From Streptosporangium brasiliense (GTDB taxonomy: Bacteria; Actinomycetota; Actinomycetes; Streptosporangiales; Streptosporangiaceae): a stretch of 64,000 nucleotides of DNA. Location of the stretch: contig NZ_JAUSRB010000002.1 in assembly GCF_030811595.1 (NCBI RefSeq), positions 7,812,001 to 7,876,000 of the forward strand. The letters run 5' to 3'. The position numbers and the translations under genes were made by a program. This document shows, in pieces, positions 1 through 64,000 of this stretch (positions are counted from its first letter, which is position 1; the number at the start of each line of letters is the position of its first letter). The notes beneath the pieces are model-generated. The model was not told where the DNA came from and made no database searches. It was given only the letters and a program-made list of their open reading frames with translations.

Positions 1-254
1 AGCAACTCCGCACCGTCCAGCAGCCCGACCGCCAGAACCTCCCCGGCCCGGCTCCAGGTCCGCGTGGCCTCCGCCGTCCGCTCCGCACCGAACCGCCAGA
101 ACCACCCCACATCCCCCGGATGCAGCTGCACGGGCCCTCCGTCGTGCTGCCACTGCCTCAACACCCGCACCACGTCACCGAGCCCGTCGGCCCCCGGCCT
201 GCCCATCTCGATCACCATCTCCCGATCACACACCACCCCACCGGCCCTCCGCAC
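1..254 (-). CDS. GNAT-like acetyltransferase, N-terminal part (runs off window start)
   Basis: The minus strand is open from a stop at 270-272 to the window edge and encodes an N-terminal fragment. The stretch LHPGDVGWFWRFGAER followed by a Thr/Ala-rich helix resembles the start of actinobacterial GNAT family N-acetyltransferases as I remember them. Possible starts are GTG at 254, GTG at 236 or 233 and ATG at 218; 254 is given as the outer limit. The catalytic acetyl-CoA loop would lie outside the window, so the family call rests on the N-terminus only. It is divergent from the APH-like gene at 489. Confidence 0.45.
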   Translation of the reverse strand, partial: MRRAGGVVCDREMVIEMGRPGADGLGDVVRVLRQWQHDGGPVQLHPGDVGWFWRFGAERTAEATRTWSRAGEVLAVGLLDGAEL

Positions 255-488
255 CCGAATTTCCCGCCGTCAGCCAGTAGTCGGCGCCGCCGTGATGACG
301 TTCCCGGAGCATCGCGACGGAGCCGAGGGCTGGGAGACGACGCCTACGGCGAGGTGTACCGAGACACCGGGATCACCGAGCAGGGCGCCTCCCCGATCGC
401 CGGATACGTCCTCATCCTGGTCGTCAAGCGCATCATGAGGACAACCAGCGCCCACGTCTGTAAGGTCATCTCGCACTATCGTTGTGGC

Positions 489-1349
489 ATGAACACCCCG
501 GCGGCGGAAGCCGACATCGACGACGACCTTGTCAACCGTCTGATCCGCACGCAGTACCCGGATCTGATGGGCCCGCTCACCCCCGTCGCCAACGGCTGGG
601 ACAACGTCATCTACCGCCTGGGGACGGACCTGTCCGTACGGCTGCCGCGCCGCCGGGTCGCCGTCGACCTCATCGTCAACGAGCAACGCTGGCTGCCGGT
701 CCTGGCCGAGTACGTCGAGGTCGCGCTGCCCGTACCCGTCAGGGCCGGCGTGCCCGGCGAGGGCTACCCGTGGCCGTGGACGATCGCGCCCTGGTTCGAA
801 GGCCGCACGGCCGCCGACGTGCCGCCGTCCGACCGCTCCGGCATCGCCGTCCCGCTGGCCGACTTCATGACGGGCCTCCACCGGCCCGCACCGCCTGACG
901 CACCGCGTAATCCCGTCCGCGGCGTCCCACTCGCCGCCCGCGACGGAGCGGTACGGCAACGCCTGCAGTCCATTCCCCGATCAGCTGAGCTCCTCCCCCT
1001 CTGGGAGAAACTGGTCACCCTTCCACCCTGGCAGGGCCCCGCGCTCTGGCTCCACGGCGACCCGCACCCGGGAAACCTCCTGCTCGACGGGGAAGGGCTG
1101 GCGGCTGTCCTGGACTTCGGCGATCTCACCAGCGGCGATCCCGCCACCGACCTGGCCGCCGCGTGGCTGGTGTTCGACGAGAACGCGCGCGAGGTATTCC
1201 GATCACGCGTGGACGCCGACGAGATGACCTGGGAGCGCGCCCGGGGCTGGGCCCTTGCCATGGGCACTGCTCTGGCCACCCATTCGGCCGACAACCCCAG
1301 CATGGCGGCCGTTGGCGATCACGTCCTCGACCAGGTGCTTCTCGCCTAG
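489..1349 (+). CDS. aminoglycoside phosphotransferase (APH)-family kinase
   Basis: A 286-residue cytoplasmic kinase-like protein. The catalytic loop HGDPHPGN is at about residues 188-195 and the metal-binding DFGD at about 208-211, followed by SGDPATDLA, which is the classic APH arrangement. The frame stays open upstream to 120, but the ATG at 489 gives the usual family length and begins MNTPAAEADIDDDLVNRLI, as many actinobacterial relatives do; no strong ribosome site precedes it. Family members phosphorylate aminoglycosides, homoserine, choline or unknown small alcohols. Nothing in the neighbourhood identifies the substrate, so antibiotic resistance should not be assumed. Confidence 0.88.
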   Translation: MNTPAAEADIDDDLVNRLIRTQYPDLMGPLTPVANGWDNVIYRLGTDLSVRLPRRRVAVDLIVNEQRWLPVLAEYVEVALPVPVRAGVPGEGYPWPWTIAPWFEGRTAADVPPSDRSGIAVPLADFMTGLHRPAPPDAPRNPVRGVPLAARDGAVRQRLQSIPRSAELLPLWEKLVTLPPWQGPALWLHGDPHPGNLLLDGEGLAAVLDFGDLTSGDPATDLAAAWLVFDENAREVFRSRVDADEMTWERARGWALAMGTALATHSADNPSMAAVGDHVLDQVLLA

Positions 1350-1479
1350 AGATGTTACGCAGCACCCGATAGAGCACTGGCGCCGCGCCGTCACCAATAC
1401 GGCCCGTCCATTCACCGTGAACATCTCATGGCGAACATCGAAGACCAGGTCACCGGCGGCCGCCGTGAGCGGCGGGGCG

Positions 1480-2058
1480 TCAGTAGTAGCAGCGAAGCTG
1501 CATGTCGTCGAAGCGGACCCATGTCTTGACGCCGTTGTCATTGCCGTATATGACCTGGAGGTAGATGTCACCGGAGTAACCTTGCAGGTTGAGCCCGCTG
1601 ATATACACCTGTCTGTAGCCGCCCCCGGCCACCCACGGGTAGGTCTCGGCGACGATGTGCCATCCGTTCGGATTCCACACCTGCAGGCCGACCGCCGCAC
1701 CGGAGTACAAGACGTTGAACCACACGGCCACCACGCAGTTGGAACGGTAGTAGAAGCCGGCGTTCAGGTTCACCGGGATCCGGTTGGCGGCCCAGCCGTT
1801 GCCGACGTGGAGCCAGCCGTCGTTCGCCCCCGAATGCGCCACGCCTCCGTTGATGTCGTAGCCGGCGATCCCGTCGCCGGAGCCGCCGCCCTGCCATCTG
1901 GTCCAAGGAGTGCTGCCCTCAAGGCTGTCGATGATCTCGACCATACCCGCCCGCGCCTCGGTGGCGGTGGCTGTCACGACTCCGACGGAGAAGACGACCA
2001 TGGCGACCAGCGAGGCCAACGCTCTGAATGATCTCGACCTGCGGATCAGCCCGTTCAT
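1480..2058 (-). CDS. secreted protein of unknown function, beta-sandwich-like
   Basis: A 192-residue protein. An Arg-rich n-region and a hydrophobic core (ALASLVAMVVFSVGVVTATA) ending near ATEARA indicate a Sec signal peptide cleaved at about residue 38. The mature part is rich in Gly, Asn, Trp and Tyr with alternating hydrophobic residues (NDGWLHVGNGW, VGLQVWNPNGWHIV, FDDMQLRCYY), which suggests a jelly-roll domain like a carbohydrate-binding module. Two Cys could form a disulfide. The start at 2058 is set by a GGAGGAA ribosome site 2-3 bases upstream of ATG; the open frame reaches 2112. No catalytic motif is seen. It lies between convergent and divergent unrelated genes. Confidence 0.7.
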   Translation of the reverse strand: MNGLIRRSRSFRALASLVAMVVFSVGVVTATATEARAGMVEIIDSLEGSTPWTRWQGGGSGDGIAGYDINGGVAHSGANDGWLHVGNGWAANRIPVNLNAGFYYRSNCVVAVWFNVLYSGAAVGLQVWNPNGWHIVAETYPWVAGGGYRQVYISGLNLQGYSGDIYLQVIYGNDNGVKTWVRFDDMQLRCYY

Positions 2059-2337
2059 GATTCCTCCGAATCGCGTCGGCGAACAGCCCGCGGCACCTTG
2101 AATCGTGAACACGCGACCGACGCGTGTCCATCGACATTCCGACCGGATGTCATCGGGACCTGATGATGCGACGCGGGCGGACGGGCCGTATCCGACGAAG
2201 GCGCATCAGGTCGGACGAGAAAGGGCACCGATCATCCGAAACGCCATTTCCGTCCGGGAAGATCCATGGCCCCGGGTCGCGGTGAGCCACAGGGCTCAGG
2301 GGAGGGCGGCCGGCGCCCGTGCCATGATGTCCCCATC

Positions 2338-2895
2338 ATGCTGGCGGCCCCCCTTCTACGCCTGGCCCGCGCCACCGCTTTCGCGACGGTGTGCGTCGGG
2401 CTCGGGGTGCTCGCCCATGTGTTCGCCGGAGGCACGGTGACCGTGGGGACGGCCGCGTGGGGGCAGGGGCTGTCGCTGCTTGCCGCACTGCCGCTGACCA
2501 GGCGCGAGCGCGGTCTGCCCGTGATACTTCCGCTGCTGGCGGGTGTGCAGGCCGGGATGCATGTGATCTTCGCGCTCGTGGACGCCACGCCTTCCGGAGA
2601 CAGCCTCATCCAGCATCTCCACTGCGCGACGCCCGGCCCCGGCATGACGATCCTGCACGGGGCCGCCGTGACGCTGACCGCCATCTGGCTGGCCAGGGGT
2701 GAGGCGGGCATGTGGGCGCTGCTGCGGCTGATCGGCGCTCGCGCCATCCGTCTGATCTTCGCCTGGCTGGCACCGGAGCCGGCGGTCGGCCGCGGGCCCG
2801 TTCCCAGCTTCCCCGGGGTCCTCCGGCTACGGTCCGTCCTGCTCCGATCCGTGGTCAGCAGGCGAGGCCCGCCCACGGCCGCTTTCTGTCGCTGA
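2338..2895 (+). CDS. four-helix membrane protein, function unknown
   Basis: About 185 residues with four predicted membrane segments: LARATAFATVCVGLGVLAH near the N-terminus, a Leu-rich second helix, VILPLLAGVQAGMHVIFALV, and MTILHGAAVTLTAIWLARG. His residues cluster in the third loop (HLHCATPGPGMTILHG). I recall similar small proteins beside copper-handling (YcnI/CopCD) genes, so metal handling is a possible but unproven role. It ends 55 bases before the ABC importer operon, which also suggests micronutrient metabolism. The start at ATG 2338 is chosen over 2266 because the hydrophobic N-terminus begins there. Confidence 0.6.
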   Translation: MLAAPLLRLARATAFATVCVGLGVLAHVFAGGTVTVGTAAWGQGLSLLAALPLTRRERGLPVILPLLAGVQAGMHVIFALVDATPSGDSLIQHLHCATPGPGMTILHGAAVTLTAIWLARGEAGMWALLRLIGARAIRLIFAWLAPEPAVGRGPVPSFPGVLRLRSVLLRSVVSRRGPPTAAFCR

Positions 2896-2950
2896 ATCCC
2901 TGCTTCTGCCAGAAAGCGCCTGTTTGGCGTGCCTTGAAAGGACTTCTCTC

Positions 2951-3976
2951 ATGCGTCTCACGCATGCCCTGCCCCTGCTCGCCGTGCTCTGCCTGGCGGC
3001 GACCGGGTGCGGCGGGCAACCGCCCCGACCCGCCTCGGCCACGCAGCCCCCCGCTCCCGGCTATCCCGTCACGATCACCAACTGCGGCCGGCCGTACACC
3101 TTCGACAGGGCGCCCAGCCGTACGGTCCTCATGAGCGGCGGGGCGGTCGGCCAGGTGTCCACGTTGATCGCCCTTGGGGTGGAGGGCCGGATCGTCGGCA
3201 ACGCCCAGTCGTACGGCTCCTCGGACGTGCCCGGCCGGGCCGAGGCGATCGACGGGCTCCCCAGGGCGAGGATCCGGGAGGGCGCCTGGGACATCTCCCG
3301 CGAGGAGATGCTCTCGCTCCGCCCGGACCTCGTCATCGGCACCACCGGCTACGACTTCGACGCCCAGAACGGCTACGCGACCCGGCAGGAGCTGCTCGAG
3401 ATCGGCGCCAACTCCTGGCTGCCCGACTCGACCTGCGGCGGCCCCGGCACCGTCAGGGGCACCCAGACGATCGAGGACAGCTACGACATGCTCCGTGACT
3501 TCGGGAAGCTCTACGGGGTCGGCAGCCGCGCGGAGAAGTTGATCGAGCGGTCGGAACAGCGGATCGAGGAGATCGAGGCCAGGGTCCGGGGCGCGTCCAG
3601 GCCGAAGGTGATGTACATCATCCCGGGCATGGAGATGGGCTCGGCGGAGTTCAGCTCGATCGGCGCCAACGGCATCTGGAACGACATCTTCGAAAGGGCC
3701 GGCGGCGTCAACGCGTTCGGCGGCGTCACCGATGAGATCTTCGCCAACCTCAGCAAGGAACGGGTGGCCAGGGCCGACGTCGATGCGATAGTGATCATCA
3801 ACTGGCGCAATCCCGACCCCGACGCCGAGGCCGCGAAGCTCTTCGCCCAGTTCCCGCACTGGCAGGCGGCCAGGGACAGGCGCTACGTCGTGCTCTCCGA
3901 CTCCGCCTACCTGGGTCCCGACAACGCCGTCGCCGTGGAGAAGATCGCCAGGTTGCTCCACCCGGGGAGATTCTGA
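2951..3976 (+). CDS. ABC importer substrate-binding lipoprotein, Fe3+-siderophore/cobalamin type
   Basis: A 341-residue periplasmic-binding-like lipoprotein. The signal peptide ends in a lipobox with the lipidated Cys at residue 20 (LAATGCGG). The mature protein shows class III binding-protein features: TITNCGRPYTFDRAPSR near the N-terminus, a LGVEGRIVG turn, SLRPDLVIG, and a long connecting helix (SRAEKLIERSEQRIEEIEAR) typical of the BtuF/FepB fold. It starts the operon whose next genes encode the permease and ATPase, with a 1-base TGATG overlap. The ligand cannot be read from sequence; a siderophore or a corrinoid is most likely. No Fur/DtxR box or cobalamin riboswitch was recognised upstream. 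Confidence 0.9.
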   Translation: MRLTHALPLLAVLCLAATGCGGQPPRPASATQPPAPGYPVTITNCGRPYTFDRAPSRTVLMSGGAVGQVSTLIALGVEGRIVGNAQSYGSSDVPGRAEAIDGLPRARIREGAWDISREEMLSLRPDLVIGTTGYDFDAQNGYATRQELLEIGANSWLPDSTCGGPGTVRGTQTIEDSYDMLRDFGKLYGVGSRAEKLIERSEQRIEEIEARVRGASRPKVMYIIPGMEMGSAEFSSIGANGIWNDIFERAGGVNAFGGVTDEIFANLSKERVARADVDAIVIINWRNPDPDAEAAKLFAQFPHWQAARDRRYVVLSDSAYLGPDNAVAVEKIARLLHPGRF

Positions 3977-4974
3977 TGCTGCGCCGTCTCCCCCTGATCC
4001 CCTGCGTGGCCGTCCTCACCGCCGCGCTGCTGGCCGGCATGCTGGTCGCCGTCGGCATCGGATCGGTCAACGTGCCCCTCGCCGAGACCTGGAGCGTCGT
4101 GACGGGCCAGGGGGGCGACCCGGTCAACGCCAAGATCATCTTGGACTACCGGATCCCCCGTGTGCTGCTCGCGGCGCTCGCCGGGGCGGGCCTGTCCATC
4201 GCCGGCGCCGTCCTGCAGGCCCTGGTGACCAACCCGCTCGCCGACCCGTACGTCCTCGGGATCTCCTCCGGGGCCTCCGTCGGCGCGGTCCTCGTCATGA
4301 CGATGGGCTCGGCCGCCGCGGGCGGCCTCGGCGTCTCCTCGGCCGCGTTCGCCGGCGCGATGACCGCCGCACTGATCGTGTTCGCCCTCGGCCAGCGCCG
4401 AGGGCGCCTGACCCCCACGCGGCTGGTGCTGTCCGGGGTGGCGGTGGGCTACGTGCTCCTGGCCGCCACCAGCTACCTGCAGCTCCAGGCCGACCCCGAC
4501 GAGCTGAGGAAAGTGATGTTCTGGATGCTCGGCAGCGTGGCCGGCGCGCAGTGGCACCAGCTCCCCGCGGTGGCGGTCGCCGTGACCGCCTGCGCCCTGG
4601 GTCTGGTGCTGTACGGCCGCCGGCTCAACGCCCTGGTCACCGGGGAGGAGTCGGCGACGGCCCTCGGCCTTGACGTGCGGCGGACCCGCATCGGGCTGCT
4701 GGTCGTCTCCTCCCTGCTCACCGGCGCGGTCGTGGCGGTCGCGGGCGGCATCGGGTTCGTCGGGCTGATGATCCCTCACCTGGTACGGCTGGCCTTCGGC
4801 ACCGATCACCGCCGGTTGCTGCCGTTGGTGACGCTCGTGGGGGCGATCTACATGGTGCTGGTCGACCTGCTGTCGCGGTCCGTGGACCGCCCGGCGGAGC
4901 TGCCGCTGGGCATCTTCACCGCGGTGTTCGGCGCCCCGTTCTTCATCTGGCTGCTACGCCGGGAGGAGGCATGA
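3976..4974 (+). CDS. FecCD-family ABC importer permease
   Basis: A 332-residue integral membrane protein with about ten hydrophobic segments. It contains the family signatures ALAGAGLSIAGAVLQALVTN and NPLADPYVLGISSGASVGAV, and near the C-terminus GFVGLMIPHLVRLAFGTDHR, the loop that contacts the ATPase. It is translationally coupled on both sides: 1 base overlap with the binding lipoprotein, 4 bases (ATGA) with the ATPase gene. Its length is normal for the BtuC/FhuB-type permease, which acts as a homodimer. Confidence 0.95.
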   Translation: MLRRLPLIPCVAVLTAALLAGMLVAVGIGSVNVPLAETWSVVTGQGGDPVNAKIILDYRIPRVLLAALAGAGLSIAGAVLQALVTNPLADPYVLGISSGASVGAVLVMTMGSAAAGGLGVSSAAFAGAMTAALIVFALGQRRGRLTPTRLVLSGVAVGYVLLAATSYLQLQADPDELRKVMFWMLGSVAGAQWHQLPAVAVAVTACALGLVLYGRRLNALVTGEESATALGLDVRRTRIGLLVVSSLLTGAVVAVAGGIGFVGLMIPHLVRLAFGTDHRRLLPLVTLVGAIYMVLVDLLSRSVDRPAELPLGIFTAVFGAPFFIWLLRREEA

Positions 4975-5765
4975 GACTGCGCGTCCACGACGTCAGCGTC
5001 AAGCTCGGCGGGGTCCCCATCCTGCGCGACGCCTCTCTCGCCGCGGAAGCGGGCGAGGTCGTCGGGCTGGTGGGCCCCAACGGCAGCGGCAAGTCCACCC
5101 TGCTGCGCACGGTCTACCGCTCGCTGCGCCCGGACTCGGGAGGCATACGGCTCGGCGGGCACGACGTGTGGGCCTGGCCGGCGCGTACGGCGGCCCGCCA
5201 GATCGCGGCCGTGCTTCAGGACGACACCACACCGGCGACCATGACCGTCGCCGAAGTGGTCGAACTCGGCCGGACCCCGCACCACGGGCTGTTCGACCGC
5301 AACGGCCCCGGCGATCGGGCGGTGGTGCGAGAGGCGATGTCGCGCGCCGGGGTTCTCGCCCTGGCCGGACGCCGGTTCGGGTCGCTGTCCGGCGGCGAGC
5401 GGCAGCGCGCCCAGCTCGCCCGCGCCCTCGCCCAGGAGCCGTGCCTGCTCATCCTGGACGAACCCACCAACCACCTCGACATCAAAGCCAGGTTCGAGCT
5501 GCTCGACCTCGTCCGGGACCTCGGCACCACCACGCTCGCCGTCATGCACGAACTCGACCTCGCCGCACGCGTGTGCGACTCGCTCGTCGTCCTCCATGGC
5601 GGACGGGTCGCCGCGGCCGGGCCCGTGCTCGAAGCTCTGACACCGCAGGTGCTGCGCCGCGTGTTCGGCGTGCACGCCCGGGCCGCGCGCGACCCCGACG
5701 GGATCATACGTATCACCTACGCCGCCCGACCCCTGGCGGGCGACCGGCTCACTCCGCAGAGGTGA
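4971..5765 (+). CDS. ABC importer ATP-binding protein (FecE/BtuD type)
   Basis: A 264-residue ATPase. Walker A is GPNGSGKST at residues 35-43, the Q-loop is at AAVLQDD, the signature LSGGERQR at about 140, Walker B LLILDEPTNHLD at about 161-172, and the H-loop His in AVMHELDLA. It energises the permease encoded just upstream. It ends 16 bases before a perfect 30-bp palindrome that probably terminates the operon. The C-terminus has the short regulatory tail common in siderophore importers. Confidence 0.95.
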   Translation: MRLRVHDVSVKLGGVPILRDASLAAEAGEVVGLVGPNGSGKSTLLRTVYRSLRPDSGGIRLGGHDVWAWPARTAARQIAAVLQDDTTPATMTVAEVVELGRTPHHGLFDRNGPGDRAVVREAMSRAGVLALAGRRFGSLSGGERQRAQLARALAQEPCLLILDEPTNHLDIKARFELLDLVRDLGTTTLAVMHELDLAARVCDSLVVLHGGRVAAAGPVLEALTPQVLRRVFGVHARAARDPDGIIRITYAARPLAGDRLTPQR

Positions 5766-5780
5766 TCCCTCCGGCATGAG

Positions 5781-5810
5781 CCGCCGCGCCGGGCATGCCC
5801 GGCGCGGCGG
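5781..5810 (+). terminator. terminator hairpin after the ABC importer operon
   Basis: A perfect 30-base palindrome: CCGCCGCGCCGGGC paired around a central AT. It lies 15 bases after the stop codon, has no U-run, and is typical of the GC-rich stem terminators of actinobacteria. Confidence 0.65.
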
Positions 5811-5947
5811 TTGCCGGAAGAGGTCCGCCGTGCCGGGCAGGCCGGCCGGCGGCGGCCGAGGCGGTGACCGGGCACCGAGGGCCGGCGTTCACGCCGGCCC
5901 GCTCGACGGCAGGCGGGTCCGCGGCGTCGGACGCGCGCCCGGCTCCG

Positions 5948-6562
5948 CTAGCCGTTCTTGGTCACGGTGCCGTTCTTGGCGTCGACCTTGACCTCGTGCC
6001 AGGTGCCGTCCGGGGTGACGACATCGACGTCCCAGACGAGGAGGTTGTCTTCGTACCTGTCCAGGCTCATGTGGACGATCTTTCCTTGCGGCATCGAGGA
6101 GGCCACCTTCTCCGCCGCCGCCCCGAAGGTGAGCTCGGAGTCCTTGACCATGCCCATGACCCTGGCCTTCTCCTTGTCGCCGGCGTCCTTCACCCTGGGT
6201 CCCGAGACCACCTTTCCTGACGCGTCCACTTCCAGCAGCCGCTCCGTGCCGTCGGGGCCGGCCAGTTGGACCTCCCAGATCCGGCCGCCGTTCTCCGCCT
6301 GGACCGACAGGACCGTGGAGCCCTTGACGGCGTCCATGGCCGCGGTGGCCACCTTCTCGAGGCTCGCCATGCCGCCGGGCTCCCCGCTGGGGTCGCCCGG
6401 CGCCCCCGGCGGTGACACCGGAGCGGCGACGGCGCCGCCCGCGGGCGCGGCCCTGACGGCACCGGACTGGGTGTGGGCGCTCCCGCAGGCCGCGGCCGCG
6501 AGCAGGGCCAAGCCCGGGAAGATGGCACTGATGATGGCCTTTGTCCGTTTTCCATCATTCAT
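5948..6562 (-). CDS. PepSY-domain lipoprotein
   Basis: A 204-residue lipoprotein with its lipobox Cys at residue 26 (LAAAACGS). After a Pro/Ala/Gly-rich linker come two PepSY-like repeats. In the first, VLSVQAENGGRIWEVQLAGPDG is followed by LLEVDASGKVV. In the second, LVWDVDVVTPDGTWHEVKV is followed by DAKNGTVTK. The WEV/WDV strand followed by a Val-Asp-ala-x-x-G-x-V hairpin is the hallmark. PepSY domains are thought to inhibit proteases or bind ions outside the cell. It is convergent with the ABC operon and stands alone; substrate and partner are unknown. Confidence 0.82.
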   Translation of the reverse strand: MNDGKRTKAIISAIFPGLALLAAAACGSAHTQSGAVRAAPAGGAVAAPVSPPGAPGDPSGEPGGMASLEKVATAAMDAVKGSTVLSVQAENGGRIWEVQLAGPDGTERLLEVDASGKVVSGPRVKDAGDKEKARVMGMVKDSELTFGAAAEKVASSMPQGKIVHMSLDRYEDNLLVWDVDVVTPDGTWHEVKVDAKNGTVTKNG

Positions 6563-6678
6563 ACGGTGGCACTGCCCGGAGCCCTACAAAGGCACGCCCG
6601 GAAGTCGGGCAATTCGCTCCACGACCGTCCCGGGAGACCGCGCGGCGGCGGCCCCCGGCCGGGGGGCGGGCCCGCCGC

Positions 6679-7515
6679 CTACAGCTTGACGCTCCCGGCC
6701 GCCAGGTCGGCCTTCCAGAAGCGCTGCAGCGCGACGAAGGCCAGGATCACCGGGATGACCGAGATGAGGGAGCCCATCACCACGGCGTCCCGGAGGAAAC
6801 CGGTCCGGATGCCGTTCCACTTCGCCAGCCCCAGGGTGATCGGCCAGAGCGACTGGTCGTTGAGCACCATCATCGGGAGGAAGAAGTTGTTCCAGATCGC
6901 GACGGCCTGGAACAGGAACAGGGTGACCAGCGCCGGGGCCATCAGGCGTACCGCCACGGTGAAGAAGATCCGCAGCTCACCGGCGCCGTCGATGCGGCCC
7001 GCCTCCAGCAGGTCGTCGGGGACGGCCGCCTGGGCGTAGGCCCTGGCCAGGAAGACGCCGAACGGGCTCACCATGCACGGCAGCAGCATCCCCCACATGG
7101 AGTTGAGCAGCCCCACCTTGCTGAGCAGGAGGTAGAGGGGCAGGGTGAGCAGCGGCGTCGGGATGAGGACCGCGCCCATGATGACCGCGAACACCGCCCC
7201 GCGCCCCCTGAAGGGATACTTCGCCAGCCCGTATCCGGCCATGGCGGCCAGCAGGGTGGCGCCCAGGGCCCCGCCCCCGGCGTAGACCAGGGTGTTGAGC
7301 AGCCACCGGGGATACAGCCCGTTGTCCTGCGACATCAGCCGGTCGAGGTTGCCGCCGATGTCGACGCTCCCGAACCAGAGCGCGGGCGTGTCGAACAGGT
7401 CGGCGCCCGACTTGGTGGCCGACACGACGAGCCACCACAGGGGCAGCAGGACGTAGGCCGCCACCACGCACAGGACGGCCGTGGTGAGGACCTGCGAGCG
7501 GATGGTGGCCCTCAT
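6679..7515 (-). CDS. sugar ABC transporter permease, MalG-like
   Basis: A 278-residue permease with six membrane helices. The EAA loop lies in DDLLEAGRIDGAGELRIFFTV, which contacts the ATPase. An N-terminal helix is followed by an external loop (SATKSGADLFDTP), as in CUT1-family MalG proteins. It overlaps the first permease gene by 4 bases (ATGA), so the two are translationally coupled. It ends the operon. No ATPase gene follows; actinobacterial CUT1 systems usually share a single MsiK-type ATPase encoded elsewhere. Confidence 0.92.
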   Translation of the reverse strand: MRATIRSQVLTTAVLCVVAAYVLLPLWWLVVSATKSGADLFDTPALWFGSVDIGGNLDRLMSQDNGLYPRWLLNTLVYAGGGALGATLLAAMAGYGLAKYPFRGRGAVFAVIMGAVLIPTPLLTLPLYLLLSKVGLLNSMWGMLLPCMVSPFGVFLARAYAQAAVPDDLLEAGRIDGAGELRIFFTVAVRLMAPALVTLFLFQAVAIWNNFFLPMMVLNDQSLWPITLGLAKWNGIRTGFLRDAVVMGSLISVIPVILAFVALQRFWKADLAAGSVKL

Positions 7516-8456
7516 CGGCGCACTCCTCGGGTGGTCAGCCAGGTGGACAGGCGCAGGAACACCGCCGACAGCCCGCCGGCGACGATCGCGAGCACGATGG
7601 CGATGGCCGAGCCCTGCCCGTAGTCGTTGTTGTCCAGGGCGACCTGCACCGACCACATCAGCGGGGTGTAGCTCTTGGAGACGGCGGTGGTGACCCCGCT
7701 CAGCACGGTCGGCTCGTTGAACAGCTGGAGCGTCCCGATGATCGAGAAGACGCCGGTCAGGATCAGCGAGGGCCGTACCAGCGGGATCTTGACCGACCAG
7801 GCGATCCGCCACGCGCCGGCCCCGTCCAGGGACGCCGCCTCGTACAGGTCGCGCGGGATGGCCTGGAGCGCTGCGTAGACGACGAGCATGTTGAAGCCCG
7901 TCCAGGTCCACGTGACGATGTTGCCGATCGACCACAGGACGACGCCGTCGGCGAGGAAGTCGATCCCGAGGAAGGCCAGGGGTGAGATCTCCTTGGTGTA
8001 CAGGAACGACCAGACGATGGCCGCGATGACCCCGGGGACGGCGTAGGGCAGGAAATACACCAACCGGAAGAACCGTGCGAACCGGGCGGACTGGCTGTCC
8101 AGCAGGAGTGCCAGCACCAGGGCCACGCCGAGCATGACCGGCACCTGTACGACACCGAACGCCAGCAGCCGGCCGAGACCGTCCACGAACGTGTCGTCCC
8201 GGAAGACCGCCAGGTAGTTCCCGATCCCGGAGAAGACCCGCTCGGGCGTGCCGAACCCGAGCCCTGAGCGCTTGACCTGGTAGAAGCTCTCGTCGATCGC
8301 GTAGCCGATCGGCAGGAGGAAGAAGACCGCGAAGAGCGCGCCGAAGGGGAGCAGGAAGATCAGCGCGGCCTGGTTGCGCCCGCGCGTGCCGCACCGCCGC
8401 GGCCGCACCCCGGCCACGGCCTGTCCCGGGGGAGCCTCCGGCTCGGAGACTGTCAT
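7512..8456 (-). CDS. sugar ABC transporter permease, MalF-like
   Basis: A 314-residue permease. A cytoplasmic N-terminal tail of about 30 residues (MTVSEPEAPPGQ) precedes six helices starting at AALIFLLPFGALFAVFFLL. The EAA loop is PRDLYEAASLDGAGAWRIAWSV. The start at ATG 8456 is preferred because the tail is short and the upstream extension to 8609 is Arg/Pro-rich non-coding-like sequence. It lies 163 bases after the binding-protein gene and is coupled to the second permease by a 4-base overlap. Confidence 0.92.
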   Translation of the reverse strand: MTVSEPEAPPGQAVAGVRPRRCGTRGRNQAALIFLLPFGALFAVFFLLPIGYAIDESFYQVKRSGLGFGTPERVFSGIGNYLAVFRDDTFVDGLGRLLAFGVVQVPVMLGVALVLALLLDSQSARFARFFRLVYFLPYAVPGVIAAIVWSFLYTKEISPLAFLGIDFLADGVVLWSIGNIVTWTWTGFNMLVVYAALQAIPRDLYEAASLDGAGAWRIAWSVKIPLVRPSLILTGVFSIIGTLQLFNEPTVLSGVTTAVSKSYTPLMWSVQVALDNNDYGQGSAIAIVLAIVAGGLSAVFLRLSTWLTTRGVRR

Positions 8457-8619
8457 GAGGTGATCGCCTTTCCTGACGTCTGTGCCACGCGGAGGCCAGG
8501 CGGGGCCCGCCGGCCGCCGCGTGGCCGCGTGTGTTTCCGGCCGGCCCCGGGATTCCGGCGACCGGCTCGGCCCCGCGGTCCCGGCGACCGGCCCGGCCCC
8601 TGGGATCACGCGGACCGGC

Positions 8620-9942
8620 CTAGCCCTGGGAGACGTTCAGCCCCTTGTCCTTGATCGAGGCCACGGCTTTCTCCTGGACGGTCCTGAGCGCCTCCTGCAG
8701 GGTGCCGCCGCCGGAGACGGCCCGCCCGACCGCGGCGACGAAGGCGTCGTTCAGCGCCGGCGTGGTCGGGCCCCAGCCGAAGTCCGGGGCCACGGTCCCG
8801 GCGGAGTCGGCGAAGGTCCGGAAGACCGGCTGGTCACCGTAGAAAGGCCGCCCGGCCTGCATGCTCGGCGACGCCCCTCCCGCGACGCCGGCCGGGAAGA
8901 GGCCGCCGTCGGCCATCAGGCCGTCGACCGCGGCCGCGTCGGTGGACAGCCACCCGGCGAACTCCACGGCCTCCCGCGGGGCCGCGCACCCCTTCAGCAC
9001 GGCGTTCGGGGAGCCGCCGACGTTGCCGGTGACGGTACGGCCCGCCTCCCACTGGGGCATGGGCGCGACCGCCCACTTTCCCTTCGTCTTGGGGATCGAG
9101 TCCTCCAGCACCTTGGTCATCCAGACCGCCGACACCAGCGAGGCGATCTTCCCGTCGCTGAAGTCCTTGAACCAGGCGTCCGACCAGCCGGGCTTGACGT
9201 CCAGGAGTTTCCTGTCCAGCAGGCCCTGCCAGTAGCCGGCGACCTTGAGCGTCGGCGCGTCGGCCACGTTCACCTTCCAGGAGTCCCCCTCCGTGGCGAA
9301 CCACCGGGCACCGGCCTGCCAGGCGAACCCGCTGAAGCCGTACATGTCGTCGGGGTTGAAGGAGGTGAGGAAGACGTCCGGGTCCGCCTTGTGGATCTTC
9401 TCGGCCGCCGCCGCGAACTCGTCCCAGGTCTTCGGCACCTCGATCTCGAACTTGTCGAACAGGTCCTTGCGGTAGAACATCCCCATCGGGCCGGTGTCGA
9501 CGGGGATGCCGAACTGACGGCCACCGAAGGTCACCGTGTTGACCGCCCACGGCTGGATCTTGGAGTTGACGTCCTTCGCGAGGTCGGTGATGTCCTCCAG
9601 CGCCCCCTCGATGAGGAAACTGGCCATCGTCTCCGCGCCCACCTGCGCCAGACACGGCGCGTTGCCCGCTTTGACGGCGCCGAGCATCTTCTGGTAGCCG
9701 CCCTTGGCGCCCGGCTCGACCTGGGTGTACTTCACCTGGATGTCCGGGTGGGAGGCGTTCCAGGCGGCGGCGGCCCTGTCGTATCCGGGGGCCCAGCCCC
9801 ACCACTCGATCGTGACCGGTCCCGCCGAGGAGGCGGACGCGGCCGCGGGCCGCGGTGTCCCGTCGCCGCCACCACAGGCCGCCGCGGCGAGAGTGGTGAT
9901 CAGTGCGGTCGCCGCCCCGGCGACCGCTCGTGCGTTACGCAT
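8620..9942 (-). CDS. sugar ABC transporter substrate-binding lipoprotein
   Basis: A 440-residue extracellular solute-binding protein of family 1. The lipobox Cys is residue 23 (LAAAACGGG). The mature protein starts with VTIEWWGWAPGYDRAAAAWN, then shows the family motifs PCLAQVGAETMASFLIEGAL and FGIPVDTGPMGMFYRKDLFD, and a late WLSTDAAAV helix. It is the first gene of the importer operon. The sugar is not predictable, and no glycosidase or LacI/ROK regulator is adjacent. Confidence 0.92.
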   Translation of the reverse strand: MRNARAVAGAATALITTLAAAACGGGDGTPRPAAASASSAGPVTIEWWGWAPGYDRAAAAWNASHPDIQVKYTQVEPGAKGGYQKMLGAVKAGNAPCLAQVGAETMASFLIEGALEDITDLAKDVNSKIQPWAVNTVTFGGRQFGIPVDTGPMGMFYRKDLFDKFEIEVPKTWDEFAAAAEKIHKADPDVFLTSFNPDDMYGFSGFAWQAGARWFATEGDSWKVNVADAPTLKVAGYWQGLLDRKLLDVKPGWSDAWFKDFSDGKIASLVSAVWMTKVLEDSIPKTKGKWAVAPMPQWEAGRTVTGNVGGSPNAVLKGCAAPREAVEFAGWLSTDAAAVDGLMADGGLFPAGVAGGASPSMQAGRPFYGDQPVFRTFADSAGTVAPDFGWGPTTPALNDAFVAAVGRAVSGGGTLQEALRTVQEKAVASIKDKGLNVSQG

Positions 9943-10524
9943 GACGTGGATATCCTTCCGCGCACCCTTTTCCGTGGCGGCAACCCTCCGCCGTCGGCAC
10001 CCCTCCCCTCCATGGACAAACGGCGCCGGATTCTTGCACTTTGCGATCCGCGGCCCCGCGCGCTCCCGAGCAGACGACCCCGCGCACTCCCGATCCGCGG
10101 CCCCGCGCGCTCCCGGACAGGCGGCCCCGCGGGGCGCTGACCGGCCGCCGCGGGAGTGCCGGTCAAACGTCCAAGTGCCGCGCCCCTTTGTCCATTACCG
10201 GGCCGTGAACCCGCTGCTCATGCTGGAGCCGACCGCTCCGCCATGCGACGAGGGGCGGTCCGGCGGAGGCCGGAGACGAGGGAGCCGATCCTGAAGGCCG
10301 GAGGCCCGGTCCTCAGGGATTTCCGGCCGTCGCCCGGGTAACCTTCCCCGTAATGGGAGGCGCAGGTATGAGAGATCCGGCGTGACTTCGATGACCGAAC
10401 GCGTGACAGCCACCGACGACGTGCCCGGCGGCCGTGGGCCGCGGGCCGGGTTCCCTCCCGTCGGGATCACCCGCCGCCGCGCCCGGTGCGCCGGGTGACC
10501 GGCGGGGCCGGCGGGACCGGCAGG
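9943..10524. other. 582-bp intergenic region, no gene seen
   Basis: This region separates the divergent sugar operon and alcohol dehydrogenase gene, so it must hold both promoters. No convincing coding frame is present: all open frames change composition and lack ribosome sites. It contains a 25-base direct repeat, described separately. No LacI-type operator was identified with confidence. Confidence 0.5.
10044..10115. repeat. 25-bp direct repeat, two copies 47 bp apart
   Basis: The 25-base unit beginning CGATCCGCGGCC is identical at 10044-10068 and 10091-10115. The spacer carries a diverged third partial copy (GACCCCGCGCACTCCCG). It sits upstream of the sugar-binding lipoprotein gene. Regulatory or simple slippage origin are both possible. 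Confidence 0.6.
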
Positions 10525-11523
10525 ATGGACGCCTGGGTGGTCGCCCGCCCGGGACCGATCGCCTCGCGCCCGCTGGAGCGGACCCGGCTCCCGATCCCCT
10601 CGCCGGGGCCGGGTGAGGTGCTCGTCGAGGTCGAGGCGTGCGCCGTCTGCCGCACCGACCTCCACCTCGCCGAGGGCGACCTGCTCCCCCGGCGTCCCAG
10701 GACCGTGCCGGGCCACGAGGTCGTCGGCCGGGTCGCCGCGAGCGGCCCGGACGCGACGCGGCTCGCGCCCGGCACCCGGGTGGGCGTGGCCTGGCTCCGC
10801 TCGACCTGCGGGCTCTGCCGCTACTGCCGCCGGGGCGTGGAGAACCTCTGCCCCGCCTCCACCTACACCGGCTGGGACGCCGACGGCGGCTACGCCGGAT
10901 ATCTCACCGCCCCCGAGGACTACGTATACCCGCTCCCGGAGGACGCTCCGGCCGAGAAGCTGGCGCCGCTGCTGTGCGCCGGGATCATCGGCTACCGCGC
11001 CCTGCTCCGCTGCGATCTGCCCCCCGGCGGCCGGCTGGGCGTCTACGGCTTCGGCGCCTCGGCTCACCTGACCGCCCAGCTCGCCGTCGCCCAGGGCGCG
11101 ACCGTGCACGTCCTCACCCGGTCGGCCAAGGCCCGCGAGCTGGCCATGGCGCTGGGCGCGGCCTCCGCCGGCGGCGCGGCCGACGCCCCGCCCGAGCCGC
11201 TGGACTCCGCGATCCTGTTCGCCCCGGCCGGCGAGCTGGTGCCCGTCGCGCTGGCCGCCCTGGACCGGGGCGGCACCCTCGCGGTGGCGGGCATCCACCT
11301 CAGCGACATCCCCGTGCTGAACTACCAGCGCCACCTGTTCCAGGAGCGGACGCTGCGCAGCGTCACCGCCAACACCCGCGCCGACGGCCGGGGATATCTG
11401 GATCTCGCCACGGCCCGTCCCCCGCGGGTCACCACCGTCCCCTATCCCTTCGACGCGGCGGACCAGGCGCTGGAGGACCTGGCCACCGACCGCGTCGAAG
11501 GCGCCGCCGTACTCCTCAGATAG
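10525..11523 (+). CDS. zinc-dependent alcohol dehydrogenase
   Basis: A 332-residue medium-chain dehydrogenase. Catalytic zinc ligands appear as C42 and H64-E65 ([18 protein letters not shown]). The structural zinc loop has closely spaced Cys in [17 protein letters not shown]. The Rossmann glycine motif is degenerate ([11 protein letters not shown]). It reduces aldehydes or oxidises alcohols with NAD(P). ATG 10525 gives the family's usual MDAWVV start; GTG 10486 is an alternative 13 codons upstream. It is followed by genes resembling hypoxia/dormancy regulon members, where such dehydrogenases are also common. Confidence 0.88.
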
Positions 11524-11576
11524 CCTCAGGCGGCTCCGGGCGGCCCGTGGCGCGCCGGCCGCGGGGCCGGGCGCGG

Positions 11577-11780
11577 TCACCCGGCCGGCATGTGCCTCTC
11601 GGTCATCACGTGCGCGTCAGGGCCGGGGAACACGAGGCTCTCGTGGTCGGCGTCCATCCACCGCACCACGTAGGGCGGGGAGCCGTCCGGGTGGCGCAGT
11701 TCCACGATCACACCGATCCGCCGGGTCTCACCGTGCCGGGTGCCCTCGACGACCAGCTTGTCACCTATCGCTGCCTTCAT
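11577..11780 (-). CDS. DUF1918 protein
   Basis: A 67-residue small basic protein with the DUF1918 pattern: AAIGDKLVVEGTRHG, then RIGVIVELRHPDGSPPYVVRW and a C-terminal VFPGPDAHVM. The fold is probably an SH3-like barrel. The ribosome site GAAAGGAGAG is 5 bases upstream of ATG. The function is unknown; relatives often lie among stress and dormancy genes, as here beside Rv1733c and UspA genes. Confidence 0.88.
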   Translation of the reverse strand: MKAAIGDKLVVEGTRHGETRRIGVIVELRHPDGSPPYVVRWMDADHESLVFPGPDAHVMTERHMPAG

Positions 11781-11915
11781 AGCACTCTCCTTTCATTCAC
11801 GCGGCCGCCATCGCCGCCCGAGGGGGGAGAATCCGCCGCTTGCGACCTGCCGACCGGAGGGGCCCGCCCGGCCGGGCGGCCCGGCCGGAGGCCCTCCCCT
11901 GCCGGGGCCGCGCGG

Positions 11916-12494
11916 TCAGGTCTGCCGTGGCCGGCGCCACCGCTGGTCGGCGAGGACCCACGCCCTCTCCCACTCGGCGTCGCGGTGCCGGTTCAGCAGC
12001 CCCCGGGCACCGGCGAGGCAGAGCAGCAGGACCGCCCCGCCCCCTCCCGCCACCGCGATCGCGGCGACCGCGCTGTCGGTGATCGTCTTCACGTGACGCT
12101 GCGGGGGCGCCGTGATCCGGCCGCTCCCATCGAGCCAGATCTGGGTGTGGGAGCCGGCCGGTGTGCTCGGCGAGAGCACCACCTGGCCCGTCCGCGTGCC
12201 GCCCTGCGGGGTGGTCCACCGCACCGTCCGGGTCCGCCATCCCGCGCCGTGCGCCGCGTCCACGACCTCCGCGGCGACGGTCTGCCGGTGGCCGGGGCCG
12301 GTGAGCTCAGCCCGCAGGCCGCTCGCGTAGACCTGCCGCCCGAACGCGGCCGCGGGCCACAGGAAGGCAACGAAGATCATCAAGCTCACCAGCACGATCA
12401 CCGTGTCGATCCGGTCCGAGCGTCTGCGCAACGGGTTGCCGTCGAAGCGGTGAAGATTCAGGCAGCGCATCGCCCAACGGGCAAGGGAACGCAT
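11916..12494 (-). CDS. Rv1733c-family membrane protein
   Basis: A 192-residue protein with two membrane helices, one near residues 30-50 (TVIVLVSLMIFVAFLWPAAA) and one near 145-165 (SAVAAIAVAGGGGAVLLLCLA). The extracytoplasmic domain between them carries the TTPQGGTRTGQVVLSP motif typical of the family. The C-terminal tail is Arg-rich and cytoplasmic. The start at 12494 is supported by GGAGGT 6 bases upstream. Rv1733c of Mycobacterium tuberculosis belongs to the DosR dormancy regulon. The gene is divergent from a UspA gene across a promoter carrying DosR-like boxes. Confidence 0.85.
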   Translation of the reverse strand: MRSLARWAMRCLNLHRFDGNPLRRRSDRIDTVIVLVSLMIFVAFLWPAAAFGRQVYASGLRAELTGPGHRQTVAAEVVDAAHGAGWRTRTVRWTTPQGGTRTGQVVLSPSTPAGSHTQIWLDGSGRITAPPQRHVKTITDSAVAAIAVAGGGGAVLLLCLAGARGLLNRHRDAEWERAWVLADQRWRRPRQT

Positions 12495-12559
12495 CGGGCC
12501 ACCTCCTGCCGCCGATATGCACATCTTCACGGTCCGGCCCGCGCGCCCGGTGCTGCCAG

Positions 12560-12593
12560 GGTCTTTGGACGTGGCCACCCGGGACCTTCGGCC
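12560..12593. promoter_or_regulatory. pair of DosR/DevR-like boxes upstream of the Rv1733c gene
   Basis: GGGACCTTCGGCC at 12581-12593 and an inverted GGTCTTTGGAC at 12560-12570 resemble the dormancy-regulator palindrome (GGGAC, two or three A/T-rich bases, GTCCC). They lie 66-99 bases before the Rv1733c-family start. The assignment is by similarity to the consensus I remember, and no dosR gene is in the window. Confidence 0.45.
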
Positions 12594-12773
12594 TCATCGC
12601 TCGCCGGCCGGTACCTTGGGTCCTTCTCAGGGAGTCCTTCCCCGGCTTTCCTCCCCCACACCGTGTGGCGGGGACCTGCCCGCCGTCATGGTCACCCGCG
12701 AGCGAGATGCCCCTCCTGCTGCGCTCTGTACGGCTTGCGCGTATTACGCGCTATGCGGAGCCGTACCCGGATA

Positions 12774-12788
12774 GGGACCAAAGACCGG
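12774..12788 (+). promoter_or_regulatory. DosR/DevR-like box upstream of the UspA gene
   Basis: GGGACCAAAGACCGG lies about 96 bases before the UspA start. By eye it matches 11 of 14 positions of the GGGACTWWAGTCCC consensus and shares CCAAAGACC with the inverted box at 12560. Confidence 0.45.
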
Positions 12789-12883
12789 CCACAGAAGGGC
12801 CGTGCGCCTCTGGAAACGGCCCGTTCGACGTCGCAAGAGTGGCTACGCACGCCACCCATCCCAGGAACGGAGACCTGACCGAG

Positions 12884-13387
12884 ATGCCCCTCCCCGCATC
12901 ACGCCATGTCGTCGTCGCCCTTGACGGCTCACCGGGCTCCATCGCCGCACTCCGCCGCGGGGCGGCGGAGGCGGGCGCGACGGGCGCGCAACTGGTGGTC
13001 GTCCATGTCCTTCCGGACGGGCCGCTCGGACCGGGCGGGACAGAGGGGGCCGGAGGGCCGGACGGCCCCGGTGACCGGGACCGCCTCCGAGCGGGCGAGG
13101 TGGACGCGCTCGTCGCCGCGACCGTACCGGGCGGGGCCGCCGCGGCGGCCCGCACGATCATCGCCCACGGCGACCCCGCCCATGTGATCATCCAGCACGC
13201 CCGGCAGGCGGAGCTGCTGATCATCGGCGCCAGGCCCGGCGGGACACCCCTGGACGGCTCGACCCTCGACCCCGTCCTGCGGGAGGGCCCGTGCCCGATC
13301 CTGATCTGTTCCTCCCCGGACACGGCGGGACGCCTGTCGTGGACCGTCCGGCTGCCGGCGCGGCCGCGCGACCCGGCGTCCCGCTGA
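12884..13387 (+). CDS. universal stress protein (UspA family)
   Basis: A 167-residue single-domain UspA protein. Strand 1 is HVVVALDGSPGSIAALRRG, then come LVVVHVLPDG and AARTIIAHGDPAHVIIQHAR. The ATP-binding loop region LLIIGARPGGTPLDGSTLDPVL is diverged from the usual Gly-x2-Gly-x9-Gly-Ser, so nucleotide binding is uncertain. A Gly/Pro-rich insertion follows strand 2. ATG 12884 starts MPLPASRHVVVA; the open frame continues upstream without support. It is divergent from the Rv1733c-family gene and probably co-regulated through the DosR-like boxes. Confidence 0.88.
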   Translation: MPLPASRHVVVALDGSPGSIAALRRGAAEAGATGAQLVVVHVLPDGPLGPGGTEGAGGPDGPGDRDRLRAGEVDALVAATVPGGAAAAARTIIAHGDPAHVIIQHARQAELLIIGARPGGTPLDGSTLDPVLREGPCPILICSSPDTAGRLSWTVRLPARPRDPASR

Positions 13388-13460
13388 TCCCGCGGGTCCA
13401 GGCCCTCCCCGGCACGGCGGCGGGCCCGTCCCGGACCAGGTGGTCACCCCGTGCGGGCGG

Positions 13461-15422
13461 TCAGGGACGGGCGGCGACCCCGTAGTTGCGCTCCCAGCGC
13501 CCACCGGAGGGGGCGGTGTCGAAACAGACGGCGGCCGCGGCGTTGCCCGCCAGATCGTTGTCCTGCACCGCGCCCGACACACAATTGCCGCTGCCGGTGA
13601 TCCACAGACCATGGGTCTGCGTCTTGGGGTCCTGGTTGTCCCAGACGCGGTTGCCGCGGACCGTCGGGCTGAGGGTCGGCGCGTTCAGGGTGAGGCCGGC
13701 GCGGACGGCGGGACGGTCGGGCAGGCTGTACGGGGTGCCCGCCGCGGGCGGCTCCCCCTCCCAGGCCGTCGCCACGCCGGGGTGGAAGGGGGCGAGGAAC
13801 AGCTCGGTGGCGGTGTTGGCGGTGACGATCGCCCTGCACCCGCCGGCGGTGAGCGTCTTTCCGCGGTGACCTCCGGGGAGCCAGGCGGCGGCGGTGTCGG
13901 TCAGGGACGTGGCGGTGTAGGTGACGCCGTCGCCCTCGCCGGAGGCCGCGGGGGCCGTCTGCTCGCCGTTGTCGCGGATCCGGTTGTCGAGCAGGGCGGC
14001 GTCGACGAGGGTGCCGTCGACACGGACGCCGTCGAGGGCGTTGCCCCAGATGTCGTTGCCGTCGAGGACCATCTCGGTGGAGGCGTGCGCGGGGCCACCG
14101 GGCATGTTGTGCTGGCGGTAGCCGTAGCGGCCGTTGCGGCTGACGCGGTTGCCCTGGACGCTGTAACGGCCGGGCGTATTGCCGATGCTGATGCCGTCGA
14201 GGACGTTGCCGTCGACGACGCAGCCGGTGACGATGCCACCCCGGCCGGCGACGGAGGTCGTGCCCAGGCCCGAGACGTCGTAGCCCGCCTCGTGGTTACC
14301 GATCATGGTGCAGGCGGCGACGATGAGCCCGTCGGCGCCCCAGTCGGAGATGCCGTACCGGTTGCCCTCCGCGTGGCAGTTGGTGATGCGGATGCCGCGG
14401 GGCGGGGTCCAATCCCGGTCCTGGAGTTCCAGGAAGACGCCGTTGGTCCCGTTGCCGACGGCGGTGCAGCCGGTGATGGTGAGGCGCTCGACGGCGCCCC
14501 AGCCGCCGATCCCGATGCCCAGACCGGCCCCGCCCATCTGCGTGCCGCTGTCCAGCCGCCCGCAGCCGACGGCGATGACGCTCTCCACCACCGTGTCCTG
14601 CAGGAAGTCGCAGCCGAAGCCCGAGGCGGCGGTGTGATGGATGTACAGGTCGTGGAAATGGCCCCGGAGCACGTACTGCAGGCCCAGCCCCTTGGCGAGC
14701 ACGTCGTACTCCCCGAGCTCGACACCGGAGCCGTCGATCTCGAAGCCGGCGAAGGTGCAGTCGGCGATGTGGTTGTCGCGGCCGGCGCCGTGCTGGATGG
14801 CGGTGAAGAAGGCCAGCGGTGTCGGATCGGTGGGATCGCCGGGGTTCGACAGCACGAACCGGGTCGCGGCCGGACCCGCGCCGACGAGCGACACCCCGCT
14901 CCTCCACACGGTGCCCGCGTCCCGGATCGAATACACACCGGCCGGGCAGTAGATGACACGCGCCCGGCCGTCGGCGGCGCAGCCGTCCCCGGCCCGGCGG
15001 ACCAACTCCGCCAGGGCCGGCTGGTCGTTGGTGACGCCGTCGCCGGCCAGGCCGTACTCGCGGGCGTCGTAGACGAGGGGGTCCACCGGGACGGCGGCCG
15101 CGGGCAGGCTGACGACCGGCTCGGCGGCGGGCAGCGCCAGGGAGTAGGTGCGGCCGGGGGCGTCGGGCCACCGCTCGGTGACGCGGTAGACCCAGTGGGA
15201 GGGGGTCACGCCCGCGGCGTCGGTGGCCAGCAGTTCGAGCCTGAAGCGGCCGGACTCGTCGAGCTGGGCCTCCGTCCCGCCGAGGACGATGAGGCCGTGC
15301 TCGGCGCTGGTGAGGGTGGCGGGCTCGGGCTCGATGAGCACGCTGCCGCGGCGGGGCTCGCCGTCGGGGTTCAGATACTGTCCGGTCACGACGACGGTCT
15401 GCAGGTCTCCGGGCAGATGCAT
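13461..15422 (-). CDS. right-handed beta-helix (pectate-lyase-3-like) protein
   Basis: A 653-residue protein. The N-terminal 110 residues form a small beta domain (VVVTGQYLNPDGEPRRGSVL) like those at the base of phage tail fibres and bacterial tailspikes. Then follows the pectate lyase superfamily opening VYDAREYGLAGDGVTNDQPAL and IYCPAGVYSI, and many parallel beta-helix turns rich in Asn, Gly and Val (NHEAGYDVSGL, NRVSRNGRYGY, DGNDIWGNALDGV). There is no signal peptide or membrane segment, unusual for a polysaccharide-acting enzyme. A GAGAGGAG ribosome site supports the start. No phage structural genes are adjacent. Substrate and location are unknown. Confidence 0.8.
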   Translation of the reverse strand: MHLPGDLQTVVVTGQYLNPDGEPRRGSVLIEPEPATLTSAEHGLIVLGGTEAQLDESGRFRLELLATDAAGVTPSHWVYRVTERWPDAPGRTYSLALPAAEPVVSLPAAAVPVDPLVYDAREYGLAGDGVTNDQPALAELVRRAGDGCAADGRARVIYCPAGVYSIRDAGTVWRSGVSLVGAGPAATRFVLSNPGDPTDPTPLAFFTAIQHGAGRDNHIADCTFAGFEIDGSGVELGEYDVLAKGLGLQYVLRGHFHDLYIHHTAASGFGCDFLQDTVVESVIAVGCGRLDSGTQMGGAGLGIGIGGWGAVERLTITGCTAVGNGTNGVFLELQDRDWTPPRGIRITNCHAEGNRYGISDWGADGLIVAACTMIGNHEAGYDVSGLGTTSVAGRGGIVTGCVVDGNVLDGISIGNTPGRYSVQGNRVSRNGRYGYRQHNMPGGPAHASTEMVLDGNDIWGNALDGVRVDGTLVDAALLDNRIRDNGEQTAPAASGEGDGVTYTATSLTDTAAAWLPGGHRGKTLTAGGCRAIVTANTATELFLAPFHPGVATAWEGEPPAAGTPYSLPDRPAVRAGLTLNAPTLSPTVRGNRVWDNQDPKTQTHGLWITGSGNCVSGAVQDNDLAGNAAAAVCFDTAPSGGRWERNYGVAARP

Positions 15423-15801
15423 CCCGGGCTCCTCTCGGCGAAACTGGGCCCGCCGGTGCGACGCGAGGGGCGAGGGGCCGGGACCGCGGAGGCGGGCGTC
15501 ACATCGGCCGCGTCGGTACAGGCGGGTGACGGTCCCCGGCGCACCCGCCCCAGGACCGACCGGTCCGGACGGCCGGTCAGGGGTTGGATTCCCCCCTCCC
15601 GGCGAAGTAAGCGCAGATCAACAGGGCTCCCCACGGCCGGCCGCGCCCCCCTGCGGTACGGTCCGCCCGGGACCTCCACAGCGAATGATCACTTTAAGCC
15701 ATGATATGACTACTTTTAGTGGAAATGCTCGGGGAGCTGCGCCCCGGCTCCCCGGGGGCGCCGGTCAGGGGCCGCGGCGCCGGACGAGGGGAGGGGCAGC
15801 G
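15423..15801. other. 379-bp divergent intergenic region, no gene seen
   Basis: It separates the beta-helix gene and the DUF5996 gene. A locally AT-rich stretch at 15684-15725 probably holds promoters for one or both genes. No recognisable operator or coding frame is seen. Confidence 0.5.
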
Positions 15802-16761
15802 ATGGAGTGGTTTCCCGCCATGCCGCTGGAGGGGTGGGCCGACACGAAGGAGACCGTGCACCGGTTCACGCAGATCGTCGGCAAAGTACGGCTGGCCACG
15901 AGCGTCCGCCGCAACCACTGGTGGAACGTCCCCTTCCACCTGACCGGGCGGGGCATCACCACACGCCCGTCAGGCGGCTTCGACGGCGTGCCGGTCTTCA
16001 CCGTCGACTTCGACTTCGTCGCCCACCGGCTGATCGTCAACCGGCTGGACGGGCACAGCGTGTCGTTCGGCCTGACGGGCCAGTCGGTCTCCTCCTTCCA
16101 CCGGACCTTCTTCGCCGCGCTGGAGGACCTGGGCATCGAGGTGGCGATCGAGGCCGAGCCGTTCGGGCTCGCCGACAGCACGCCGTTCGCCCAGGACACC
16201 AAGCACGCGGCTTACGACCCGGTGCTGGTCAACCGGTACTGGCAGGTCCTGTCGCAGGTCAACCTGGTGCTGGAACGTTTCGCGGCGAGGTTCTGCGGCA
16301 AGATCAGTCCGGTGCACCACTTCTGGCACACCTTCGACATCGCCGTGACCCGTTTCTCGGGCCGCTCGGTCGGCGCGCAGCCCCAGGCCGATCCCGTCAC
16401 CAGGGAGGCCTACTCCCGGGAGGTCATCAGCAGCGGATTCTGGTTCGGCGACGACGCGATGCCCTGGCCGGCGTTCTACTCCTACACCGCGCCCGAACCG
16501 GCGGGTCTCGCCGAGGAGCCGCTCCGCCCCGAGGAGGCGGCCTGGCTGCCGCAGCGGGGCAGCCACCTGGCCGTCCTGCGCTACGACGACGCGCGCGCCC
16601 ACGACGATCCCGTCGCCACCGTGCTGGACTTCCTCGACTGCGCCTACCAGGCGGGCGCCCGGCGGGCCCGCTGGGACAGGGCCCTGCTCGTCAGCCTGCC
16701 CGGGACCACCGACCCGCTCGTCGAGCAGGAGGCCCCGCAGCAACCGCCGGAGCAGCCCTAG
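15802..16761 (+). CDS. DUF5996 protein
   Basis: A 319-residue soluble protein. Family hallmarks are WADTKETVHRFTQIVGKVRL near the N-terminus, NHWWNVPFHLTGRGITT, VDFDFVAHRL, VLERFAARFCGKISPVHHFW and the late FYSYTAPEPAGL. The function of the family is unknown; no catalytic motif is recognised, although the conserved HHFWHTFD could bind a metal. A GAGGGGAGGGG ribosome site precedes ATG 15802, and the frame further upstream is not needed. It stands alone between unrelated genes. Confidence 0.85.
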   Translation: MEWFPAMPLEGWADTKETVHRFTQIVGKVRLATSVRRNHWWNVPFHLTGRGITTRPSGGFDGVPVFTVDFDFVAHRLIVNRLDGHSVSFGLTGQSVSSFHRTFFAALEDLGIEVAIEAEPFGLADSTPFAQDTKHAAYDPVLVNRYWQVLSQVNLVLERFAARFCGKISPVHHFWHTFDIAVTRFSGRSVGAQPQADPVTREAYSREVISSGFWFGDDAMPWPAFYSYTAPEPAGLAEEPLRPEEAAWLPQRGSHLAVLRYDDARAHDDPVATVLDFLDCAYQAGARRARWDRALLVSLPGTTDPLVEQEAPQQPPEQP

Positions 16762-16952
16762 CCGTACTGCCCCGGGCCTGTCCCGAGCCGTCGATCCTCC
16801 GGCGGCACGGGGCTTTCCGGGAATGCCCCTCCCCCACCTGCCGGCTCTCCCGCGGGCCGCGCCACGCCACCGCGTGGCGGCCGCGGCCTTCACCCGGCCC
16901 GACGGGACCGGGACGGACCTCCGGCCGCGCCGGCTCGTTACACTCGCGGGCC

Positions 16953-17792
16953 ATGACAGTGATTGACGGACTGATCCGCCTCGTGCCGCCGCCCACGGAA
17001 CCGGTCGATGCGCAAGGCGACTGGAGTGAGGTCGAGGCCGCCCTCGGGCTTGGGTTGCCCACCGACTTCAAAGCGCTCGTCGAGCGGTACGGGCGCGGCC
17101 AGTTCGTCGACCTCATCACGCCGCTGACCCCGTTCGGTACTCACGAGCTGCTGATCCAGCACGCTCGGCGGCTGCTGGACAGGGAGCGGTCCTTCCGCGA
17201 GCAGTATCCCGACGAGTGCCCCTACCCGTTCCACCCGGAGCCCGGCGGGCTGCTGGAGTGGGCCGGCACCGACAACGGTGACTCGCTCTGCTGGCTGACC
17301 GAGGGGGAACCGGACAGCTGGCGCGTCGTGGTCTGGAATCCGCGCAGCGTCGCCTACGCCGCATATGACGTCAGCGCCGTGGAGTTCCTGCACGGCTGGC
17401 TGAGCGGGCGGATCACCACGCCGATACTGCCCGACGGGGTCGAGGCGTCGCCGTGGTTCGAGCCGTTCCGCGAGCGCGAACACGTCTACATCAAGCTGTC
17501 CGAGGGCGAGTCGCCCTATCACGAGCGGCTGCGGATCCTGCGCGAGGCGCTCGCGCCCACGGCCGACCGGGGCGGCTACAGCGACGAGGACGGCGACCGG
17601 CAGGACCACTTCGCCGCCACGGAGCTCGGCTGGCTGCTGACCTACGAGACGGCCTACGGTCACCAGATCCGGGCCGCCTTCCCGCCCGAAGACGGAGAGC
17701 GGGCCCGTGTCACGCTGCTCGACGCGGCCCGCCGCATGGGTTGCCAGGTGCTGTCGACGACGACACACCTCGGCGAACCCGTCTGGACCTGA
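16953..17792 (+). CDS. SMI1/KNR4-family protein
   Basis: A 279-residue protein. The N-terminal 150 residues show the SUKH/SMI1-KNR4 pattern: DWSEVEAALGLGLPTDFKALVERYGRGQFVD and later LLEWAGTDNGDSLCWLT. The C-terminal part (HVYIKLSEGESPYHERL onward) is less conserved. SUKH proteins often act as immunity proteins against secreted toxins, but no toxin gene is adjacent, so an orphan immunity or general role is open. ATG 16953 starts MTVIDGLIRLVPPP. Confidence 0.82.
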   Translation: MTVIDGLIRLVPPPTEPVDAQGDWSEVEAALGLGLPTDFKALVERYGRGQFVDLITPLTPFGTHELLIQHARRLLDRERSFREQYPDECPYPFHPEPGGLLEWAGTDNGDSLCWLTEGEPDSWRVVVWNPRSVAYAAYDVSAVEFLHGWLSGRITTPILPDGVEASPWFEPFREREHVYIKLSEGESPYHERLRILREALAPTADRGGYSDEDGDRQDHFAATELGWLLTYETAYGHQIRAAFPPEDGERARVTLLDAARRMGCQVLSTTTHLGEPVWT

Positions 17793-17937
17793 AGCCTGTC
17801 GACGATCATCGGCGGTCGCGAGGCGGCCCCACCACCGGCGCGCAGGTATGGCGCGTGCCCTGGACGCCGAGCCGCCCCGGCCGCAGGTGTGCCCGCATGT
17901 CACCGCCACATATCGATCATGTAGGCTCGGGCCCGCG

Positions 17938-18630
17938 ATGAGACCTGAATCGACGCTGCGCCGGTCGCCCGCCGAGCCCATGATCGAGATCCCTGCCGGG
18001 GAGATCGTCCTACGGGACGAGGGCACGAAGACGGACTGGAAGGTCGAGGTCGGGGCCTTCCTGCTGGCGCCCTGCCCCGTGACCCGCGAGCTGTACGACG
18101 CCGTCCGGGGCGAGAGGTCCGCGAGCCCGGCGGGGCCGCGGACCCCGGTCACCGAGGTCTCCTGGAAGGAGGCCGTCCGCTTCTGCAACCTGCTCTCGCG
18201 GGCGGCGGGGCTCGAACCCTGCTACGCGATGGGCGACGACCCCGACGGGCGAGACGTGGTCCACGACGGGGAGGCCGACGGCTATCGCCTCCCGACCGAG
18301 GCGGAGTGGGAGTACGCGTGCAGGGCGGGGACCTCCGGCGTCCGCTACGGGGAGCTGGACGAGATCGCCTGGTACCGCGACAACTCCGGCGGCGAGGTGC
18401 ACGACGTCGCGGCCAAGGCGCCGAACGCGTGGGGCCTCTACGACATGATCGGCAACGTGTGGGAGTGGTGCTGGGACGTCTACGATCCCACGGTCTACGG
18501 CCCCTACCGTGTGTTCCGCGGCGGGGGCTGGTCCGATCGGCCCCGAGGATGCCGGGCGTCGTGCCGCCGCAAGAGCCATCCGACCTTCCGCGTCGACGAT
18601 CTCGGCTTCCGGCTCGCCCGGTCGCGGTGA
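17938..18630 (+). CDS. SUMF1-domain protein lacking the FGE cysteine pair
   Basis: A 230-residue protein of the formylglycine-generating-enzyme/sulfatase-modifying fold: MIEIPAGEIVL, PCPVTRELYDAV, PVTEVSWKEAVRFCNLLS, YRLPTEAEWEYACRAGT, NAWGLYDMIGNVWEWCWD, and GFRLAR at the end. In true FGE two catalytic Cys sit in a Cx4C pattern after RGGS(Y); here the segment reads FRGGGWSDRPRGCRASC and the first Cys is missing. Formylglycine generation is therefore unlikely. It may be a structural or other SUMF1-type (EgtB- or NirV-like) protein. No sulfatase gene is nearby. Confidence 0.85.
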   Translation: MRPESTLRRSPAEPMIEIPAGEIVLRDEGTKTDWKVEVGAFLLAPCPVTRELYDAVRGERSASPAGPRTPVTEVSWKEAVRFCNLLSRAAGLEPCYAMGDDPDGRDVVHDGEADGYRLPTEAEWEYACRAGTSGVRYGELDEIAWYRDNSGGEVHDVAAKAPNAWGLYDMIGNVWEWCWDVYDPTVYGPYRVFRGGGWSDRPRGCRASCRRKSHPTFRVDDLGFRLARSR

Positions 18631-18777
18631 GCGCCGCACCCCATCGCCGGTCCGCCCCGTTCCCGGCGGGGGCCGGCTGACCCGCCGCCGAGCCGGGCCT
18701 GCCGGTGCCACCGGTGCGGCGCCCGGACCGGCCCCTGCCGTCGACCGGCGGCCTGATCACGGTCCACGGCTGGAGCG

Positions 18778-19743
18778 CTAGGAGACCGCGCCCGCCGCGC
18801 GTGACGCCCGGCCTCCCAGGGCGCGCAGGCATTCGGCGAGCTCCGGCGGTCCGTGAACCTCGAACTCGCAGCCGAGCATGGCCAGCCGGAACGCCAGCCA
18901 CTCCAGCGTGTCGGTGTGGCTGTGCAGCCGGCAGCTGTGCTCGTCGATCGGCTCCAGGTCGCCGGGGGCGCTGCCGAGACGCCTCGCGACCTCCTCGACC
19001 GGCGCGTACAGGGTCGCCACCGCCCGATAGGTGGGGGCCAGGCTGCGGAGTTTGCGGCTGACGTAGGCGGCCGCGTCGTCGGCGGGCAGCTCGCGTGGGG
19101 TGATCCGCGCGCCGGTCGGCCTCGGCTGCCGGATCCGGTCGACGCGGAAGATCCGCCAGTCGTCGCGGTCGTTGTCGTAGGCGACCAGGTACCAGCGACG
19201 TCCGGCCGCCACGAGGCGGTGCGGCTCCGCCAGGCGGTTGGTCTCGGTCCCGTCGCCCGCGCGGTAGCCGAAGCGCAGCCGCTCGCGGTTGGCGATCGCC
19301 GCGGCCAGCACGGTCAGGTCCTCGGGGGCGACGGTCGGGCCGCCGCTGACCGGCAGTTGGACGGTGGCGGTGTTCAGGGCGCCGACCCGGTGCCTCAGCC
19401 GGGAGGGCAGCACCTGTTCGAGCTTGGCGAGGGCCCGCACGGAGGCCTCCTCGATGCCCTCCACGGGGTGTCCGGCCGCCGTGCGCAGGCCGACCGCGAT
19501 GGCCACGGCCTCCTCGTCGTCGAGCAGCAGCGGTGGCATGGCCGCGCCCGCGACCAGGCGGTAGCCGCCCACCGCGCCCATCGTCGCCTGCACCGGGTAG
19601 CCCAGCTCGCGCAGCCGGTCGATGTCGCGGCGGATGGTGCGCGGGCTGACCTGCAGGCGGTCGGCGAGCTCGCTGCCGGGCCATTCGCGCGGGGTCTGGA
19701 GCAGGGACAGGAGGGTGAACAGCCGGGCGGGAGTGTCGCTCAT
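18778..19743 (-). CDS. WYL-domain transcriptional regulator (YafY-like)
   Basis: A 321-residue regulator. The N-terminal winged HTH reads ELADRLQVSPRTIRRDIDRL, followed by YPVQATMGAVGGYRL. The WYL domain is at about residues 140-220 with RRWYLVAYDNDRDDWRIFRVDRI, which bears the WYL motif, and a WCX tail follows. Such proteins sense unknown ligands, some of them nucleic acids. The start at 19743 drops 21 upstream codons that lack support. It is divergent from the AlkZ-like glycosylase gene at 19924, which it may regulate. Confidence 0.9.
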   Translation of the reverse strand: MSDTPARLFTLLSLLQTPREWPGSELADRLQVSPRTIRRDIDRLRELGYPVQATMGAVGGYRLVAGAAMPPLLLDDEEAVAIAVGLRTAAGHPVEGIEEASVRALAKLEQVLPSRLRHRVGALNTATVQLPVSGGPTVAPEDLTVLAAAIANRERLRFGYRAGDGTETNRLAEPHRLVAAGRRWYLVAYDNDRDDWRIFRVDRIRQPRPTGARITPRELPADDAAAYVSRKLRSLAPTYRAVATLYAPVEEVARRLGSAPGDLEPIDEHSCRLHSHTDTLEWLAFRLAMLGCEFEVHGPPELAECLRALGGRASRAAGAVS

Positions 19744-19923
19744 GCAGTCCAGGATGCCAGTCATATGGGACAGGAACGGACCTACATAGGTTCTAGGGTC
19801 GGACACCTCACCTCATCACCTCATCGCGTCGCGTCGCGGAACGGACCGTGGCCCCGGTGGCCGTATCCGACTTCCGGACGGCTCCGCCCTCACGGAGCGC
19901 GACCATCGAAGGAGCACCACCGA

Positions 19924-21093
19924 ATGAGCATCCGCACGGGCCAGATGTCACACCTGTCATGGAGCGAGGTCTGCGCCAGGCGCCTGGAGCGGCATGCCCT
20001 GTCGGTCCCGTCCCGCGACGCCCGGCCCGCCGACGTCGTCGCCGCCATGTGCGGCGCGCACGCCCAGGTGCTGTCGGCCGCCGAGCTGTCCATCGGGCTG
20101 CGCGTCGCCGGCCTCACCCGCGCGGACGTCCGCCGGGCGCTGTGGGAGGAGCGCAGCCTGGTCAAGACGTTCGGACCGCGGGGCACCGTGCACCTGCTGC
20201 CCACCGGCGACCTGCCCATGTGGACCGGCGCGCTGTCGGCGCTGCCCTTGCGCAACAGCCATGCCAAGAACGTACGGCTGACACCGGGGCAGACCGATGA
20301 GGTCGTGGAGGCGATCGCGGCCGTGCTGCAGGACGCCGAGCTGACCATCGACGAGCTGAGCCAGGAGGTCATCGCCGCCACCGGCCCCTGGGCCGGTGAC
20401 CTGGTCATGCCCGGATTCCAGGACATGTGGCCGCGCTGGCGCCAGGCCCTCGCCACGGCGGCGGACCGGGGCGCGCTGTGTTTCGGCCCCAACCGGGGCC
20501 GCAAGGTCACCTACACCAGCCCGCGCCGGTGGCTGCCCGGCTTCCGGCCCGCCGACGGGGCCACCGCCCTCGCCGGCGTCCTGAAGCGCTACCTGCACGC
20601 GTACGGCCCGGCCACGCCCGCCCAGTTCGCCCAGTGGCTGGCCGTACCGCGGCGGTGGGCGGCGGAGCTGTTCGAGTCCCTGGCCGGCGAGCTCGAGCGG
20701 GTGGAGGTCGACGGCGCCCCGGCATGGCTGGCCGCCGGGGACGGCGCGATGCCCTCCGCACCGCCCCGGGGGGTGCGGCTGCTGCCCTACTTCGACGCCT
20801 ACACCGTCGGCTGCCACCCGCGCGAACTGCTCTTCCCCGGCCCGGCCGCCGGCCGCGCCCTGGCCGGCGGCCAGGCGGGGAACTTCCCGGTGCTGCTCGT
20901 CGACGGGACGGCCGCCGGGGTCTGGCACCAGCGACGCTCCGGCCGCAGGCTCGACATCACGGTGGAGCCGTTCGCCCCGCTCACCGCGGCACGGCGCGGC
21001 GAGCTCGACGACCAGGTGGAGCGGGTCGGGGAGTTCCTCGAAGGGGAGCCCCGGTTGACGATCGGCACCGTGACCGTGGGCGCTCACGCGTAG
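19924..21093 (+). CDS. AlkZ/YcaQ-like winged-helix DNA glycosylase (HTH_42), HxQ type
   Basis: A 389-residue protein of the HTH_42 family that includes AlkZ and YcaQ glycosylases, which remove bulky alkylated bases. The short catalytic motif appears as H46-A47-Q48 (GAHAQ), the variant seen in subfamilies from antibiotic producers, rather than QxQ or QxD. Other family traits are VKTFGPRGTVHLLP, YLHAYGPATPAQFAQWL, LLPYFDAYTVG and WHQRRSGRRLDITVEPF. GAAGGAG precedes the ATG. A WYL regulator is divergent. Activity is inferred from the family. Confidence 0.88.
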   Translation: MSIRTGQMSHLSWSEVCARRLERHALSVPSRDARPADVVAAMCGAHAQVLSAAELSIGLRVAGLTRADVRRALWEERSLVKTFGPRGTVHLLPTGDLPMWTGALSALPLRNSHAKNVRLTPGQTDEVVEAIAAVLQDAELTIDELSQEVIAATGPWAGDLVMPGFQDMWPRWRQALATAADRGALCFGPNRGRKVTYTSPRRWLPGFRPADGATALAGVLKRYLHAYGPATPAQFAQWLAVPRRWAAELFESLAGELERVEVDGAPAWLAAGDGAMPSAPPRGVRLLPYFDAYTVGCHPRELLFPGPAAGRALAGGQAGNFPVLLVDGTAAGVWHQRRSGRRLDITVEPFAPLTAARRGELDDQVERVGEFLEGEPRLTIGTVTVGAHA

Positions 21094-21134
21094 GCCGGGC
21101 CCCGCCGGGCTCCGGCGCCCCGTTGCCATAATCG

Positions 21135-21168
21135 TCAACCAGGTTTACCATTTGGACAACCACGTTGA
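21135..21168. promoter_or_regulatory. tandem TetR operators upstream of the AhpD-like gene
   Basis: Two 13-bp boxes, TCAACCAGGTTTA (21135-21147) and ACAACCACGTTGA (21156-21168), have centres 21 bp apart, two helical turns. The same WYAACCNNGTTRW pattern occurs twice at 22459-22488 before the tetR gene, so the TetR at 21823 probably controls this promoter. Confidence 0.65.
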
Positions 21169-21218
21169 CCATTATGTCGCGGCGTGCGCAGGCACGCCCG
21201 TCCCCGAAAGCAGGTCCG

Positions 21219-21782
21219 ATGTCCGAGAACGTCTTCGTCACCCTTACCGCCGAGAGCGCACCGGCCGCCGCCCGCCCGATCCTGGAGGCCTCGGAGCAGA
21301 AGTTCGGCTACCTCCCCGAGGCGGTCGGGCGGATGGCCCTCTCCCCGCAGACGCTCAAGGGGTTCCTCACGGTCAACGGCATCTTCGAGCAGACCACCCT
21401 CGCCCCCCTCGACCGCGAGGTCCTCATCCTGACCGTCGCCACCCGCAACAGCTGCCACGTCTGCGTGGCGATGCACACCGCCACACTGGTCCGGCAGGAG
21501 GCCGCGCCCGAGCTCGTCGAGGCGCTGCGGTCCCGCAAGCCCCTCCCGGACGCGCGGCTGGAGGCCCTGCGGGTGTTCACCCATGCCGTCATGGACCGCT
21601 GCGGCGCGGTCGGCGACGAGGAGCTGCGGGCCTTCCTCGACGCCGGCTACACCCCGCAGAACGCCCTCGAAGTCGTCCTGGGGATCGGCACCTACACGAT
21701 CTCGACCTTCGCCAACCGGATGATCGATGCCCCTCTCGACCCGCCGCTGGCGGCCTTCGCCTGGGACGGAGACGCCCTCTAG
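21219..21782 (+). CDS. carboxymuconolactone decarboxylase/AhpD-like protein
   Basis: A 187-residue alpha-helical protein. The redox-type motif NSCHVCVAMHT provides a CxxC with the downstream His, as in AhpD-like alkylhydroperoxidases. Other traits are KFGYLPEAVGRMALSP and a long C-terminal helix. It probably acts as a thiol peroxidase partner or on an unknown substrate. ATG 21219 starts MSENVFVTL. Twin operators lie about 50-85 bases upstream, and the convergent TetR gene ends 40 bases after its stop. Confidence 0.88.
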   Translation: MSENVFVTLTAESAPAAARPILEASEQKFGYLPEAVGRMALSPQTLKGFLTVNGIFEQTTLAPLDREVLILTVATRNSCHVCVAMHTATLVRQEAAPELVEALRSRKPLPDARLEALRVFTHAVMDRCGAVGDEELRAFLDAGYTPQNALEVVLGIGTYTISTFANRMIDAPLDPPLAAFAWDGDAL

Positions 21783-21822
21783 CGGCCCTCCGCCCGGGCC
21801 GCGCCGTGGACCGCGCGGAGGC

Positions 21823-22437
21823 TCACGCGGCGTCCAGGCCCCGGCGCAGCAGGGCGAACGCGTGCGCGGCGGCGCGGACGGCCTCGGGATGGAGCCGCGC
21901 GGCCGTCTCCCCCTCGGCCAGCCGCAGCCAGTTCCGGCGGGCCAGCACGCGCTGCACGGCGAGCACCTGGCCGGCCAGGAGACTCGCGGTGAGATCGTCG
22001 GCGTCCTCGGCGAGCGCCCCGGCCAGCGCCTCCTCGTCCATGGCCATGTGGTGGAACAGGCGGGCCGCCAGGCTGGGGGTGGAGAAGACCATGCGGTGGT
22101 AGGCGAGCACCTCCGCGTGGTCGTTGAGGCCGGTGACCGGGTCGCGCCGGTCCAGACCCGCCATGAAGTGGCGCTCCAGCGCGTCCAGCGGCCCCTCGTC
22201 CGGCCGGCGCCGCCGGACGACGCGCGCGGCCTCGCCCTGGTGGTCGGCGATCCGGTGCAGGACGAGGTCCTCCTTCGTGGCGAAGTATTTGAACAGGGTG
22301 GGCTTGGAGACCTCCGCGGCCGCCGCGATCTCGGCGACGGAAACCTCCCCGAACCCCCGCTCCAGGAACAGCGTGATCGCCGCCGTGGAGATCGCCTCAT
22401 GAACCCGCTGTCGCTTGATGTCCCGGAGTCCCGTCAT
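21823..22437 (-). CDS. TetR-family repressor of the AhpD-like gene
   Basis: A 204-residue regulator. The HTH is FGEVSVAEIAAAAEVSKPTLFKYF followed by ATKEDLVLHRI. The C-terminal domain is all-helical and variable. Two boxes of the motif found at the AhpD-like promoter sit 22-51 bases upstream of its start, so autoregulation and control of 21219 and perhaps of the divergent HelD gene are likely. The ligand is unknown. Confidence 0.9.
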   Translation of the reverse strand: MTGLRDIKRQRVHEAISTAAITLFLERGFGEVSVAEIAAAAEVSKPTLFKYFATKEDLVLHRIADHQGEAARVVRRRRPDEGPLDALERHFMAGLDRRDPVTGLNDHAEVLAYHRMVFSTPSLAARLFHHMAMDEEALAGALAEDADDLTASLLAGQVLAVQRVLARRNWLRLAEGETAARLHPEAVRAAAHAFALLRRGLDAA

Positions 22438-22458
22438 GCCTCCATCCTACCAATGCTG

Positions 22459-22488
22459 TTAACCTAGTTAATATCTTAACCGAGTTAA
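22459..22488. promoter_or_regulatory. twin TetR operators in the tetR/HelD divergent promoter
   Basis: TTAACCTAGTTAA (22459-22471) and TTAACCGAGTTAA (22476-22488) are near-perfect palindromes with centres 17 bp apart. They fill the 73-bp gap between tetR and the HelD-type helicase gene. Confidence 0.7.
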
Positions 22489-22510
22489 CGCTTGATGGGT
22501 TGGAGGGACC

Positions 22511-24514
22511 GTGCTCGACGACGAGAAGGCCTACGTCGCACGCTGCGAGGCGGCGCTGCGCAGGATGCTCGACGGCGCCCGCCTGAACGTCGTCATCGGC
22601 GAGCGGGTGGCGGGCGACCGCTACAGCGCCGAGCGGCTCGGGCGGCACCTCAAAAGCCTCGCCAAGGAGCTGGGAGAGGAGCCCGGAGGCCCGCCGTTCT
22701 TCGGCCGCCTCGACTTCGGCTCGGACGCCGCCGCCGGCGACCACCGCGCCCAGCGCTACTACATCGGCCGGCGGCACATCTCCGGCGACGTGGGGCAGCA
22801 GCCGATGGTGATCGACTGGCGCGCCCCCGTCTCCAGGGCCTTCTACCGGGCCGGCGCCCGTGACCCCCAGGGCGTCGCCGTACGCCGCCGGTTCGGCTGG
22901 GCGGGCATGACGCTGACCGGTTTCGAGGACGAGCGGCTCGACCACGGCGAGGATCTGGGGGCCACGAGCCGGATCGTGGCGGCCGAGATCGAGCGCCCCC
23001 GCGTCGGCCCGATGCGGGACATCGTCGCCACCATCCAGCCCGAGCAGGACGAGCTGGTCCGCGCCGACCTGGAGGAGTCGATCTGCGTCCAGGGAGCCCC
23101 CGGCACCGGCAAGACCGCCGTCGGCCTGCATCGGGCCGCCTACCTGCTGTACGCCCACCGGCAGCGGCTCGAACGCGGAGGCGTGCTGGTCCTGGGCCCC
23201 AACCGGGCGTTCCTCGGCTACATCTCGGCGGTGCTGCCCGCCCTGGGCGAGGTCGACGTCGAGCAGACCACCCTGGAACGGCTGCTGGCCCCCGGACCGG
23301 TACAGGGAGTGGACGGCGACGCCGCCGCGGCCGTCAAGCACGACGCCCGCATGGCGGACGTGCTGCGCCGGGCGCTGTACGGGCGGGTGCGCAGGCCCAC
23401 CGGGCCGGTCACCGTCCCCGACGGCTCCTACCGCTGGCGCGTCGCCGAGGAGGAGCTGCGCCGCATCGTCGACGACACCCGGCGCGAGGCTCCGCCCTAC
23501 GCCGTCGGACGCGAACGTGTGCTCTCCCGCACCGTCACCATGCTGCAACGGCAGGCCGAAGCGCGGGGACGGACCGTCAACGCCGCCTGGACGCGCAAGA
23601 TGGGCAGGGCCGTCACCCCGTTCCTGGACGCGGTGTGGCCCGCCGTACGGCCGCAGGAGGTGGTGGCGGAGCTGCTCGGCGACCCGGCGGCGCTGGCACG
23701 CGCCGCGGACGGGACGCTGACCCCGCAGGAGCAGGCGGCGATCGGGTGGGCCAGACCGCCGCGGACGTTCAAGAGCGCCAGATGGTCGGCGGCCGACGCC
23801 GTGCTCATCGACGAGGTCGCCGGCCTGCTGGAGCGCCCGCGGAGCTACGGGCACGTGATCGTCGACGAGGCCCAGGACCTGTCGGCGATGCAGTGCCGGG
23901 CCGTCGCCCGCAGGAGCGAGCACGGCTCGATCACCGTGCTGGGCGACCTGGCCCAGGGCACGACGCCGTGGGCCGCCCGCGACTGGCGGGACCGGCTGGC
24001 CCATCTGGGCAAGCCGGGAGCCCAGGTGATCGCGCTGACGACCGGCTTCCGGGTGCCCGCGGCCGTCGTCGCGCTCGCCAACCGCCTGCTGGGAGAGCTT
24101 GAGGTGGACGTGCCACCGACCCGTTCCTTCCGGTCCGACGGCCGGCTCCGCGTCGAGGAGGTGCCCGATCTCACGCGGGCCGCCGTCGCCGCGGTGCGCG
24201 AGGCCCTCCTGCGCGAAGGCTCGATCGCCGTCGTGGCCGCCGACGCCGCCGTCGAAGGGCTGGCGGCGGCGCTGTGGGACGCGGGCGTCACGATCACCGA
24301 GGCCGGCGAGGCGGGCGACGCGCGGGTGACCGTCGTACCCGCGACGGTGGCCAAGGGGCTGGAGTACGACCACGTGGTGGTGGTCGAGCCGGCGGAGATC
24401 GTGGAGGCCGGGGCGCGGGGCCTCAACCGGCTGTACGTGGTGCTCACCCGCGCCGTCTCACGGCTCGACGTGCTGCACCGCCGCCCGCTGCCGCCGCAGC
24501 TGGCCGGGGCGTGA
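22511..24514 (+). CDS. HelD-type UvrD-like helicase (RNA polymerase-associated)
   Basis: A 667-residue superfamily 1 ATPase. Walker A is GAPGTGKT at about residues 196-203, preceded by the HelD hallmark IQPEQDELVRADLEESICVQ. Walker B is VIVDEAQDLSAMQC, motif III GDLAQGT, and a late ATVAKGLEYDHVVVVEP matches motif V. The N-terminal helical arm and the ID WRAP/SRAFY segment are typical of actinobacterial HelD. HelD proteins release stalled RNA polymerase; the HelR subgroup protects against rifamycins. GTG 22511 has GGAGG 6 bases upstream. TetR operators overlap its promoter region. Confidence 0.88.
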   Translation: MLDDEKAYVARCEAALRRMLDGARLNVVIGERVAGDRYSAERLGRHLKSLAKELGEEPGGPPFFGRLDFGSDAAAGDHRAQRYYIGRRHISGDVGQQPMVIDWRAPVSRAFYRAGARDPQGVAVRRRFGWAGMTLTGFEDERLDHGEDLGATSRIVAAEIERPRVGPMRDIVATIQPEQDELVRADLEESICVQGAPGTGKTAVGLHRAAYLLYAHRQRLERGGVLVLGPNRAFLGYISAVLPALGEVDVEQTTLERLLAPGPVQGVDGDAAAAVKHDARMADVLRRALYGRVRRPTGPVTVPDGSYRWRVAEEELRRIVDDTRREAPPYAVGRERVLSRTVTMLQRQAEARGRTVNAAWTRKMGRAVTPFLDAVWPAVRPQEVVAELLGDPAALARAADGTLTPQEQAAIGWARPPRTFKSARWSAADAVLIDEVAGLLERPRSYGHVIVDEAQDLSAMQCRAVARRSEHGSITVLGDLAQGTTPWAARDWRDRLAHLGKPGAQVIALTTGFRVPAAVVALANRLLGELEVDVPPTRSFRSDGRLRVEEVPDLTRAAVAAVREALLREGSIAVVAADAAVEGLAAALWDAGVTITEAGEAGDARVTVVPATVAKGLEYDHVVVVEPAEIVEAGARGLNRLYVVLTRAVSRLDVLHRRPLPPQLAGA

Positions 24515-24523
24515 GACGGCCCG

Positions 24524-24553
24524 CCGCCGGGGGAGGGGCCCCTCCCCCGGCGG
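24524..24553. terminator. bidirectional terminator hairpin
   Basis: A perfect 30-base palindrome (CCGCCGGGGGAGGGG arm) lies 9 bases after the helicase stop. It faces the convergent MFS/VOC unit, so it could serve both sides. Confidence 0.6.
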
Positions 24554-24572
24554 CCGCACGGGCCCGGCCCGC

Positions 24573-24665
24573 TCAGCCGACCCGGTGCAGGCCGATCGCT
24601 CGGTAGAAGGCGAGAGCCTTGCCCTGATCCTCGACGAAGACACCGGCCACCGCGATCTTGATCAT
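24573..24665 (-). pseudogene. truncated VOC (glyoxalase-like) gene
   Basis: Starting at ATG 24665, overlapping the MFS stop by 4 bases and preceded by GAAGGAG, the frame reads MIKIAVAGVFVEDQGKALAF and then changes to a stop after 30 codons. This is the first beta strand and helix of a VOC-family protein, which is normally about 120-130 residues. The rest is gone; the helicase terminator follows directly. The good ribosome site and coupling suggest recent loss. Confidence 0.7.
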
Positions 24666-26005
24666 GATTCCTGCTGCTCCTTCCGCCCGCCCGGGGCTCC
24701 CGCCGGCACGTCCGCGCCGTCGGCGGTCACCGGCGCCGGGGGCGCGGCGGCCTGCCGGGGCGAGGCCGGCAGGTCGCGGTGGCGGCGGATCGGCGAGAAC
24801 CACAGGATCAGCCCGGCCAGCGGGACCCCCGCCGTCATCACCCACATCGCCGGGCGGTCCCCCAGGACGGTGCCGAGCGTGCCGCCGAGCAGCGCGCCGA
24901 GCGGGATGGTCCCGTAGTTGAGGAACGCGGTGCTCGCGGTGAGCCGGCCGAGCAGTCCGGGCGGGCAGTAGCTCTGCTGGAAGCTCGCCTTGATGACGTT
25001 GCCGGCCACCACGCCGGCGGAGACGCAGAAGCCGCCGACGACGTACAGCAGCAGACCGGCCCCGTCGAAGGTGAGCGGGATGAGCAGGGCGAAGACGGCC
25101 AACCCCTGCTCGAACAGCAGCGTCGCACGGGCGGTGCCGATCCTCACGGCGGCCCGGCGGGCGGCGAAGGCCCCGGCGACGCCGCCGGCACCGGCGGCCG
25201 CGATCAACCCGCCGACGGTCCCGGGGGCCAGGCCGACGTCCCGGACCAGGAAGACCACCTGGATCGACTGGTAGCCCATCAGGGCGAGGTTGGAGGTGGC
25301 CCCGAAGAGCGTCAGCGTCCGGAACCAGGGATCTCCGGCGACCAGGCGCAGCCCCTCGCCGATCTCCCTGGCCAGCGCCCTGGGCCGCCGTTCCGTCCTG
25401 GCCGGGCGCGGCTCGCGGTGCCGGATGCCGGCCAGGCAGAGCAGGGACACCAGGAACGTCGCGGCGTTGGCGGTCAGCCCGTTCACCGCCCCGGCCAGCT
25501 GCGCTATCAGGCCGCCCGCCCCGAGCCCGGCGATCTGCGCGGCCGAGGCGCTCCCGTGCAGCTTGGCATTGCCTTCGGACTGGTCGCCGGGCTCCAGGAT
25601 GGAGGGGAGATAGGCGCTGTAGGCGGTCTGGAAGAACACCGCCGCCGTGCCCGCCAGCAGGGCGACGGCCACGAGCAGCCCGATGCTCAGGACGCCGGAC
25701 CACGCCGCGACCGGGACGCAGGCGAACAGCAGGAAGGAGACGGCCGCGGCGGTCAGCATGATCGGTCTGCGGCGCAGCCGGTCCACCCAGACCCCGGCCG
25801 GCAGGGCGACGAGGAGCCAGGGCAGCCAGGCGGCGGCGGTCAGCAGGCCGACCTCGAAGGTGCCGGCGTGCAGGACGGAGACGGCGACCAGCGGCATCGC
25901 CACCCCCGTCACGGAGGCGCCGAACTTGCCCGCGACCTCGCCGCACCACAGCAGCCGGAAGTCGCGGTGGCGGCGCAGCAGGCCGCCGCGCGTGTCCTGG
26001 CTCAC
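24662..26005 (-). CDS. MFS transporter
   Basis: A 447-residue major facilitator with about twelve helices. The loop 2-3 motif is GVWVDRLRRRPIML. The protein opens with LLRRHRDFRLLWCGEVAGKFG, typical of MFS drug exporters that are paired with ArsR regulators in actinobacteria. The GTG start at 26005 overlaps the regulator stop (GTGA), so the two are co-translated. The substrate is unknown. Its C-terminal tail is Pro/Ala-rich. Confidence 0.9.
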   Translation of the reverse strand: MSQDTRGGLLRRHRDFRLLWCGEVAGKFGASVTGVAMPLVAVSVLHAGTFEVGLLTAAAWLPWLLVALPAGVWVDRLRRRPIMLTAAAVSFLLFACVPVAAWSGVLSIGLLVAVALLAGTAAVFFQTAYSAYLPSILEPGDQSEGNAKLHGSASAAQIAGLGAGGLIAQLAGAVNGLTANAATFLVSLLCLAGIRHREPRPARTERRPRALAREIGEGLRLVAGDPWFRTLTLFGATSNLALMGYQSIQVVFLVRDVGLAPGTVGGLIAAAGAGGVAGAFAARRAAVRIGTARATLLFEQGLAVFALLIPLTFDGAGLLLYVVGGFCVSAGVVAGNVIKASFQQSYCPPGLLGRLTASTAFLNYGTIPLGALLGGTLGTVLGDRPAMWVMTAGVPLAGLILWFSPIRRHRDLPASPRQAAAPPAPVTADGADVPAGAPGGRKEQQES

Positions 26006-26607
26006 GCGCCGCCACGCTCCCTGCGGGGAAAGGACTGGAGCTGCACGATGACGGGGAGCGCGTCCGGATCGGGCTCGGCGTCCGGGCCCGGGAGGCACCG
26101 CTCGACGACGGCGGTCAGCTCCTCGTTCAGCGCGGCGAGCTGAGCCGGCGTCATCCGCAGTTCACTCCAGGCGGAGATGGTCCGGGCGTCGCGCCACCGG
26201 TCGTCCCAGTCCTCGGTGAGGGAGTCGACGACCCGGCTGAAGTGCTGGCTCACCAGTTCGTGCAGGTAGACAGAGAGCGCGCCCCGGGTGTCGGGGTCGT
26301 CGCGGAACTCGGCGGTGTTGAGCACCGTCCGGTCCCTCGCCACCCGCCACCAGCGCTCGCGCCTGGTGCCGCGTCCGGCCTCCTCCTCGATGAAGCCGTG
26401 CTCGGCGAGGTGGCGCAGGTGCCAGCTGACGGTCCCGGTCTTCTCCCCCAGCCGCTCGGACAGGACCGCGGAGGTCGCGGGACCGTCGAGCCTCAGCAGC
26501 TCCAGCAGCTGCATGCGCAGTGGGTGCGCCAGCCCGCGCAGGCTACGGGCGTCGATTGTCCGGACGGGCCGGGAGGCTCCGGCCGCGGGGCCAGGGTCGT
26601 CGATCAT
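26002..26607 (-). CDS. ArsR-like winged-helix regulator of the MFS gene
   Basis: A 201-residue protein. The N-terminal HTH_20 reads LAHPLRMQLLELLRLDGPATSAVLSERLG followed by TGTVSWHLRHLAEHGFIEEE and the wing GTRRERWWRV. The C-terminal helical domain is of the type paired with MFS exporters. No metal-binding Cys pair is present, so the ligand is probably organic. Two palindromic operators lie just upstream. ATG 26607 is preferred to 26619 and 26670 because the upstream residues overlap the operator. Confidence 0.88.
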   Translation of the reverse strand: MIDDPGPAAGASRPVRTIDARSLRGLAHPLRMQLLELLRLDGPATSAVLSERLGEKTGTVSWHLRHLAEHGFIEEEAGRGTRRERWWRVARDRTVLNTAEFRDDPDTRGALSVYLHELVSQHFSRVVDSLTEDWDDRWRDARTISAWSELRMTPAQLAALNEELTAVVERCLPGPDAEPDPDALPVIVQLQSFPRRERGGA

Positions 26608-26623
26608 GCCCGCCACCATAACT

Positions 26624-26669
26624 TGCAGAGGGTCCTCTGCATAGTGATGTTGGCAGAGTGTCCTCTGCA
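26624..26669. promoter_or_regulatory. two palindromic operators upstream of the ArsR-like gene
   Basis: TGCAGAGGGTCCTCTGCA (26624-26641) is symmetric except at the centre. GCAGAGTGTCCTCTGC (26653-26668) is a close copy. Their centres are 28 bp apart and they overlap the expected promoter, indicating autorepression. Confidence 0.7.
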
Positions 26670-27015
26670 AGTTGGGGTCCGGTCCGCGCCTCCGGCGAGA
26701 TCGAGCGGGAGCGGCGGGGCCCGGCGCACGGGTACGGCCGGCCGGGCGGCGGCCGGGGGTGGATCAGCCAGAACGGATCAGCCGGACAGGCGGGCGGCCG
26801 CGCTCTCCCGCAGACCCCGTCCTGAAGACCCCTCCCTCCGAGGCCCTCCGAGGCCCTCCGAGACCCCTCCCCGCCCGCACCACAGCCGCCCCTTCTCCCG
26901 GACCCGGAAGGCCATGGAAGGCCCCGCGAGGTTCAAGAAACGATCAATAAGCGGATGACCTGTGAGAACCGGGGAAAGAGCATGCTTTCTGCCCCGTCGA
27001 CCACTGCGAGGACTC
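26670..27015. other. 346-bp intergenic region, no gene seen
   Basis: It lies between the divergent ArsR-like gene and the DoxX-like gene. It contains short imperfect GAGGCCCTCC repeats at about 26838-26862. No coding frame or recognisable RNA is seen. Confidence 0.45.
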
Positions 27016-27435
27016 ATGCGGATCCTGACCCGTCCCCATCAGTTCCCGGTCCGGCTCGCCGCCGGCGCCTTCATCCTGAACTCGGGGCTGACCCTGGCGG
27101 ACTCCTACAAGGACAGCGCGGCCCACATCCACGGGATGGCGGCGACGGCCTACCCCTTCCTGAAGGACATGGACCCCGAGCAGTTCACCCGATGGCTCGC
27201 CAAGGGGCAGATCGCCGTCGGCACGGCGCTGCTGGTCCCGCTGGTGCCGTCACTACTGGCGGGCGCCGCGCTCACCGCCTTCGCCGGCGGCCTGGTCGGC
27301 CTCTACCTGCGGACGCCGGGCCTGCGGCAGGAGGGCAGCCTGCGTCCCACCCAGGAAGGGCTCAGCGTCGCCAAGGACGTCTGGCTCCTGGGGATCGGCA
27401 CCGGTCTGGTCGTCGAGGAGCTCACCCGCGACTGA
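27016..27435 (+). CDS. DoxX-like membrane protein
   Basis: A 139-residue protein starting MRILTRPHQFPVRLAAGAFI, with about three hydrophobic segments (AGAFILNSGLTLAD, IAVGTALLVPLVPSLLAGAAL and a C-terminal LLGIGTGLVV). The Arg in the first helix and the following Asn-Ser-Gly fit the DoxX-like family of small integral membrane proteins. Function is unknown; some relatives take part in thiol-redox or quinone-linked processes. The open frame begins at 26962, but ATG 27016 fits the family. Confidence 0.7.
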   Translation: MRILTRPHQFPVRLAAGAFILNSGLTLADSYKDSAAHIHGMAATAYPFLKDMDPEQFTRWLAKGQIAVGTALLVPLVPSLLAGAALTAFAGGLVGLYLRTPGLRQEGSLRPTQEGLSVAKDVWLLGIGTGLVVEELTRD

Positions 27436-27542
27436 GCCGGCCCCGCGACCGAGCCGGCCCCGCGACCGAGCCGACCGGGCGCATCCGGCCCACCCCCGCA
27501 CGGCCCGGCCCTTCACGCACGAGGGCCCCACCGGCCGCGGGC

Positions 27543-27773
27543 TCACCTCGCCAGCAGCGTGTACAGCCCGAGACCGACCCCCGCGACGACGATCAGGAAG
27601 CACACCCCGGCGAGGAGAAGGGGGAGCGGCCGCCGGTCGCCAGGCCCGCCTCTACCGAGGCCGGCCGACAGCTCCACGAGACCGAGCGCGTAGATCGCGA
27701 CCAGGCCCACGCCACCGCCGACCCCGGTCACCATGACCTTCCAGACCGCGGCCAGTTCGACGTACCTGTTCAT
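27543..27773 (-). CDS. small two-helix membrane protein
   Basis: A 76-residue protein with helices VWKVMVTGVGGGVGLVAIYA and PLLLAGVCFLIVVAGVGLGL joined by a Gly/Arg-rich loop. A GGAGGGC ribosome site lies about 8 bases upstream of ATG 27773. Proteins of this size and layout are common in actinobacteria and have no known role. Confidence 0.65.
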   Translation of the reverse strand: MNRYVELAAVWKVMVTGVGGGVGLVAIYALGLVELSAGLGRGGPGDRRPLPLLLAGVCFLIVVAGVGLGLYTLLAR

Positions 27774-27911
27774 GACATCGGCCCTCCACCAGCACTCCCA
27801 AGGGTCTCCCTGATCACCTCCGGCGCCGGGTAACCCCCGCGCGCCGTAAAGTTTCCGGCGCTCCCGGCATCTCCGCCGGCGCGGGGACCCGGTCGCCGCC
27901 AGGGCGTTTGA

Positions 27912-27937
27912 GACTGTACCTACTAGTATGTACAGTC
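27912..27937. promoter_or_regulatory. TetR operator palindrome
   Basis: A 26-bp near-perfect palindrome with arms GACTGTAC and GTACAGTC around CTACTAGTAT lies 6 bases before the chosen TetR start. The inner bases also mirror each other except for one pair. Confidence 0.7.
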
Positions 27938-27942
27938 ATGGC

Positions 27943-28512
27943 ATGAGCACTCCGGAACGTCTGATCGAGAGCACCCGAGAACTGCTCTGGGAACGGGGCT
28001 ACGTCGGCACCAGCCCCAAGGCGATCCAGCAGCGGGCGGGTGCCGGCCAAGGCAGCATGTACCACCACTTCTCCGGCAAGCCCGACCTCGCGCTGGCGGC
28101 CGTACGGCGCACCGCCGAGGAGATGCGCGCCACGGCCGAGGCACAGCTGTCCGGCCCCGGGACCGCGGTCGAGCGGATCTCGGCCTATCTGCGGCGGGAG
28201 CGGGACGTGCTGCGCGGCTGCCCGATCGGGCGACTGACGCAGGATCCCGAGGTCGTCGCCAGCCCGAGCCTGCGGCAGCCGCTGGAGGAGACCTTCGCGT
28301 GGCTGCGCGGCCGGCTGGCGGGGATCCTCGCCGAGGACCGGCCCCGGGACGGACTCGCCGCCGGCCTCGATCCGGACGACACCGCGGCCACGATCGTCGC
28401 CGTGCTGCAGGGAGGCTACGTCCTGGCCAGGGCCGCCGGCTCGGCCGAGCCGTTCGACCGGGCCGTCAACGGCGTGCTCGGCCTGCTCACCGCCCGCACC
28501 ACGGCCGCCTGA
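27943..28512 (+). CDS. TetR-family regulator
   Basis: A 189-residue regulator. The HTH is YVGTSPKAIQQRAGAGQGSMYHHF and then SGKPDLALAAVRR. The C-terminal domain contains a Cys (RGCPIGRLTQDPEV) typical of the group fused to small oxidoreductase operons. There is no ribosome site before ATG 27943 and the operator palindrome ends 5 bases upstream, so translation is probably from a leaderless or very short leader; ATG 27928 lies inside the operator. It is followed after 26 bases by the DUF4865 gene, probably co-transcribed. Confidence 0.88.
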   Translation: MSTPERLIESTRELLWERGYVGTSPKAIQQRAGAGQGSMYHHFSGKPDLALAAVRRTAEEMRATAEAQLSGPGTAVERISAYLRRERDVLRGCPIGRLTQDPEVVASPSLRQPLEETFAWLRGRLAGILAEDRPRDGLAAGLDPDDTAATIVAVLQGGYVLARAAGSAEPFDRAVNGVLGLLTARTTAA

Positions 28513-28538
28513 CGGCCCCGCAGGAGAGGTCCTCTCCC

Positions 28539-29126
28539 ATGTACGCCATGCAGTACGAGATCACGCTGCCCGCCGACTACGACATGGACGTCATCCGCCG
28601 CCGGGTGGCGACGAGAGGCTCGGCCCTCGACGCCTTCCCCGGGCTCGGGCTCAAGGCGTTCGTCATCCGCGAACGCGGCAGCGGCGGCTCGCCGGTCAAC
28701 CAGTACGCCCCGTTCTACCTGTGGGCCGGGATCGGCGGGATGAACCGCTTCCTGTGGGGCGGCGCCGGATTCGGGGGGATCGTCGACGACTTCGGCCGCC
28801 CCGAAGTCCGGCACTGGACGGGTGTCGCCCTGGAGCGGGGCCCCGCGCACGGAGCCGTCCCCCGCGCGGCCACCCGCCGCACCGAGCCGATCCCGGCCGG
28901 CGCCGACCCGGCCCCGGTGGTGGAGCGGGCGCTGGGCGAGTTCCGGCGGCAGGCCCGCGCCGAGGGCGTGCACACTGGCGCCCTGGCGGTCGACCCCCGG
29001 AGCTGGGAGCTGGTCCACTTCACCCTCTGGGAGCACGCCGCCCCGGAGACGGCCGACACCCGCTACGAGGTGCTCCACCTGTCGGCCCCGCACCTCGCCG
29101 ACATCGGAACGGGCCGGCAGTGGTAG
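28539..29126 (+). CDS. DUF4865 protein
   Basis: A 195-residue protein opening MYAMQYEITLPADYDMDVIR, then the conserved KAFVIRERG, YAPFYLWAGIGGMNRFLWGG and GFGGIVDDFGRPEV, which fit DUF4865. The family looks like a dimeric ferredoxin-like beta-alpha fold related to monooxygenases, but its function is unknown. GGAGAGG lies 8 bases before the ATG. It forms an operon with the TetR gene and is convergent with lysE 18 bases away. Confidence 0.82.
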   Translation: MYAMQYEITLPADYDMDVIRRRVATRGSALDAFPGLGLKAFVIRERGSGGSPVNQYAPFYLWAGIGGMNRFLWGGAGFGGIVDDFGRPEVRHWTGVALERGPAHGAVPRAATRRTEPIPAGADPAPVVERALGEFRRQARAEGVHTGALAVDPRSWELVHFTLWEHAAPETADTRYEVLHLSAPHLADIGTGRQW

Positions 29127-29144
29127 GCCGCCGCCGGCCGCGCG

Positions 29145-29795
29145 TCAGCCGGACTCGGCCGCCAGGCGGACGCCGAAGCCGATGAACACCACTCCGGTCA
29201 ACTGCTCCATGCGACGGCGGACGGCCGGCCGGGTGAGGCCGCGCCGCATGAGGCTCGCGGCGAGGACCACGGACGCGAACCACACCATGCCCAGCAGGTT
29301 GTGCAGGGTGACCAGGAGCAGGGTCGCGGGCAGCACGGGGACGTCCGCGGGGATGAACTGCGGCAGCAGGGTCATGTAGATGACCCCCACCTTGGGGTTG
29401 AGCAGGTTGGTCACGAACCCGGTCCGCATGAGCGCCAGAGCCCGGGCGGGAGCACCGGGGAGCCCGTCCGCGAGGCCGTCCGGGCCGGCGGCTCCGTCCG
29501 GGCCGGCGGGACGGCGGGCGTTCCAGAGCGCGCGCACCCCGAGCCAGACCAGGTAGGCGACGCCGGCGATCCGCACGGCGGTGTAGGCGACGTCGGAGGC
29601 GGCCAGCAGCGCGGTCAGGCCGAGCGCGGTGGCCACCCCCCAGGTGTAGCAGCCGAGGGTGACCCCCAGCCCGGCGAGGAAGGCGGCTCTACGGCCCGAG
29701 GAGATCGTGGTGCGGAGCACGATCACGGTGTCCGGCCCCGGAGAGACGGTGAGTATCAACGCGACGAGCATGAAGGCGAGAGCGGAGGCGATCAC
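29145..29795 (-). CDS. LysE/RhtB-family amino acid exporter
   Basis: A 216-residue protein with about six helices. The family motif SPGPDTVIVLRTTISSGRRAA lies in the first loop, and LLNPKVGVIYMTLLPQFIP after the third helix. It exports amino acids or related metabolites such as homoserine lactone. GTG 29795 is taken as start; ATG 29771 is an alternative within helix 1. An Lrp-type regulator gene is divergent 340 bases away and is the likely controller. Confidence 0.9.
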   Translation of the reverse strand: MIASALAFMLVALILTVSPGPDTVIVLRTTISSGRRAAFLAGLGVTLGCYTWGVATALGLTALLAASDVAYTAVRIAGVAYLVWLGVRALWNARRPAGPDGAAGPDGLADGLPGAPARALALMRTGFVTNLLNPKVGVIYMTLLPQFIPADVPVLPATLLLVTLHNLLGMVWFASVVLAASLMRRGLTRPAVRRRMEQLTGVVFIGFGVRLAAESG

Positions 29796-29961
29796 CCCAG
29801 AAGTGTAGATTCCCGCCGAAAGGCGGTATCCGCCGCCGTGCAACTACGCCTCCGTACAGCTGTGCCACCGTGCAGCGGCAGCCGTTCGGTCAGCGCGGTG
29901 CCCCGGTCGCGGGGGCCGAGAACGGCCACCGCGACGTGGTCGACGTCGTCGGCGGCGGCTG

Positions 29962-30024
29962 TCACCGCCGGCGCCGGCTCAGCCCCTCGCGGATCACCAG
30001 GACCAGCTTGGCCGTCAGCCCCAT
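29962..30024 (-). CDS. 20-residue mini-ORF with strong ribosome site
   Basis: MGLTAKLVLVIREGLSRRRR preceded by GAAGGAGCACGGAG. The ribosome site is good, but the peptide may be a leader peptide, the stump of a lost gene, or chance. It reads toward lysE and lies in the lysE-lrp intergenic region. Confidence 0.3.
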   Translation of the reverse strand: MGLTAKLVLVIREGLSRRRR

Positions 30025-30079
30025 CTCCGTGCTCCTTCAAACAGACGGCTCAGCAAGGGACAAAGTAGCCATGTAGCCG

Positions 30080-30108
30080 TCAAATCTTGCTATCAGGCGC
30101 ACGTTTGA
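30080..30108. promoter_or_regulatory. possible Lrp-binding inverted repeat
   Basis: TCAAA (30080-30084) and TTTGA (30104-30108) flank an AT-richer core 27-55 bases upstream of the lrp-type gene, in the divergent lysE/lrp region. The match is short. Confidence 0.35.
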
Positions 30109-30134
30109 CTGGGACGAGTGCCATTATCCCGGCC

Positions 30135-30599
30135 ATGGACGAACTTGATACGGAGATCATCCGACTTCTGCAGACAGATGCGCGGCAGTCGAACCGGGAA
30201 CTGGCCCGCAAGCTCGGGGTCGCCCCCTCCACCTGCCTGGAACGGGTCCGCACGCTCACCCGGCGCGGCGTGATCCGGGGCTACCACGCCGACATCGACC
30301 ACGCCGCGCTCAACCGCGGCGTGCAGGCCATGGTCTCGGTCCAGGTGCGCCCGCTGAGCCGGGCCGTCATCGAGACCTTCAAGGACTCGGTCGGCGCCCT
30401 GCCCGAGGTGCTGAGCGTCTTCGTCCTGGCCGGCGGCGACGACTTCCTGCTGCATGTCGCCGTGCAGGACCTGGACCACCTGCACGCCTTCCTGCTGGAC
30501 CAGCTCAGCCAGCGCCGTGAGATCTCCGGCTTCCGCACCTCGGTGATCTTTCAGCGGGTCCACAACACCGTGCTCACCCGCCTGCCCGATCCGGCGTGA
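30135..30599 (+). CDS. Lrp/AsnC-family regulator
   Basis: A 154-residue regulator. The N-terminal HTH is RELARKLGVAPSTCLERVRTL with RRGVIRGYHADID, and the C-terminal RAM domain has VRPLSRAVIETFKDSVGALPEV and FLLHVAVQDLDHL. RAM domains bind amino acids. Being divergent from lysE, it probably activates export when an amino acid accumulates. ATG 30135 is chosen because MDELDTEIIRLLQ is the canonical start. Confidence 0.9.
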   Translation: MDELDTEIIRLLQTDARQSNRELARKLGVAPSTCLERVRTLTRRGVIRGYHADIDHAALNRGVQAMVSVQVRPLSRAVIETFKDSVGALPEVLSVFVLAGGDDFLLHVAVQDLDHLHAFLLDQLSQRREISGFRTSVIFQRVHNTVLTRLPDPA

Positions 30600-30606
30600 G
30601 CCGTGC

Positions 30607-30661
30607 CCGGGGCCGGCCCTCGCGGACCGGCCCCGGACACTGCCGCACCGTCGGTGCGGCC
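30607..30661. terminator. two adjacent hairpins between lrp-type gene and erm
   Basis: CCGGGGCCGG (30607-30616) pairs with CCGGCCCCGG (30627-30636), and CCGCACC pairs with GGTGCGG at 30644-30660. They are likely convergent terminators for the two facing genes. Confidence 0.55.
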
Positions 30662-30665
30662 ACCG

Positions 30666-31505
30666 TCACCCCACGGGGTGGAGGTGGCCGAACAGGGTCA
30701 GCCACTGCTCGGGGTGGACGAACGCCACCACCGTGTCGGGCCGCACTCCCGCGGCCTCGAACGCGGCGTCCACCCGGCGGGCCGGGTGGCGCAGCCTCAG
30801 CGAGGCGTGCAGCGAGCCGCCCACCCCGGCGAAGCCGTACTCGACGAACGCCCGGTAGGCGGCCGACGCCTCCCCGGGCAGCAGGGCCTCGGGCCGCCGC
30901 TCGACGCCCAGGATCGCCGAGTCGACCTGCGGCACCGGGCGGAAGCTCTCCCTGCCGATGCGTCCCAGCAGCCGCCAGGAGTACTCCGGCCAGGTCAGCA
31001 CGGTCAGCAGGCTCCACCGGCCGAAGTCTCCGGTGCGTTTGCGCGCGTACTCCAACTGGGTGACGAGCGTCGCCGAGGTCAGCGCGGGCGCGGCCAGGCA
31101 CCAGGACACGATCTTGGAAGTGATCGCGTAGGGGATGTTCCCGACGACCGCGAACGGCTCCCGGGGGGCGCGGGCCCTCAGGAAGTCTCCTCTGACCACC
31201 TTGACCGCGTCCTCGCCGCGGATGCTTCCGGCGAGCCTGCCCGCCAGCCGCGGGTCGATCTCATAGGCGACGATCTCCTTACATGTCGCGGTCAGCGCGC
31301 GGGTGAGGACGCCCTCTCCCGCACCCGGCTCCAGGACCAGCCCGTGCGGCCCGGCGGCCTGGACCACCCGGTGTACGGCGTGCGGATCGATCAGGAAGTT
31401 CTGTGAGAGGACACGCCTGGCCCGGTCACGGTCGGTACGGCCACCGGCGTTCCTGACCTGCTTCTGGGTGTGTGAATGGTCTCCGTGCGCGAAGGATTTC
31501 GCCAC
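30666..31505 (-). CDS. erm: Erm 23S rRNA adenine-N6 methyltransferase
   Basis: A 279-residue Erm enzyme that dimethylates A2058 of 23S rRNA and gives macrolide-lincosamide-streptogramin B resistance. Signatures are SFAHGDHSHTQKQVRNAGGR at the N-terminus, typical of actinobacterial Erm, RRVLSQNFLIDP, SAM motif I VLEPGAGEGVLTRAL, YEIDPRLAG, motif IV VVGNIPYAITSKIVSW, and FRPVPQVDSAILGV. The KsgA family shares the fold, but the N-terminal block and short C-terminal region point to Erm. Start GTG 31505 has AAAGGG about 9 bases upstream. A 159-base leader precedes it, with a candidate leader peptide and promoter described separately. Confidence 0.92.
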   Translation of the reverse strand: MAKSFAHGDHSHTQKQVRNAGGRTDRDRARRVLSQNFLIDPHAVHRVVQAAGPHGLVLEPGAGEGVLTRALTATCKEIVAYEIDPRLAGRLAGSIRGEDAVKVVRGDFLRARAPREPFAVVGNIPYAITSKIVSWCLAAPALTSATLVTQLEYARKRTGDFGRWSLLTVLTWPEYSWRLLGRIGRESFRPVPQVDSAILGVERRPEALLPGEASAAYRAFVEYGFAGVGGSLHASLRLRHPARRVDAAFEAAGVRPDTVVAFVHPEQWLTLFGHLHPVG

Positions 31506-31604
31506 AGCTGTTGCCCTTTCGGGTCCGAGGTGAACAGGTCTCGGAGGCCCTGGGCGCACGCATCGGGGACACGCGGAGAAAAGAGAAAGGGGAAGGAGCG
31601 CGTC

Positions 31605-31679
31605 CTAGCGGGCCAGAGCCTGGCCGCAGCGGGGACGCGTCACGAAGCCACCCATGAAGGGGGCGAAGCACATGCACAT
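31605..31679 (-). CDS. candidate erm leader peptide
   Basis: ATG 31679 (or 31673) starts a 22-24 residue peptide, MCMCFAPFMGGFVTRPRC and six more, ending at TAG 31605, about 100 bases before erm. The start is a few bases after the predicted transcription start. The end of the ORF overlaps the hairpin GGCCAG-AGC-CTGGCC at 31611-31625, which could switch with ribosome stalling. Inducible erm genes commonly use such peptides, but this one is unverified. Confidence 0.45.
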   Translation of the reverse strand: MCMCFAPFMGGFVTRPRCGQALAR

Positions 31680-31686
31680 GGCACAG

Positions 31687-31724
31687 ACGATACGGATCGT
31701 CTCACCGCCCGCGCAACGTGTTTT
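31687..31724 (-). promoter_or_regulatory. candidate WhiB7-type promoter of erm
   Basis: Reading on the minus strand, an A-run (GAAAAC at 31725-31720) sits just before a -35-like TTGCGC (31716-31711), with an 18-base spacer and a -10-like TATCGT (31692-31687). An A/T stretch abutting the -35 is the WhiB7 hallmark. The imperfect palindrome AGACGAT-n4-ATCGTCT (31685-31702) overlaps the -10. Confidence 0.4.
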
Positions 31725-31824
31725 CGCGGTGGGACCCGCCCGTCCCGCGCCGGGCGCGCGGGCGGCTTTCAGGAGGCGCGCCCGGCGGCGGAGGCCTGAC
31801 CACGGCCCCGGCGGCCCGGCACCG

Positions 31825-32919
31825 TCAGCCGAACCGGACGTCCCGGACCGCCGCGGACCCGGCGACGAAGTCCAGCATGCGCATCCCCTCCCGCTCCAGC
31901 GCGGCCCGCTCCTCCGCCGTCACCGGCTGGAACAGCTCCACCTCCAGCACCGCCTCGCCCCGCTTGCGGGCCACCTTCCACCTGCCCCGCACGAACCCGT
32001 CCACCAGCACGGTCGCCTTGATGATGCCGTTGACCGTGAAGACCTTCGCGCGATGCTCGTCGGCCATGATCCGGGTCCGGGTCCGCTCGCTGAACGACAG
32101 CAGCATGTTGTCGAACTCCGACAGGTAGCGCACCGGCGCGGGGGTGTCGGGACCGGGCCTGGACGCCTCGGGCAGGTCCACCAGCTCCGCGCCCTCCTCG
32201 GTCACGAAGGTCCGCAGCTCCATGCCCTTGACGACCTCGGCCAGCCGGGTCATGCCCGACCACTGCTGGATGTCCATCACCGCCGCGGGGCCGTAGGCGG
32301 CCAGATAGCGGCGGATCATCTCCTCAAGGGAGGCCCGCCCGTCCAGGGGGCGGCCCAGCCACACCTCCGCGCTGGTGTGGGCGGGCTGCCCGCCCACGCC
32401 CCAGATGCCCCGGGGCGGCACCTGCACCAGCGCCACCGTGTTGCGCACGGCGTTGGCCAGGTCGGCCGGCGCGCGCTCCGGCCACCGCTCCCGCAGCCGC
32501 TCCCCGAGCTCGCCGAAGGTGAGCGGCCCCTCCTCCACCAGGGCCCGGCCGGCGGCGGCGAGCTCGTCCAGGTCGAGCCCGGCCAGCCCCTTGCCGCGCG
32601 AGCCCAGCAGCGCCCGCACCAGCATCGGCCGCAGCAGCGGGCGCAGGGCCAGGCAGTCGTCCGCGGCGACCAGGTGGATGGTGGAGCGCATCAGGGCCAG
32701 CCGCACCACCTTGCGCTCGTGCAGCAGCCGCGACAGGTCCTCGTGGCCGAAGGCCGCCAGGCGGCTCCACAGCCCGATGTAGGGCGGGTCCGGCGCCTGG
32801 GCCTGCATGCCGTACAGGTGCCGGACCGCCTCGAAGGCCGGCAGCTCCGCCCGGCTCAGCAGCAGCTGGCGGTCCAGGGTGGCTCGGTTGAGCGCGCGCC
32901 TGCTGAGCACCTCGGGCAT
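31825..32919 (-). CDS. AlkZ-like winged-helix DNA glycosylase (HTH_42), QxQ type
   Basis: A 364-residue HTH_42 protein. The catalytic motif is Q39-A40-Q41 in LYGMQAQAPDPPYIGLW, the same QxQ as AlkZ, which excises azinomycin-type crosslinks. Further traits are RLALMRSTIHLVAADD, YLAAYGPAAVMDIQQW, LLPE-like YLSEFDNMLLSF and HRAKVFTVNGIIKATVLVDG followed by GRWKV. GAAGAGGAG precedes ATG 32919. It is only distantly similar to the HxQ protein at 19924, so the strain carries two subfamilies. The role, base repair of alkylated DNA, is inferred. Confidence 0.88.
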   Translation of the reverse strand: MPEVLSRRALNRATLDRQLLLSRAELPAFEAVRHLYGMQAQAPDPPYIGLWSRLAAFGHEDLSRLLHERKVVRLALMRSTIHLVAADDCLALRPLLRPMLVRALLGSRGKGLAGLDLDELAAAGRALVEEGPLTFGELGERLRERWPERAPADLANAVRNTVALVQVPPRGIWGVGGQPAHTSAEVWLGRPLDGRASLEEMIRRYLAAYGPAAVMDIQQWSGMTRLAEVVKGMELRTFVTEEGAELVDLPEASRPGPDTPAPVRYLSEFDNMLLSFSERTRTRIMADEHRAKVFTVNGIIKATVLVDGFVRGRWKVARKRGEAVLEVELFQPVTAEERAALEREGMRMLDFVAGSAAVRDVRFG

Positions 32920-33052
32920 GCGTCTCCTCTTCTCAAGATCTTCCTCGGGGATCCACCTTAACAGAATGGAACAGTCCGTTCCAGGCAGTCCCGGCAGTGC
33001 GGCGCGTGCGCGACCTCCGCGGACCGCCCGCCGGACACGTCGTCCCCCCCGG

Positions 33053-33850
33053 TCAGGCGGTCGGAGGCACCCACACGTAGGGCGTCGTCGTCGCGACCGC
33101 CGCCAGGCCCAGCCTGGCCAGGATCGGCCGACTGTCCTCGGAGGCGTCCACCTGCACCAGGCGGAACCCCCGCGCCACCGCCAGCCCCGCCCGGTGGGCC
33201 ACCATCGCCCGGTAGACGCCCCGCCCCCGCCACTCCTTCAGCGTCGAGCCGCCCCACAGCGAGACGAAGTCCGTGCCCTCGTGGAAGCGCATCCACGCCG
33301 CGCAGACCACCTGCTCCCCCGCCTCGGCCAGCACCACCGCGCACCGGTCACCGGGCCCGGCCATGTCCCGCTCCAGGAGGTCGGGCAGCCAGCCCCGGTC
33401 GGCCTCCCAGACCGCCTCCTCCATCTCCCGGATCCGCTCCAGGTCGGCCCGGCCGGCCGCCTCCCGCAGCCGCACCCCCTCGGGCGGCACGGGGACCGTG
33501 GCCAGCCCGGCCGCCTCGCCCACCATGACGGTCTCGCGCTCCTCCGGCTCGAACCCCGCCGCGGCCAGCCGGACGGGCAGGTCCGCCGGCAGGTCGTAGC
33601 CATGGTATTTCCACTCCACCGGCCGGCCGATCTCGGTGAAGAAGTCGCGCTGGGCCGCGATGAACGCGTCCAGCTCCGCGCCCTCCAGCCCGCCCAGGTC
33701 CCGGTAGGTCAGGGAGCCCTGCCCGTGCCCGTCGGAGACGATCCGCAGCACCGGCCCGACCCTCTCGACCGTACGGCCGGGCACCGGCCTGCCCCGCAGC
33801 TGTGCGTCATAGGCGTGGAGATAGGCCTGAGCCCGCGATGAGATGTCCAT
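33053..33850 (-). CDS. GNAT-family acetyltransferase
   Basis: A 265-residue protein. The N-terminal half (VERVGPVLRIVSDGHGQGSL) is a degenerate GNAT-like domain and the C-terminal half carries the acetyl-CoA loop in LWGGSTLKEWRGRGVYRAMV, with RGRGVY matching Arg/Gln-x-x-Gly-x-Gly/Ala, then RLVQVDASEDSRPILARLG. The substrate is unknown. ATG 33850 is chosen; the upstream extension overlaps the MOSC gene. It follows the MOSC gene by 52 bases on the same strand and may be co-transcribed. Confidence 0.85.
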   Translation of the reverse strand: MDISSRAQAYLHAYDAQLRGRPVPGRTVERVGPVLRIVSDGHGQGSLTYRDLGGLEGAELDAFIAAQRDFFTEIGRPVEWKYHGYDLPADLPVRLAAAGFEPEERETVMVGEAAGLATVPVPPEGVRLREAAGRADLERIREMEEAVWEADRGWLPDLLERDMAGPGDRCAVVLAEAGEQVVCAAWMRFHEGTDFVSLWGGSTLKEWRGRGVYRAMVAHRAGLAVARGFRLVQVDASEDSRPILARLGLAAVATTTPYVWVPPTA

Positions 33851-33902
33851 TGCGACCACCCAATCACAGCACCGGCCGCCGGGGGGACCCGCGGCCGCCG
33901 GA

Positions 33903-34448
33903 CTAGACCCGGTCCAGCGGCCGGTGCGGCGGCGCCGGCAGCTCCACCTCGATCGCGTCACCGGGCCGCACCTCGCCGCCGGCCACCACTATGCCCATCA
34001 CCCCGGCCCTGCGGACCAGCTCGCCGGCCGGGCCCCGGCCCACGACCTGCTTCAGCAGGCCCGGCTGGAAGACGTCGATCTGCACGCACGGGTTACGCAG
34101 CCCGGTGATCTCGACCACCGCCTCCTCCCCCAGCCGCAGCAGCGCCCCCGCCGGGAGCCCGAGCAGGTCGACGCCCCGGGTGGTGACGTTCTCCCCCAGC
34201 TCGCCCGCCGCCACGGCGAATCCCGCGCCCGCCAGCTCGTCGTGGAGCTCGGCCTGGATCAGGTGGACCTGGCGCAGGTTGGGCTGGGTCGGGTCCTGGG
34301 CCACCCGGGAGCGGTGCTTGACCGTCACCCCGAGATGCGCGTCACCTTCGACACCGAGCCCGGCCAGCAATCGGATACCCGGCTCGCGGGTCTTGGTGAA
34401 GGTGTGCGTGGCGCTACGGCTCACTGCTGTCACTCGTCCGTCATTCAT
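33903..34448 (-). CDS. MOSC-domain protein
   Basis: A 181-residue stand-alone MOSC domain. Features are RLLAGLGVEGDAHLGVTVKHRS near the N-terminus, NLRQVHLIQAEL, GELGENVTTRGVDLLGLPAGALLRLGE and the conserved Cys in ITGLRNPCVQID, the probable sulfur-carrying or Moco-binding residue. MOSC proteins handle sulfur or molybdenum cofactor substrates, for example N-hydroxylated compounds. ATG 34448 starts MNDGRVTAVSRS. It is divergent from the TetR gene at 34567. Confidence 0.9.
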   Translation of the reverse strand: MNDGRVTAVSRSATHTFTKTREPGIRLLAGLGVEGDAHLGVTVKHRSRVAQDPTQPNLRQVHLIQAELHDELAGAGFAVAAGELGENVTTRGVDLLGLPAGALLRLGEEAVVEITGLRNPCVQIDVFQPGLLKQVVGRGPAGELVRRAGVMGIVVAGGEVRPGDAIEVELPAPPHRPLDRV

Positions 34449-34566
34449 GAGACGATCCTGCCCTGTCCTGTCTGCCGTGTCATAGCCGCGATCCGCGTCT
34501 TCATCGCCGTTCCCACCAGAATCGCCCTGCCCGCCCCGGGCCGCCGCGACCGATAGGCTCACCACG

Positions 34567-35328
34567 ATGGAACACAGCGGCAAGGGGGATCCTGCACGCA
34601 GCCTGGCGCTGCTCTGGCGGACCAGCGAGCGGAGCAGCCGCAAGGGCAAGCCCGACCTGAGCGTGGACCGGATCGTGCGGGCCGGGATCGAGATCGCCGA
34701 CGGCGAGGGGCTGGCCGCGCTGTCGATGCGGCGCGTCGCCGAGCGGCTCGGGGTCGGCACCATGTCCCTCTACACCTACGTGCCGGGCAAGGCCGAGCTG
34801 CTCGACGTCATGCTCGACACCGTGTACGGCGAGACGGCCCGCCCCCAGGACGTCGTCGGGGGCTGGCGGGCCAGGCTCACGCTCGTCGCCCGGGAGAACT
34901 GGGAGCTGTGCCGCCGCCACCCGTGGATGCTGCAGGTCGACATCGGGCGTCCGCCGCTGGGCCCCAACCTCATGGCGAAATACGACTACGAGCTGGGCGC
35001 GATCGCCGGCACCGGCCTGACCGAGATCGAGATGGACTCCGTGCTCAGCCTGGTCCTGGGCCACGTGCACAGCACCGTGCGCGGCGCGGTGTCGGCCGCG
35101 CGGGTCGAGCAGGACACCGGCGTCACCGACGAGCAGTGGTGGCAGGCCCACCGGCCGGTCTTCGAGAAGATCTTCAACCCGGCCAGCTACCCGACGGCGG
35201 TCAGGGTCGGCGGGGCGGTGGGCCAGATCTACCAGGCCGCCTACGTCCCGTCCGAGCAGCTCTTCGAGTTCGGCCTGGAGCGGGTGCTCGACGGCGTCGA
35301 GATGCTCATCGCCAGGCGTCGCGGCTGA
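34567..35328 (+). CDS. TetR-family regulator
   Basis: A 253-residue regulator with an N-terminal extension, the HTH LAALSMRRVAERLGVGTMSLYTYV and PGKAELLDVMLD, and a C-terminal TetR_C_1-type domain (RRHPWMLQVDIGRPPLGPN, VLGHVHSTVRGAV). Relatives often repress drug exporters. Its 3' end overlaps the convergent GNAT gene by 23 bases. The only close divergent gene is the MOSC gene, and no clear operator was found. Confidence 0.88.
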   Translation: MEHSGKGDPARSLALLWRTSERSSRKGKPDLSVDRIVRAGIEIADGEGLAALSMRRVAERLGVGTMSLYTYVPGKAELLDVMLDTVYGETARPQDVVGGWRARLTLVARENWELCRRHPWMLQVDIGRPPLGPNLMAKYDYELGAIAGTGLTEIEMDSVLSLVLGHVHSTVRGAVSAARVEQDTGVTDEQWWQAHRPVFEKIFNPASYPTAVRVGGAVGQIYQAAYVPSEQLFEFGLERVLDGVEMLIARRRG

Positions 35329-35842
35329 TCCGGTAGAGCACGTGCGGCCGGAGCGGGCTGCCGGCCGCGACCCGGGGGTGGTCGAAGTCGTCGGCCGGGT
35401 CCCGGGTCATGCCGAGGCGCTCCATCACCGCCCGGGAGCGCAGGTTGACCACGGCCGTCATGGAGACGATCTCCTCCTGCCCCGCCGGGCCGAAGCCGTG
35501 GTCGAGCGCCGCCCGGGCCGCCTCGCCGGCGTAGCCGCGCCCCCAGGCGGAGCGGGCGAGCCGCCAGCCGACCTCCAGCGCCGGGGTGAAGGGCGCCTCG
35601 AACCTCTGCCACGCCAGCCCGGTGAACCCGATGAACTCCCCCGTGGCACGCACCTCCAGCGCCCAGAGCCCGTAGCCGTGCTCGTCGAACGCCGACTCGA
35701 TCCGCTCCACCATCGCGTCGGACCGCTCACGGCTCAGCGGCTCGGGGAAGTGCTCCATCACCTCGGGATCGGCGTTCATCGCCGCGAACGGCTCCCGATC
35801 GGCCTCGCGCCACCTGCGCATGATCAGACGTTCGGTCTCCAC
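35306..35842 (-). CDS. RimJ-like GNAT acetyltransferase
   Basis: A 178-residue protein opening VETERLIMRRWREADREPF, with DPEVMEHFPEPLSRERSDAM, FIGFTGLAW, and the acetyl-CoA loop WGRGYAGEAARAAL, as in RimJ/RimL-type N-acetyltransferases. Target unknown. GTG 35842 has GGAGAGG upstream. It overlaps the convergent TetR gene by 23 bases at their 3' ends. Confidence 0.88.
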   Translation of the reverse strand: METERLIMRRWREADREPFAAMNADPEVMEHFPEPLSRERSDAMVERIESAFDEHGYGLWALEVRATGEFIGFTGLAWQRFEAPFTPALEVGWRLARSAWGRGYAGEAARAALDHGFGPAGQEEIVSMTAVVNLRSRAVMERLGMTRDPADDFDHPRVAAGSPLRPHVLYRISRDAWR

Positions 35843-36039
35843 CGCACCTCTCCTCGGGTCCTCGGGTCGTCGGCCCCCGCGGCGGCCGCGTGGGGACCGC
35901 GCCACGGGAGCATACGGAAACGGGCGGCCGGCCGCGCCGGAGGGCCGTGACCTGCGGGGCGGCCGAACCGCCCGGCCACATCCGACACGCCGGGGCCCAG
36001 GGGTGGAATAACTACCGGCGGACGTCAGTTAGAGTAATC

Positions 36040-36198
36040 GTGCCGATGTGGTTTGTGTCCCCCGGGCCGCAAATTACCGCCTTCACGGAATACCGTTCGG
36101 CTGGAGCCGTGTTGTGCCTCTCGCCGAGGAGGCGACCGCCACATCGGCACTAGACGTCCGCCCCACGGGTGCTCCGGCACCCGTGGGGCGTTCTGTTT
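36040..36198 (+). ncRNA. candidate structured small RNA with intrinsic terminator
   Basis: GTGCCGATGTGG (36040-36051) is perfectly complementary to CCACATCGGCAC (36139-36150) and closes a 111-base element. Inside are at least two more helices: CACGG...CCGTG (36083-36110 region) and GCCTC...GAGGC near 36117-36134. A terminator follows at 36161. A -10-like TAGAGT (36030-36035) lies 4 bases before the 5' end. There is no open frame with a ribosome site. The layout does not match 6S RNA, SRP RNA, tmRNA, 6C or a riboswitch I recognise. It could be an independent small RNA or the leader of the plsC gene. Confidence 0.6.
36161..36198 (+). terminator. strong intrinsic terminator of the small RNA
   Basis: CCCCACGGGTGC pairs perfectly with GCACCCGTGGGG around a TCCG tetraloop (36161-36188), followed by CGTTCTGTTT. 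A 12-bp stem with a U-rich tail is rare in this GC-rich genome. Confidence 0.8.
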
Positions 36199-36335
36199 CT
36201 CCGGCTCCGCCCAGAAAAGGGGCGCGACTTTGGAGGAGGGCTACAAAGCTGGGGGCTCCGCTTGTGCGGCTGCGCACACCTGCCGCCCGTCGAGCCACCA
36301 CCTAGTGTGGTGAACCCGTCTCATGAGGAGAGCCC

Positions 36336-36986
36336 GTGCTCTATCGCCTGACCAAGATCGTCAGCACTCCTTTCCTGCAACTGCTGTGGCCCACCGAGGT
36401 CACCGGGGCAGAGCACGTGCCCTCTTCGGGCCCGGCCATCCTGGCCTCCAACCACCTGTCGGTCCTCGACTCGACCTTCCTGCCTCTGGTGCTGCCGCGC
36501 CAGGTCCGCTTCGTCGCCAAGGCCGAATACTTCACCGGCAACCCCGTCACCGCGGCGTGGATGCGGGCCACCGGCCAGCTCAGCATCGACCGGCAGAGCC
36601 CCACCGCGGCCCAGGACATGCTGGACACGGCCGCGCGGGTGCTCAAGGACGGCGAGCTGTTCGGGATCTACCCGGAGGGCACCCGCTCCCCCGACGGCCG
36701 CCTCTACCGGGGAAAGGTCGGGGTCTCCTGGCTGGCCCTGGCCACCGGGGCGCCGGTGATACCGGTGGCGATGACCGGCACCGACAAGGTGCTCCCGATC
36801 GGCGCCTCGGTGCCCAAGCTGGGCCGGGTCGGGGTGCGGATCGGCAAGCCGATGACGTTCACCGGCTCGGAGACCAGCGCGCGCGACCGGCGCCGGGTCA
36901 CCGACGAGATCATGGCGGCGATCCGGGACCTGTCCGGGCAGGAGTACGTACCGAGCTACACCCCCGCCCGCGGCCAGGCCAAATGA
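36336..36986 (+). CDS. plsC: 1-acyl-sn-glycerol-3-phosphate acyltransferase (PlsC family)
   Basis: A 216-residue membrane-associated acyltransferase that makes phosphatidate. The catalytic HX4D is H40-x4-D45 (SNHLSVLDSTF), the second motif FVAKAEYFTG, and the substrate-binding EGTRSPDG is at about residue 108. GTG 36336 has AGGAGAG 4 bases upstream. The promoter is probably the TAGTGT at about 36303-36308. It lies downstream of the small RNA terminator and 70 bases before the penicillin-binding protein gene. Paralogues acting on other lysolipids cannot be excluded. Confidence 0.9.
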   Translation: MLYRLTKIVSTPFLQLLWPTEVTGAEHVPSSGPAILASNHLSVLDSTFLPLVLPRQVRFVAKAEYFTGNPVTAAWMRATGQLSIDRQSPTAAQDMLDTAARVLKDGELFGIYPEGTRSPDGRLYRGKVGVSWLALATGAPVIPVAMTGTDKVLPIGASVPKLGRVGVRIGKPMTFTGSETSARDRRRVTDEIMAAIRDLSGQEYVPSYTPARGQAK

Positions 36987-37056
36987 TCATTTTCCGGAGT
37001 GCGCAGCGGGGGCCGCGCTAGGCTGCGCCCTTGGACTAGAGACTGGGGGTAGTCAG

Positions 37057-38688
37057 GTGCCACGTGGTAGGACGATCGCGATCACATCGGTGACGGCCGT
37101 ACTGGTGGCGGGGGCCGCCGGGGGCGGGGCCTGGTGGTTCCTGCACACCCGGGGGACCCCCCTGGAGACCGCCCAGCGTTTCACCCAGGCGTGGCAGCGC
37201 GCCGACCTGGCCGCCATGCGCGCCGAGCTCGGCGTGGCCGACCCCGCCTTCGGCCGGCCGTACGAGGACATGCGCAAGAGCCTGGCGGTCGAGGCCACCA
37301 CGGTGCGGCTCGACTCGGTGCGCGAGACCGGCGACGACACCGGCCAGGCCGCCTACACCGCCACGCTGAAGCTGAAGAACATCGGCGAGTGGAGTTACTC
37401 CGGCGTCCTCGACCTGGCCGTCGTCGACCGCAACTGGCGGGTCAAGTGGTCTCCGAAGGCCGTCCACCCCGACCTGACCGACGGCGGCACGTTCGCGCTG
37501 AAGACCAAATGGCCCGCGCGGGCGGGGATCGTCGCCGCCGGCGGCGAGCGCATCGACGGCGGCGACGCGGGCGGCTCGGTGCAGCAGCTCGTCGGCTACC
37601 TCGACAAGGCCACCGCCAAGGACGTCAAGGCGCTCGGCTCCTCCTACAAGGTGGGTGACGCGATCGGCCGGGGCGGGTTGCAGGAGACCTTCCAGCAGCG
37701 CCTGGCGGGCAGCCCCACCACCGAGATCCAGCTCGTCGGCGCCGACAAGAAGACCGTCAAGTCCCTGGGCAAGATCGAGGGAGAGAGCGGCGAGGCCGTG
37801 GAGACCAGCCTGGACCTGCGGGTCCAGCGGGCCGCCGCCGACGCGGTGCGCGACCTGAAGCAGACCGCCTCCCTGGTCGCGATCAAGCCGTCCTCCGGCG
37901 AGATCCTCGCCGTAGTGAACAACCAGGGTGGTTTCAACCGCGCCCTGGACGGCGCCTACCCTCCCGGCTCGACCTTCAAGGCCATCACCGCCGTCGGCCT
38001 GCTGGCCGAGGGGATGACCCCCGGCGAGCGGACCACCTGCCCCAAGGACGTCAACGTCGGCGGCCTGCCGATCCGCAACTCCCATCACGCCGGATACGGC
38101 TCGGTGACCTTCTCCGACTCCTTCGCCTACTCCTGCAACACCACCTTCGCCCCGCTGGCCCGGCAGCGGCTGAGCGCCGACAAGCTGCTGAGCACCGCGG
38201 AGCTGTTCGGCTTCAACAAGCCGCTCGGCATCGGCGTCCCGGCGGCCAAGGGCAGCATCCCCAAGGCCCGCAACGACGCCGAGCTCGCCGCGCAGTCCTT
38301 CGGCCAGGACCGGATCACCGCCAGCCCGCTGCTGATGGCCTCGGTCGCCGCCGCGCTGGCCGACGGCACCTGGCGCCCGCCGACGCTGGTCCCCTCCATG
38401 GAGCAGAAGGCCGAGCCGCAGGAGCTCCCGGAGGGCGTCACGTCCCCGATGCACCAGATGATGTCCGCGGTGGTCACCAAGGGCACCGCCAAGGACGCGG
38501 GCCTGCCGTCCGGCACCCGCGGCAAGACCGGCACCGCCGAGTACGGCGCGCAGGACGCGCTGAAGACCCACGCCTGGTTCATGGGCTTCCGGGGCGACCT
38601 GGCCTTCGCGGTCATCGTGGAGGAGGGCTCGGGCGGTGGCGCGGTCGCCGCCCCGGTGGCCGCGGACTTCCTGCGCGCTCTGGGCTGA
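37057..38688 (+). CDS. class B penicillin-binding protein (transpeptidase)
   Basis: A 543-residue protein. An N-terminal helix (IAITSVTAVLVAGAAGGGAW) anchors it. Residues 30-140 form a MecA_N/NTF2-like domain (ETAQRFTQAWQRADLAAMRAEL), and then comes a transpeptidase domain with SxxK as S-T-F-K at about 306-309 (YPPGSTFKAI), SxN as SCN in SYSCNTTF, and KTGTAEYG at about 490. It cross-links peptidoglycan and is a beta-lactam target. The N-terminal domain resembles that of beta-lactam-insensitive PBP2a-type proteins, which is suggestive but not proof of resistance. A GTG start is used. Confidence 0.9.
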   Translation: MPRGRTIAITSVTAVLVAGAAGGGAWWFLHTRGTPLETAQRFTQAWQRADLAAMRAELGVADPAFGRPYEDMRKSLAVEATTVRLDSVRETGDDTGQAAYTATLKLKNIGEWSYSGVLDLAVVDRNWRVKWSPKAVHPDLTDGGTFALKTKWPARAGIVAAGGERIDGGDAGGSVQQLVGYLDKATAKDVKALGSSYKVGDAIGRGGLQETFQQRLAGSPTTEIQLVGADKKTVKSLGKIEGESGEAVETSLDLRVQRAAADAVRDLKQTASLVAIKPSSGEILAVVNNQGGFNRALDGAYPPGSTFKAITAVGLLAEGMTPGERTTCPKDVNVGGLPIRNSHHAGYGSVTFSDSFAYSCNTTFAPLARQRLSADKLLSTAELFGFNKPLGIGVPAAKGSIPKARNDAELAAQSFGQDRITASPLLMASVAAALADGTWRPPTLVPSMEQKAEPQELPEGVTSPMHQMMSAVVTKGTAKDAGLPSGTRGKTGTAEYGAQDALKTHAWFMGFRGDLAFAVIVEEGSGGGAVAAPVAADFLRALG

Positions 38689-38701
38689 GGCCCCACGGCG
38701 G

Positions 38702-38730
38702 CCCGCCCGGCCGTCGCACCGCCGGGCGGG
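38702..38730. terminator. terminator between PBP and DUF3040 genes
   Basis: CCCGCCCGG (38702-38710) pairs with CCGGGCGGG (38722-38730), directly after the PBP stop and just before the stop of the convergent DUF3040 gene. Confidence 0.6.
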
Positions 38731-38734
38731 AGCG

Positions 38735-39016
38735 CTACAGCGGGAGCGCGGCGGCCTCGTGCCGCAGGACCAGGACGAGCAGGGTGGTGATCAAGGTCGC
38801 GATCAGCACCCAGCTGACCATGATGATGACCGTCGAGCGGCGGGGGGCCCGGCCGGACCCCCTGTCCTTCTTCGCGTCACGCCTGCGGCGGCCGTGCTCC
38901 TTGCGCTGGACACGCTCGTTGAACGACTCGAGCCGTGCCGCCAGCCGCGGGTCCTCATCGATGAGGTGCCGCTCGATCTGCAGCAGTAGTCGCTCCTCGT
39001 CCTGCGACCAGGCCAT
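38735..39016 (-). CDS. DUF3040 small membrane protein
   Basis: A 93-residue protein: MAWSQDEERLLLQIERHLIDEDPRLAARLESF at the N-terminus is the DUF3040 pattern. It is followed by a strongly basic middle (EHGRRRRDAKKDRG) and a single C-terminal helix (TVIIMVSWVLIATLITTLLVLVL). Function is unknown. ATG 39016 is chosen over 39082 because the DUF3040 consensus starts there. Confidence 0.85.
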   Translation of the reverse strand: MAWSQDEERLLLQIERHLIDEDPRLAARLESFNERVQRKEHGRRRRDAKKDRGSGRAPRRSTVIIMVSWVLIATLITTLLVLVLRHEAAALPL

Positions 39017-39150
39017 GCCGTACCTCCCCGGAACGCAAGGCGTGTGCGGGTTTCCTGCCCAATCGTGAAGATCGTTATCCATTCCGAGCCCTGCGATTTA
39101 CCGCTTCTTTCCGCGCCCACCACCTGCCCCGGCGCGGCCGTCCCCGCGGG

Positions 39151-39336
39151 GCGTCCGGCCGCGCCCGGCGGAGCGTCCGGCCACGCACGGCGGAGCGTCC
39201 GGCCACGCACGGCGGAGCGTCCGGCCACGCACGGCGGAGCGTCCGGCCACGCCCGGCGGAGCGTCCGGCCACGCCCGGCGGGGCGTCCGGCCACGCACGG
39301 CGGAGTGCCCGGCCGCGCCCGGCGGGGCGTCCGCTA
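39151..39336. repeat. 22-bp tandem repeat, about 8.5 copies
   Basis: The unit begins GCGTCCGGCCACGCACGGCG and recurs at 39151, 39173, 39195, 39217, 39239, 39261, 39283, 39305 and partly 39327. Units differ mainly at one or two positions (ACGCACGG versus GCGCCCGG). Being 22 bp long it cannot keep a reading frame. The array ends exactly at the stop codon of the histidine kinase gene. It is a likely variable-number repeat. Confidence 0.85.
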
Positions 39337-40730
39337 GGCGGTCGCCTCCGGTGCGCCCAGGCCGCCGCCTCGGGTCCCGGCCAGCGCGAGCCGTAACACG
39401 AACCGGGCCCCTCGCGGGCTGTCGGCGACGTACAGGCGCCCGCCGTAGGCCGACGCGATCCCCTTGGAGATCGCCAGCCCCAGGCCGCTCCCTCCGGCGT
39501 CCCTGTTGCGGGAGGCGTCCAGGCGGGTGAACCTGTCGAACACCCGCTCCCGGTCGGCCGGCGCGATCCCGTCGCCGTCGTCGATCACCTCCAGGACCGC
39601 CTCCCCCTCCTCCGCGCAGACCCTCACGACGATCTCCCGGTCCGCGTGCCGCTCGGCGTTGGCCAGCAGATTGGTCAGCAACCTCGCCATCTTGAGACGG
39701 TCCGCGCGCACGACCACCCCGTCCGCCCGCTCGATCCTGATCGGCACGTGCCCGCGACGGCCGGTGACCTCCTCCTCGACGAACCGGCCGAGGTCGAGCG
39801 GCTCCACCCGGTCCGAGAGCGCCCCGGCGTCGAGTCTGGCGAGCTCCAGCAGATCGCCGACGACCTCCTGCAGGCGCTCGACATCGCTCAGCGCCGCACG
39901 CGCGGTCTTCTCCCAGGGTTCCTCGCCGGGAGCGCCCAGGGCCACCTCCAGCCGGGTGCGCAGCCCGGTGATGGGGCTGCGCAGGTCGTGGGAGGCGTCG
40001 GAGACGAACCGCCGCTGGTTCTCCACGGCGTGCTGGAGGCGGTCGAGCGTGGAGTTCATCGTCTTGGCCAGCGCCGCCACCTCGTCGCCGGTGTCCGGCA
40101 CCGGGACCCTCCGGCCCAGGCCCGTCGCGGTGATCTCGGCGGTCTCGGCCCTGATCGCCTCGACCGGGCGCAGGGCCCGGCCCACGGTCCGCCAGGTGCC
40201 CACGATGCCGCACAGGAGGACGAACAGCAGCAGCAGTGCCAGGACCGACGGCAGGATCCATCCCGTGAAGTAGGGCACCGGCGCCGCCGCGTAGATCAGC
40301 ACCTCTCCGTAGTAGGCGGTCCTGATGAGCACTCCGACGAGCTTGCCGCAGGGGTGAGGTAGGGGCCGCACAGCTCGCCGTCCACCCGGCTGTCGCCGGC
40401 GACGGGGACGAGGTGGGAGATCCGCGGGACGCCCGCCAACTCGGCGCCGGCCGCGATGACCCGGCCGTCACCCGGCCTGACCACCTGGATCAGGGACACC
40501 CCGCCCGGCCCGGTGGGGATCGGATCCGGCGCCGGGTTCCTGTAGAGGTGCACGCCGGTCATGCGCGCGGCCTGCGCCGCCTCCGCGGTGGCCCGGTCTC
40601 CCGCGTCGTCGCGCATGTGGGCCACCAGCACCGCGAAGGTCAGCCCGAGGATCACCGCCGTGATCGCCATGTTGACGCTCACGGCCCGGCCGCGCACCGA
40701 GCGCAGCAGCCGCCGCCACCTAGCCACCAT
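39334..40730 (-). pseudogene. sensor histidine kinase split by a frameshift
   Basis: From ATG 40730 the frame encodes the first membrane helix (MAITAVILGLTFAVLVAHM) and a sensor domain reaching GELCGPYLTP. From there coding continues in another frame as CGKLVGVLIRTAYYGEVLIY, the second helix (LPSVLALLLLFVLLCGIVG), a HAMP domain, the H-box FVSDASHDLRSPITGLRTRL, N-box NLLANAERHAD, and G-boxes DDGDGIAP and GGSGLGLAISKGI. The break is at the GGGG run at 40351-40354; one missing C on the coding strand would explain it. The protein would otherwise be a normal-length kinase of about 465 residues. It is either a decaying gene or a sequencing error. Confidence 0.8.
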
Positions 40731-40809
40731 CGGCCGCCCGGGCCGTCACAGAGCCGCCGGCCACCGCCCCGCACGGCGCCCAGGCGGCTTCGACGATGCG
40801 TACCCGCAT
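40720..40809 (-). pseudogene. possible stump of the partner response regulator
   Basis: A 29-codon frame, MRVRIVEAAWAPCGAVAGG and ten more, starts like an OmpR-type receiver (Met-Arg-Val-x-Ile-Val-Glu). Its stop overlaps the kinase start exactly as response-regulator genes usually do. The rest of the 220-residue protein is missing, which suggests an internal deletion. The resemblance covers only seven residues. Confidence 0.4.
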
Positions 40810-40906
40810 GTCACAAGCATTCCAGCCAGGCTTTGAGTGCACCCCATCCCCCCGGGCATCCCCGCTCCCGCCTGCCCGGCGGTGCGGCTCACCCGTCACG
40901 GAGGAC

Positions 40907-40940
40907 GGGTGGTTAATCCCCTAAAGGGTACTAACCACCC
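40907..40940. promoter_or_regulatory. long inverted repeat upstream of the 39-residue gene
   Basis: GGGTGGTTA (40907-40915) pairs with TAACCACCC (40932-40940), with an inner CCC/GGG helix. It lies between the divergent kinase remnant and the small basic gene and could be an operator or a transcript hairpin. Confidence 0.5.
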
Positions 40941-40988
40941 TGATACGAATAAACAGGCTTATTGTCTGACTTAGCAATTGGGGGGACC

Positions 40989-41108
40989 GTGGCAGACGCC
41001 AAGAAGAAATCCGCCAAAGCCTCGGGCAAGCAGAAGAAGGCCGCGATCAAGGCGGTGCGCACGGCCAAGCAGGCCAAACGGAAGGATAAACACTCCGAAA
41101 ACCCATAA
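40989..41108 (+). CDS. 39-residue lysine-rich protein
   Basis: GTG 40989, preceded by GGGGGG, starts a 39-residue peptide (VADAKKKSAKASGKQKKAAI then KAVRTAKQAKRKDKHSENP) with about one third Lys or Arg. Codon use matches neighbouring real genes. The composition suggests nucleic-acid binding or ribosome association; no family is recognised. It has its own AT-rich promoter region (40940-40980) with an inverted repeat upstream. Confidence 0.6.
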   Translation: MADAKKKSAKASGKQKKAAIKAVRTAKQAKRKDKHSENP

Positions 41109-41209
41109 ACCGGTCAAGGTGCTCGGAACGGACCGGGTGCCCGCAACCGTGAAATCATGATCGGGCGACCGGAGCACGCCCCCCGGTCACCCGATCATGG
41201 AGTGACACG

Positions 41210-44339
<3,130 letters not shown>

Positions 44340-44368
<29 letters not shown>

Positions 44369-45293
44369 GCCGGCCGGCCAGCGCCCTGATCTCCCCGCGC
44401 AGCCCGTCCGGCGTGATCACGGTGAACGGCCAGCCGAGCCCGGCCAGCATCTGCGCCATCCCGTCCAGCCGCTCGGCCCTGGTCTCCAGCAGGATCCCGT
44501 CGGCGGTCTCGGTCAGCGTCGCCGTCGAGGCGGGGATCCTCCCCCGCGCCTCCTCCATGGTGGTGGCCAGCAGCACCTTCACCTCGTGCCGGTAGGGCAC
44601 CGCCGACAGCGATCCGACCACGTGCGCGACGGGGTCGAAGCCGTCCGGGGCGTCGAAGGAGCGCCCGGTCCCCGCGGCGCTCGCCACCCGGTCCACCCGG
44701 AAGGTCCTCACCTCCCCGCTGCCGTGGTCGAACCCGGCGACATACCAGCGGCCGGAGTGGAAGACGATGCCGTAGGGGTCCAGGTCGCGCTCGGAGGGCT
44801 CGCCCCGCCAGGACCGGTAGGCCAGCCGCACCGTCTGCCCGCGCCGGACGGCGTCGGCGAGCGCGAGCAGCGGCCCGGCCTTCGGGGCGCTCGCGGGCGC
44901 CGGCTCCCGGGTGTGCTCCAGCGTCGCCGACACCGCGGCGACCCGCTCGCGCAGCGCCTGCGGCAGCACCCGCTGGATCTTGGCAAGCGCGCTCTCGGTC
45001 GCCGTCTCCCCCACCGCGAGGCCGGTCCGCCGTCCGGCCAGCAGGCCCAGCACCACGGCGGTGGCCTCGTCGTCGGTGAGCATCAGCGGCGGCAGCTTGT
45101 AGCCCGGCAGGAGCCGGTAGCCGCCGTGGCGCCCGCGCTCGGCCTCCACCGGGACCCCGAGTTCGGACAGCCGCACCGCGTAGCGGCGCACCGTGCGCTC
45201 GTCCACCTCCAGCCGGGCGGCGAGCTCGGGTCCGGTCAGACCCGGCCGGGCCTGCAGGAGTTCCAGTAGCGCGAGCACGCGGGTGACGGTCAT
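44340..45293 (-). CDS. WYL-domain transcriptional regulator
   Basis: A 317-residue regulator. The winged HTH is [24 protein letters not shown] with [20 protein letters not shown], and the WYL domain has [23 protein letters not shown] at about residues 190-212. The late WCX region reads [14 protein letters not shown]. It is divergent from the alpha/beta hydrolase gene, an arrangement very common for this subfamily, so it probably controls it. The 80-base gap holds GGAC-N7-GTCC (45313-45327), a possible operator. Confidence 0.9.
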
Positions 45294-45373
45294 CGGAGAT
45301 TCCTCAGAAATCAGGACGGGTTCTGTCCGGATTCGATCTTATGTTGAAACCAGTCGAAAGAAGAGAGAACGCG

Positions 45374-46120
45374 ATGAGCACATATGTTCTGGTCCCCGGT
45401 TTCTGGCTCGGCGCATGGGCGTGGGAGAAGGTCGTCCCGGCGCTGCGCGAGGCCGGCCACGACGTCCGCCCGGTCACCCTCACCGGGCTCGGCGACCGGG
45501 CGCACCTGGCCGGCCCCGAGGTCGACCTGGAGACGCACATCCAGGACATCGTCGGCACCATCGTCTCCGCGGACCTGCGCGAGGTGATCCTCGTCGGCCA
45601 CAGCGGCGCCAGCGCCGCGGTCACGGGCGCGGCCGACCGGATCCCCGAGCGCGTCGCCCGGCTCGTCTACCTCGACTGCGGCCCCGTGCCCGACGGCATG
45701 ACGTTCATGGACCTCAACGAGCCCGACTGGAAGGCGTTCATCGAGACGCGGGTCGCCGAGCAGGGGGGCGGGACGAGCTATCCGCTGATCTCCTGGGAGG
45801 AGCAGGAACAGGCCGGAGCGAGCCTGGAGGGGCTGGGCGAGGCCGAACGCGAGTGGTTCGCCTCCCGCGCGGCGGCTCAGCCGTACGGCACCATGACCCA
45901 GCCGCTGACGCTGAAGGGCGGCGTGGACGGGCTGCCCAAGACGCTCCTCGCCTGCTCGTTGCCGCTGGAGCAGGTCCACGCGATGATCGCGGCCGGCCAT
46001 CCGCTCTTCGCGGCGCTCGCCGGGCCGGAGTGGAGCTTCGACGCGGTGCCCACCGGCCACTGGCCGATGTTCTCCAAGCCCGCGGAGACCGCGGCCGCGC
46101 TCGCCGCGCTGGGGCACTGA
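45374..46120 (+). CDS. alpha/beta hydrolase
   Basis: A 248-residue hydrolase. The oxyanion region is LVPGFWLGAWAWEKV, the nucleophile elbow GHSGAS carries the catalytic Ser, and the catalytic His lies in PTGHWPMFSKPAE near the C-terminus; an acid is likely after strand 6. The pattern matches the salicylate-esterase/hydroxynitrile-lyase-like branch. ATG 45374 has AAGAGAG upstream. The promoter is shared with a divergent WYL regulator, and a 29-base hairpin follows the stop. Confidence 0.88.
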   Translation: MSTYVLVPGFWLGAWAWEKVVPALREAGHDVRPVTLTGLGDRAHLAGPEVDLETHIQDIVGTIVSADLREVILVGHSGASAAVTGAADRIPERVARLVYLDCGPVPDGMTFMDLNEPDWKAFIETRVAEQGGGTSYPLISWEEQEQAGASLEGLGEAEREWFASRAAAQPYGTMTQPLTLKGGVDGLPKTLLACSLPLEQVHAMIAAGHPLFAALAGPEWSFDAVPTGHWPMFSKPAETAAALAALGH

Positions 46121-46125
46121 GATCG

Positions 46126-46154
46126 CGGTGGGGGCGGACGGTCCGCCCCCACCG
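46126..46154 (+). terminator. terminator after the alpha/beta hydrolase
   Basis: A perfect 14-bp stem, CGGTGGGGGCGGAC against its complement around one G, begins 6 bases after the stop codon. Confidence 0.65.
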
Positions 46155-46747
46155 CCCGCCGGGGCCGAGCGCCTCCCGCTACTCCTTCGGATCCCGCGAC
46201 CGGCCCGGCCCGTTCCTGCGCCACCAGGACTTCCGCGTCCGGCCGGCCCCCCGCCAGACCACCGCCCCGTCCGCCGCCGACGCGACCTTCTGCGCCACCG
46301 ACGGCGACAACGGGCAGGGCGTGTCGTGGCAGTCCCACGATTGAGGCCGGGAGACCGGATGAGGGCGGCGCGCTGTGGTCGGCCGGGCCCGCCCGGGGGC
46401 GCGCCGACGTCCACCCCCAGCGGACCCCCAGTCGGCCGTCAGCGGTGCCCGGGAGAGTGGGGACAGCGGACCCCGGATCGAAGGAGCAGAACATGTCGAT
46501 ACGGCGCGCGGTGATGGCGGCGTCGACGATGCCGGCCTGGCGGGCGGTGCGCACAGTGTTATCGCCGAGCTGGGCGTGCCGACGCTCGATGGTCGGCCAT
46601 TGCCTGCGCGGCGGAGCCTGGGCGGCCGCGCGGTGGCAGCCTCCTGCAGACCAGGGCTGGCCTGGTGGACCGGCTCCAGACAGGCCAGCACCTCGACGGC
46701 CGTAAGAGCCAGGTGCTGTCGCTTTGCCCAAGGTGAACGAGGGATCT
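46155..46747. other. 593-bp region without a recognisable gene
   Basis: Several short open frames exist on both strands but none has convincing protein character. ATG 46493 follows a strong GAAGGAG site, yet the frame (MSIRRAVMAASTMPAW) resembles nothing known and ends in Pro/Arg-rich sequence. It may be a gene start cut off by a rearrangement. This marks the left edge of the decayed accessory region. Confidence 0.45.
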
Positions 46748-46857
46748 ATGGTGACCGGAATGGATGGAAAGATCACTATTCGCCCATACCGGGCATCGGA
46801 TGAGGCATCGGTCGTCGACCTATGGTCTTTCAAGGGAACCCCGAGAATCGTGCGGGG
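46748..46857 (+). pseudogene. N-terminal fragment of a GNAT acetyltransferase
   Basis: ATG 46748 or 46760 (MDGKITIRPYRASDEASVVD followed by LWS) gives the first strand and helix of a GNAT protein. The frame then runs into sequence antisense to the 220-residue gene and loses similarity. The rest of the acetyltransferase, including the acetyl-CoA loop, is absent. Confidence 0.55.
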
Positions 46858-47520
46858 CTATGCGGTGCCGGGACGGCGCATGCTTCCTTGCGGTGTGAAG
46901 GTGAACGTGTCCTTGAACGGTCCCCTTCCGCAGCGGACGGCCAAGAGGATGGGCTCGTTGTGGGCCGGGGGCCAGCTCGACCGGGTTCCCGGGTCGGTTC
47001 CGTTCCAGAGATGGAAGCAGATCATCGGCTCCGTCACCCGCTCGGTCGTGTAGGCGAGTGTTTTGCCGTAGAGGGGATTGCTGCCGCCGAAGAGAACGGA
47101 GGGCGGACCGAATGCCTCGTGTACTTCGGTGAGCGTGCGATCTTGAGCAGCCCAGGCGTTCACATCTTGGCGTATGGACGCGTACTCCTCAGCCGTCAGC
47201 GTTCGGTCGAGGTCCAGCCAGCCGCGATCGCGGGCGAACTCCGCGTAGATCGAGGCGACACCGTACTCGTGGTCACCTGGTACCACGGTCTTGAACGCTC
47301 CGGTCACGCCGAGCGAGTTGAAGGCGCCCCGAGATTCCAGCACCCGTAGTTCCTGCGCCCATGCCTCCTCGTCGTGTTCGGCATAGGCCAGGTGATCGAG
47401 CAGCAGTCGCAGGGCTATCTCCCCACCGAACATGCCAGGACGGCGAAGTGCCTGGTTGAGCTGGTCTATGAGGTAGGAGCGGATCTCAGCTGAGGAGCGT
47501 GGTCCAGGAGATGTTGGCAT
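46858..47520 (-). CDS. conserved hypothetical protein, 220 residues
   Basis: The protein starts MPTSPGPRSSAEIRSYLIDQ and contains RPGMFGGEIALRLLLDHLAY, a stretch I associate with conserved actinobacterial proteins of unknown function. It is mainly helical in its first half and has Trp/Tyr-rich strands later (YGVASIYAEFARDRGWLDL, MICFHLWNGTDPG). There is no signal peptide or known motif. The start at 47520 is chosen where compositional bias changes; the frame is open to 47922. It may have displaced the acetyltransferase fragment next to it. Confidence 0.6.
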   Translation of the reverse strand: MPTSPGPRSSAEIRSYLIDQLNQALRRPGMFGGEIALRLLLDHLAYAEHDEEAWAQELRVLESRGAFNSLGVTGAFKTVVPGDHEYGVASIYAEFARDRGWLDLDRTLTAEEYASIRQDVNAWAAQDRTLTEVHEAFGPPSVLFGGSNPLYGKTLAYTTERVTEPMICFHLWNGTDPGTRSSWPPAHNEPILLAVRCGRGPFKDTFTFTPQGSMRRPGTA

Positions 47521-47593
47521 AGCGCACCATTCTCGTTCTCGTCTCGTTCCGGCGGGGGGTGAGGCGGCATCGCTGTCGCCAGCCATGTGAGCG

Positions 47594-47880
47594 TCACAGA
47601 ATGTGGTCCTCGCCTGGGGCATAGCGGCTCCAGGGGCTCCCGGCGGCGATGGCGATGCGACTGGTCTGCTGGTCGGTGTAGCCGAGCATTCGAGCGATGA
47701 CCGGCGCCGATGCCTGCAGAGCGAGACCACCGCGATCCTCGCCCTCGCTGACGAACTCGCCAAGGGAACGACCGAGACGGTCCTGGCCAAGAGCGACTTG
47801 GAGCTCGGCATCGAGGCATTCACACGCGGCGGCATGCTGTAGCTTGCCCGTTGTTCGGCGATTACTACCCAGCTGGACGC
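47594..47880 (-). pseudogene. possible integrase C-terminal remnant
   Basis: An open stretch without a usable start encodes LQASAPVIARMLGYTDQQTS then AAGSPWSRYAPGEDHIL and a stop. The APVIARxLGY ... WSRYAPGxH pattern resembles the C-terminal tail of actinobacterial site-specific recombinases as I remember them. Upstream residues overlap the next gene out of frame, so at most 90 residues remain. The family call is tentative. Confidence 0.4.
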
Positions 47881-48589
47881 GTGCGCCAGAACGACTGCGC
47901 GAAGTCGAGCGCCGGCCACCACCGGCTTGTCCCGCTCTCAGGTCCGAGCCGGTGCCGGTAGTGCCCGGTCGGATTGCTGTAGAGCTCCCGCTGACGGTCG
48001 GGGACGGCGTAGGCGAGCGCGGCCACAGTCCGTAGATCCACCTGGGTCAGCGTCGAGCTGGACAGGTAGTGCAGCAGCCGCGAGAACATGTCGTGGTGGT
48101 GGGAGCCGACCTGTCCCATCATCACCTCGGCCGCGGCCTGGTCCAGCTTCTTCGCCGGGATCGATCCGAGCACCGTGCCGGAGTCTGGGCCGCCGACGCG
48201 ATGCGGTTGGCGGCCGGCCAGACTGAGCCGGGCGCATACCAGCAGCACCGCGGCGAGCGCGTTGTCCTCGATGGCCGGCTGCTCCTGGCCGTCGTCGTAA
48301 TCCTCGGTGGAGGACGGTAGCGGCAGGCCCGCGGCGTGGGCGGCGCCGCCGATGAAGTCGGCCATGCTGGGGTAGCCCAGTGACTCGGCAAGTTCCTGCC
48401 TGCTCCGGCGGTTGGTCTCGACCAGGTGCTTGTGGCCAGCCTCGACCTCCTCGGGGAGGAAGGCGTCGAACGCGGCTATGCCGAGGCGGCGAATCTGGGT
48501 GATCTCGATATCGAGCAGGAGGTACGCCTCGGATTGGCCCTGCTCGAACCCGTCCTGAGCTGACGAACTACGGCAGCCGGCAGAGTCAC
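47865..48589 (-). pseudogene. hypothetical gene with a probable frameshift
   Basis: The main frame from about 48550 to 47865 reads DGFEQGQSEAYLLLDIEITQ, FLPEEVEAGHKHLVETNRRS, MADFIGGAAHAAG and a helical C-terminus, but has no start codon upstream of Met 48365. In the next frame GTG 48589 starts VTLPAAVVRQLRTG, a natural N-terminus that would join at about 48552-48560 if one base were restored. No family is recognised. It is either a decayed gene or an indel error. Confidence 0.5.
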
Positions 48590-48630
48590 CGGGACGGGTC
48601 CGGCGGATGCGCGATGGTCATGGTGGATGC

Positions 48631-49086
48631 TCACAGCGGTCGGTTCTCCTCGGGGGCGCGGTCGCCGGCCAGGTCGGCGAAGGGCAGTGGGCAGTCGGGG
48701 CAGGTGCAGTGGGTCAGGCTGTCGCAGCCGGCGCTCACCACCGCGCTGAGCGCGCGCCGGATGGTGGTCAGGTCGGCGATCCGCGCGTCCACCTCAGCTA
48801 TCTTTTCCTGGGCGCGGGCACGCAGGTCCGGAGTGGGGTGACCGCGCCGGCCGGTGTCGATCAGCTCGGCCACCTCCTCCAAGGTGAAACCGAGCCGCTG
48901 CGCCGCTTTGATCACCGCCAGCAGGGTGACGGTCTCCGGCGGATAGGCGCGATGCCCGCCGGGGCTGCGCCGCGGTTCGGTGATCAGCCCGCGGCGCTCG
49001 TAGTAGCGCAGGATCTGCGGGTTGACCCCGGCCTGCTCGGCCACCTGTCCGCTGCGCAGGTACGGCCCGTCGAGGTCCTGTCTCAC
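48631..49086 (-). CDS. MerR-family regulator with C-terminal cysteine cluster
   Basis: A 151-residue regulator. The HTH is LRSGQVAEQAGVNPQILRYYERRGLI then RSPGGHRAYPPETV, with a dimerisation coiled coil. The C-terminus has CDSLTHCTCPDCPLPF, a four-Cys cluster suited to binding a metal or another thiophilic ligand. GTG 49086 overlaps the stop of the upstream 119-residue gene (GTGA). The operon promoter is of MerR type. Confidence 0.9.
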   Translation of the reverse strand: MRQDLDGPYLRSGQVAEQAGVNPQILRYYERRGLITEPRRSPGGHRAYPPETVTLLAVIKAAQRLGFTLEEVAELIDTGRRGHPTPDLRARAQEKIAEVDARIADLTTIRRALSAVVSAGCDSLTHCTCPDCPLPFADLAGDRAPEENRPL

Positions 49087-49442
49087 ACCGGCCGTCCCGC
49101 TATGGCCGCCGCGGCGGCGCGCTCTTGCAGCGCGTCCAGCACCTCGACCTGCCGCGGCGGCACTGTCACCTCCAGCGCCAGGCTGCTGTCGGCGACGGTG
49201 AGGGTGAAGGTGAAAAACGAGCAGCAGCCGTTCTCTCGTGCCGTCAGCTCGGCGGCCCGGCCGGCGTTGCCAGGGCTGAAGACGAGCTCCAGGCGCAGCC
49301 GTGTCTGCTCGGGGCGCTGCACCGCCTGGACCGCCTCGGTGAACAAGGCGTCGAACTCGGCCACGCGCAGCGGCTGCTCGGCGGTGGGCAGGGTGCACGC
49401 TGAGGGCGCCCATCCCTGGTCAAGGGTGATGTCTTGGGTCAT
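49083..49442 (-). CDS. 119-residue protein with a Cys-Cys motif, MerR operon
   Basis: A small soluble protein. The central motif ARENGCCSFFTFTLTV has a vicinal Cys pair in a beta strand; the C-terminal helix is VEVLDALQERAAAAA. Such proteins are often encoded beside MerR regulators in actinobacteria, and the Cys pair suggests binding of Hg, As or another thiophilic compound, but no biochemical role is known to me. It is the first gene of the operon. Confidence 0.75.
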   Translation of the reverse strand: MTQDITLDQGWAPSACTLPTAEQPLRVAEFDALFTEAVQAVQRPEQTRLRLELVFSPGNAGRAAELTARENGCCSFFTFTLTVADSSLALEVTVPPRQVEVLDALQERAAAAAIAGRPV

Positions 49443-49449
49443 GTCTCGA

Positions 49450-49481
49450 CGGTAAACCTGTACCTGGGTACCGAATGCAAG
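49450..49481 (-). promoter_or_regulatory. MerR-type promoter/operator
   Basis: On the minus strand TTGCAT (49480-49475) is followed after 18-19 bases by TTTACC/TTACCG (49456-49450). The long spacer contains the imperfect dyad CGGTACC-CA-GGTACAG. An elongated spacer with a central dyad is the MerR hallmark. Confidence 0.7.
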
Positions 49482-49580
49482 CCCTTATGGCGTACCGCCA
49501 GAATCCGGTCCGGTCCTCCCCGAATGCCTATCTTGCTCACGGCGAGCAGTGCGATGGGTCGGCTCAACCGGGCGCCGCGG

Positions 49581-49862
49581 TCAACGCTTGCGTCGGCCGG
49601 CGGCACGCTCCAAGCAGGTCAGGCCACCCGGGTAGGCCTCGCCGAGCTCGACCAAGGCGTCGAGCAAGGCGTTGTAGAGCTTGACGTGGTGCCAGTGCCG
49701 GCGGCCCAACTCGCCCTCGCGTACCTGCCCGGTGAGCTCCTGCAGCAGTGTCGGCCATCCGGTCGCCGTCGCCGACGGCGCCGTGGTCGCCGTGATCACC
49801 TTGGTGGACGGCGGTGCGACGGACACCGCGTTCCCTTCTTTTCGTCCCGGACGCATCGTCAC
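49581..49862 (-). CDS. hypothetical protein, 93 residues
   Basis: A small protein with GWPTLLQELTGQVREGELG, HWHHVKLYNALLDALVELGE and AYPGGLTCLERAAGRRKR. It looks coding in composition, helical and basic at the end. No family is recognised. The start is uncertain: GTG 49862, ATG 49856 or an internal GTG. It could be a fragment, given the decayed surroundings. Confidence 0.4.
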   Translation of the reverse strand: MTMRPGRKEGNAVSVAPPSTKVITATTAPSATATGWPTLLQELTGQVREGELGRRHWHHVKLYNALLDALVELGEAYPGGLTCLERAAGRRKR

Positions 49863-49964
49863 TTTCGTGACGATGCCTTAGCACTGCTGGTTGGTCTTGC
49901 TTCGGTGGTGATGCCGCTTGCCGTCCTGGCGATCTCTTCGTGTCTCGGGGGTCGAGCAGCAACC

Positions 49965-50020
49965 GAACGGCCAGTGACGTTAGCGAGTCGTCGGACCTGG
50001 GTTACCGCCACTGGCCGTTC
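49965..50020. repeat. 12-bp perfect inverted repeat
   Basis: GAACGGCCAGTG (49965-49976) and CACTGGCCGTTC (50009-50020) flank 32 bases. It could be a transcript hairpin, or the ends of a small excised element. Confidence 0.6.
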
Positions 50021-50080
50021 TGATGCGGGTGGCACCGGGCGGGCAGGCATTCTGTCCCACCGCCTGCGCACACCGGAATC

Positions 50081-50408
50081 CTAGAAGTGGTGACTCATGC
50101 CCCTCCGTTCATCGGCGACGCCGTTTTCGGCGACACGTGAGAACTGGCCTCCAGAGGACGAGCGGGGCAGGCGTCTTACATCGTCACGATGACCGTTGGC
50201 CGGGGCGTCACCGTTGTCGTTGTGGTCGATGAGCACCAGGTGGAAGGCGGCTTCTTTGTGCAGCCGCGCCAGCGGCGGCGCTGGTGCGCCAGGTGAGGCG
50301 GTTGTAGGAGGGGGTGTCGGTCCACGGCGCGTCGTTGGGCAGCCGGTAGCGCCGGGTGCGGTAGCGGCGATACAGCCGGCGGCCGCTGAGCCGATGGAGC
50401 ATCATCAC
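50081..50408 (-). pseudogene. frameshifted hypothetical gene after the FAD monooxygenase
   Basis: ATG 50408 overlaps the monooxygenase stop (ATGA) and encodes MMMLHRLSGRRLYRRYRTRR then YRLPNDAPWTDTPSYNRLTW. About 45 codons in, the coding signal moves to another frame, with PLARLHKEAAFHLVLIDHND and further GC3-rich codons to a TAG at 50081. One indel near 50270-50290 would join them into a protein of about 107 residues. No family is recognised. Confidence 0.45.
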
Positions 50409-51862
50409 GGCGCTACCGCCGCCGCTCCGGTCCAGTCCAGCAGCGCCTGCTGCTCGGCCTCGATCGGCCCTGCCCAGGCGAGGTGCCCGTCCGGCCGGAC
50501 GAGTAGCGCCTCGGCCTCCTCCAGGTCGGGCGAGGGCTGCCAGGCCGTGGCGGTGACCGTCTCCACGCGGTCGTCCCGGCCGGACGCGCCAGCCTGCTTC
50601 CCCGTATGGACGAGCAGGAACCGCCCGTCGTGCAGCAATTGGTACAGGCGTTCGACCCCGGGCCGCTCCGCGACGCTGATCGGCAGGTCCGGTATCCGCG
50701 CCCCGGCCGGGGAGCCGTCGCCGTAGTGGGTGCCGATCGCCGAGACCGACGCGGCCAGGTTGCGGTTGACCTCCCCGATGCGCAGGAGGCCGTCGAGCAT
50801 GCCGCGCAGCGCCATGACCGGCCGGTGGTACTGCGGCACCAGCGTCAGTTCCATCAGCAGCGTCTGCACCTCGGTGTTGGCGGTGACGGCCGCGCCGACC
50901 GGCCGACGCTCGGCGTCGTAGGAGTCCAACAGCCCCTCCGGGGCCCAGTCTTTGACCTGGGCGGCGAGCTTCCAGCCCAGGTTCATGGCGTCCTGCAGAC
51001 CGGTGTTGAGGCCCTGTCCCGCCGCCGGGAAGTGGATGTGGGCCGCGTCTCCCGCCACCAGGAGCCGGCCCTGCCGGTACCGCCCGGCCAGGCGGGTCGC
51101 GTTGCCGAACCGCGACAACCAGTGCGGCTCGGCGACGTTGAAGTCCGTGCCGGCGATGTTCGTCAGAGCTTGCCGGAACTCCTCGTACGTCAGGGGCCGG
51201 TCAGACGGCACCCGCATGCGTTCGGGATCGATGACCACGAACCGGGTCAGCCCGCCCTCCAGCGGCACGGCCAGCACGCCGTGGGCCTCGGCCGAGTGCG
51301 CGGCGTCCGGACCGGTGACGGCGAAGTCGCCGAGCATACCGGACAGCGTCTCGTCGGTGCCGTCGAAGGGGATGCCCGCCGCCTGCCGGACGATACTGCG
51401 TCCGCCGTCGCAGCCCACGACGTACGAGGCGCGTAGCGTCTCTCCCCGGGCTGTTTCGACGACGACGCCGTCCGGCTCCTGCCGCACGGCGGTGACCTGA
51501 CAGCCGCGGACGATCTCGGCCCCCAGCTCGCGGGCGCGGGCGTCGAGTAGTTCCTCGGTACGGGCCTGCTCCAGGAACAGGGTGTAGCCGTGCCGGGTGT
51601 CCAGGGCGGTGAAGTCGAGGCGGGTGTTCAGGCCCGCGAAGTGCCACCCGGGCAGGGTGTGACCGCGGGCCAGGAAACGGTCGGCGATGCCGCGCAGGTC
51701 CATCATCTCCATGCTGCGCGGGTGCAGCGTGAGCGCCCGCGACTGGCTGGTGGGCGCGTCGTTCCGTTCGAGTACGCGGACCCCCACGCCCGCCAGGGCC
51801 AGCTCCGCGGCCAGCAGCAGCCCGGTGGGGCCGGCTCCCACCACGATCACGTCGGTGTGCAC
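50405..51862 (-). CDS. FAD-dependent aromatic monooxygenase (PHBH family)
   Basis: A 485-residue flavin hydroxylase. The FAD motif is VIVVGAGPTGLLLAAELALAG, the second motif GCDGGRSIVRQAAGI, and the third GDAAHIHFPAAGQGLNTGLQ, and a thioredoxin-like C-terminal region follows. The family hydroxylates phenols, polyketides or rifamycins and tetracyclines. AGGAGG lies 10 bases before GTG 51862. A divergent TetR gene and a palindrome between them indicate induction by the substrate. The substrate itself is not predictable. Confidence 0.92.
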   Translation of the reverse strand: MHTDVIVVGAGPTGLLLAAELALAGVGVRVLERNDAPTSQSRALTLHPRSMEMMDLRGIADRFLARGHTLPGWHFAGLNTRLDFTALDTRHGYTLFLEQARTEELLDARARELGAEIVRGCQVTAVRQEPDGVVVETARGETLRASYVVGCDGGRSIVRQAAGIPFDGTDETLSGMLGDFAVTGPDAAHSAEAHGVLAVPLEGGLTRFVVIDPERMRVPSDRPLTYEEFRQALTNIAGTDFNVAEPHWLSRFGNATRLAGRYRQGRLLVAGDAAHIHFPAAGQGLNTGLQDAMNLGWKLAAQVKDWAPEGLLDSYDAERRPVGAAVTANTEVQTLLMELTLVPQYHRPVMALRGMLDGLLRIGEVNRNLAASVSAIGTHYGDGSPAGARIPDLPISVAERPGVERLYQLLHDGRFLLVHTGKQAGASGRDDRVETVTATAWQPSPDLEEAEALLVRPDGHLAWAGPIEAEQQALLDWTGAAAVAP

Positions 51863-51883
51863 GGTTTGTGCCCCTCCTATTAA

Positions 51884-51898
51884 ATGAACATCGTTCAT
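51884..51898. promoter_or_regulatory. TetR operator in the monooxygenase/tetR promoter
   Basis: ATGAAC-ATC-GTTCAT is a perfect inverted repeat in an AT-rich stretch of the 64-base divergent gap. Confidence 0.65.
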
Positions 51899-51926
51899 AA
51901 AATCGAGGTCACTAGTATCACTGGGC

Positions 51927-52598
51927 ATGGGACCCACGTCAACCTCCCCGTCCGCCCAGCGCTCCCGAGGCCGCCCCCGCAAGATGGCCGTGCCGGAGGC
52001 GGTCGCCGCCGCCCTGCGCCTGGTGGACGAGGACGGGCTCGACTCGCTGACCATGCGCCGCCTGGCCGCGGCCCTCGACGTCCAGGTGGGCACGCTCTAC
52101 CGGCACTTCGCCACCAAGCAGACGCTGCTCGCCGCCATGGCCGAGGAGATGCTCGCGGGCTGCGCCGGCCCGCTGCCCGACGGGCTCACCTGGCGCGAAC
52201 AGGTCACCGAACTGGCCGGGCGGCTGCGTATGGCGTTGCTGCGTCACCGCGACGGCGCACGTGTCTACGCGGGCACCCACTCTGTCGGCCCCAACACGCT
52301 GAGCTACACCGACACCCTCGTGGGCGTGCTGCGTGAGACATGCCTGAGCCCTGAGGCGGCCACCCGTACGGCACTCACAATCGTCCACTTCATCGTCGGC
52401 CACACGCTGGAGGAACAGGCCGCCCAGGCTCTCGCCGAGTCCGAGTTGCCCGCCACACTGACCCTGCTGCACGCGGCCCTCGACCCGGGTACCTACCCCA
52501 ACCTGGCAGCCGCCGAGGCCACGCTGACCAGCACCGACTTCGTCGGCCACTTCGCCCACGGCCTGAACCTGATCATCAAAGGACTGGCCGGTGAGTGA
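51927..52598 (+). CDS. TetR-family repressor (TetR_C-type)
   Basis: A 223-residue regulator with RGRPRKMAVPEAVAAALRLV, the HTH DSLTMRRLAAALDVQVGTLYRHF, and a C-terminal domain like that of tetracycline repressors (TALTIVHFIVGHTLEEQAA, TDFVGHFAHGLNLIIKGL). It probably represses the divergent FAD monooxygenase and responds to its substrate. Its 3' end overlaps the convergent membrane-protein gene by 23 bases. Confidence 0.9.
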   Translation: MGPTSTSPSAQRSRGRPRKMAVPEAVAAALRLVDEDGLDSLTMRRLAAALDVQVGTLYRHFATKQTLLAAMAEEMLAGCAGPLPDGLTWREQVTELAGRLRMALLRHRDGARVYAGTHSVGPNTLSYTDTLVGVLRETCLSPEAATRTALTIVHFIVGHTLEEQAAQALAESELPATLTLLHAALDPGTYPNLAAAEATLTSTDFVGHFAHGLNLIIKGLAGE

Positions 52599-53166
52599 CG
52601 CCGCTCGATGAACCGGCCCCGCCCTGGATCAGCAGCGTTACCTTCTCCGTCAGCAGGTGTCCCACCAGCTGCGAGGTCAGATCAGAGGCCGCCTTGCGCG
52701 CCGCGCCGACCATCTTGGCCAGGATGAGCACACCGGGCCGGATCACCTTGGCCGCCATCAGATACTCACGCGCCAGGCTGAACAACAGCAGCACCGGCGC
52801 GGCGGCCGGCATCCCACCGCCGATGCCTAAGGTGAGGGTGACCGGGGTGAACCGTGCCCAGCGCACCAGCGAGCGCAGCCCGCTGTCCAGCTTCAGCACG
52901 GCGGCCGTCAGCGCCACCGTGCCCAGGGCGAACAGCAGCAGGATGCCCGCCTGGTCGGTGAAGCGCAGCCACGGCACGCCTCCCGCGGCGCCCAGCCGCC
53001 AGAGCCCGAGCGGTGTCATCGCATCCCTGATCAGCACAGAGCCCAAGATGAGGGTCAGGATGCGCAGCAGCGGGTTCTGCTCGGCGCGCGCCAGCGCGAA
53101 GCATGCGCCGATGAGCAGCAGGCCGGGCAGGATCCGGACGCCGTAGGCCAGGAGGTCGGGCAGCAC
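52576..53166 (-). CDS. membrane protein, possibly a truncated CPBP-type protein
   Basis: About 196 residues with four or five helices (LLAYGVRILPGLLLIGACFA, ILTLILGSVLIRDAM, AGILLLFALGTVALTAAVLK, and AAAPVLLLFSLAREY). The pattern recalls the N-terminal part of CPBP intramembrane proteases, but their EExxxR and HxxxN motifs are absent, and the last 40 residues are polar and Gly/Ser-rich. GTG 53166 is taken as start because GGAG lies 8 bases upstream. It may be a 3'-truncated gene. Confidence 0.45.
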   Translation of the reverse strand: MLPDLLAYGVRILPGLLLIGACFALARAEQNPLLRILTLILGSVLIRDAMTPLGLWRLGAAGGVPWLRFTDQAGILLLFALGTVALTAAVLKLDSGLRSLVRWARFTPVTLTLGIGGGMPAAAPVLLLFSLAREYLMAAKVIRPGVLILAKMVGAARKAASDLTSQLVGHLLTEKVTLLIQGGAGSSSGVTHRPVL

Positions 53167-53311
53167 GAAGACGTCTCCGGTTCTTCGAAGTAGGGGGAGG
53201 CAGGGAAGGGCGGGGTAATCGCCTCGCCCTTCCCTGCGAGCCGTGGGGGAATGACAGTGGTGGGCGACCACCCCGGCGGTGGTGGTGCGGCCGTGGGTGG
53301 GGCCGTGGTGG

Positions 53312-54364
53312 TCAGGGACGTCTGGAACCGGCCGGGTCCCTGCCGGTGGCCGAGAGCGGGATGACGGCGCGTACCTTGCCGCCCGTGCTGTGCTGGATCG
53401 GTTCGCCGGCGCGTTCGAGGCGCACATGGCCGAGGTGGTGGCGGGCCAGCAGGTCGCGCATGCGGGTCTCGATCCGGCGCCAGAGGGTTTCGGGGTCGGC
53501 GCCGGGTGCGGGATGCAGCCGGATGCGTAGCGTGGTCGGCGCGGCCTGGACGATCTGGAACAGCTCCAGGCCGGGCACCGTCTCCAGCAGGGTGGCCAGC
53601 GGTAGCGGGGCGAGGGTGACCGGCGCTTTTTCCTGCGCCGGTCCTGGGCCGGGGAAGGTGAGCAGGTCGGCGGCGCGGCCCTGGACGCGGACGGCCGGGC
53701 CGGGGTGGCCGCACGGGCACGGATCGGGCCGGAGCACGACGCTGTCGCCGAGGTCGTAGCGCAGGATCGGCTGCACGTGGTTGGCCAGGTTGGTCAGCAG
53801 CACGGTGTGCGAGGGCTCGCCCGGCGCCACCGGCCGGCACTGCTCGTCGACGGGTTCGAGGATGGCCCAGTCGGCGTTGAGGTGCATCCAGCTCTCAGAG
53901 CAGTTGCAGGACAGGAACGGGCACTCGTTGCAGGCGTAGCTGGTGCGCACCTTCGCCCCCAGCGCGGCCGCGATGCGCGCGTACTCGCCGACGGGCAGGC
54001 CTTCGGCGGTGAGCATCACCAGGGCGGGGTTGATGTGCAGCCGTCCGGCTTCGGCCTCGCCGGCCAGCAGCGCGCCGATGCTGGCGTAGGGGGCCAGCAC
54101 CGCCGGGCGGAAGGCGTTGAGCTCGGCCACCAGGTCCTGCAGTGGCTGGTGCACGCTGAAGGCGGCGACGCGGGAGCGGCCGCGCAGCCGGGCGGCGGCC
54201 ACGGTGGAGGCGAAATGCCCGCCCTCGGGTATCACCAGCGCCATCCGGGCGCCGCCGCGCGCGATCCGGACTACGTCCCGCAGGCCCAGCCAGCCGGCCG
54301 GCATCCGCGCCATCATCGCGGAGGTCACCGCTGTCGCGCGGGCATCTTGCAGGAAGATGCGGGG
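53312..54364 (-). pseudogene. 5'-truncated phenylacetate-CoA ligase (PaaK)-like gene
   Basis: The frame encodes about 350 residues matching the middle and C-terminal parts of PaaK-like AMP-forming ligases: RIFLQDARATAV, LNAFRPAVLAPYASIGALLA, TAEGLPVGEYARIAAALGAK, ILRYDLGDSVVLRPDPCPCG and a C-terminal GGKVRAVIP. The N-terminal 100 or so residues with the SSGTTG nucleotide loop are missing, and no proper start exists; the first ATG/GTG candidate is 54328. Similarity begins abruptly at about 54364, next to a TPR-gene remnant, indicating a rearrangement joint. Confidence 0.65.
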
Positions 54365-54450
54365 ATCGACTGACCGCCAAGCACCGGCGCCTGCCTGGCC
54401 CGCTGATCGAACATCAGCCTCGCTCCGGTGAGCCGCCCCCAGCGCAGCCG

Positions 54451-54858
54451 TTGTACCGGCCGGCCGACTACCTCAAACAGCACGGCCGCCGCGAACGTGT
54501 CCTGCTGTGCCCGCCCACGACCTTCTGGGAGGCGGCTCACACACCGGCAGACCTGACTTCCCTAGCCGCCCAGGCACTCGTGCGGGGAGGTTACCGGCAT
54601 ACCGCCCGTCTCGCTCAACGGGGCGTCGACGCCGGTGACCTCGGCGCCCTGCGGATACTGGTTCAAGTGGAGGAGCCGGCGAGGAACCGGGAGGAGGCCC
54701 GACGCCTGTACCGGCAGGCCGTCGACGCCGGTGACTTCGACGCGCTGAACTTGCCGGCCCGGATGCGGGAAGAGGCGGGGGACCGGGAGGAGGCCGAGCG
54801 CCTTGTCTGTTTTGGCTTGACCGCAGAAGGGGAGATCGAAGTGCCTTGGAGCTCGTAG
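54451..54858 (+). pseudogene. C-terminal remnant of a TPR/Sel1-like repeat protein
   Basis: 135 codons with degenerate tetratricopeptide-like units: LAQRGVDAGDLGALRIL, EEARRLYRQAVDAGDFDAL and AGDREEAERLVCFGLTAEGE then a stop. Full-length actinobacterial relatives have many near-identical units ending the same way. Here only about two and a half remain, and the first 40 codons (MYRPADYLKQHGRRERV) are unrelated. A short but functional gene cannot be excluded. Confidence 0.5.
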
Positions 54859-55227
54859 TCCCAGGTGTGGTCGTCCGGAAGCGGTGCAGCCGCACGGCCT
54901 CCTCCCGGTCGTGCTCCTCGACGGAGTGCGGGGTGCTCCGCCGACTGGTGCGGTCGACGACGACCGCGCCCGCGTGCTTGCGCCCGCCCCGGACGCGACG
55001 GTGCCGTAGACGGCGGGAGGCGGCTCTCGTGACCGGTTGCGGCCGTCAGCCGTCCTCCCCCCGCCGCCGCTTCGGGGCCTCGCCGAGGGGTGGCTCGGCG
55101 GCCAGGGCGGCCGACAGCGCCGTGTCCTCCTCGATACAGCAATCGTCCGGAGGGGGCATGCGGAACGGCCGCGAAAGCGGAAATCTCACACTTACAGCGC
55201 CATAAATAGAGTGTTCACCGTAGCGCT
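54859..55227. other. 369-bp region, no gene seen
   Basis: It lies between the TPR remnant and the convergent end of the marR gene. Open frames here are Arg/Pro-rich and lack ribosome sites. Composition is uneven, consistent with decayed sequence. Confidence 0.45.
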
Positions 55228-55680
55228 TCAGCCGGACTGCTCGCGCAGTTCCCTGGTCGCCGAGCGGTAGGCCCGGGCGACGCCGGTGAGGATACCCAGC
55301 ATCAACGGCACCTGCTCCGGCGTGTAATGCCCGCGGATCTCTCCAAGGTGCCGCTCGGAGGTGATGCGGGTGGCGTGGTACTCGGCCATGCCACCTTCTA
55401 TCAGCTCCACGGTGACCATGCGCCGGTCGCGCTCGCCGCGCACCCGCCGCACATAGCCGGCCTTCTCCAGGCGGTCGGTGAGCCGGGTCGCGGAGGCGGA
55501 CGGCAGCCCCAGCTCCTCGGAGATGACTCCCACGGGGAGCGGGCCGCGCATCTCCAGCAGGATGAGGGCGGCCACGTCCACATGGTGCACGCCGAGCCGG
55601 TCGGCGATCGCCTCGATGTGCAGCATGACCGCGATCAGGAACTCGCGGAAGACGTCCTCTTCTTGGTGCTTGTCGGTCAC
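55228..55680 (-). CDS. MarR-family regulator
   Basis: A 150-residue regulator. The winged HTH is PVGVISEELGLPSASATRLTDRLEKAGYV with the wing RVRGERDRRMVTVELIEGG. GTG 55680 is chosen because ATG 55701 lies inside the operator repeat. It is divergent from the FAD monooxygenase at 55744 and shares with it a 63-base promoter containing two operator-like sites, so it probably represses that gene. Confidence 0.88.
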   Translation of the reverse strand: MTDKHQEEDVFREFLIAVMLHIEAIADRLGVHHVDVAALILLEMRGPLPVGVISEELGLPSASATRLTDRLEKAGYVRRVRGERDRRMVTVELIEGGMAEYHATRITSERHLGEIRGHYTPEQVPLMLGILTGVARAYRSATRELREQSG

Positions 55681-55691
55681 TCGACCCAATG

Positions 55692-55730
55692 TACTTCGCA
55701 TCGATGTATCTTTAAAACGAAGTTACTTCG
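55692..55730. promoter_or_regulatory. MarR operator pair
   Basis: CGAAGT-T-ACTTCG (55718-55730) is a perfect odd palindrome, and TACTTCGCATCGATGTA (55692-55708) is a related, less symmetric site. Both sit in the marR/monooxygenase divergent gap. Confidence 0.65.
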
Positions 55731-55743
55731 ATATGGAGAGAAA

Positions 55744-56865
55744 ATGGATGTTCTTGTCATCGGTGCCGGCGTGGGCGGCCTGGCCGTCGCGCGGAGTCTG
55801 CTGGCCGCCGGGCACCAGGTGCGGATCTATGAGCAGGCGCCGACCATGCGGACGGGCGGCGCGGGACTGAGCATCTTCAGCAACGGCGCCGCCGTGCTGC
55901 ATGATCTCGGTGTCAGCCTTGACGGCGTCGGCGGCCGGTTCGACCGGATCGACGCGCTGACGGCGGACGGCCGACTACGGCTCAGCTCCGACATGGCCCA
56001 TGCGGCCACGCTCTACGGTTTCCCGAACAAGTCGATCTCCCGCCGCCTTCTGCTGGAGCGGCTGTCCGAGGGGCTGCCCGGCGACCTGATCAGCTACGGC
56101 ACGGGCTGCCGGAAAGTGACCCAGGACGGCGACCGGGTCACGGCGACCTTCGACGACGGCTCGATGATCACAGGGGACCTGCTCATCGGAGCCGACGGCC
56201 ATCACTCGGTCGTCCGGCGCGAGCTGTGGGGCGACCTCCCCATCCGGACGGCCACCTTCGGCACCTGGCAGGCCCTGAGCCGGATCGACATCGACCTCAC
56301 CCGCGCCCACCTCCACCTCATGATCACCGGAAGGGAGGGGGCGTGCGGGATCATCCCCGCCGGGGACGGCAAGCTCCAGTGGTGGTTCGACGTGCGCTGG
56401 TCCCCCGGCGAGCCGCGCCCTGTCGCGCCCCTAGCCGAGCTGAGGCGCCGCTTCGGCCACTGGGCGTCCCCCGTCCCCGAGCTGCTCGCCCAGGCGTCCG
56501 AGGACGATCTCGACTTCTTCGGCCACCACTGGCAGAAGGTGCGCCGGGAGTGGGGCAAGGGCCGCGTCACCCTGCTCGGCGACGCCGCCCACCTCATGCC
56601 GCCCACCCTCGGCCAGGGCGCCAACCAGACCCTGGAGGACGTGTGGGTGCTCGGGCGCGAGCTCGCCAAGGGCGGCGACCCGGCGCAACGGCTACGCGCC
56701 TACGAGCGGGCCCGCTACCCGCACGTCAACCTGGTGTCCAGGCTGGCCAGGCACAGCCCCGCCAACTGGCGGATCCCCCCGCTCATCGGCCGGATGTTCT
56801 CCGAGACGTCCCAGAGCGGGATGCTCGCCCGCTTCAGCAACCGCCTCACCGCCCTCCCCCACTGA
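55744..56865 (+). CDS. FAD-dependent monooxygenase
   Basis: A 373-residue flavoprotein. The FAD motif is DVLVIGAGVGGLAVARSLLA, the second motif LLIGADGHHSVVRREL, and the third VTLLGDAAHLMPPTLGQGAN. It is of the single-domain salicylate-hydroxylase/TetX-like type that oxidises aromatic or polyketide substrates. GGAGAG lies 6 bases before ATG 55744. Repression by the divergent MarR is likely. The substrate is unknown. Confidence 0.92.
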   Translation: MDVLVIGAGVGGLAVARSLLAAGHQVRIYEQAPTMRTGGAGLSIFSNGAAVLHDLGVSLDGVGGRFDRIDALTADGRLRLSSDMAHAATLYGFPNKSISRRLLLERLSEGLPGDLISYGTGCRKVTQDGDRVTATFDDGSMITGDLLIGADGHHSVVRRELWGDLPIRTATFGTWQALSRIDIDLTRAHLHLMITGREGACGIIPAGDGKLQWWFDVRWSPGEPRPVAPLAELRRRFGHWASPVPELLAQASEDDLDFFGHHWQKVRREWGKGRVTLLGDAAHLMPPTLGQGANQTLEDVWVLGRELAKGGDPAQRLRAYERARYPHVNLVSRLARHSPANWRIPPLIGRMFSETSQSGMLARFSNRLTALPH

Positions 56866-57250
56866 GAGCGGGCGTCAGAAGACGGCTGCTTGGCCGATCA
56901 GGACGCGTCGTAGTCCAGGCGCGAGGCGGCCGCGTAGGCACGGCACTGTTCGGCCAGGCGACGAATCCAGAGGGCAGACCAAGTGCGCCTGAGAGGGGCA
57001 GTGGCCGCTTCTCTCCACGAAAAGAGCTGGTCAGTGGGTTTTGAACTAGGCGCGCCGAGCGCGGCTGTTGGCACGATCGTGGGGGCAATCGCTGGTGCGA
57101 TCACCGCGTATTCGCGGGGCCCTCACCCTTAACCCGCGAACTCCACGCGGCATTTCCGGATGTATCCCGAATCCGGATGTGTCCCGAAACATTGGTGATG
57201 CTCGGTACAGTCGTGCGGCCTGCGAACAGCGGTGCTGCAGCGGGTATTGG
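56866..57250. other. 385-bp region, only doubtful short frames
   Basis: A minus-strand frame at 56898-57104 (ending LAEQCRAYAAASRLDYDAS) and a plus-strand frame ending AAVGTIVGAIAGAITAYSRG at about 57132 overlap each other. Neither has a ribosome site or known relatives. One may be a gene fragment. Codon bias is weaker than in flanking genes. Confidence 0.4.
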
Positions 57251-58090
57251 CTATAGGCGTGTCGCGGTGCGGACGAGGTCGGCGACGGCTTTGGATCTGC
57301 TGTGTGGCGGCCAGGCGATGACGGTCGTGACGGCCGGTGCGTCCGGCACCGGCACAATGGCGTGGTCGTCGCCTAGCTGGTCTCGGAGCGACTCGGGTAC
57401 GACGGCGCAGGCCAGTCCGAGCGCGATCAGTTGGAACAGTTGGGTATGGTCGCGCACCTGCGGGCCGGGGCCGTCCGGATGGCCGCCATCCCGTCCAGGC
57501 CAGCGCGGCAGGGGCAGGTCCGCCTGGGCGTTGACCTCGACTAACGACAGATACGCCCGGTTGGCGAGGGGATGACCCTTGGGCAGGACCACGACCTGCT
57601 GTTCGGTGTGCAGATCCTCGGTGTCGAATCCGGCTGTCGTGTCGTAAGGCCGGTGGAGCAGAGCAACGTCGGCACGCCCGTTGCGCAGCAGACTTTCCGG
57701 CTCGCCCGGCCCGCACAGCATCACCTCGACTGCCACGGCGCCCGGTTCAGCGGCGTAGGCGTGCAGAAGCTTCGACAACAGTTCCCTGGACGCTCCGGCC
57801 TTGGCGGCCAGCACCACACCCGGCTGGTCAGCCGCGGCACGGCGGGTGCGGCGCTCGGCGGCTTCGACCGCGTCGAGCGCGAGCCGGGCCTCCCGCAGCA
57901 GCACCGACCCGGCCTCGGTCAAGGCGACGGCGCGAGCGGTGCGGTGCAGCAGAACGACTCCGAGCCGCCGTTCCAGCTGCTGGATCGCCCGCGACAGTGG
58001 TGGTTGCGCCATCGCGAGCCGTTGTGCCGCCCGCCCGAAGTGCAACTCCTCGGCGACGGCGACGAAGTATCGCAACTCCCGCGTCTCCAC
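57251..58090 (-). CDS. LysR-family regulator
   Basis: A 279-residue LysR protein. It opens VETRELRYFVAVAEELHFGR with the HTH AAQRLAMAQPPLSRAIQQLE; the effector domain follows (LLHRPYDTTAGFDTEDL, VVVLPKGHPLA, VPVPDAPAVTTVIAW). GTG 58090 is the canonical start. It is divergent from the SDR gene at 58196, with an inverted LysR box between them, so it probably activates the SDR and the downstream oxidoreductase remnant. Confidence 0.9.
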   Translation of the reverse strand: METRELRYFVAVAEELHFGRAAQRLAMAQPPLSRAIQQLERRLGVVLLHRTARAVALTEAGSVLLREARLALDAVEAAERRTRRAAADQPGVVLAAKAGASRELLSKLLHAYAAEPGAVAVEVMLCGPGEPESLLRNGRADVALLHRPYDTTAGFDTEDLHTEQQVVVLPKGHPLANRAYLSLVEVNAQADLPLPRWPGRDGGHPDGPGPQVRDHTQLFQLIALGLACAVVPESLRDQLGDDHAIVPVPDAPAVTTVIAWPPHSRSKAVADLVRTATRL

Positions 58091-58122
58091 CCGCTCATCG
58101 TATCCAGCGCTGACCACGACCA

Positions 58123-58137
58123 ATACCCGTGCGGTAT
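58123..58137. promoter_or_regulatory. LysR box
   Basis: ATACC-CGTGC-GGTAT is an inverted repeat that satisfies T-N11-A (T58124, A58136), midway between the lysR-type and SDR genes. Confidence 0.65.
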
Positions 58138-58195
58138 CGCCGCCCACCCGACCGGTCTTGGACGCCCCACCCGAGTCCGCAACATGATCGACGGC

Positions 58196-58921
58196 ATGAG
58201 TGAACGGACGATCGCGCTGGTGACCGGCGCGAACAAGGGAATCGGATACGAGATCGCCGCAGGCCTGGGCGCCCTTGGCTGGCGAATCGGTGTGGGCGCG
58301 AGGGATCAACAACGCCGCGACACCGCGGTCGAGAAGCTGCGCGCGGCCGGGACCGATGCGTTCGGCGTGCCGCTCGACGTCACCGACGACGAAAGTGTCG
58401 CCGCCGCGGCCGAGCTGATCGCCGGCCATGCCGGAGGGCTCGACGTCCTGGTCAACAATGCCGCGATCACCGGCGGTATGCCACAGACACCGACCACGGT
58501 CGAGCCCGCGACCGTGCGAGCTGTCGTGGAAACCAACGTGATCGGCGTCATCCGGGTCACCAACGCGATGCTGCCGATGCTGCGCAACTCGGCATCACCG
58601 CGGATCGTCAACATGTCCAGCAGCGTCGGCTCGTTCGCCCTGCAAACCACACCGGGCATCGACATGGGCCAGGTTCCCGCCGCCTACTTGGCCTCGAAGA
58701 CCTTCCTCAACGCCCTCACCATCCAATACGTCAAGGAACTGAGCGACACCAACATCCTGATCAACTCCGGCTGCCCCGGCTTCACCGCCACCGACCTCAA
58801 CGGCTTCCAAGGCGTCCGCACACCACAACAGGGTGCGGCCATCGCGATTCACCTCGCAACCCTGCCCGACGACGGACCGACCGGCGGATTCTTCGACGAC
58901 GCCGGAACGGTGCCCTGGTAA
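58196..58921 (+). CDS. short-chain dehydrogenase/reductase
   Basis: A 241-residue classical SDR. The coenzyme motif is VTGANKGIGYEIAAGLG, then LDVTDDESV, LVNNAAITGG, the catalytic Ser in RIVNMSSSVGSFAL, YLASK as the Tyr-x3-Lys pair, and SGCPGFTATDL. The size and the NMSSSVGS site resemble plant-like carbonyl reductases. ATG 58196 is favoured; 58184 is possible. It is followed after 73 bases by the quinone oxidoreductase remnant, probably once one operon. Confidence 0.9.
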   Translation: MSERTIALVTGANKGIGYEIAAGLGALGWRIGVGARDQQRRDTAVEKLRAAGTDAFGVPLDVTDDESVAAAAELIAGHAGGLDVLVNNAAITGGMPQTPTTVEPATVRAVVETNVIGVIRVTNAMLPMLRNSASPRIVNMSSSVGSFALQTTPGIDMGQVPAAYLASKTFLNALTIQYVKELSDTNILINSGCPGFTATDLNGFQGVRTPQQGAAIAIHLATLPDDGPTGGFFDDAGTVPW

Positions 58922-58994
58922 CAGCCACACCAGCACGGACCGTTCCCGTTCTCGACGTCAGCCGCGCATCGCGCGCCACAGGAGAAGCAAGACA

Positions 58995-59494
58995 ATGACA
59001 AAGGCAGTCAGATACGACGAGTTCGGTGGAATCGAGGTGTTGCGGGTCGACGAGGTCGACCGGCCAGTGCCCGAGAGCGGGCAGGTCCTCGTGCGGGTCA
59101 AGGCCGCAGGCGTCAACCCCGGTGAGGCGGCCATACGCACCGGCGCGATGGCCGACATCTTTCCCTCGACCTTTCCGTCCGGGCAGGGCAGCGACCTCGC
59201 CGGAGTTGTCGCCGAGGTCGGCGCCGGAGTCGACCGATTCGTGGTCGGTGACGAGGTGATTGGGTTCTCCGAGCGGCGGGCAGCACAGGCCGAGCTGGTC
59301 CTGGTCGACGTCGACAACCTCACACCCAAGCCGGACAGCATCTCGCTGAGGTACTTGCCGAATTGGCCGCCCTGATCGCCGACGGACACCTCGAAGTCCC
59401 GATCGCCAACGTCTACCCGCTGACGCAGGTCGGCCAGACCTACACCGAACTCGAACGCCGACACACCCACGGCAAGATCGTGCTCAGACCCTGA
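58995..59494 (+). pseudogene. quinone oxidoreductase-like gene with internal deletion
   Basis: The first 115 codons (MTKAVRYDEFGGIEVLRVDE, AAGVNPGEAAIRTGAM, GQGSDLAGVVAEVGAGVDRF, VDNLTPKPDSISL) are the N-terminal half of a zinc-independent MDR. The last 45 codons in another frame (LAELAALIADGHLEVPIANV and TELERRHTHGKIVLRP) are the C-terminus. The NADP-binding middle, about 140 residues, is deleted at about 59340-59356, leaving a shifted frame and a stop at 59375. ATG 58995 has GGAGAAG upstream. Confidence 0.8.
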
Positions 59495-59663
59495 CCGGCA
59501 CCATGCGACGCAACGCGCTCAAGGCTCTGCTCAACCGCAGGATGATCCCCGTCGGGACTGTCCGGTCGGCCGCCTGATTGGCCGCGACAACCCGGACGAC
59601 ACATCCGATATTCGGCAGATCCGCAAGCAAACCTCGCAAGAAGTTCAGACAGAAGGACGCAGG

Positions 59664-60150
59664 ATGACGCACCGCAACTCGCCACTGTCGGTCGAAGGCA
59701 GGCGGCGACCGGTGGAGCGGTGCCGGAGCCGACCGATTTCCCACGTGGCCACCGAAATGGGCATTTCGCGAGCCACGGCGTCGAAATGGGTGAATCGATA
59801 CCGGCAGTTCAGCGCCCTCGGGTTAGTCGACCGGCCCTCGACGCCGCACCGGCAACCCACCGCGACCCCAGGCGACGTTGTCGTACAGATCGAAACTATG
59901 CGCCGCAGCCACAAGTGGTCGGCGGCACGGACCGCCTTCGAACTCAGCCGGCAGGAGGTCCCAGTGAGCCGGCGCACGGTCAGCCGGGTGCTCGCACAGC
60001 TCCAACTGAATCGGCGACGGTTCATCGACCCGAGCGGTGAGAGCAATCGCGAGCCTCAGCAGATCGTGGCCCGTCGGCCAGGCCACATGGTCCATATCGA
60101 CGTGAAGAAGGTCGGCCGGATCCCTGACGGCGGCGGCTGGCGGCCGGTGA
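59664..60150 (+). mobile_element. IS481-family transposase, 5' remnant
   Basis: The frame from ATG 59664 starts MTHRNSPLSVEGRRRPVERC, has the HTH region HVATEMGISRATASKWVNRY, TPHRQPTATPGDVV, and RRPGHMVHIDVKKVGRIPDG, which carries the first catalytic Asp of the DDE domain. After about 160 codons similarity stops and the frame continues into unrelated sequence to 60320. Complete IS481 transposases have about 320 residues, so the second half with the remaining DDE residues is lost. Terminal inverted repeats were not identified. Confidence 0.8.
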
Positions 60151-60558
60151 GCCGGCCGGCCGCCACCGCCACGGGCTTAGGTCGCGCCGAGGGTCCGGCC
60201 CACGGGTGCGGGGAGCGACCGACCATCACGATGACCGAGCAGCGCGACGTACTGTCCGGCACGCGTGCGCGCGTAGAGGAGTCCGAAGATTCTTCCTCAG
60301 GGGCGCCCAGCGCGGAATGAGAGCCGCGAGGCCCCTGGGGCCGGCACCGGCCGGTCGGGGGATTTTCCGACTTTCCGACAGGGTCACGTGCGCGCACGAG
60401 ACGGGACCGGCGGTGGGCGAGCCGTCCGCGTGAGCGCCGCGGCGGCCGTAGGCTCGCCGATCGGCAGGCGGCGGCGGCATGAGCGAGGCTGTCAGGATCA
60501 TCACCGTCCGGGATTGAGGGTGTCATCGTTTGCTGAAGACACTGGCTCTGTTGCCAGG
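60151..60558. other. 408-bp region beyond the IS481 remnant, no gene seen
   Basis: Only non-coding-like open frames are present. A GC hairpin (GGCGGCCGG with CCGGCCGCC) occurs at about 60140-60166 at the point where transposase similarity ends. Confidence 0.4.
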
Positions 60559-61056
60559 TCAGGAAACAGCAAGCAAGAGGAGGATGACCAGCGAGCCCGC
60601 GGTCGTGAGGAGGAACCGCGCCAGGACGAGCGGATGGAACCAGCCGGGGAAGGCCACCTTCGCCGCCTCGATCAGCGACTTGGCGTCGATGTCAGTTGTG
60701 CCGGACTTGCGCAAGGCAGCCCCCGCATAGCGGACGACGAAAACCTGGGAGGTGGTGACGGAGCCGCCGGCGATCAGCAGGATGGGCTGAAGGATCCAGG
60801 TGAGCATTGGCTGATCGAACAGATTCAGCACGCCAAGCGTCGCCAGGCCCGCGGCGATCGCCACGGACACCGTCACGCTGGCGGTGCTGGCGGTGAAGTC
60901 GAGGCCGTGTTTGGTCAATACGGCTGGGCTGTGGCCCTGTCGGTGGATCTCGGCATCGGCTGCGCTCTGGGCAGCGAGGCCGTATCTGTGACCGATCAAC
61001 GGAACGATCAGGTACGTCAGGGCCAGCAGGAACTGCAGGGCGACAACGAGGAACAC
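60559..61056 (-). CDS. four-helix membrane protein, function unknown
   Basis: A 165-residue protein starting at GTG 61056 with GAGGAG about 6 bases upstream. Helices are VVALQFLLALTYLIVPLIG, a Thr/Ala-rich second helix (SVTVSVAIAAGLATLGVLNL), LTWILQPILLIAGGSVT and a C-terminal LLTTAGSLVILLLLAV. No family is recognised. It is divergent from a TetR gene across a promoter with a long inverted repeat, suggesting ligand-controlled expression. Confidence 0.65.
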   Translation of the reverse strand: MFLVVALQFLLALTYLIVPLIGHRYGLAAQSAADAEIHRQGHSPAVLTKHGLDFTASTASVTVSVAIAAGLATLGVLNLFDQPMLTWILQPILLIAGGSVTTSQVFVVRYAGAALRKSGTTDIDAKSLIEAAKVAFPGWFHPLVLARFLLTTAGSLVILLLLAVS

Positions 61057-61078
61057 GGGGATCTCCTCAGCCAGGGTT

Positions 61079-61124
61079 TTGAACTTTGTTCGACAACGTA
61101 GCGCACGTTTTGATCTAAGTTCAA
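61079..61124. promoter_or_regulatory. nested inverted repeats in the TetR divergent promoter
   Basis: TTGAACTT (61079-61086) pairs with AAGTTCAA (61117-61124), and AACGT (61095-61099) pairs with ACGTT (61105-61109); both dyads share the same centre near 61102. Confidence 0.6.
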
Positions 61125-61144
61125 CGCTCGCTAAGCTGGGCGAC

Positions 61145-61813
61145 ATGCTGACCAAGGAGCAGATCGTCCGGGCAGCCGTCGAGGTACTCGACGCCGAAGG
61201 CGTGAACGGGCTGAACATCCGCCGTCTGGGCACGCAGCTCGGGTCGGCCGCGTCGGCGATGTACTACCACGTCAAGAGCAAGGACAAGCTGGTAGTCCTC
61301 GCGGCCGACCATGTGTTCGCCGAGATCCCGCTGCCCGACACCGCCGGAGTCGGGTGGCAGGAAGCCGCCGCGTCGCTGGCGCGTGGAGCGTATGTCATGG
61401 TCGTGCGGCACTACTGGTTGATCCCGGCGATGAGCACGCACCTCATCTACGGCCCCAACAAGGCCCGCTTCGACGAACGATCTCTGATGATCTACGAGTC
61501 GGCGGGGTTCATCCAAGCCGAGGCCGACCAGGCAGCCGCCACCGTGCTCATGTTCGTGATCGGCGCCGCGCAGGGCCAGGCGGCACAAGCGGCCTGGCAG
61601 GCGCACCTACGACGGAACGGCGCCGACGCCGACAAAGAGCTCCAAGGGATCACCGCTGAGATGCTCGCGGTCACCCAGAACCTCCCCCGGCTGCGGGCCC
61701 GCATCGACTCCGCCGCCATAACCCCGCCCGGGGACCCGTTCGAGTTCGGACTCCACACACTTCTGGCCGGGCTGGAATCGCGCATCCACTCCCCGACATC
61801 GTCGGCTCCGTGA
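61145..61813 (+). CDS. TetR-family regulator
   Basis: A 222-residue regulator: MLTKEQIVRAAVEVLDAEGV, the HTH LNIRRLGTQLGSAASAMYYHV and KSKDKLVVLAADHV, and a long helical C-terminal domain (AQGQAAQAAWQAHL). The centre of the nested operator is about 43 bases upstream. It probably represses the divergent membrane protein gene and itself. Confidence 0.9.
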   Translation: MLTKEQIVRAAVEVLDAEGVNGLNIRRLGTQLGSAASAMYYHVKSKDKLVVLAADHVFAEIPLPDTAGVGWQEAAASLARGAYVMVVRHYWLIPAMSTHLIYGPNKARFDERSLMIYESAGFIQAEADQAAATVLMFVIGAAQGQAAQAAWQAHLRRNGADADKELQGITAEMLAVTQNLPRLRARIDSAAITPPGDPFEFGLHTLLAGLESRIHSPTSSAP

Positions 61814-62202
61814 CGACGGTCATGGCACCTCAGTGCCGCCGCTGTTGCGCGAGGGCGCGCAGAAGGTGAGTTCCGCGAGCGTCGCGCCGAGCGGGGCTCG
61901 GCCGCCGGGAACGCCTCCCGGACCCCGAGCCGGAACCCCAGGGCGTGCCGCAGGTCCGGCGCCCCCAGGACGGGGGGCGGCCGGAGTACGCCAGAAGGAC
62001 ACCGTGGGCCGGGGCGCGCCGTGCTGAGGTTTCGGCGGCGGGTTGCCGCACGGTCCGTGGGACCGGATTGCCGGCCGTACCACGGTCACTGCGTTGACCT
62101 GGGGCGATGCGGATCGGTAGACCGACAGAACATGAGAGCTGTCCGGCCGACCCGGTTACCGGCGGATCCCGCCAACGGCTGTCCCGTCGTTCCCGAGGCC
62201 GG
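61814..62202. other. 389-bp region, no gene seen
   Basis: The convergent space between the TetR gene and the FAD monooxygenase fragment. Open frames on both strands are Arg/Pro/Gly-rich without known motifs. Confidence 0.45.
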
Positions 62203-62847
62203 TCACAGTGGCGCGGCATCGAGGGGGATCGGGCGGAACGTCTCCGGCTCGTCCTCGGGGGTCAGCGCCGTGGGACCGAAGATCCAGTCGACGAACGAGT
62301 AGTCGTGGACGTCGCGGCCGCGCAGCAGGGCGTTGCGCTGCAGTCTCCGGACGCCCTCGAGGTGCCACAACGCGCCCCACGCCCGAGCGGTGGTGACGAC
62401 CCGGCGGCAGTGCTCGGGCCGTACCGCCTGGTAGGCGGCGAGCGTCCGGTCCCAGTCCACGCCTGGGCCGTCCTCGGCGCGCTGAGCGGCGACGTGCTCG
62501 CCGAGCACCCAGCCGTCCTCGATCGCCATGATCGCCCCCTGCGCCATGTACTGCAGGGGCGGGTGCGCGGCGTCGCCGAGCAGCGCGATCCGGCCGGTGA
62601 CCCAGGTCATGATCGGGTCACGGTCGAACATCCGCCACCATCGGTCGCGCCACATCAGCGGCAAGCCCTGCTGAACCTGATCGCAGGTCCCCGCGAACGC
62701 CGCGTCCAGCTCGTCGGGGGTTCCCCAGTCGTCCTCGCCGGCCAGCGCCTTCGGCGACTCGAACACGGCGACCTGGTTGAACGTCTCTGCGCCCCGCAGC
62801 GGGTACTGCACGAAGAGCCTGCCGGGCAGCGGTCGGAGATCAGGCAT
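62203..62847 (-). pseudogene. C-terminal half of an FAD monooxygenase
   Basis: About 214 residues beginning MPDLRPLPGRLFVQYPLRGA and containing GRIALLGDAAHPPLQYMAQG, the third FAD motif of 3-hydroxybenzoate-6-hydroxylase-like enzymes. The N-terminal half with the GxGxxG dinucleotide site and the substrate domain is missing; ATG 62847 lies inside the end of the EamA gene. The fragment cannot bind FAD normally, so it is probably a 5'-truncated relic. Confidence 0.75.
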
Positions 62848-63811
62848 CTGAAGGCCGCGACAGCGTGACGCGGGCGGGCCTGTCCTCGTCCGTCCGCGTG
62901 AGCTTGCTCCGGATGACGAGAGCCATCCCGGCCAGCGTGAGCCCCATGCCGACGATCTGCATCGGCGCGGGCGCACCCACGAGCTGCAACAGCGCCGAGC
63001 CGGCCCCCACCAGCGGCGGTACGGCGAGGCCGAGCAGGGCGGAGTAGGACGGCCCGCCGGTCAGCAGGATGCGGTGCTGCAGGAGGTAGGCGGGCACGTA
63101 GATCACGATCCCGAGCATGACGAGCATGCCCAGCGCCGACCAGCTGATCCGCTCGCCCGCCGCGACGTCCGCCGCCGCCCACGCGGCGAGCGGGATCGTC
63201 CCCACCGCGAAGATCGGCAGGATGCGTGGCGCCATCGCCCCCTGGTAGCCGCGGTTCGTCCTGCTGAAGTACAGGCCGTAGAAGGCCATGGAGAACATCG
63301 CCGCGAGCGCGACCAGCGACCCGAGCGCGACGTCGTCGCCCAGCGTCCCCGCCAGCCTGGGGATCGCGTAGATCGCGGCGCCGGCGACCGCGATCACCGT
63401 TCCGGCGATGGTGCGCGGCGCAGGCCACGTGCGTAGCAGGACGCTCTCGGCGATCAGGACCACGGCCGGGGTGAGGGAGAGGGCCAGCGCGGGCAGCGCC
63501 GGTCCGGCGAGGCTGATCGCGATGGTCGAGAGCACCGTGTACGCGGTTACGCCCGTCAGCGCGAGCAGCACGACCTGCCACCACCGGTACCCGGTGTCCC
63601 GCGTGTCTTTCGTGACCGGTGCGGCGCCGGCGGGTGACCACCAGGTGAGCGCCAGCAGGCCCAGGACGGTGAAACCGGTACGGCCGCCCGACACGATCGC
63701 GGTGCTCGCGTCGCGCAGGGAAGCCTCCACAATCAGCCAGGTCGAGGCCAGCAGGACGACCAGCCCGGCGGACTGCCAGATCAACCTCCCCCTGCCACCG
63801 CGCCCGTTCAC
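62840..63811 (-). CDS. EamA/DMT-family transporter
   Basis: A 323-residue protein with ten predicted helices in two EamA repeats: LVVLLASTWLIVEASLRDAS, TAYTVLSTIAISLAGPALPA, LTPAVVLIAESVLL, then PAYLLQHRILLTGGPSYSAL and VGMGLTLAGMALVIRSK at the end. Such carriers export metabolites or amino acids. It overlaps the upstream partial gene by 4 bases (ATGA), so the two are co-translated. Its end overlaps the monooxygenase fragment. Confidence 0.88.
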   Translation of the reverse strand: MNGRGGRGRLIWQSAGLVVLLASTWLIVEASLRDASTAIVSGGRTGFTVLGLLALTWWSPAGAAPVTKDTRDTGYRWWQVVLLALTGVTAYTVLSTIAISLAGPALPALALSLTPAVVLIAESVLLRTWPAPRTIAGTVIAVAGAAIYAIPRLAGTLGDDVALGSLVALAAMFSMAFYGLYFSRTNRGYQGAMAPRILPIFAVGTIPLAAWAAADVAAGERISWSALGMLVMLGIVIYVPAYLLQHRILLTGGPSYSALLGLAVPPLVGAGSALLQLVGAPAPMQIVGMGLTLAGMALVIRSKLTRTDEDRPARVTLSRPSDA

Positions 63812-64000
63812 CGCGCGACGGTCTCGTAGACGGCGCAGGTGCCTTCCGCCATCCGCGCGGCCGTGTACAGCTCCTGGTGCTGGTCGCGCGCGCGGCCGGC
63901 CATCCTTGCGCCACGATCCTCCCCGCCGTCATGAATGAGGCCGAGCCGCCACGGGTCGAGCGGATGCCTGGTCTCTGGCAGGTCAGGGGCGTGCACGCTG
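63808..64000 (-). CDS. C-terminal end of an unidentified gene (runs off window)
   Basis: About 63 residues are visible, ending QELYTAARMAEGTCAVYETV. The preceding part contains ETRHPLDPWRLGLIHDGGED. It continues beyond the window on the minus strand and is coupled to the EamA gene by an ATGA overlap, so it is probably functionally linked to that transporter. No family can be assigned. Confidence 0.5.
   Translation of the reverse strand, partial: SVHAPDLPETRHPLDPWRLGLIHDGGEDRGARMAGRARDQHQELYTAARMAEGTCAVYETVAR

Follow-up and report, generated by a model that had tools for sequence, protein, structure and literature searches.

The window, a stretch of 64,000 nucleotides from the genome of Streptosporangium brasiliense, carries a structured element of 111 nt that is flanked on one side by a divergent GNAT gene, whose longest ORF spans 35306-35905, and on the other by plsC and a MecA_N-type penicillin-binding protein gene. 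The gap before plsC described by the first-pass annotation exists, its length being a function of the start codon chosen for the GNAT gene. The plsC-type acyltransferase gene and the MecA_N/transpeptidase penicillin-binding protein gene that follows it occupy 36336-38688, and this neighbourhood is kept near the RNA in other genera. The features of the locus are the following.

36005..36009, + strand: GGAAT, -35 element of a sigma-R/SigH-type promoter, assigned from the 18-nt spacing in 17/17 copies and the published consensus
36028..36030, + strand: GTT, -10 element of the same sigma-R/SigH-type promoter, from a motif scan
36030..36035, + strand: TAGAGT, sigma-A-like -10 box of the first-pass annotation, overlapping GTT
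36040..36150, + strand: structured RNA of 111 nt, from folding energy, homology and covariance searches, and covariation
36040..36051, + strand: 5' side of the closing stem P1, GTGCCGATGTGG, with 12/12 pairs changed on both sides among relatives
36055..36068, + strand: strand GUGUCCCCCGGGCC, conserved and C-rich, left unpaired by the tested structure, from alignments
36064-36067 with 36079-36082, + strand: competing GGGC-GCC(U/C) pairing, columns 31-34 with 51-54 of alignment A4
36079..36088, + strand: 5' side of P2 (GCC and UUCACGG), two U positions being mismatched in the window, from covariation
36093..36104, + strand: P3 hairpin, short in the window and longer in some relatives, from alignment and covariation
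36107..36117, + strand: 3' side of P2 (CCGUGUU and GUGC, one bulged base), from covariation
36122..36134, + strand: P4 hairpin, CGCC-GAGGA-GGCG, with a GNRA or GNR(N)A loop in 101/112 distinct sequences
36139..36150, + strand: 3' side of the closing stem P1, CCACATCGGCAC, from covariation
36159..36190, + strand: intrinsic terminator hairpin with a 14-bp stem, from a pattern scan, its T-rich tail running to about 36200

The two sides of P1 are perfect complements over 12 bp and close the element, as had been noted at first reading. Folding of 36030-36210 yields an energy of -94.7 kcal/mol, compared with -69.9 (sd 4.4) in dinucleotide shuffles (z = -5.6), and none of 200 such shuffles folded as well. 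The terminator with a U-rich tail that had been described earlier is present, its stem measuring 14 bp instead of the 12 bp then given: the arms (36159-36172 and 36177-36190) enclose a loop of 4 and are followed by the T-rich tail, and the pattern scan returned two overlapping sites at this one hairpin, where 0.2 were expected from shuffles of the 601-base region. Among relatives, a perfect stem of at least 9 bp is found within 90 nt downstream at 45 of 89 loci, compared with 22 of 267 random places, so that this long-stem form of terminator is present in only about half of the loci. At the gathering score, Rfam 15 returned no match across the 64-kb window or in six other loci of the RNA family, and a permissive search of 35900-36350 returned five matches, all far under the cut-off with E of 1.3 or more. 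A known RNA class was rejected on both scans, in agreement with the opinion of the first-pass annotation that no such class fits; a strong match to a known family, which it had named as grounds for refutation, was not returned by Rfam 15.

Homologues were sought by blastn, which matched 38 of 60 genomes (S. brasiliense included), and by covariance models. The first model, R1, built from 21 sequences, identified two copies in the S. brasiliense genome, namely that of the window and C2:6526801-6526908, and matches in 61 of 296 genomes of the class, the weakest of which, in groups such as f30, had E of 1e-6 to 6e-4. The second, R2, matched 147 of 150 genomes of the host GTDB family (again including S. 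brasiliense) with 1-4 matches each, and the three negative genomes are 74, 90 and 77% complete. Across an even sample of the phylum, searched with strict filters, R2 matched only 10 of 396 genomes (S. brasiliense among them) from three families, and at least one genome (G129) of a genus-level group that otherwise carries the RNA (g41) had no match; at least with the strict filters of this sample, the RNA is not phylum-wide. A text pattern of the core found 10 of 51 loci in its first version and 49 of 51 once relaxed, the two that it missed (L044 and L046) being shortened by contig ends. Among the matches listed (80 of 118), the named carrier contigs are from Streptomyces, Saccharothrix, Lentzea, Actinomadura and Planosporangium. 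A clear copy (L196:38-145) also lies on a contig that bears the label of a Bacillota metagenome-assembled genome and is perhaps a mis-binned actinomycete contig.

The RNA also occurs in a plasmid collection, in which 60 records match one Streptomyces-type query, 44 match another and 22 match the window query; these are mostly from Streptomyces, with Rhodococcus and Prescottella in addition, and a few of the records are chromosome-sized (Nonomuraea gerenzanensis, 11.9 Mb; Embleya, 5.7 Mb). Of 16 plasmid-collection stretches (L271-L286), 14 were annotated, with DUF6233 in three and a DNA ligase or Ku gene in four, and these neighbours are taken as a shared plasmid backbone. No match to one Streptomyces-type query was found in 50,697 phage records, and a phage origin was rejected on that single query. 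Arrays of two or three copies were found in four Lentzea, two Planosporangium and three other genomes. At these loci (L178, L179, L152, L206, L156, L161, L093, L112 and L113) the copies share a strand, and about 170-870 nt separate their starts. The promoter motif described below precedes 14 of the 21 array copies, the seven without it all being from Lentzea. Two partial model matches, L109:9286-9374 and L286:172-266 (positions 11-98 and 9-100 of 108), have no promoter motif and look like decaying paralogues.

Comparison of the relatives revealed covariation in the proposed helices. Over 112 distinct sequences, 93.3% of 3162 base-pair cells are paired, compared with 75.8% in shuffles, and 545 cells are changed on both sides, compared with 156; such changes are seen in 20 of 29 pairs. 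The observed value of each of five covariation measures was reached by none of 500 shuffles, and sliding the partners by 1-3 columns reduced the paired cells to 35-48%. The first set of 88 distinct rows gave a similar result, with 91.2% paired (78.4% in shuffles) and 310 both-side changes (88 in shuffles). These alignments were fitted to models that hold most of the tested pairs, which favours the structure. The compensatory changes in the stems, whose absence the first-pass annotation had regarded as refutation, are strong, and the aligned members support P2, P4, the base of P3 and also P1, all 12 pairs of which show both-side changes. The outer P2 pairs of the element, U49-U50/U79-U80, are absent from R1; in the R1-fitted alignment A3 they show both-side changes in 12 and 9 rows and are unpaired in 63 and 66 of 88 rows, that of the window included, and the P2 positions at columns 54 and 55 lack a pairing partner in 49 and 59 of the 112 rows. 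Given that the pairs of P4 are nearly invariant, with two of the four never varying in the 112 rows, this hairpin rests more on its loop, which over the 112 distinct sequences is of the GNRA form 85 times and of the GNR(N)A form 16 times, the GAGGA of the window being of the latter type. The RNA ranges from 83 to 147 nt (alignment A4), and P3 varies in length. In L123-L128 the RNA is only 84 nt and the P2-P3 arm is replaced by a plain short hairpin.

The strand UCCCCGGG between P1 and P2 is nearly constant in the alignments. RNAalifold paired the GGGC of the C-rich strand with GCC(U/C), in competition with the outer part of P2. Both pairings vary too little for discrimination, and a conformational switch between the GGGC-GCC pairing and P2 is possible on the predicted structures. 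Streptomyces-type copies, such as L097:6001-6109, carry GGGACAGUGUCCC at the P1 junction, a sequence able to fold into a small hairpin that would hide the C-rich strand; inspection by eye revealed no hairpin of this kind in the other groups. A small protein was also considered as the product. Some stop-free frame exists in 109 of 115 rows, and the rejection of this candidate comes not from stops but from the base pairs and from indels, the RNA length modulo 3 being even (36, 40 and 39 of 115).

A scan of 35800-36400 for sigma-70-type promoters returned none, and a sigma-R-type reading was therefore taken up. A passage of PMC9205884 gives the SigR consensus as GGAAT-N18-19-GTT, and GGAAT-N18-GTT is present at 36005-36030, with a predicted transcript start. 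The -10-like box that had been placed at the 5' end of the element, TAGAGT, does exist, and it overlaps the GTT of this promoter. The motif is present with a spacing of exactly 18 nt in 17/17 copies of the window type, namely that of the window and those of 16 close relatives, of which 15 belong to the same genus and one to another. Within the first set, GGAA[TC]-N18-19-GTT lies 3-16 nt before P1 at 65 of 89 loci, for which the background rate of the flanks predicts 0.0005 motifs per locus, and the spacing controls N15-16 and N20-22 gave 0/89 and 1/89 loci respectively. In the larger set the motif is just upstream at 88 of 115 loci and its exact form is missing at 27; group f15 has it at 0/4 loci and group f30 at 2/5, with 3/5 missing. 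In a few copies at the plsC locus (L086 and L087), only TAGAGT is kept and GGAAY-N18-19-GTT is missing. On the plasmid-collection stretches the motif precedes 13 of 15 copies found by the text pattern and 12 of 16 found by the model, the two sets differing slightly. The Streptomyces and Rhodococcus plasmid copies (L271-L286) mostly keep the chromosomal-type stress promoter. The second S. brasiliense copy, C2:6526801-6526908, has a GGAAC-N18-GTT promoter of its own. Two proteins of the S. brasiliense genome score over the curated cut-off of SigH_actino (TIGR02947). In Corynebacterium glutamicum, SigH promoters are placed at 44 start sites of candidate sRNAs in a passage of PMC4046766.

The position of the RNA and its terminator upstream of plsC raises the possibility that the element controls the downstream gene, in the window plsC, in cis as a terminator riboswitch or an attenuator. 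At the orthologous locus, plsC and the MecA_N-type penicillin-binding protein gene remain close to the RNA in part of the GTDB family, which is consistent with this. However, such a role is highly improbable because the neighbours vary and there is no clear orientation preference: of 66 cases (rough ORF calls, with orthologous loci counted separately), the first ORF downstream shares the strand of the RNA in 36 and lies on the other in 30. L139 and loci like it have plsC, a pyridine-nucleotide-disulphide oxidoreductase gene, the RNA and the penicillin-binding protein gene in this order, which places plsC upstream of the RNA; loci of this type and of the window type are taken as one ancestral locus. 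The second copy in S. brasiliense (L083:6001-6108) lies downstream of a LysR regulator gene, and an ORF of 125 aa separates it from a nearby alpha/beta-hydrolase gene, which is on the other strand. The neighbours of Streptomyces copies include PHP-domain, HAD-hydrolase, FUSC-type, SDR and epimerase genes, the copies L097, L154, L155, L184 and L222 being placed between the gene of a FUSC-type membrane protein and SDR/epimerase genes. The association with plsC and the penicillin-binding protein gene is limited to one of the copies and to part of the GTDB family, and a dedicated neighbour gene was rejected as the chromosomal and plasmid contexts differ. In summary, the varied neighbours, the 36 to 30 division of orientations and the stress-type promoter that most copies have of their own speak against the first-pass proposal of a premature-termination riboswitch for plsC. 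Its other proposal, a new small RNA gene, is upheld by the lack of an Rfam match, the compensatory changes and the near-universal presence in the GTDB family.

The family, its fold, its promoter motif and its varied neighbourhood are established by computation. Taken together, the promoter, the fold, the terminator and the varied context point to a stand-alone, thiol-stress-driven RNA that acts in trans, and this sigma-R-driven structured RNA is considered the probable product of the locus. It is suggested that a noncoding RNA gene would be transcribed by a thiol-oxidative-stress sigma factor of the sigma-R/SigH type and the transcript ended by the terminator of the gene itself. The product would be a three-way junction of P1, which is of free sequence, the P2-P3 arm and a short P4 arm with a GNRA-fold loop, in which the conserved strand would sit between P1 and P2. 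Such an RNA would then act in trans during disulfide stress. Constant loops and a constant junction among freely varying helices suggest the binding of a conserved partner: the loops and the C-rich strand may be presented to a conserved cellular partner, which would be a protein or complex rather than a single mRNA, much as with 6S or Ms1 RNA. This partner-binding step, drawn from the pattern of conservation, is tentative and falls just short of an even chance.

The conserved C-rich strand, lying outside the supported helices, also gives rise to the main rival, antisense action, whereby a stress-induced sRNA would pair through this strand with the G-rich translation starts of several mRNAs and the copies would be sibling sRNAs. 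This is a rival on the mechanism and not on the identity of the gene, and its probability overlaps with that of the preferred explanation. The occurrence of several copies per genome and of short arrays would fit it, as would the precedent of the CcsR/cuckoo sRNAs of Rhodobacter, which are multi-copy, driven by a stress sigma factor and carry a C-rich motif. The present family shares these three traits with the CcsR/cuckoo sRNAs; it differs in belonging to unrelated bacteria and in its three-way-junction core with a GNRA-fold arm. Nevertheless, this mechanism is rather doubtful for two reasons: first, a wider core that includes the GNRA-fold hairpin is kept across distant families, beyond what seed pairing needs. 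Second, complementarity to the 16S and 23S rRNA of S. brasiliense is within the range of shuffled RNAs: a match of CCCGGGCC(U) to 16S exists, and the matches of five family members to both rRNAs, sense and antisense, were no longer than the longest from 40 shuffles. Pairing with or mimicry of rRNA was rejected on the same result.

Given its long closing stem and its wide occurrence in actinomycetes, the RNA could belong to the polymerase-binding RNAs of the Ms1/6S group. A HAD hydrolase and an oxidoreductase are named as Ms1 neighbours in a passage of PMC9130861; at Streptomyces L154 there is a gene for a HAD-type hydrolase some 1.4 kb upstream of the RNA and a FUSC-type gene in the interval, and the RNA of L184 is followed by an NAD-dependent epimerase gene. 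6S and Ms1 RNAs have the shape of a long hairpin with a central bubble. The supported fold, however, is a three-way junction, no Rfam 6S match was obtained and no HAD family was found among five window ORFs scanned. A passage of PMC8539372 gives the Streptomyces scr3559 as 192 nt long and the 6C RNA gene scr3558 as a near neighbour of it; a search of six loci of the present family returned no 6C match. Membership of this group is accordingly improbable. The present RNA resembles scr3559 in being a stand-alone structured RNA with stem-closed ends that is widespread in the class, but at about 110 nt it is shorter, has a different fold, occurs in several copies, also on plasmids, and carries a sigma-R-type promoter. 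The 6C RNA is likewise an actinomycete RNA with a conserved C-run; there the C-run lies in two hairpin loops, whereas in the present RNA, which has no Rfam match, it lies in the junction strand next to GGG. A Ro-associated Y RNA was rejected, as a search of the S. brasiliense genome for the TROVE domain (PF05731) gave no match (the control was positive in 1 of 14 genomes). The closing stem of Y RNAs holds a conserved Ro-binding sequence, and here all 12 pairs of the closing stem are changed on both sides.

The RNA resembles members of the sigma-R/SigH regulon in having GGAA[TC]-N18-19-GTT directly upstream, and no literature passage found on the regulon names this RNA or its fold. Non-exhaustive literature searches of titles and abstract openings returned no description of it, and some Streptomyces copies may already stand under scr, sar or svr numbers in published RNA-seq lists. 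It is classed as a new family within the stress-regulated bacterial small RNAs, SigH-promoted sRNA candidates as such being already known. A more speculative proposal, judged unlikely as a whole, is that of a core actinomycete stress RNA with a new tertiary fold, which the thiol-stress sigma factor would induce in several orders and which is near-universal in at least one family and present in extra plasmid copies. Such an RNA would bind a conserved part of the transcription or translation machinery and reshape it under disulfide stress, much as 6S RNA acts in stationary phase. Actinomycetes include the main antibiotic producers, and their thiol-stress response is known chiefly through protein genes. 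The fold, promoter and range of an RNA with one to several copies per genome, also on plasmids, are now defined, and, if the proposed role is true, a conserved RNA output with the response's own promoters would add an RNA layer to the thiol-stress response.
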